IMG/VR virus record: IMGVR_UViG_3300000117_003318
Span: 3,257 to 23,475 of that record
Length of the DNA: 20,219 bases
Reading direction: 5' to 3' (one strand)
Source of the DNA: a virus
Shown here piece by piece: positions 1-20,219 of this stretch. Below the pieces are notes generated by a model. That model searched no databases. It was not told where the DNA came from and saw only the letters and a program-made list of their open reading frames with translations. Made by a program: the position numbers and the translations under genes. Numbering within the stretch: the stretch's first letter is position 1; each line of letters opens with the position of its first letter.

Positions 1-404
1 AAATTTGTTAAAGTTTCTGGATCAACAGCTTCATTATCTGCTTTATGTTTACTATCCATTTTGTCAAAAAACTTTTTCTTTTCGTCATCTGACATTTGAG
101 ATATTGATTTACCAGTTTTCTCTAACTCTTTTTTAAACTTAGCTTGATAGTCACCCATTTCAGCCTTCATATACTTTGCTTTCTCTTTTATCTCTGCTTG
201 TTCTTTTGCTGAGTCTTCCCACATAGTATTTTCAGTTACTACTTTAGTTACAGCTGCTTCTAATGAAGTTTCTCTTGTATCTAAGTATCTGTTTTTTGGT
301 GCTTCTAATTTAATTTCTTTTTTTTCAAAAGTGATGTTCTTCTCAAATGTTTTTACTGTTGCGTCTTCAATTGATCCATCTCTTGTATTTAAATATTTTG
401 TCAT
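1..404 (-). CDS. N-terminal part of a phage protein with YLxTR motifs (runs off the window)
   Basis: An open reading frame starts at ATG 404-402 and stays open to base 1, so only about the first 134 residues are visible. The start overlaps the upstream stop codon as TAATG, and an AAGGGAG ribosome site lies nine bases before it. The N-terminus reads MTKYLNTRDGSIEDAT, and a second copy of the motif, RYLDTRETSLEAAV, follows about 35 residues later. The rest is highly charged, Lys/Glu-rich and probably helical, with no signal peptide or membrane segment. Similar YL-x-T-(K/R)-x-x-S-(I/L)-E-x-A repeats occur, as far as I remember, in uncharacterised proteins of T4-like marine phages. I assign no function. 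It is the last visible member of the run that starts at the late promoter, so a virion or capsid-internal role is an inference from position. Confidence 0.75.
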   Translation of the reverse strand, partial: MTKYLNTRDGSIEDATVKTFEKNITFEKKEIKLEAPKNRYLDTRETSLEAAVTKVVTENTMWEDSAKEQAEIKEKAKYMKAEMGDYQAKFKKELEKTGKSISQMSDDEKKKFFDKMDSKHKADNEAVDPETLTN

Positions 405-2005
405 TACTTTTTACTCCCTTTAACTTGTTTTGCTAGGTCACTATCAGCACCACCCCATGTACCACTTGATTTAGTTACAAATGAATTTACACGAGCAAGA
501 GCCCATTGTACTTGTGTTGCACCAGGTCTGTGACCACCTTTCCAAGCTGCCATTCCTCTATCATATACTTTTTTAAGTACACCATAAGGCATGCCTGTTT
601 TTTCTGCTTTATTTTTTACGGCAGTTATTGTTTCTACTAATCTCTTAGCATTTTCAAACTTACCAGTTTTTTTGTAAACTTTGTTTCTAGCAATACCTGT
701 TACAAAAGGTATATCTGCTTTAACTAATTGTTTTAAAGATGTTAAATCTAATCTATCTAAATGTTTTGATAAAGCATTTGCCTTATCAGGCGATAGTGTT
801 TTACCTTTTAGATCAGCATATGATTTTTGTAATTTTTTAATCATATCGGATGTAAACTCAGATAATAAATTTATTTGTTCATCTGTAATTTCAGCATACT
901 CAACAACTGTAAAGTCGTCTGCTTTTGCTCTTACAATTTTATCAAAACCTTTTTCTCTTACTTTAACACTGTAATAAGCTCCAACTTGTGGTGATCCTAC
1001 TGCAACAATTTGGCCTAGTTTGCCGTTCATCATCACATGGCTGTTCACTTTATAGTGCGATTCACCTAATATACCTTTGACAGTTTTTAAAGGTAGTTTT
1101 AATCTTTTAGAAATTTCTTCAGCACTTTCGCCTTCTTTATTTGCTGTAAAGATGTCCTTCATTCTACCTTCTTCTAAATCTTCATCTTTTTTATCTTTTG
1201 GTTTCATGCCTTGTTTTTCTAATCTTTTTATATCAGCAACTGACATAGAACCAGTTTCTTTCATTCTTTGTTTAATACCTTCAAAGACTTTTCTAGCTCT
1301 TAATTTGAAATCTGCATTTTCGTTTTTAGATTCATTATATTTTCTTAGTTCAGCATCCACTGTAGGATTTTTAGATAAACCTTTTTCTAGTTTTTCTATT
1401 TCTGCTATAGCTTTAGTCATATTATCTTTAAACTTTTTAGCAATGTCTTTTGCTTTTGAAACTAAAGTCCAACCATATGTTGCTTCTTCTAATTCTTCTT
1501 TATAAACTTTTTTTCCTTGTTTATGAAGTTGTAAAGCTATTTTAGCATTCGGTGCATAAACGTGATCTTTTTTATCAGCTGTATTAGAATTATCTGTTGT
1601 TGCTTTACCATTTTTGATAATAAATCTATCGTTGTCGTAAGCGTCTTCTTCTTTTGCTATAATCTTCTTAGCAATTTCATGTCCCTTTTCGATTGTTTTC
1701 TTTTCTAAAGGTGGTTCATCATTCATAGATTTTTTCGCTTGTGCCATACCAATAGCATAAGCGTCATCTTTTTTCATCTCAGCTTTAATTTCTTCTATTT
1801 GTTCTTCTTCTCTAGCTGGTATTTTCTTTAAAGCAATCTCAGAAATAATGGCAATATCCATCTCACTAATTTTTTCTAAAGTTTCTACTTTTAATTTTTC
1901 CAACATAGAAGATATAGCTTTAATTTTATCTTCGTCTAATGTTTTACCTCTTAAATCTTCGTATTGAGTTTTTAGGTCTAATAAGTTTTGTTCTGAAAGT
2001 TGCAT
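404..2005 (-). CDS. Large helical phage protein with duplicated module, KOW/SH3-like segment and conserved C-terminal GHRPGATQ motif
   Basis: This 533-residue protein starts at ATG 2005, overlapping the upstream stop as TAATG and preceded by GGAG with a seven-base spacer. Residues about 7-61 and 388-442 are two copies of one helical module: GKTLDEDK matches GKTLSPDK, and MLEKLKVETL matches HLDRLDLTSL. Residues 293-313 (AEEISKRLKLPLKTVKGIL) look like a short helix-turn-helix. Residues about 317-370 resemble an SH3/KOW-type beta segment (NSHVMMNGKLGQIVAV). Residues 470-525 contain KVYDRGMAAWKGGHRPGATQ followed by ARVNSFVTKSSGTW, a motif I recall as an uncharacterised phage domain (DUF5824-type, from memory). 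Several (L/I)xE/(A,G,S) sites, such as LEE/A at 172-175 and LEE/G at 277-280, could be prohead-protease sites. Its function is unknown; a virion-internal role is inferred. Confidence 0.8.
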   Translation of the reverse strand: MQLSEQNLLDLKTQYEDLRGKTLDEDKIKAISSMLEKLKVETLEKISEMDIAIISEIALKKIPAREEEQIEEIKAEMKKDDAYAIGMAQAKKSMNDEPPLEKKTIEKGHEIAKKIIAKEEDAYDNDRFIIKNGKATTDNSNTADKKDHVYAPNAKIALQLHKQGKKVYKEELEEATYGWTLVSKAKDIAKKFKDNMTKAIAEIEKLEKGLSKNPTVDAELRKYNESKNENADFKLRARKVFEGIKQRMKETGSMSVADIKRLEKQGMKPKDKKDEDLEEGRMKDIFTANKEGESAEEISKRLKLPLKTVKGILGESHYKVNSHVMMNGKLGQIVAVGSPQVGAYYSVKVREKGFDKIVRAKADDFTVVEYAEITDEQINLLSEFTSDMIKKLQKSYADLKGKTLSPDKANALSKHLDRLDLTSLKQLVKADIPFVTGIARNKVYKKTGKFENAKRLVETITAVKNKAEKTGMPYGVLKKVYDRGMAAWKGGHRPGATQVQWALARVNSFVTKSSGTWGGADSDLAKQVKGSKK

Positions 2006-2838
2006 TATTTTTTCTCCATATCTTTTCTGACTAAATCGGATAATACATTTATACCGGCCATTTGAATTGATACCTTACTAGGAACATCCATTTTATCTAA
2101 CATATCTTTTATGCCTTTAGTAACATCAGCAGGTGTTTTCTTTGCCCATGTCTTTTTGATGTTAGCTATTTGATTCGGTGTAATTTTACCTAATAAACCA
2201 TAATCATTCATTTCTAATAATTCTAGTTCAGCTTCTGTTGTAAATTCTTCTTTTTTAACTTCAGCGCCTTTACCATACATATCTACATATTTTTGTGCTT
2301 CAGCAGGTGTATTATATTTGCCTAGTTCCATTTTAGTACCATCTTTTTTAGTGATAACTACTGTGTATGTTTCTTTGAAGTTTAAATTATGTTTAGTAAT
2401 AGTGATGTCCTTTAGACCATCTCTTTTTAATTGAGCAGCTTTATCATCTGCGTCTTTTTTAGTTTTATAAGCAACTGCAAATCTTTTTTTATTAGCTGGA
2501 TCTAAAAATCTAACAGCAAAGCCATCCATAAATTTTTCTTCAATAGTTTCTGCGTCTGTATGAGTTTCTTCCATTGCGTCATCTGGATTATATTCCATGT
2601 AATCTGCAACTGAATTGATGTAATCTTTTGCTTTAGTAATTTTAGATTGCACCCATGCTTCTAAAGGATTACCTTCATCTGATTTACCTTGTAACATAGA
2701 GGATAATTTTAAAGCCTTGTCTGAGATTGCTTCTAACTCACCTCTTGCCATAGATATTTCATGGTCTTTATCTTCTTCTTTTACTACAGACTGCTTTGTT
2801 TTGTTGTAAGCTTCTGTAAATATTTCTCTATATGACAT
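2005..2838 (-). CDS. Putative virion-associated protein with capsid-targeting-like N-terminus and C-terminal helical module
   Basis: This 277-residue protein has ATG at 2838, preceded by GAGG with a suitable spacer. The N-terminus, MSYREIFTEAYN, resembles the T4 capsid-targeting sequence, with possible cleavage after FTE. Residues about 30-82 include EAWVQSKITKAKDYINSV, a segment I recall as conserved in marine T4-like phages. Residues about 103-172 are a mixed alpha/beta part (FAVRFLDPANKKRFAVAY, then TYTVVITKKDG). Residues 222-274 are another copy of the helical module that is duplicated in the next gene; here MLDKMDVPSKVSIQMAGINV matches the MLEKL and HLDRL copies there. Because this copy ends the protein and the next protein begins with one, the two lie almost head to tail across the gene boundary. 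No enzyme motif is visible and the function is unknown. Confidence 0.8.
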   Translation of the reverse strand: MSYREIFTEAYNKTKQSVVKEEDKDHEISMARGELEAISDKALKLSSMLQGKSDEGNPLEAWVQSKITKAKDYINSVADYMEYNPDDAMEETHTDAETIEEKFMDGFAVRFLDPANKKRFAVAYKTKKDADDKAAQLKRDGLKDITITKHNLNFKETYTVVITKKDGTKMELGKYNTPAEAQKYVDMYGKGAEVKKEEFTTEAELELLEMNDYGLLGKITPNQIANIKKTWAKKTPADVTKGIKDMLDKMDVPSKVSIQMAGINVLSDLVRKDMEKK

Positions 2839-2839
2839 T

Positions 2840-3124
2840 TTATTCCTCTACTATTTCTACTTTTAATTTGTTTTTACCTTTATGTATTCTATGAAAAGTT
2901 CCCTTTGCTATAAAATACTTTACTCCATTTACTAATTCAATTGGTAATTGGTTGTCATATTGTAACTTCCAACCTTTACCATTCAACACTTTGATAGTTC
3001 TACTTTTTCTATCTCTGTGCCAAACTAACTCATCATTAATAACCTTTTCATCAAAGGTTCTTACAAACTTGTTTTCAGAAATTTTACTTTCTGAATATGG
3101 TTTACCAGAAGAAATTTCCACCAC
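2840..3124 (-). CDS. Small cupin-like phage protein
   Basis: This is a 94-residue protein with no ATG available. I chose the GTG at 3124 because AGGA lies seven bases upstream of it; a second GTG follows directly at 3121. The start overlaps the end of the upstream gene by 23 bases in another frame. The sequence contains LVWHRDRKSRTIKVLNGKGW, then DNQLPIEL and a closing segment AKGTFHRIHKG. This alternation of short beta strands, a WHRD segment and a late H-R before a Gly is the pattern of small single-domain cupins, and I recall similar uncharacterised proteins in marine phages. A cupin fold would allow metal or sugar binding, but the full set of metal ligands is not evident, so only the fold is suggested. 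The gene is embedded in the putative internal-protein run. Confidence 0.65.
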   Translation of the reverse strand: MVEISSGKPYSESKISENKFVRTFDEKVINDELVWHRDRKSRTIKVLNGKGWKLQYDNQLPIELVNGVKYFIAKGTFHRIHKGKNKLKVEIVEE

Positions 3125-3641
3125 CTGATAATCCTAAACTCTTTGCATATCTCGGCAAATTACATGCCCAATATGCCGCTTTTGTTCTATCTTTTTGCTG
3201 GTCACATCTGTGCCTAGCTGCAAAAGATTTTCTAGCTGCTGGATTTTTAAGTTTAACACTCAATCCAGTTGTATCGCCCCAGGTAACTTTCTTAATTTTG
3301 TCACCATCACGGACAAATACATAAAACTTTTTAGGTCCACCTCTTTTTGGCTTATTCAAAGGAGGATCTTTCTTATCTTCTTCTTGTATAGGACAATCTA
3401 GTGGTACTCTTTGACCATCAAGTTCTCCAAACTCACCTATGTTAGTTTCAAGTAACTTCTTATCCCACTCTGTTAAATCTACAAGAGCGCCTTCATTATA
3501 TAACTCTCTTGCTTCTCTAAACAGTTTGTAAAATTCTTCACTATGTACTCTATACACATTTTCTGCAAACGGTATATTGTTCTCTATGTGATAGTGAACA
3601 CTTTTACTTAATTTATCTTTAAAATCACTAAATTTTAACAT
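3102..3641 (-). CDS. Conserved phage protein ending in SGGGNFFW, with Cys/His C-terminal domain
   Basis: I take ATG 3641 (179 residues) rather than the upstream in-frame ATG 3689. It gives a short 14-base overlap with the previous gene and an N-terminus, MLKFSDFKDKLSK, that matches the capsid-targeting-like starts of the neighbours. Residues about 20-75 are helical and acidic. The C-terminal domain (about 100-179) runs through KKFYVFVRDGDKIKKVTWGD, NPAARKSFAARHRCDQ, AAYWACNLPRYAKSLG and ends SGGGNFFW. His144, Cys146 and Cys160 could form part of a metal site, but this is a guess. I remember near-identical C-terminal domains in many T4-like marine phages, always uncharacterised. The context suggests a virion-associated protein; no enzymatic motif is recognised. 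Confidence 0.8.
   Translation of the reverse strand: MLKFSDFKDKLSKSVHYHIENNIPFAENVYRVHSEEFYKLFREARELYNEGALVDLTEWDKKLLETNIGEFGELDGQRVPLDCPIQEEDKKDPPLNKPKRGGPKKFYVFVRDGDKIKKVTWGDTTGLSVKLKNPAARKSFAARHRCDQQKDRTKAAYWACNLPRYAKSLGLSGGGNFFW
3132..3135 (-). promoter_or_regulatory. Ribosome-binding site supporting a GTG start
   Basis: AGGA on the minus strand lies seven bases before GTG 3124-3122. It is the main reason for taking this non-ATG start for the cupin-like gene, which has no ATG near its N-terminus. Confidence 0.45.
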
Positions 3642-6555
3642 AATCTTTAAACGATAATAACATCTCTTTTTTAGATTTTTCAATCTCATTTAGATAGTTT
3701 TCACCGTATCTTTCCCTATATTTATGTATTGTTTCACCTGCAACAGCCCATTCTTCTATATCTTTTTTAGATATTTTTTTCTCATCATCTGCTTGACTTC
3801 CAACAGGCTTCGGTTTAGCGTCTGGTGTTTGTCCAGGCGTCATTTCTTTTGTATGATTAGCCCAATCAGCGCCAATTTCATACGCTTCAGGTACACAATT
3901 TGGTACCTTTTTGCCATTCTTATCTTTTAATCCCACTTGTTTATAACCTTTCCAACAAGCATCCGTCAAATCAACTACCAATTCACCAAACATCTTCTTA
4001 AACTTACTAGTATGTTTACTAGGTTTTGTTTTCGCTTCATCATCACCAGGAGCCTTCTTGTAAGGACCTTTGGTTGTATCTGTATTCTTAAAGTGTTTAG
4101 CTCTTTTTTCTTTATCTGATTTAGACAAATCTTTGTAATATTTTTTAGGCTGTGTGCCTTTTACTTTTTTGACATCTCTGTCTTGTGGTAGATTATCTGT
4201 GTGGCCGTCATTCTTTTTCTCTGATACAGCCTCAAATCCATAATCTACATTTAAATTAAATTCTCGCATAGCTACTTCTTTATCTGAAGTTTTAGGAATA
4301 CAATCCCAAATCCATGCTTTGTGTAAGTTGCCGTTTGTATCTTCTACGACAATATAGTTTGTACTTTTTCGTACTACCTTTCCTTCAATATTTTCTTTAA
4401 CATAATCTACTTTATCTCCTATATTAAAGATTATTTCTCTAATATATAAATCTCTTATTTGTTGTTGTTCAAATGCTTCTAAGTTTGCCATAGGTTTTGC
4501 TTTACCCATATAAACATAACTAGCTGCCAACTTCATACCTTTTCTAACTTGTTTCATTATGTCTTGAGCATTTACACCACTTGGTAAACCTCTTTTGAAA
4601 CTTGTAATATCATTTGATTTAGCAGCTGCTCTCATTTTACTTGCACTCATACCTGAAGCGCCTTCAGCATCCGGATCTCTTTCTCCTGCTGATATAACTT
4701 CTATCTTATCAAAGTTGTAGAATCCATGCCTGTTTGTTTTATTATTGTATTTCTTTAATATAGTTTCAAACTCTCTAACTCTATCTGAACCTGCAACCAT
4801 TTTTATTTCTTTAAAACCTTTTTTGTATAAGTCTGTTGCCAAATCTAATACCATATTGGTTTTATTAATTTCTATTTTAGAAGCATTTGCCGGAAACATC
4901 TTTTTCATTATCTTTAATTTTTCTTGTGGTGATAATGGATTTTTTTGTGGGTCTTCACTTCTACTTAAAAATATTCTGTAATCATTTGCTGATACACTTC
5001 TAACTTTCTTAATTAGTTTTTCGTGTCCTATTGTTGGTGGATTAAATCTACCAAAAGCAAATGCAACTGATTTAGCTTCTTGTATAACTTCTTCTTTAAC
5101 TTCTACTTTCTCTGACTTCTTATTTTTATTAATAAATTTTTGATAAGTTAAGTGTGCTTGTTTTAAATCTTTTTTCTTTTCAGGATCTTTTGCTCTTTCA
5201 CTTGCAACTTTAGCTCTTTGTGACATTGCTATTGCAGCCTGTATTTTATGAGCATGAGTTTTACCTGAGTTCTCTATTTTAGATACTGATTGTGTTGCCT
5301 TTTCTTTGTCAACAAAACCTAAACCATGTATTGTACCCTTAGGGTTTTCATCTGTGTATAGATCACTATGTTTGTCTGAACCTGCTTTTTGGCCAGGTTT
5401 TCGTGGTATTCTATTTGTATCTTCTCTTACCATAGATTGTAATTTTTTACTATCAATATCTTTAAATGTATCTGCTACAGCAGCTGCATACCAACCAATA
5501 TCGTGTCGTAATGGTTCAGGATATCTTTCTCTTTTCTTTCTATCAATTACATCTTGTAAAACTTTGGCTGCATATTCATATCTTTTTGATGTTGTTGCCA
5601 TTATTTTTAGTTTATCATAGATACCTTTTGCAAAGTTTTTAGCTGCCTTTTTAATATCATCTACTTCTTTATTTTCGTGCATTTCTAAATCATCTATTTC
5701 TTTATCTGTTACAATACCATCTTCTAATATCTTTTTACACTTCTTATAGAATTTTAGATAGTGATACTTCTCTAACATTTTGTAGATAACATTTTTAGGT
5801 AATCTATTCTTAACACCAAATTGTCTAATCTCATCTGGTGACATATCTTTATCAAATGCAGCTCTTCTATCTGCGTCAACACCATCACCTATTTTAATAA
5901 TTTGTTCTAAACTATCTTCTATTTCTTCTAGTTTATCTTTTACTAATTCTTGTAGATTTAATACATCATTAGGTGTTAAATCTTGCAATTCATTATAATC
6001 AATAATATCTCTTGCTAGTTCGCCTTTTACAACATCTATTTCTTGTACCTTTTTATTGAAATCTGAAACATACATCTTAGGATCAAATTCAAAATCATCT
6101 GGTCTTTTTACAAATTTATTTTTTTCAATGTCAAACACTGCGTCTGCTTTTTCATTTTGATCGTCATAAGTTTTTTGGTCTGTAATAAAGTAATAGTTAA
6201 TAGGGTGTTTAGAACCTGGTATTAATTTACCTTGAATATTTTTTGGATTACTAGCTGATAGATATTTTTGTGATAAGTTAACTCTTTCAACTTCTTGTTT
6301 ATCTTTTGGCACATCAAATAAAACATTGATGTCTAAGTCTGCGTCTTCTCTATATCTTTTTGTAAGAATAGAACCAATTAAAGATGTTTTTAAAATAGGG
6401 TATTCTTTAAACGCTTCAAGTTGATCGTTTATTTGTTTTAATACACTATCTTTAATTTTAGGATTATTAGTATCAGCTTCATCAAATACTTTAGGTGCAT
6501 AAGTTCTTCTTGGTATATCAATGATACTTTCTGTTATGTAATCTTTAAATTTCAT
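3628..6555 (-). CDS. Multidomain protein: pol-beta-like nucleotidyltransferase plus NMNAT/cytidylyltransferase-like domain
   Basis: This is a 975-residue protein. ATG 6555 overlaps the upstream stop (TAATG) and follows GGAG. The N-terminus MKFKDYITES resembles a capsid-targeting sequence with cleavage after ITE. Residues about 50-125 fit a pol-beta-type nucleotidyltransferase: Gly61-Ser62, then DADLDINVLF with Asp73 and Asp75. Residues about 200-480 are mostly helical. Residues about 495-680 are an HxGH-class nucleotidyltransferase (NMNAT-like): AFGRFNPPTIGHEKL holds the TIGH form, and GMSASKMR at 635-642 is the second signature. VIQE/A at 490-494 lies just before this domain. Residues 708-753 look SH3-like. 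Next come AKTKPSKHTSKFKKMFGE and CWKGYKQVGL with VPNCVP, motifs I recall from phage virion-type proteins. Substrates are unknown: adenylyl or nucleotidyl transfer is expected, NAD synthesis is only possible. Confidence 0.82.
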   Translation of the reverse strand: MKFKDYITESIIDIPRRTYAPKVFDEADTNNPKIKDSVLKQINDQLEAFKEYPILKTSLIGSILTKRYREDADLDINVLFDVPKDKQEVERVNLSQKYLSASNPKNIQGKLIPGSKHPINYYFITDQKTYDDQNEKADAVFDIEKNKFVKRPDDFEFDPKMYVSDFNKKVQEIDVVKGELARDIIDYNELQDLTPNDVLNLQELVKDKLEEIEDSLEQIIKIGDGVDADRRAAFDKDMSPDEIRQFGVKNRLPKNVIYKMLEKYHYLKFYKKCKKILEDGIVTDKEIDDLEMHENKEVDDIKKAAKNFAKGIYDKLKIMATTSKRYEYAAKVLQDVIDRKKRERYPEPLRHDIGWYAAAVADTFKDIDSKKLQSMVREDTNRIPRKPGQKAGSDKHSDLYTDENPKGTIHGLGFVDKEKATQSVSKIENSGKTHAHKIQAAIAMSQRAKVASERAKDPEKKKDLKQAHLTYQKFINKNKKSEKVEVKEEVIQEAKSVAFAFGRFNPPTIGHEKLIKKVRSVSANDYRIFLSRSEDPQKNPLSPQEKLKIMKKMFPANASKIEINKTNMVLDLATDLYKKGFKEIKMVAGSDRVREFETILKKYNNKTNRHGFYNFDKIEVISAGERDPDAEGASGMSASKMRAAAKSNDITSFKRGLPSGVNAQDIMKQVRKGMKLAASYVYMGKAKPMANLEAFEQQQIRDLYIREIIFNIGDKVDYVKENIEGKVVRKSTNYIVVEDTNGNLHKAWIWDCIPKTSDKEVAMREFNLNVDYGFEAVSEKKNDGHTDNLPQDRDVKKVKGTQPKKYYKDLSKSDKEKRAKHFKNTDTTKGPYKKAPGDDEAKTKPSKHTSKFKKMFGELVVDLTDACWKGYKQVGLKDKNGKKVPNCVPEAYEIGADWANHTKEMTPGQTPDAKPKPVGSQADDEKKISKKDIEEWAVAGETIHKYRERYGENYLNEIEKSKKEMLLSFKDYVKI

Positions 6556-6803
6556 TATTCTCCACCACCATTACCAGCACCGTTACCACCATTTCCATTA
6601 CCATTGCCATTTCCGTTACCATTGCCGTTACCGTTTTCTCCATTTGATGTATCGGTTGTTTGTGTGCCAGGTCCTCTCATACCATACGAATAAACTCTTG
6701 GTCCTTTTGGTACACAAACTTTTAACTTATCGTCAAATTTGTAACCCTCTGGACACTTCTTCTCTGCATATAACTCCATATATTTTTTAAATGACGTTAT
6801 CAT
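6555..6803 (-). CDS. Small protein with capsid-targeting-like N-terminus and Gly-Asn repeat tail
   Basis: This 82-residue protein has ATG 6803 overlapping the previous stop as ATGA. The N-terminus MITSFKKYMELYAEKK resembles the N-terminal tags of neighbouring proteins, with a possible YAE/K or earlier processing site. A central segment, CPEGYKFDDKLKVCVPKGP, contains two cysteines ten residues apart and resembles the CWKGY...VPNCVP motif of the next protein. From about residue 53 the chain becomes nearly pure Gly and Asn, with a run of GN dipeptides ending NGGGE. The tail must be disordered and flexible. No function is recognised; in this context it may be a small internal or decoration-type protein. 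Confidence 0.72.
   Translation of the reverse strand: MITSFKKYMELYAEKKCPEGYKFDDKLKVCVPKGPRVYSYGMRGPGTQTTDTSNGENGNGNGNGNGNGNGNGGNGAGNGGGE
6561..6635 (-). repeat. Six-base tandem repeat coding for (Gly-Asn)n
   Basis: The 3' part of the small gene consists of imperfect GGTAAC/GGCAAT-type hexamers that encode Gly-Asn dipeptides, seven or eight in a row and then degenerate. Synonymous variation between units shows it is not a very recent expansion. Such hexamer arrays can change length by slippage without frameshift. Confidence 0.85.
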
Positions 6804-8020
6804 ATTCTTCGTTTAGCCTCTAGTTCTTTTTTAATCCATTGTACTGCAATGTGATTGTCTGGTTTTTTATTTAACTGGCTTCTAATAAATCTACTACAAG
6901 TATTTAGGGTTTGTGTCACTAATTCCTGTTCACTTCTATTATTATCTACAATTAACATTTTATTAGGACTGAATATTCTTTGAAAAGAACCAATGTTTTG
7001 TTGAACGCCTTGCCAACTTTTTTTTGTAATATATTCAGGTACAGTTCTTTCTCTTTTTCTATTTCTTTCTAATGCAACCTCTAAACTCGTATTAACAAAT
7101 ACCATATAATTATCGTAACCTAAGTTCTTAAGCATACTGTGTTGTCTTTGTACCACTTGTAAATCTCTACCTGTGGCGTCTATAATTAAACCTAATCTGC
7201 CATTAACGTAGGTATCTAATTGTGTACTCGTAGTTGTTTTAGCTCTTTGTCTTATAATATTTCTAAAGTATTCTTCTTCATCTGGCATTTTGATTGAAAG
7301 GTTTGCTTTCTTTAATCCTAATTCAAATGCGTTATCTGAGTTTACTACTTTTAAACCTGTACCAGCAAATGCACTATTCGTAACAAATGTTTTACCTGAG
7401 CCTGGACCACCTGCTAAAAAGAAAGCTTTGAATATACCAGGATCATAAACACCCTCAGTAATAAAATTTCTCATTTCTGAGAATGATTTTATTTTTAATT
7501 TACTTATAATTTTTTTAGCAATATCTTCAGGTTCACCACCCTCGGCTTGCACCTCTATAAAACCTGGTTTTCTTCTATAATATTTTACAACAGGAAAAGT
7601 TTCTTTCTTGTATGTAGCAATTCTATTTTTGATAATATCAACTGTATCATCTGGTCTGCCTCTTGCTGTTAATCTTCTAATAACTTCTTCAGGACTTACA
7701 TTTAGATAAACAATTCTATCTATCTTTATGCCTTCAGCTTCTAAATCTTTTACTTGTTGCATATATCTAGGATAACCGTCAAATACAAAACCATTCTTTG
7801 CTTTCTTTACTGCGTCAAACATAAGTTTTTTTACAATATCATTAGGTGCAAAACCACCTTTATCTATAGCACTTAGTTTTTTTGCCATTTCTCCACCTTG
7901 TGCTTTTGCTTTTCTTAACAAGTCACCAGGATAGATATGATCTATACCAAATTCTTTTATTATAAATTTGGCATAAGTAGATTTGCCTGAACCTGGACCA
8001 CCTATCAAAATAATATTCAT
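6800..8020 (-). CDS. Adenylate kinase fused to a second P-loop kinase (zeta-toxin/polynucleotide-kinase-like)
   Basis: I start at ATG 8020, which overlaps the upstream stop as TAATG and follows AAAAGGA; this gives 406 residues. Residues 1-175 are an adenylate/nucleoside-monophosphate kinase: P-loop GGPGSGKST at 7-15, GDLLR at 32-36, FVFDGYPR at 78-85, and a very short LID with ARGRPDDT at 119-126. Residues 195-406 hold a second kinase: FFLAGGPGSGKTF with Walker A at 204-211, VVNSDN at 225-230, IDATGRD at 280-286, and an Arg/Lys-rich lid (ALERNRKRERTVP). The latter features fit zeta-toxin or polynucleotide-kinase-type enzymes, which act on nucleotides or RNA 5' ends; the substrate is unknown. 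Between the domains lies SFSEMRNFITEGVYDPG, which looks like the N-terminus of a once separate protein with its own capsid-targeting tag. Confidence 0.88.
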   Translation of the reverse strand: MNIILIGGPGSGKSTYAKFIIKEFGIDHIYPGDLLRKAKAQGGEMAKKLSAIDKGGFAPNDIVKKLMFDAVKKAKNGFVFDGYPRYMQQVKDLEAEGIKIDRIVYLNVSPEEVIRRLTARGRPDDTVDIIKNRIATYKKETFPVVKYYRRKPGFIEVQAEGGEPEDIAKKIISKLKIKSFSEMRNFITEGVYDPGIFKAFFLAGGPGSGKTFVTNSAFAGTGLKVVNSDNAFELGLKKANLSIKMPDEEEYFRNIIRQRAKTTTSTQLDTYVNGRLGLIIDATGRDLQVVQRQHSMLKNLGYDNYMVFVNTSLEVALERNRKRERTVPEYITKKSWQGVQQNIGSFQRIFSPNKMLIVDNNRSEQELVTQTLNTCSRFIRSQLNKKPDNHIAVQWIKKELEAKRRI

Positions 8021-9237
8021 TATCCTTTTACCCAATCTTTTGCAATATTAAAGTTTGCTCTACTAAATTCTAATCTATCTACAAGTTTAACTGCACCTCT
8101 AACTCTATCTACAGCAACATAACCCTCAGGATTTGTTACTCTAAAACCATCAGGTGTTCTAATAAAATGACCAATTGATTGTATCTGATTTAATTTTCTA
8201 ATTAAAAAGCTCTTTGCTGTTTGTAAACTCATATGACTTGCAATAGAAAAATATAAACCTTGTTGGTTTCTATCAATGAAAGTTAAACCTTGTTCCATTA
8301 TTTTTCTATATTTCATTTTCGTATCTTCTCTTTTCACAGCGTCTATTTCTTGTTGTAAAATATTTTCGTAATAATCTCTAAACATTCTAACTAATTCTTT
8401 TACTTTTGATTGTTCACTATTGTTTCTTACATAATAGTTAAAGAAAGTTTTTAATCTAAAACCTACAGATAGTGGATCAGAAATGTCAAACTGGTTTAAA
8501 ACTACAGCTGCTTTACTTAATGATCCTTCAGCCATTCTTATAATACTATCAAACTGACTCATTTCTCCACGATTAAATGTTGCTGAACCAGATGTATCTT
8601 TATAAGTTGCGTCTGTTACAAATACAGAACCTAATTTTGGTATTCTTGTAAGTGAACCAAAACTAGCAGATAGACTGCTCATTTTAGAACCTGAATATGA
8701 TGTATGAAATACAATACCTAATCTAGCTCTTGCAATTCTTTTACCTATTGCACTATCTTTATCAACTGCATATGTGATTGTATTTGGTGTAAATGTTAAG
8801 TATTCTCTTTCATCTATACTTTGAGATTTTACATCACCTTTTGTGAATAGTAAATCACCTTGTAGAATACCTTTGATACCTATTTTTGAAAGTTCTCTTA
8901 AACATACAGTAAGTTTATTAGCTAACTCACCACTGTGGTTTTTCCTAATATCACCTGTAGAATAATTTATCTTTGGAGTTTTATTGAAGATTGATTTAGT
9001 ACCAACAAAAAATTTACCGTTCTCTGGATTAATACCACAGAATACAGCAGGAGCTCCGTCCCACTTAACAGTTACATTAAGTCTACCACCTACATTACCT
9101 GTAAGCATTTTCTTTATTGATTTTAGAAACATTACGGCGTCTTTACCGCCTTTTGAACCTCTATCTATGATAGAATCTTCTAAGTGTTCTAAATGGGTAT
9201 TCTGCCCCTTTGTGATAAATCCTTTAAAACTAAACAT
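8020..9237 (-). CDS. Covalent nucleotidyltransferase of the ligase superfamily (RNA-ligase-like, DUF6267-type)
   Basis: This 405-residue protein has ATG 9237, three bases after GAGAGG. It shows the ordered motifs of ATP-dependent ligases and capping enzymes. Motif I is VKWDGAPAVF, with Lys58 as the likely AMP-accepting lysine (KxDG). A motif III-like segment reads ILQGDLLF, motif IV is PEGYVAVD with Glu371, and motif V is GAVKLVDR with Lys384. The order and spacing fit a single compact ligase domain with a large helical insertion. In marine T4-like phages I recall this family only as uncharacterised (DUF6267, from memory). It should form an enzyme-AMP intermediate; RNA ligation is the best guess but is not demonstrated. 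The N-terminus MFSFKGFITKGQ resembles the neighbours' capsid-targeting tags but has Lys in place of the cleavage Glu. It is the first gene after the late promoter. Confidence 0.8.
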   Translation of the reverse strand: MFSFKGFITKGQNTHLEHLEDSIIDRGSKGGKDAVMFLKSIKKMLTGNVGGRLNVTVKWDGAPAVFCGINPENGKFFVGTKSIFNKTPKINYSTGDIRKNHSGELANKLTVCLRELSKIGIKGILQGDLLFTKGDVKSQSIDEREYLTFTPNTITYAVDKDSAIGKRIARARLGIVFHTSYSGSKMSSLSASFGSLTRIPKLGSVFVTDATYKDTSGSATFNRGEMSQFDSIIRMAEGSLSKAAVVLNQFDISDPLSVGFRLKTFFNYYVRNNSEQSKVKELVRMFRDYYENILQQEIDAVKREDTKMKYRKIMEQGLTFIDRNQQGLYFSIASHMSLQTAKSFLIRKLNQIQSIGHFIRTPDGFRVTNPEGYVAVDRVRGAVKLVDRLEFSRANFNIAKDWVKG

Positions 9238-9298
9238 TTGCCTCTCATTGGTTCCATTAATATAGTCAAGTTATCCATTTAATATTTTCAGTTAATAC

Positions 9299-9306
9299 TA
9301 TTTATA
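9299..9306 (-). promoter_or_regulatory. T4-type late promoter box TATAAATA
   Basis: The minus strand of the 72-base intergenic gap reads CTTATAAATAG, an exact match to the T4 late promoter consensus recognised by gp55 with gp33/gp45. It lies about 62 bases before the ATG of the ligase-like gene, which gives a short leader. It marks a change from the replication genes upstream to the putative virion-internal genes downstream. I found no other perfect copy in an intergenic position. Confidence 0.72.
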
Positions 9307-9309
9307 AGA

Positions 9310-10389
9310 CTAAAGATACTTAAAATCACCCATTAATCTAGTTGGATAACCATCTCCACCTTGTGTATCTCTTATATTTAATTTAAGAAGATATTTTCCA
9401 GTGATTATTTCCATGTCAATTCTTTTACCGTTACCACCCATACCACCATAATATACATTTAGTGACGTAGGTTTAGCAGCTTGACGCATATACGACTCGT
9501 CAATTTTAGTTGATTTGACAGTGCCACCTAATCTGTGTATTACATGATAACCATGCCCTATACCAGATTGTAATAATTTTTCTAATTGGTTTTTTTGTAA
9601 ACTACTCATACTAGGCCATACATTTTTACTATAACCTTTTTTCATTTTACCATTAAATATTTCGCAAAAATCATCTTTATCAACACCAAACATTTTTAGT
9701 AATCTATTACCATTTGGATTTTTGATTACACCAGATTTAATTTCTTGTGTAGTTAATATTGTTTTTACACCAACATTAAAGAAAGTTGTAGTACCTGACA
9801 TTTTTAAACTTAGATATAGCACAGGTTTACCACCTTTTTTATCTCTTAATGTAATATCAGTAACTATAGGACCTACATTATTACCTTGTTGTCCACTTGC
9901 TTTCATTACAATGTCTGGTCCAAATATTAGTGGTCTTCTAACATTTAATTCACCAACCGGTTCTACTTCTAAATTTTTATGTTTTGCTAGTTTATACATC
10001 TTATATAAACCCTCAACAGATGGCTCTAAACTTCTATCTTTTAATTCTTCACCAGCATGATAATCTTTTATGGCGTCTGTGTATTGTCTTTCAAACAAGT
10101 TACCCTTATTATTGACACCTCTGCCACCCTTTGATCCATTACCAAATTTAATTTTAATAGCAGATAACTTTGATTGATTTTTTATCTGTGTGATCTCTGT
10201 TAAAGCCTGCAAATCTCTGGATATGTTGACCGTTGTTATCTTATTAGGGTCAATATTAATAGGAGTATCTACCATCTTATACTTTGTAGTTAAGAAAGTG
10301 AATAGTCTTAATATCTCTTGTATCTTTGTTTTATCAGTTTTAAGAGCTCTTACCTCTTTTGCTGACTTTGGAAATACTGTATATGCCAT
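9310..10389 (-). CDS. Phage protein with PD-(D/E)XK-like signature residues, possible nuclease
   Basis: The frame is open from a TTG at 10428 directly after the in-frame TAG of the upstream gene. I prefer ATG 10389 (359 residues), preceded by a weak AGG, because the TTG has no ribosome site. Residues about 97-100 contain KGNLFE. Residues 174-199 read PIVTDITL, then GGKPVLYLSLKMSGTTTFF. An early Glu in a KGxxFE segment, an Asp starting a strand (D178) and S-L-K (K196) on the next strand is the layout of PD-(D/E)XK nucleases, with Ser in place of the usual acid. The C-terminal half includes YYGGMGGNGKR and a Gly-rich end. I recall homologues in cyanophages without a function. Nuclease activity is therefore an inference at low confidence. 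It is the last gene before the late promoter. Confidence 0.72.
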   Translation of the reverse strand: MAYTVFPKSAKEVRALKTDKTKIQEILRLFTFLTTKYKMVDTPINIDPNKITTVNISRDLQALTEITQIKNQSKLSAIKIKFGNGSKGGRGVNNKGNLFERQYTDAIKDYHAGEELKDRSLEPSVEGLYKMYKLAKHKNLEVEPVGELNVRRPLIFGPDIVMKASGQQGNNVGPIVTDITLRDKKGGKPVLYLSLKMSGTTTFFNVGVKTILTTQEIKSGVIKNPNGNRLLKMFGVDKDDFCEIFNGKMKKGYSKNVWPSMSSLQKNQLEKLLQSGIGHGYHVIHRLGGTVKSTKIDESYMRQAAKPTSLNVYYGGMGGNGKRIDMEIITGKYLLKLNIRDTQGGDGYPTRLMGDFKYL

Positions 10390-10428
10390 AATTGTTTTAC
10401 CTATATCATATTTAGGTGTATTTGGCAA

Positions 10429-10692
10429 CTAAATTTTAGTAAAAAGAAACTTCGGTATGCCACCATTGCCTTTCCAAACTTGATTTTTGTTTTGGAAAGT
10501 TACTAATTTTTCAGCGTCTTCTCTAAAAAAGTATTCACTTATTACATTTTTAGTTGGATATTCTACTACTTGCCAGTATATTTTATGGCCTTTCTTTTTC
10601 ATTCTCTTTCTGTATGTTAAAGATACATTTTCAGAATCAGGCCTTGGTCGTCTGTCACCTCTATGAAATTTTACTTTTTGTTTTTTTGCCAT
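10429..10692 (-). CDS. Small basic conserved phage protein
   Basis: This 87-residue protein has ATG 10692 overlapping the previous stop as TAATG and preceded by AAAGG. It is strongly basic at the N-terminus (MAKKQKVKFHRGDRRPRP). The rest contains SENVSLTYRKRMKKKGHKIY, then a strand-rich part (WQVVEYPTKNVISEYFF) and a conserved-looking end, WKGNGGIPKFL. Basic charge and size suggest nucleic-acid binding, but there is no recognisable motif. It ends with an amber TAG, and the frame then continues open into the next gene. I think I have seen similar short proteins in T4-like marine phages, always hypothetical. Confidence 0.75.
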   Translation of the reverse strand: MAKKQKVKFHRGDRRPRPDSENVSLTYRKRMKKKGHKIYWQVVEYPTKNVISEYFFREDAEKLVTFQNKNQVWKGNGGIPKFLFTKI

Positions 10693-11282
10693 TATGCTAG
10701 CACCTTTCTATCGAAGCCTATGTTGAATGATATTGATATTCTAAGTTCATCACTTTCATTTGGCCCTACAAAATGACTCGCAAAACTAGGAAATAATACA
10801 AGTTTACCTGTTTGTGGTATAACAATTAATGTAGCTGCGTTTTTACTATTCCACTCCTTTATGTTCATACGATTACAATGATAATCATAATTAGTATTTG
10901 GATTAACTATTGCTAAAGGACCACAATTCTCAGGTGCATTTACATAATAAACACCAGATATAAAGGCACCTGGATGATTATGCTGTCTATTAGAACCACC
11001 TTTAGGATTAATATTAATCCACATATTTTGTAGTGTTCTATTTAATTCTTTGCCTGTATTAAAGTAATCTGTTATCTCTTTAGACTTTGTTAAGACTTCT
11101 CCGACCAATGGAATAAATTGTTTTTGTAAATGGTCAACATATTGGCTTTGCCAACCTGATAAGTTGGATTTTGTAACACCTTCTTCTTGTCTATATTTGT
11201 CTAATGCAATTTGTCTTAAATCATCATTATTAATTTTAATTAGTTCTTCAAAAACTGGTGTGCTAAAGTATTCTTTTATCAT
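10692..11282 (-). CDS. 2OG-Fe(II) oxygenase family protein (second copy)
   Basis: This 196-residue protein has ATG 11282 overlapping the helicase stop as ATGA. It matches the 2OG-FeII_Oxy_5 type (PF13759) common in marine T4-like phages. HNHPGAFISGVYYV gives the iron ligands His101 and His103, the distal ligand is His170 in LFPSFASHFVGP, and Arg181 in RISISFN is the 2-oxoglutarate-binding residue. The double-stranded beta-helix order (HxH, SGVYYV, P..GKLVLFPS, H, RxSISFN) is complete, so the enzyme is expected to be active. The substrate is unknown. Members of this family are often called prolyl hydroxylases in phages without proof. It is clearly a different lineage from the copy after the polymerase. 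Confidence 0.9.
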   Translation of the reverse strand: MIKEYFSTPVFEELIKINNDDLRQIALDKYRQEEGVTKSNLSGWQSQYVDHLQKQFIPLVGEVLTKSKEITDYFNTGKELNRTLQNMWININPKGGSNRQHNHPGAFISGVYYVNAPENCGPLAIVNPNTNYDYHCNRMNIKEWNSKNAATLIVIPQTGKLVLFPSFASHFVGPNESDELRISISFNIGFDRKVLA

Positions 11283-12655
11283 ATTTTAAAATCCGAAAAT
11301 TTATCATAAGAAGATTTTATTGGATCAACTTTTGGTTGACCACTATCTACTATGTTTTGACTTGAAACTTGAACATCATACAACTTCATCTTAGCTCTAT
11401 CAACACCTATAATAAATGCTCTGTTTAAACTAGGATCATTATATCTATTCTTTAACTGTTTAACTTTCATTTGACCTAAGGCTTCTAGTTCTTCACTACT
11501 GATTAAGGCAAACATAAAGTCTGCTGTTGCTGGTAAACCAAATGATTCTGAGGTATCTTCTAAACCAATATCTGTACTTACAAAACCAGTTCTAGTTGTT
11601 TGTGTTGCACTGAACACAGGAACATTAAACTCCACTGCAAGACCTCTAAGTTCTTCGGCGATTGCTTTAATTAAAAAGTAAGATGATATATTACCACCTT
11701 TGAAACGACTACTTGTACATATATTTAAATAGTCAATAAAAACTATATCTGGTCTAAATGATTTCTTTAACGCAAGTTCATTAAACAATGCTCTAAAGTG
11801 ACCAGAATGAGCTGACGCTGTTGGATATTCTTTGATAATTAATTTACCTTTAGTTTTACCTCTAATCTTTTCTATCTTATTATCGTATAAATCTTTAGGC
11901 ATTACATGTAAATCGTCCATAGAAACATCTAATAAGTTTGCGTCAATTCTTTCAGCAATCTTTTCTTCGGACATTTCTAAAGTGATATATAAAACATTCT
12001 GACCTTGAGCTAAAAAACTACTAGCACAGTGACACATAAACAAAGATTTACCAACACCCGTACCTGCAAGAGCAATGTTTAGTGTTTTAGGTGGTACACC
12101 ACCTTTTGTAATCTTATTCATATAAGCTAAATCAAATTGATACTTCTTCTCTTTAGTATGGTAAAAGTCATATCTGCTTTCTGAATCTTCTATATAATCA
12201 TGCCCTATGTGATTATCAAAACTAACTGCTAATGCGTCTGCAAGAATACTTGGTATCGCTTCAGGTGTTCTCTTGTCATCTTTCTTATCTAATATTTTAA
12301 TACCATCTAATACAGCATTATGTACAGCTCTGTCTTTACAAAACTTTTCTGTATTATCAAACAACCATTGTAAATCTGGTTTTTCACTGTCCTGTGTAAT
12401 AGTTTCTATAAGTTCTTTTATTTTAACTATTTCGTCACTGTTAATGTCTTTTCTTTGATTAAGTTCTATTAATATAGTTTCTTTTGTTGGTGGATTTTTA
12501 TATTTGTTTACAAACTTATATATTTCTTCAAATACAATTTTCTCGTTTCTATTTGAGAAGTAATCTGGTTTTAAAAAAGGTAAAGTTTTTCTTACAAAAT
12601 CCTCTGTATAGAATAAATTTCTTAATATTGTAAGTTCAATTCGTTCATTTGTCAT
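11279..12655 (-). CDS. 41: Replicative DNA helicase, DnaB/T4 gp41 type
   Basis: This 458-residue protein (T4 gp41 is about 475) starts at ATG 12655, overlaps the previous gene by 11 bases and follows an AGGTGG site. The N-terminal part is helical (primase-interaction region). The RecA-like motor begins near residue 175: Walker A is AGTGVGKS at 197-204, VLYITLEMSEEKIAERI is motif H1a, and Walker B is PDIVFIDYLN with Asp308. After it come SATQTTR, the H3/arginine-finger region, and DRAKMKLYD near the C-terminus. It should unwind the lagging-strand template as a hexamer and work with polymerase gp43 and a primase that is not in this window. It sits downstream of uvsX, probably on the same transcript. 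Confidence 0.95.
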   Translation of the reverse strand: MTNERIELTILRNLFYTEDFVRKTLPFLKPDYFSNRNEKIVFEEIYKFVNKYKNPPTKETILIELNQRKDINSDEIVKIKELIETITQDSEKPDLQWLFDNTEKFCKDRAVHNAVLDGIKILDKKDDKRTPEAIPSILADALAVSFDNHIGHDYIEDSESRYDFYHTKEKKYQFDLAYMNKITKGGVPPKTLNIALAGTGVGKSLFMCHCASSFLAQGQNVLYITLEMSEEKIAERIDANLLDVSMDDLHVMPKDLYDNKIEKIRGKTKGKLIIKEYPTASAHSGHFRALFNELALKKSFRPDIVFIDYLNICTSSRFKGGNISSYFLIKAIAEELRGLAVEFNVPVFSATQTTRTGFVSTDIGLEDTSESFGLPATADFMFALISSEELEALGQMKVKQLKNRYNDPSLNRAFIIGVDRAKMKLYDVQVSSQNIVDSGQPKVDPIKSSYDKFSDFKI

Positions 12656-12980
12656 TCAAAAATTCCACCTTTCCCTCTTTCAATTGTTTATCCAACAACT
12701 CTAATAGTATATCTCCAATATAATCTATAAAGTCTTGGCTAGTTGTATCCTTTTCCTCTGGATTCTTTAGTATATCATAATCAAACTTCATTGGCAACTG
12801 TCCTTGTTCATTTTCTTCAGGTGCAAATCCAACTTTACCATACTTGTAAACAACATTTAAATATTTGTCGTCAACAAGTTTTATGGCTGTAAAGTCAGCG
12901 CCATCCGATTGAACAAAAAGGTATCGCTTTTTATTCTTGTTCGTCTGATCCGTATGTGAATTTTCGTCTGGTATACTCAT
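12645..12980 (-). CDS. Conserved small acidic phage protein between uvsX and gp41
   Basis: The frame opens with a TTG at 12983, followed directly by ATG 12980; I take the ATG, giving 111 residues. It overlaps the 3' end of uvsX by 50 bases in another frame, and no in-frame start exists closer to the uvsX stop. The protein reads [20 protein letters not shown] and [14 protein letters not shown], then an acidic helical end with [16 protein letters not shown]. No known domain is recognised. A fixed place between recombinase and helicase suggests a role in replication or recombination, but this is context only. Translational coupling to uvsX is likely, since no clear ribosome site is seen. Confidence 0.78.
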
Positions 12981-13959
12981 CAATTATTTTTAAGTTTTCT
13001 TTGTTAAAATATTTTTCAGGATTCTCATTGATGGTTTTACCAAATACTTTAGAACCATCTGGCATTTCATATCTTGTAGATACTTTCTTAAATACACCAG
13101 CTGCTTCTCCAAGTTCTAACAGACCATAGTATTGGTCTAAACCTGTTTTGTATGTGAGTCTTACATCAATCATAGCATTTTCTTTTGTTAACCTTGATTT
13201 ATAATTTTTACAATGAATAATGTTACCAATAACTTCGGTACCATCTTTTTCTTTTCTTTTACTTAAATAAACTATTGATGAAGCGGCGTACTTCAAACCT
13301 GAACCACCACCCATTTCTTTTTGAGGGAACATAGAACCAATAACATCATATGTGTGATTGGTCATTATCATAGGAACACCTGCCTTACCAAGTTTTAAAG
13401 TCAATACTCTAAATGTAGATTTAACTATTTGTGATCTAGTCATATCTCTTGTTTCTTTACCTGCGGCTGTGTCTTCCATTTCTTTTGTAGTAGATAACAT
13501 TCCCAAACTATCTAATACAAACAACAAAGGTTTTCTTTTATCCTCTGGTTGTTCAATATACTTGTCTAAAATTTTTAAAGATTGAGTTCTAAATTCTTGT
13601 ACTGTTGAAACTGGTACTACGACCATTCTAGTAGAGTCTACACCTCTAGTTTCAATCATACTTTTGGAGATTGCACTCTCTGATTCAAAATAAATTACAC
13701 CTGCGTCTTTGTCTTTATCTAAAAATGCTTTTACAATACCTAATGCAAAGAAAGTTTTACCTGTTGCAGCTTCACCTGCAATAGCAGTAATCTTGTTTGC
13801 TGGCATTCCACCATAAATTGATCCTGATAATAGAGCATTAAAGGCATAAGAGCCTGTGTCTATAAAATTTGTTACATCTGCTGTATCAACACCCTCACTA
13901 ACTATTGTGGCGTATTCATTACCTGTTTCTTTAATTATATCTTTTAAAAAGTTGCTCAT
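12931..13959 (-). CDS. uvsX: UvsX/RecA-like recombinase
   Basis: This 342-residue protein starts at ATG 13959 after a good AGGAG site with an eight-base spacer. The RecA core shows Walker A GEAATGKT at 62-69, YFESESA with Glu94 as the likely catalytic glutamate, Walker B LLFVLDS with Asp150, and an L2-type loop region, TNHTYDVIG through [13 protein letters not shown] at about 200-227. It should form ATP-dependent filaments on single-stranded DNA for strand exchange and recombination-dependent replication, as in T4. It has its own sigma70-type promoter just upstream. Length and motifs are normal and nothing is broken. Confidence 0.95.
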
Positions 13960-13981
13960 ATCAATATCTCCTATTGTTTAT

Positions 13982-14010
13982 AATATATCATACTTTATTG
14001 CCAGAGTCAA
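13982..14010 (-). promoter_or_regulatory. Sigma70-type promoter of uvsX
   Basis: The minus strand reads TTGACT (14010-14005), a 17-base spacer, then TATATT (13987-13982), with TGA before the -10 (extended -10). The -35 is inside the end of the upstream gene and the expected start is about 17 bases before the uvsX ATG. Both hexamers are 5/6 matches. Confidence 0.72.
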
Positions 14011-14332
14011 GCCTTTTTGCTTGTAAGACCACTGGTCTACCCTTTGGTTTTGTTAATTGAGGTACATCTGGAGGGTAAGTTTCATTCCATAGTCTATACT
14101 TCTCATCTTTAGGCACCCAATTCTTTGGTGGGTCTTCATATTCAATCGGGTCAATCTTCAACCACATATCTTCTTTAAATTGTTCAACACTTATAGGACC
14201 AAACTGTGACATCAATCTATTGTCAAATTTTTGTGTCAGCTCGTCTAACTTTTCTCTATTGTATTCTATCTTGCGTTGATAGTCCCAATATTCTTTTAAA
14301 TCTATATATAATGTTTCTGAAATTGCCATCAT
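13988..14332 (-). CDS. Small hypothetical phage protein
   Basis: This is a 114-residue protein with two adjacent ATG codons at 14332 and 14329; either could be the start and there is no clear ribosome site. The N-terminal half is helical and charged (KEYWDYQRKIEYNREKLDEL), possibly a short coiled coil. The C-terminal half is rich in Pro and Trp (YEDPPKNWVPKDEKYRLW) and ends with KPKGRPVVLQAKRLDS. No domain is recognised. It follows the DruA-like gene by six bases, is probably co-transcribed with it, and carries the -35 of the uvsX promoter at its 3' end. Confidence 0.72.
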   Translation of the reverse strand: MMAISETLYIDLKEYWDYQRKIEYNREKLDELTQKFDNRLMSQFGPISVEQFKEDMWLKIDPIEYEDPPKNWVPKDEKYRLWNETYPPDVPQLTKPKGRPVVLQAKRLDSGNKV

Positions 14333-14338
14333 TACTAT

Positions 14339-15436
14339 TTATCTTATTATATCTATGTTACTATCTTTTGTCCAGATTTCAATATCATTTCTCAATCTGC
14401 CATCTTCTTTGATATTATTAAATCTTTTAGTAGCTAATTTTCTCCACCAATCAATTAATTCAACATCATTATATCTATCAAAGTTAGGTGCTTTAACAAT
14501 CTTATCTGTTTTACCATTTACTATATCAATATAGTTTTCTATACCATAATTAGATACATAATATCTTTTACGTTCAGTTAATTTTTTAGCATTGTCAATT
14601 GTATCTTTAAACTTTTTTAAATCATCACCATCTAAAGTCTTTTTAATTAAACCTTGTATAGCTGTAGTAATTTTTAATTTTCTACTAGAGGCATCCTCTT
14701 TAATGAATACTCCGATTTTGTCTTCAACATAATTAAGTAAATCTTTAAATGGTTTACCATGTATCATAGGAATAAAATCACTATCAGTTAATCCTCTATT
14801 TTTTAACATAGGTTTCATACCATCATATTGACTAGCAGATTTACTATTACCAAATAAACTTGTGGTTTCGAACATACATAAATTCATATCATATTTTTTA
14901 TTTAATTTTTCTCTAACTGAGTGTGAACAACACAAGGCAGCCAATAATTTACCACCAAGATAATTAAAACCAAAAGGTTGTGATGGTACGATTACAAATC
15001 CCATAATGGCAGTTTTATTAAATATTTTTAAATCAGGTACATTACCTAGTAAGATATTTCTAGGCCTCATATTAATAACAGGAGAACCAAATCTCATAAA
15101 ACCAACATATGTATTTGTATTTTTTTCTTTTACTGCTAACTTTAAACTTTTACCAGGAATACTTACCATATTACTGTGACTTGAAATTAAATTAATACAA
15201 GTATCCCATGTGTGGTTATCTAGTTCAACTACTTCTAAATCCATATCTTCAGGTGACATGGTAAAATCACTAAACAATTCGTTTTCTAATCCCATACCAG
15301 GAAGAGCAGTTGGTATAGATTCAATCTGAGCCATCTTTTGATCTCTCATATATTGGTCAATTCTAGTAAATTGGTCAAAATAGTTTGAGAATACATTGGC
15401 ACAATATAGTGCTTCTTCTCTATTCAGGCTTTTCAT
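14339..15436 (-). CDS. DruA-like (DUF4338-type) phage protein
   Basis: This 365-residue protein has ATG 15436 just after its own sigma70-type promoter. The core at about residues 108-220 resembles the DUF4338 family, from which the Druantia component DruA was named: TYVGFMRFGSP, then MRPRNILLGN, IMGFVIVPSQPFGFNYLGGK, a Cys-rich CC at 169-170, LCMFETTSLFG at 186-196 and SASQY at 199-203. DUF4338 proteins share the same order, with a RD..IGW-type segment, a conserved strand followed by small helices, and an ETF(V/T)-type motif. I remember close relatives in marine T4-like phages as uncharacterised. Here it lies among replication genes, so a role in DNA metabolism is as likely as defence. The family call rests on pattern memory and needs a profile search. 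Confidence 0.6.
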   Translation of the reverse strand: MKSLNREEALYCANVFSNYFDQFTRIDQYMRDQKMAQIESIPTALPGMGLENELFSDFTMSPEDMDLEVVELDNHTWDTCINLISSHSNMVSIPGKSLKLAVKEKNTNTYVGFMRFGSPVINMRPRNILLGNVPDLKIFNKTAIMGFVIVPSQPFGFNYLGGKLLAALCCSHSVREKLNKKYDMNLCMFETTSLFGNSKSASQYDGMKPMLKNRGLTDSDFIPMIHGKPFKDLLNYVEDKIGVFIKEDASSRKLKITTAIQGLIKKTLDGDDLKKFKDTIDNAKKLTERKRYYVSNYGIENYIDIVNGKTDKIVKAPNFDRYNDVELIDWWRKLATKRFNNIKEDGRLRNDIEIWTKDSNIDIIR

Positions 15437-15467
15437 TATTCATTTTCCACAACATTAATATAGGTAA

Positions 15468-15496
15468 AGTATAACACATAATTATTAAAAAGGCAA
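15468..15496 (-). promoter_or_regulatory. Sigma70-type promoter of the DruA-like gene
   Basis: The minus strand reads TTGCCT (15496-15491), a 17-base spacer, then TATACT (15473-15468), with TGT immediately before the -10 (extended -10). It lies in the 72-base gap after the methylase gene, about 32 bases before the next ATG. Confidence 0.65.
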
Positions 15497-15508
15497 GTAT
15501 CAAGTATG

Positions 15509-16039
15509 TCACACTTCATTACCCCAATAGTCCCAACCTTTTCTGGTTTTCTTTCTGGCAAATAGTTCAATATATGGCCCTTCCACAAGTCTTTCTATAT
15601 CTTCATGTAAAAGTGGTTTTTCACTATGTCTTCCTCTAGGAGCTATTACTAATTGTTTTACATCTTTATTGATTCGTTTTGGTTTACCTTTCGTTGCAAG
15701 TAAACACATTTCAGGATTGCCTCTGGTCCAATATCCTAAACCTGTAAACATTCCTAGTCCGTGTTTATTTTGTTTTGCCCATGTAAACCCTACTGTTTTA
15801 TATTTAAATCCCCATGCGTCTATAACTTTAAGAGCTTGATCTAACATAGGGTCACACACCCACATCAATAATACACAATTTTCTTTTGCAATATTATTTA
15901 CAGGAAGATTACATATATCTTTTAATGTCATACAACTATAGTGTTGTTCAGGACTTCTATCTTTACCCTTGTTAGAATATGTCCTAAACGACCAAGGAGG
16001 GTCAGCATAGATTACGCTATATTTTTTACGAATATCCAT
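15509..16039 (-). CDS. MT-A70 family adenine-N6 methyltransferase
   Basis: This 176-residue protein has the catalytic motif DPPW at 13-16 (VIYADPPWSFRTY), which places it in the MT-A70 class of S-adenosylmethionine-dependent N6-adenine methylases. The C-terminal part also fits: TVGFTWAKQNKHG, TRGNPEMCLLATKGKPKR, SEKPLLHEDIERLV, then IELFARKKTRKGWDYWG. There is no separate target-recognition domain, as in other small phage members. It most likely methylates phage DNA, giving protection from host restriction or marking replicated DNA; the target site cannot be read from sequence. The start overlaps the small membrane gene by 28 bases and has no ribosome site of its own, so coupling is likely. 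Confidence 0.92.
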   Translation of the reverse strand: MDIRKKYSVIYADPPWSFRTYSNKGKDRSPEQHYSCMTLKDICNLPVNNIAKENCVLLMWVCDPMLDQALKVIDAWGFKYKTVGFTWAKQNKHGLGMFTGLGYWTRGNPEMCLLATKGKPKRINKDVKQLVIAPRGRHSEKPLLHEDIERLVEGPYIELFARKKTRKGWDYWGNEV

Positions 16040-16155
16040 ACTGTCAACATTATAATAATAAATTTTTTAGTATCTATTGGTGTCATTGCAAGTCTTTGAC
16101 CCATTTGAAAAAATATAAAGACAGTAAAATATAAAAGTATTAGAGAATTTATCAT
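16012..16155 (-). CDS. 47-residue protein with two predicted membrane segments
   Basis: This short frame starts at ATG 16155 and overlaps the stop of the upstream oxygenase as ATGA, the junction used throughout this genome. It ends with TAA at 16012, 28 bases inside the methylase gene. The protein has two hydrophobic stretches, residues 4-16 (SLILLYFTVFIFF) and 34-43 (FIIIMLTVWI), joined by a basic linker (QMGQRLAMTPIDTKK). This is the layout of a small membrane hairpin. The junction type, an otherwise empty 112-base gap and the hydrophobic pattern support a real gene. No homologue is recognised. Possible roles include a membrane anchor, a holin-like or superinfection-related peptide, but none is supported directly. 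Confidence 0.6.
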   Translation of the reverse strand: MINSLILLYFTVFIFFQMGQRLAMTPIDTKKFIIIMLTVWIFVKNIA

Positions 16156-16772
16156 ATGTCTAATATTAACTTACTATCTCCTTTACCCATATCCCCCATT
16201 GGCATTAAATTAAATGCAATTGAATATCTTGCTTTATCTTTATTCATGTTTCTGCCTATTTTATGATATAGGTGGCTCGGAAATAGAACCAACATTTTAT
16301 CCTTTGGTTCTATTTGCCAACTAATTGAATTGTATTCATTATAACTAGACGGCGTTAAACTTAAATTTTTTTTGTTAAAATCTTGGAACATTAAATTACC
16401 TGTATTATCACCTACTTGCATATAGAATATACCACTGTACAAACAATTATTATGATTATGCCATTCACTCTGTTCCAGTGGTTCAGTTTTGGTGCCCCAA
16501 GAAGTGGTGTATAAAAACTCATTCGATTGATAATTTAAAATATCATTTTTAAATAAATTAAACTCTTTCATAAGTTCATCTGCAAGTGGTTTAAAAAGTT
16601 CTTCTTCAAAAATATATAAATTAACTGAAGCTTCTGATACTTCACCTCTATTATTCAAATGGCCACTTTTAGTCCACTCTAATTGTTTTATTGGATCAAT
16701 ATATGGTTGTATATCAATGTCTAATATTTTAGTATAGACAACTTCAGGAAATAATTTTAGTATTTGTTTCAT
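16152..16772 (-). CDS. 2OG-Fe(II) oxygenase family protein (first copy)
   Basis: I start at ATG 16772, which overlaps the polymerase stop as ATGA and has GGAGG ten bases upstream, giving 206 residues; an in-frame start upstream would run into the polymerase gene. The fold markers of the PF13759 type are complete: EWHNHNN gives His105 and His107, LYSGIFYMQV is the following strand, LFPSHLYHKIG gives His170, and ARYSIAFN gives Arg182 for 2-oxoglutarate. It should be an iron-dependent oxygenase with unknown substrate. Its position directly after DNA polymerase suggests expression with replication. It shares little sequence with the second copy beyond the fold motifs, so a recent duplication is unlikely. 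Confidence 0.9.
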   Translation of the reverse strand: MKQILKLFPEVVYTKILDIDIQPYIDPIKQLEWTKSGHLNNRGEVSEASVNLYIFEEELFKPLADELMKEFNLFKNDILNYQSNEFLYTTSWGTKTEPLEQSEWHNHNNCLYSGIFYMQVGDNTGNLMFQDFNKKNLSLTPSSYNEYNSISWQIEPKDKMLVLFPSHLYHKIGRNMNKDKARYSIAFNLMPMGDMGKGDSKLILDI

Positions 16773-19258
16773 CCAAAAAATGCCTCCAAATTTGCTTCTG
16801 GTTGATGTTTCCAATTGATAGCCTGTAAGATAAATCTCATAGGATCAAGGAAAGTCTTTTCAAATTGTGTTTCATAATCTATATATTGTTGTAGTTTAAA
16901 TTCTGGTGGAAGTTTAGTAATATAACTTATCACATCAAATTTAAATGGATTAGCCTCTACTAGTTTTAAAAACTTAAGCTTATCTCCTTCTTGTATTAAA
17001 GGATACTTTCTACTTAGATTAAATTCTTTCAATTGATGATTATATATAAGAGCACCTTTAACATGAATAGGTGTTCCTTTAATAAAGATATTGTTACTAT
17101 CTTTATACTTTTTCATATTGTTACATGATCTAGGAAAAGATATTTGTTCAGCTGACATTTGAAAAAACTCTTTTTTAAAATCAGCAATAAGTTTGTGTAA
17201 ATCTGTTTCTTCTTTAGACATGATTGTTCTAATCGCTTCTTTAATCTTACCTCTACAAACTTGTGGTGTTGATGACTTGACAGCTTCAATACCCATAATC
17301 TTTAATTTAGGATCCGATAGTCTAACGCCTTCCTCATCCAATACGTTTAACATATATCTTTTCTTTGCAACCCATATACCTTTGTTGGCAATAACTTCTC
17401 GTTTCATTACCATACAGTTTTTAAATGCGTTAGTATAATCGGCAAGTTCGTCAAAACACTTTTCTAAAAAAGGTTCTATTCTGCTATCGACAACTTTATC
17501 TAAAAAGTTACATATCTGGTCATCTGTTTTACCCTCGCAAGTTTGACTAACAAGTTTGTCAAGTGTAACATAAATTGAATCTGTATCTGAGGCAACAATA
17601 TAATCATGTTTATCATGTGTCTTTAATATTTTATTTAAATATTCATTTACTTTACTTTCAATAAACCTAATAATGAATTGACCTGCTGTAGTAATAGCAC
17701 TTGCTTGTCTTACATCATAGTATCTAAAGTATTGATTACCAACTGCACCATAAGCTGAGTTTAAGGCAATCTTTCTTGCCCACTGAATATTATGACAACG
17801 AGATATTTCTCTAACAAGTTTAGGGTCTTTTGTCTTTTCATATTCTTTCTTAGCCTTTAACATTCTTTTCTTGTAGATAACTCTTTCATTGTACATTGTT
17901 TCCATCATTTCAGGTAAGAAACCTTGGTTATCTGTTTTAAATTTTGCACCGTTTGGTGTAATACATGCACCCTCTGTTTTAAGATATGTTAGAGGTGTTG
18001 TTTGATCTAACATTTTATTTACAGATATTCCTGCTGGACTTTCGCCTAATATTTTCTCTGGCGAAATATTGTATTGTATAATAATATGTGGATATAGTGA
18101 GTTAATATCAAATGAAACTACCCATTTATGTTGACCAAGTTTAGGGTCTTTTACATAAGCGCCTTCGTATTTTTCATTCTTATAATTATCTTCTCTTGGA
18201 GGAACACAAATATTCTTTTTCATTAAATGATTGGCAATCAAAGTGTCCCATACTCTCACTTGTGAAAATATATCACCATAGTTTACTTTACTTTCATATG
18301 CAACAGTTAAAGATAAGTCAATAAGACCTAACTTGTCTTCTAAACCATCAACAATCTCAACGTCTTGTATATTATAATCAACAAATGATTGAAAGTCTTT
18401 TGTATACCAATCTTTAAATGTATCATATGGCATATCGTCTTTACCACGGCCAAGTTCTAACTGACCAATAAAGTCGAGTTTATAACTCTCTTGTCTTTGT
18501 GGTATAAACCATTGATACAAGTCTAAGTAGTCTAAGTTTGTAATACCTTTTACATCATAGACAGTTTTAGGTCTGCCTCTTGCCATAATAGTATCTCTTT
18601 GTATCAAACCCCAAGGCGACATTTTGTTTGCAACTTTATCACCAGCTATAAGAGTAATCCTGCCCATTAGATATGGTAAGTCAAAAAATTTAGTATTCCA
18701 ACCAGTAATAATATCAGGATAATTTTTAATCCAAAAAGTCATAAACTCAAACATCAACTGTTTTTCGTTTTTACATTTTACATAAGTTACATCATGTCTA
18801 TCAGTTTTAAAATCACCAACACCCCAGGTTATAATCTGTTTGTTAGAATGATTTTTTACAGAAATACAAAGTAGTTCTTCAATAGGATTTTCTACGTCAG
18901 GAAAACCACTTTCACAAGTAGTTTCTATATCGAGTGTGAATATCTTTATATGATCTTTAGACCATTTAATATCCTCTGGCCATTCTTTACCAATGTATTG
19001 ATAGTGGTATCTCTCTAATCCGTAAATGGGAGAGTTTTCTGTTGCTGTATATTTTTTAAACTTTCTAGCTTCGTCAATAGAATTAAATGTAATAGGTTTT
19101 AAAAATTGACCTTGTAATGTTTTGAAATCTGTTTCTTGTTGAGTTAGGGCATACAAAGTAGGACTAAAGTTCATCTTATCTTTATAGTCTTTACCATCAA
19201 GTACACCTCTAATAAGAAGTTTGCCTCTGTGTTCTATTACATTTTTATAAAAGTTCAT
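16769..19258 (-). CDS. 43: Family B DNA polymerase, T4 gp43 type
   Basis: This 829-residue protein (T4 gp43 is about 898) starts at ATG 19258, overlapping the ferredoxin stop as TAATG. The 3'-5' exonuclease motifs are intact: Exo I FTLDIET (Asp110, Glu112), Exo II GWNTKFFDLPYL at 186-197, and Exo III YNIQDVEIVD with Asp299. Polymerase motif A is SFDINSLYPHI with Asp384, motif B is KIALNSAYGAVGN at 496-508, and motif C is ASDTDSIYV with DTD at 558-560. KKRYMLNV forms the KxY region. The C-terminus, ANLEAFFG, resembles the sliding-clamp-binding tail of T4-type polymerases. It should be the main replicase with proofreading. No intein or split is present. A consensus sigma70 site lies upstream in the ferredoxin gene. 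Confidence 0.97.
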   Translation of the reverse strand: MNFYKNVIEHRGKLLIRGVLDGKDYKDKMNFSPTLYALTQQETDFKTLQGQFLKPITFNSIDEARKFKKYTATENSPIYGLERYHYQYIGKEWPEDIKWSKDHIKIFTLDIETTCESGFPDVENPIEELLCISVKNHSNKQIITWGVGDFKTDRHDVTYVKCKNEKQLMFEFMTFWIKNYPDIITGWNTKFFDLPYLMGRITLIAGDKVANKMSPWGLIQRDTIMARGRPKTVYDVKGITNLDYLDLYQWFIPQRQESYKLDFIGQLELGRGKDDMPYDTFKDWYTKDFQSFVDYNIQDVEIVDGLEDKLGLIDLSLTVAYESKVNYGDIFSQVRVWDTLIANHLMKKNICVPPREDNYKNEKYEGAYVKDPKLGQHKWVVSFDINSLYPHIIIQYNISPEKILGESPAGISVNKMLDQTTPLTYLKTEGACITPNGAKFKTDNQGFLPEMMETMYNERVIYKKRMLKAKKEYEKTKDPKLVREISRCHNIQWARKIALNSAYGAVGNQYFRYYDVRQASAITTAGQFIIRFIESKVNEYLNKILKTHDKHDYIVASDTDSIYVTLDKLVSQTCEGKTDDQICNFLDKVVDSRIEPFLEKCFDELADYTNAFKNCMVMKREVIANKGIWVAKKRYMLNVLDEEGVRLSDPKLKIMGIEAVKSSTPQVCRGKIKEAIRTIMSKEETDLHKLIADFKKEFFQMSAEQISFPRSCNNMKKYKDSNNIFIKGTPIHVKGALIYNHQLKEFNLSRKYPLIQEGDKLKFLKLVEANPFKFDVISYITKLPPEFKLQQYIDYETQFEKTFLDPMRFILQAINWKHQPEANLEAFFG
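16783..16787 (-). promoter_or_regulatory. Ribosome-binding site deciding the oxygenase start
   Basis: GGAGG on the minus strand lies ten bases before ATG 16772, inside the end of the polymerase gene. With the ATGA overlap it fixes the start of the oxygenase gene at 16772. Confidence 0.55.
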
Positions 19259-19602
19259 TATTTCCTAAGTAAAGGGTCATCAATTAAATTCACAATAAGA
19301 CCATCATGTTCAGGTTTTAAAACAATCTGACATGCTAATCTACTACTGCCATCTTTAAAATGTTTTTCGTATTCTAACAACTCAATCTCTGGTGTATTAT
19401 AGTCTATTTTGCCTAACTTGTCAAGCCATTGTTGGCCGACATGTACATGACATGTAGCACAAGCACAACTACCACCACAATCGGCAGGTATTTCGTGTAT
19501 ATCTATTGGTGAGTGAAACTTGGCAGCTTCCATTAGAGTCGTGTTCTCAGGAACACTAACTCTAATTTTAGAGCCGTTTCTTACAAAATAAACTGTAATC
19601 AT
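19258..19602 (-). CDS. 2Fe-2S ferredoxin, adrenodoxin/ISC type
   Basis: This 114-residue protein has ATG 19602, with a TAATG overlap to the upstream gene. The iron-sulphur ligands follow the adrenodoxin-type spacing: Cys42, Cys48 and Cys51 in DCGGSCACATCHVHV and Cys91 in LACQIVL. Cys46 is an extra cysteine. The N-terminal beta-grasp strand (MITVYFVRNGSKIRVSVPEN) and TLMEAAKF are typical. It is a small soluble electron carrier. In the phage it may supply electrons to a host or phage oxygenase or reductase, or to host iron-sulphur assembly, but the partner is not known. Marine T4-like phages often carry ferredoxins. It lies between an Sm-like gene and DNA polymerase in one operon. Confidence 0.93.
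   Translation of the reverse strand: MITVYFVRNGSKIRVSVPENTTLMEAAKFHSPIDIHEIPADCGGSCACATCHVHVGQQWLDKLGKIDYNTPEIELLEYEKHFKDGSSRLACQIVLKPEHDGLIVNLIDDPLLRK
19396..19424 (-). promoter_or_regulatory. Perfect-consensus sigma70 promoter inside the ferredoxin gene
   Basis: The minus strand reads TTGACA (19424-19419), a 17-base spacer, then TATAAT (19401-19396): twelve of twelve consensus bases with ideal spacing. It lies in the coding sequence for WLDKLGKIDYN of the ferredoxin, about 130-140 bases before the DNA polymerase ATG, and could drive the polymerase separately. Confidence 0.5.
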
Positions 19603-19913
19603 TAATCAGTTATTAATTTAGGTTTTGCAGCCTGAATAATACCTGATCCTACATTTGCGTTGTATGAATTTAAAATATCAGCTTTCGGTGTTACCTCTGC
19701 CATAATTTTAGTTTTATCCATTTCAACTGTTGTATCATCTGAGTAAGGCATGTAAGCTGTCATTTGTAATTGAACAGGTCCGCCTGGTTGTTTTTGCATT
19801 GGAATAATCACAAATGGTTTTTTTAAGTGATACACCTCTGCTGATGATTTTTCTGATTTGCCGGCGATTAAGTCTTCGCCTGTTTGTAGTCTAAAGATTT
19901 TCACATTTGACAT
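19602..19913 (-). CDS. Sm-like (Hfq/LSm-fold) phage protein
   Basis: This 103-residue protein has ATG 19913 after a strong AGGAG site with a six-base spacer. The sequence starts KIFRLQTGEDLIAG, then VYHLKKPFVIIPM and VQLQMTAYMPYSDDTTVEM, and ends in a Lys/Pro-rich tail. This order of short strands fits the small family for which a crystal structure of an Sm-like protein of putative cyanophage origin was reported. Sm-like proteins usually form rings that bind U- or A-rich RNA, so a role in phage or host RNA handling is possible, though these phage members lack a proven RNA partner. It is the first gene after a strong early-type promoter and leads the ferredoxin-polymerase operon. Confidence 0.65.
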   Translation of the reverse strand: MSNVKIFRLQTGEDLIAGKSEKSSAEVYHLKKPFVIIPMQKQPGGPVQLQMTAYMPYSDDTTVEMDKTKIMAEVTPKADILNSYNANVGSGIIQAAKPKLITD

Positions 19914-19938
19914 AATATTCTCCTTTTTTAATATCTAC

Positions 19939-19967
19939 ATTATAACAGGTTATACAAGAAAAGTCAA
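19939..19967 (-). promoter_or_regulatory. Strong sigma70-type promoter of the Sm-like/ferredoxin/polymerase operon
   Basis: The minus strand reads TTGACT (19967-19962), a 17-base spacer, then TATAAT (19944-19939), with TGT before the -10 (extended -10). It fills the 55-base gap before the Sm-like gene, with the expected start about 20 bases before the ATG. Eleven of twelve hexamer bases match consensus. Confidence 0.8.
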
Positions 19968-19968
19968 G

Positions 19969-20219
19969 CTATTTCTCGTTATTGTCTTCTTTATCTGGTT
20001 CAAAACCAACTTTATCTTGTTTTCCTGTTTTTTTAATCGGTTTCAATCTTCTACTTAATACGAAAGTTCTATTAGGATTGACACTAATATTCATTAATCT
20101 CATTAAATCTCTGTTTACAAGTAAATCAGAGCCTGATCTAGGTCTTTGGTCTAAACCAATCTCTACATCTTTATATGTAAAACCATTAAATGTTAAGTCC
20201 ATTAATATAGTTGGTCTAA
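19969..20219 (-). CDS. C-terminal part of a retropepsin-like (RimK-associated/ATP-dependent zinc protease type) protein, cut by the window
   Basis: The frame is open to the last base of the window, so the Met at 20202 is probably internal and the true start lies outside. The visible part reads RPTILMDLTFNGF, then DVEIGLDQRPRSGSDLLVNR and MNISVNPNRTFVLSRR, followed by a charged tail (KKTGKQDKVGFEPDKEDN). This matches the C-terminal half of the retropepsin-like family found with RimK (DUF785-type), whose members show a D-R-S..., a VL(I/L)-G-R-type segment and a V-(D/N)-P-x-(R/K)-(T/S)-(F/Y) ending. Such proteins occur in marine T4-like phages. The catalytic Asp of the N-terminal half is not in the window, so activity cannot be judged. 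The gene ends just before the promoter of the next operon. Confidence 0.6.
   Translation of the reverse strand, partial: RPTILMDLTFNGFTYKDVEIGLDQRPRSGSDLLVNRDLMRLMNISVNPNRTFVLSRRLKPIKKTGKQDKVGFEPDKEDNNEK

Follow-up and report, generated by a model that had tools for sequence, protein, structure and literature searches.

Internal proteins IPI, IPII and IPIII of phage T4 carry an N-terminal capsid-targeting sequence (CTS) of about 10 residues, with aromatic or hydrophobic residues at positions 4 and 7-8 and a glutamate at position 10, followed by A, S or G; one signal thus precedes unrelated proteins, and several of the tagged genes are adjacent. According to a T4 review, mutagenesis shows residues 4 and 7 to matter for targeting and residues 8 and 10 for processing, and the CTS is considered possibly general in T4-like phages (PMC9026906). 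A packaged enzyme is also known from T4, the ADP-ribosyltransferase Alt, which enters the prohead, is trimmed by gp21 and is injected together with the DNA. Two further systems come close: the polyvalent proteins known from phages and from conjugative elements, a group of multidomain effectors, zeta-like kinases among them, that are presumed to be both packaged and injected and are recognised by their domain content (Iyer et al., 2017), and the cytidylyltransferase/NMNAT of cyanophages (T4-GC190), detected in virions by mass spectrometry (MS), in papers that describe its virion location and do not mention a tag.

The locus described here lies in a window of 20,219 nucleotides, the whole stretch of DNA analysed, from a marine T4-like phage, and forms a block of minus-strand genes within the replication module, between gp41 and gp61. 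It shares with the T4 internal proteins the layout of the signal, its occurrence on unrelated proteins and the adjacency of several tagged genes, and differs from them in belonging to Kyanoviridae, in being headed by a late promoter within the replication module, in showing tag-like sites also within fused proteins, and in a predicted cargo that is larger, enzymatic and often multi-domain, where the T4 proteins are small, basic and anti-restriction. The block yielded no Alt homologue; its enzymes are kinases and nucleotidyltransferases. The shared N-terminus is very probably a CTS of the T4 type, by which enzymes are packed into the capsid to be injected, and this reading, put forward in the original prediction, is supported by the match to the CTS residues, the unrelated domains behind the tag, the late promoter, gp21 and gp23 in relatives, and virion MS. 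The passages on the CTS consulted in the T4 review do not list the proteins of this block (PMC9026906; the search covered literature outside subscription journals).

The block opens with an intergenic gap that holds a T4-type late promoter motif, TATAAATA (9299..9306), 62 nt upstream of the start codon of a 405-aa DUF6267 protein (8020..9237; PF19782, E=6e-120), followed by an adenylate kinase-(zeta-like) kinase fusion of about 406 aa from ATG 8020 (6800..8020; PF00406, PF13671, PF06414), an 82-aa CPEGYK...CVPK protein (6555..6803), a 975-aa protein (3628..6555), a phrog_7595 protein, the 195-aa protein of the text below, taken here from an inner ATG at 3641 (3102..3641; the ORF is also open from ATG 3689), a 94-aa protein (2840..3124), a 277-aa protein (2005..2838), and a 533-aa protein combining DUF5824 with a duplicated helical repeat (404..2005). 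All five N-termini quoted in the original prediction were found at their positions, and we scored them with a weight matrix whose training set left out the family of the protein being scored, with p-values from shuffling. The tag is strong on the 277-aa (MSYREIFTE↓A, 2812..2838, p=9e-5; the arrow marks the predicted cleavage site) and 975-aa proteins (MKFKDYITE↓S, 6529..6555, p=1.4e-4), but uneven across the five: DUF6267 is intermediate (MFSFKGFITKG, 9208..9237 for its first ten residues, p=1.7e-3), keeping the targeting positions and having K in place of the expected cleavage Glu, and two are weak, the 82-aa protein (MITSFKKYMELYAE, p=0.02) and the 195-aa protein (MLKFSDFKDKL, p=0.06, not significant by itself). 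Better tags occur in orthologues of these weak members, MKTFKEFENIDEAC in the 195-aa family and MINFKKFMNLHAEKK in the 82-aa family, and relatives of DUF6267 have canonical ones, MKSFKQYINEAS or MKTFKQYISEAK. Part of the 404-9237 block has no recognisable tag, as the same scoring found the 533-aa, 94-aa and phrog_8438 proteins and the N-terminus of the adenylate kinase untagged in the window; several relatives of the 533-aa protein are tagged (MSYRQIFAEAY, MTSRYRQTMSEAM).

The T4 layout has an aromatic residue at about position 4, hydrophobic residues at 7-8 and Glu at 10. The two strongest window tags, those of the 277- and 975-aa proteins, fit it one residue earlier, many relatives match exactly, and in the window the fit is incomplete for DUF6267 and for the 82-aa and 195-aa proteins. 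The conserved positions of the tag coincide with the residues reported as important in the T4 mutagenesis (PMC9026906), and the same pattern recovers T4 IPII and IPIII (MKTYQEFIAE↓A). The motif is also present in homologues, and Glu9 of the 975-aa tag is invariant across 36 orthologues.

Enrichment in related phages, which the original prediction had proposed to look for, is borne out by a strict pattern derived from the T4 CTS: among unique N-termini from the window and 156 related contigs, it matches 88 of the 674 that lie downstream of the DUF6267 start versus 0 of 442 upstream, and, counted by family, 6/27 versus 0/29 (p=0.009). Shuffling within the tagged families yields only about 0.6 expected matches, and a tighter motif falls at ORF starts in 92 of 93 occurrences (85 Met-anchored, and 7 of the remaining 8 also at ORF starts). 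In the isolated pelagiphage relative HTVC008M, degenerate tags are found and no strict-pattern match. That the tag, and not the domain, is the shared feature is likewise confirmed, as about 9 tagged families occur in the syntenic block and, in IMG/VR, the 74 complete ORFs that follow one degenerate DNA pattern fall into 40 unrelated families, among them DUF6267, an RNA ligase (PF09414), a glucosaminidase and a lytic transglycosylase. The degenerate pattern also matches a few unlikely proteins. These matches, together with the weak window members (p=0.02-0.06), would be expected if the resemblance were due to chance or inheritance, in the form of amphipathic N-terminal helices or domain-shuffled leaders without function; against this explanation, which we regard as extremely improbable, stand counts far above the shuffle expectation, the N-terminal position of nearly all occurrences, the 40 families, the invariant Glu9 and a retained junction site.

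The N-terminus of UvsX also scores fairly high with the weight matrix. We rejected UvsX as a tagged protein, since it is a replication protein outside the late block and almost certainly a false positive; its N-terminus indicates that the pattern can arise without function. This weak similarity and the location of the block inside the replication module would fit a tag that docks proteins onto another phage complex, for example the neighbouring replisome, with no link to the capsid. Such a role is very unlikely: the absence of the strict tag from all 442 upstream N-termini means that no upstream replication gene carries it, a late promoter of its own heads the block, virions contain tagged proteins, and the junction of E with A, S or G is of the gp21 and gp23 site type.

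Late expression of the block is predicted from the T4-type promoter motif that heads it both in the window and in relatives, where TATAAATA lies upstream of 95 of 104 DUF6267 genes and never on the opposite strand; the ATAAATA core occurs 3 times in the window versus 17 expected by shuffling. The gp21 protease is encoded in complete Kyanoviridae relatives and in 7 of 18 larger tag-bearing contigs, and is visible in relatives rather than in this phage because the 23.5-kb record of the window lacks head genes. In several relatives the gp23 site reads SGSFLAE↓APTN or SAFLSE↓AAPTN, which is of the same FLxE↓A type as T4 GSFLTE↓AE.

Capsid targeting further implied that such proteins should be found in virions, and published MS of relatives places the orthologue of the 975-aa protein, a cytidylyltransferase, in the virions of four cyanophages (S-SM1, S-SCSM1, S-SZBM1 and S-CREM2), where all four detected copies carry canonical tags. 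The tagged ORFs of S-CREM2 include a virion SAM hydrolase, a kinase, a Cas9-like nuclease and the cytidylyltransferase, and its ORF15, which resembles the window's 82-aa protein, is a virion protein by MS. With the strict pattern, fixed before the whole S-CREM2 genome was inspected, 4 of 5 matches were MS-detected; with the form F..F[LIMF].E near the N-terminus, picked after viewing the S-CREM2 N-termini, the figure is 5/6 versus 20/185 for other non-structural ORFs (p=1.4e-4). Ranking the S-CREM2 proteins with the pelagiphage-trained matrix gave no significant overall result (rank test p=0.35), since the majority of virion proteins have structural roles and no tag, and since the kinase, with its GTG start, was left unscanned. 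In S-SCSM1, 7 of the 10 block genes encode virion proteins versus 41 of 272 elsewhere (p=2e-4); many of those detected (gp90, gp92, gp93, gp95 and gp97) have no canonical tag, and the small gp30, with a perfect MKTFKQFMSE↓S, is not labelled a virion protein. The authors of the S-CREM2 study caution that the non-structural proteins detected in virions could stem from co-purification, and allow for contamination.

Several block proteins, such as the 533-aa protein and S-SCSM1 gp92, are long, helical, charged and scaffold-like, and T4 gp22 and gp24 also start with xxE↓A or xxE↓S sites, as would be expected if the tag were a true targeting and cleavage signal on proteins that serve head assembly, as core, scaffold or processing intermediates, rather than being delivered as active enzymes. 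We consider this unlikely, because the recognisable cargo is mostly enzymes (kinases, nucleotidyltransferases, RNA ligase, SAM hydrolase, Cas9-like nuclease) and because T4 internal proteins with a CTS are injected (PMC9026906; PMC12373910).

Judged from its domains, the putative cargo in the window is mostly of nucleotide- or RNA-type chemistry, comprising the adenylate kinase, the zeta-like kinase, a Pol-beta nucleotidyltransferase with an NMNAT-like enzyme, and DUF6267. In the 975-aa protein, a Pol-beta-type nucleotidyltransferase is followed by an NMNAT/PPAT-like nucleotidylyltransferase (residues 494-678; PF01467, phrog_395/3041, PPAT/NMNAT structures at Z of about 13-14) and a DUF5824-like region. 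Its nucleotidylyltransferase domain is orthologous to T4-GC190, which carries the same tag and mostly occupies the same genomic place; the window's version differs by the added N-terminal Pol-beta-type domain. DUF6267 has an invariant KWDGAP motif, whose KWDG recalls the KxDG of the DNA/RNA ligase superfamily, and its model (pLDDT 68) gives weak structural matches to RNA editing ligase 1 (Z 5.7) and DNA ligase (Z 5.0). We did not accept it as a clear RNA or DNA ligase, the motif being suggestive and Foldseek and profile searches returning nothing significant; comparison with the tagged RNA ligase was also not significant, and no ligase sequence match was found.

A tag-like site overlooked in the original prediction lies inside the kinase fusion, between its two kinase domains (KSFSEMRNFITE↓GVYDPG, 7454..7489). 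The same fusion is present in relatives, the site is kept in at least 12 of them, and unfused kinases in relatives start with MKSFEQILSE↓GLYDPG. Retention of the tag at the junctions of fused cargo genes suggests that the protease also separates domains, and cleavage at such sites, if it occurs, would give the prohead protease a new role. The density of internal (I/L)xE[AGS] sites was dropped as evidence of polyprotein processing or protected cargo, because homologous families do not count as independent cases and the spread among control genes is equally large.

The block would be transcribed from its own promoter late in infection; the aromatic and hydrophobic residues of the tag (about 3-4 and 6-8) would dock each protein into the prohead core; a gp21-type protease would cut after the Glu of (I/L)xE↓(A/S/G), and might also split fused cargo at the retained junction tag; and the trimmed cargo would be freed into the DNA-filled head and ejected into the next cell. 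We infer packaging, cleavage and injection in this phage, as well as the role of the cargo in the cell, which probably lies in counter-defence or takeover at an early stage. What unites this set is a short signal at the N-terminus that includes a predicted cleavage site of the gp21 type, where polyvalent proteins are recognised by domain content.

These observations suggest an extension of the known CTS mechanism to a large marine family, Kyanoviridae. More tentatively, these phages may have turned the T4 CTS into a portable delivery code, in which one cleavable tag loads the head with dozens of proteins that have nothing else in common, including many enzymes that act in nucleotide and RNA chemistry and in host control, and internal tags let the prohead protease cut a fused polyprotein into several injected enzymes. 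Papers on cyanophage virions repeatedly report enzymes (cytidylyltransferase/NMNAT, kinases, SAM hydrolase, Cas9-like nuclease) with their entry route unexplained, and a T4-type tag on such enzymes suggests both an entry mechanism and a simple sequence test. If this is true, sequence alone would be enough to draw up lists of the effectors that abundant marine phages are predicted to inject, and their early functions would become directly testable.

The window covers 20.2 kb of an IMG/VR virus record 23.5 kb long. On its minus strand it carries, in order, DNA polymerase, UvsX, gp41 helicase and a block of mostly unnamed genes (404-9237), and judged from its sequence it resembles a Kyanoviridae replication module. 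The equivalent block, running from gp41 to the gp61 primase, is found in HTVC008M, Melnitz, P-SSM4, Syn1, S-SM1 and S-SZBM1. In the window it opens with TATAAATA (9306-9299), known from the literature as the T4 late promoter sequence, which also stands 5' of 95 of 104 DUF6267 genes among relatives, with 0 on the opposite strand. Elsewhere in the module, 15509-16039 reads as a probable MT-A70-type adenine methyltransferase (YADPPW motif), and the phrog_8438 protein (9310-10428), untagged in the window, has a possible PD-(D/E)xK-like stretch (VTDITLRDKKGGKPVLYLSLK); its positional counterparts start MQGFKTFLSEAK in Melnitz and MLSFTGYSNLSEA in HTVC008M.

The original prediction held that five proteins of this block share an N-terminal tag resembling the T4 capsid-targeting sequence (CTS), MKTYQEFIAE. 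All five quoted N-termini are present in the window, and the likeness is borne out, as the conserved tag positions are those to which T4 mutagenesis assigned targeting (chiefly residues 4 and 7) and processing (8 and 10) (PMC9026906); all 36 orthologues compared in the nucleotidyltransferase family retain the cleavage Glu, and nearly all of them the aromatic. That all five carry the tag stood in part: scored with a weight matrix leaving out each protein's own family, it is clear in the 975-aa (3628..6555) and 277-aa (2005..2838) proteins (p ~1e-4), intermediate in DUF6267 (8020..9237), weak in the 82-aa protein (6555..6803) and of no significance by itself in the 195-aa protein (MLKFSDFKDKL, from 3641). 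The 82-aa protein has a small Cys motif, CPEGYK...CVPK, then a long Gly-Asn repeat to its end. Tags in relatives are far clearer than those of the window (↓, predicted gp21 cut site): MKSFEQILSE↓GLYDPG in a kinase, MKSFKQYFFE↓A in adenylate kinase, MKSFKEFINE↓A in a 95-aa DUF6321 protein, MRFKDFINE↓S in the nucleotidyltransferase and MKSFKQYINE↓A in DUF6267.

A gp21 gene is present in relatives, and the gp23 of several of them carries in its N-terminal part the FLxE↓A site of T4 gp23 (for example SGSFLAE↓APTN in S-SCSM1, SAFLSE↓AAPTN in Melnitz). Tagged small proteins on two other viral contigs (L281:1016-1351 and L299) continue APTNSTGSGVDNY or APTNQDGSH, resembling the mature gp23 start (APTN...) directly past its cleavage site. 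In Vibrio phage KVP40 (NC_005083), adjacent ORFs (37733-39178, 39187-39834) with CTS-like starts (MLGNFDSFLSEN, MKQFCNFLAEV) adjoin a gp23/gp24-like gene.

Across 156 loci plus the window, a T4-CTS-built pattern matched 88 of 674 unique N-termini 3' of the DUF6267 start versus 0 of 442 5' of it; by family, the safer figure because homologous N-termini are not independent, the counts are 6/27 versus 0/29. By this computation the tag is restricted to the late block, late genes being where the original prediction had proposed looking for enrichment. Of 93 occurrences of the tag-like peptide, 85 are Met-anchored; among the 8 that are not, 7 lie at ORF starts. A degenerate DNA pattern encoding MK[ST]FK[EQ][FY][IL]xE[AG] matched 84 ORF starts in IMG/VR, and the 74 complete ORFs represent 40 unrelated families, in agreement with the proposal that the domains behind the tag are unrelated. 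Other tagged IMG/VR proteins include an RNA ligase (PF09414; L264:4344-5264), a glucosaminidase (L279:6253-7065), a lytic transglycosylase (L301:3578-3997) and a protein related to a PHROG annotated as virion structural protein. The 975-aa protein combines an NMNAT/PPAT-like domain (structure comparison Z ~14) with a Pol-beta-type nucleotidyltransferase domain, and its residues 1-16 have very low prediction confidence, as expected of a loose leader; in DUF6267 the KWDG motif is invariant and ligase similarity weak.

Published virion MS detected orthologues of the 975-aa protein in four cyanophages, all canonically tagged: S-SM1 (MKKFSAFLNE↓A), S-SZBM1 (MRFRQFIIE↓A), S-CREM2 (MKNFSSFLTE↓A) and S-SCSM1 (MKSFLQFLKE↓A). 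Judging from the papers alone, such enzymes might co-purify with virions. Virion proteins make up 7 of 10 block genes in S-SCSM1 versus 41 of 272 elsewhere, and the untagged DUF6267 of S-SZBM1, from the same block, is absent from the available part of that phage's MS list. The strict T4-CTS-derived pattern occurs in five S-CREM2 ORFs, four of them MS-detected; F..F[LIMF].E within the first 35 residues, a form picked once the strict matches were known, gives 5 of 6 ORFs detected (SAM hydrolase, Cas9-like nuclease, APH/ChoK-like kinase, ORF136 and cytidylyltransferase) versus 20 of 185 other non-structural ORFs.

S-CREM2 ORF12-15 (OR473000, 7704-13331, minus strand) form a virion-detected cluster: a Cas9-like nuclease, a small protein, an APH/ChoK-like kinase and a CPEGYK protein. 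Three are tagged (LRFASFMAE↓A, MKDLHSFLTE↓Q, VKRFDAFLTE↓E); the remaining one (MNFSEFNES) is similar to the 82-aa protein of the window. A small protein family with a perfect tag, MK[ST]FK.F.SE↓SVNISGDFNGNL, is represented by S-SCSM1 gp30 (44215-44535) and S-SZBM1 122311-122640; gp30, close to terminase, is without a virion-protein label in S-SCSM1, possibly overlooked owing to its small size.

The window and 12 or more relatives share an adenylate kinase-kinase fusion that keeps a tag-like site at its junction (MRNFITE↓GVYDPG in the window; REFREYLNE↓GVYDPG and KEMKEFIKE↓GVYDPG in relatives). Nucleotidyltransferase fusions retain FKE↓SIIDIPRR at theirs, and in many of them the N-terminus created by the fusion has a tag-like start of its own. 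From sequence, these junctions would fit a protease that separates the fused domains.

The T4 CTS and its occurrence in T-even internal proteins are already described (PMC9026906, PMC12373910); among the papers searched we found no report of the CTS on Kyanoviridae enzymes or of tags at fusion junctions. We infer that in the window's phage the tagged proteins would be packaged into the capsid, cleaved at the tag and injected, and that this cargo would then act in the host cell.
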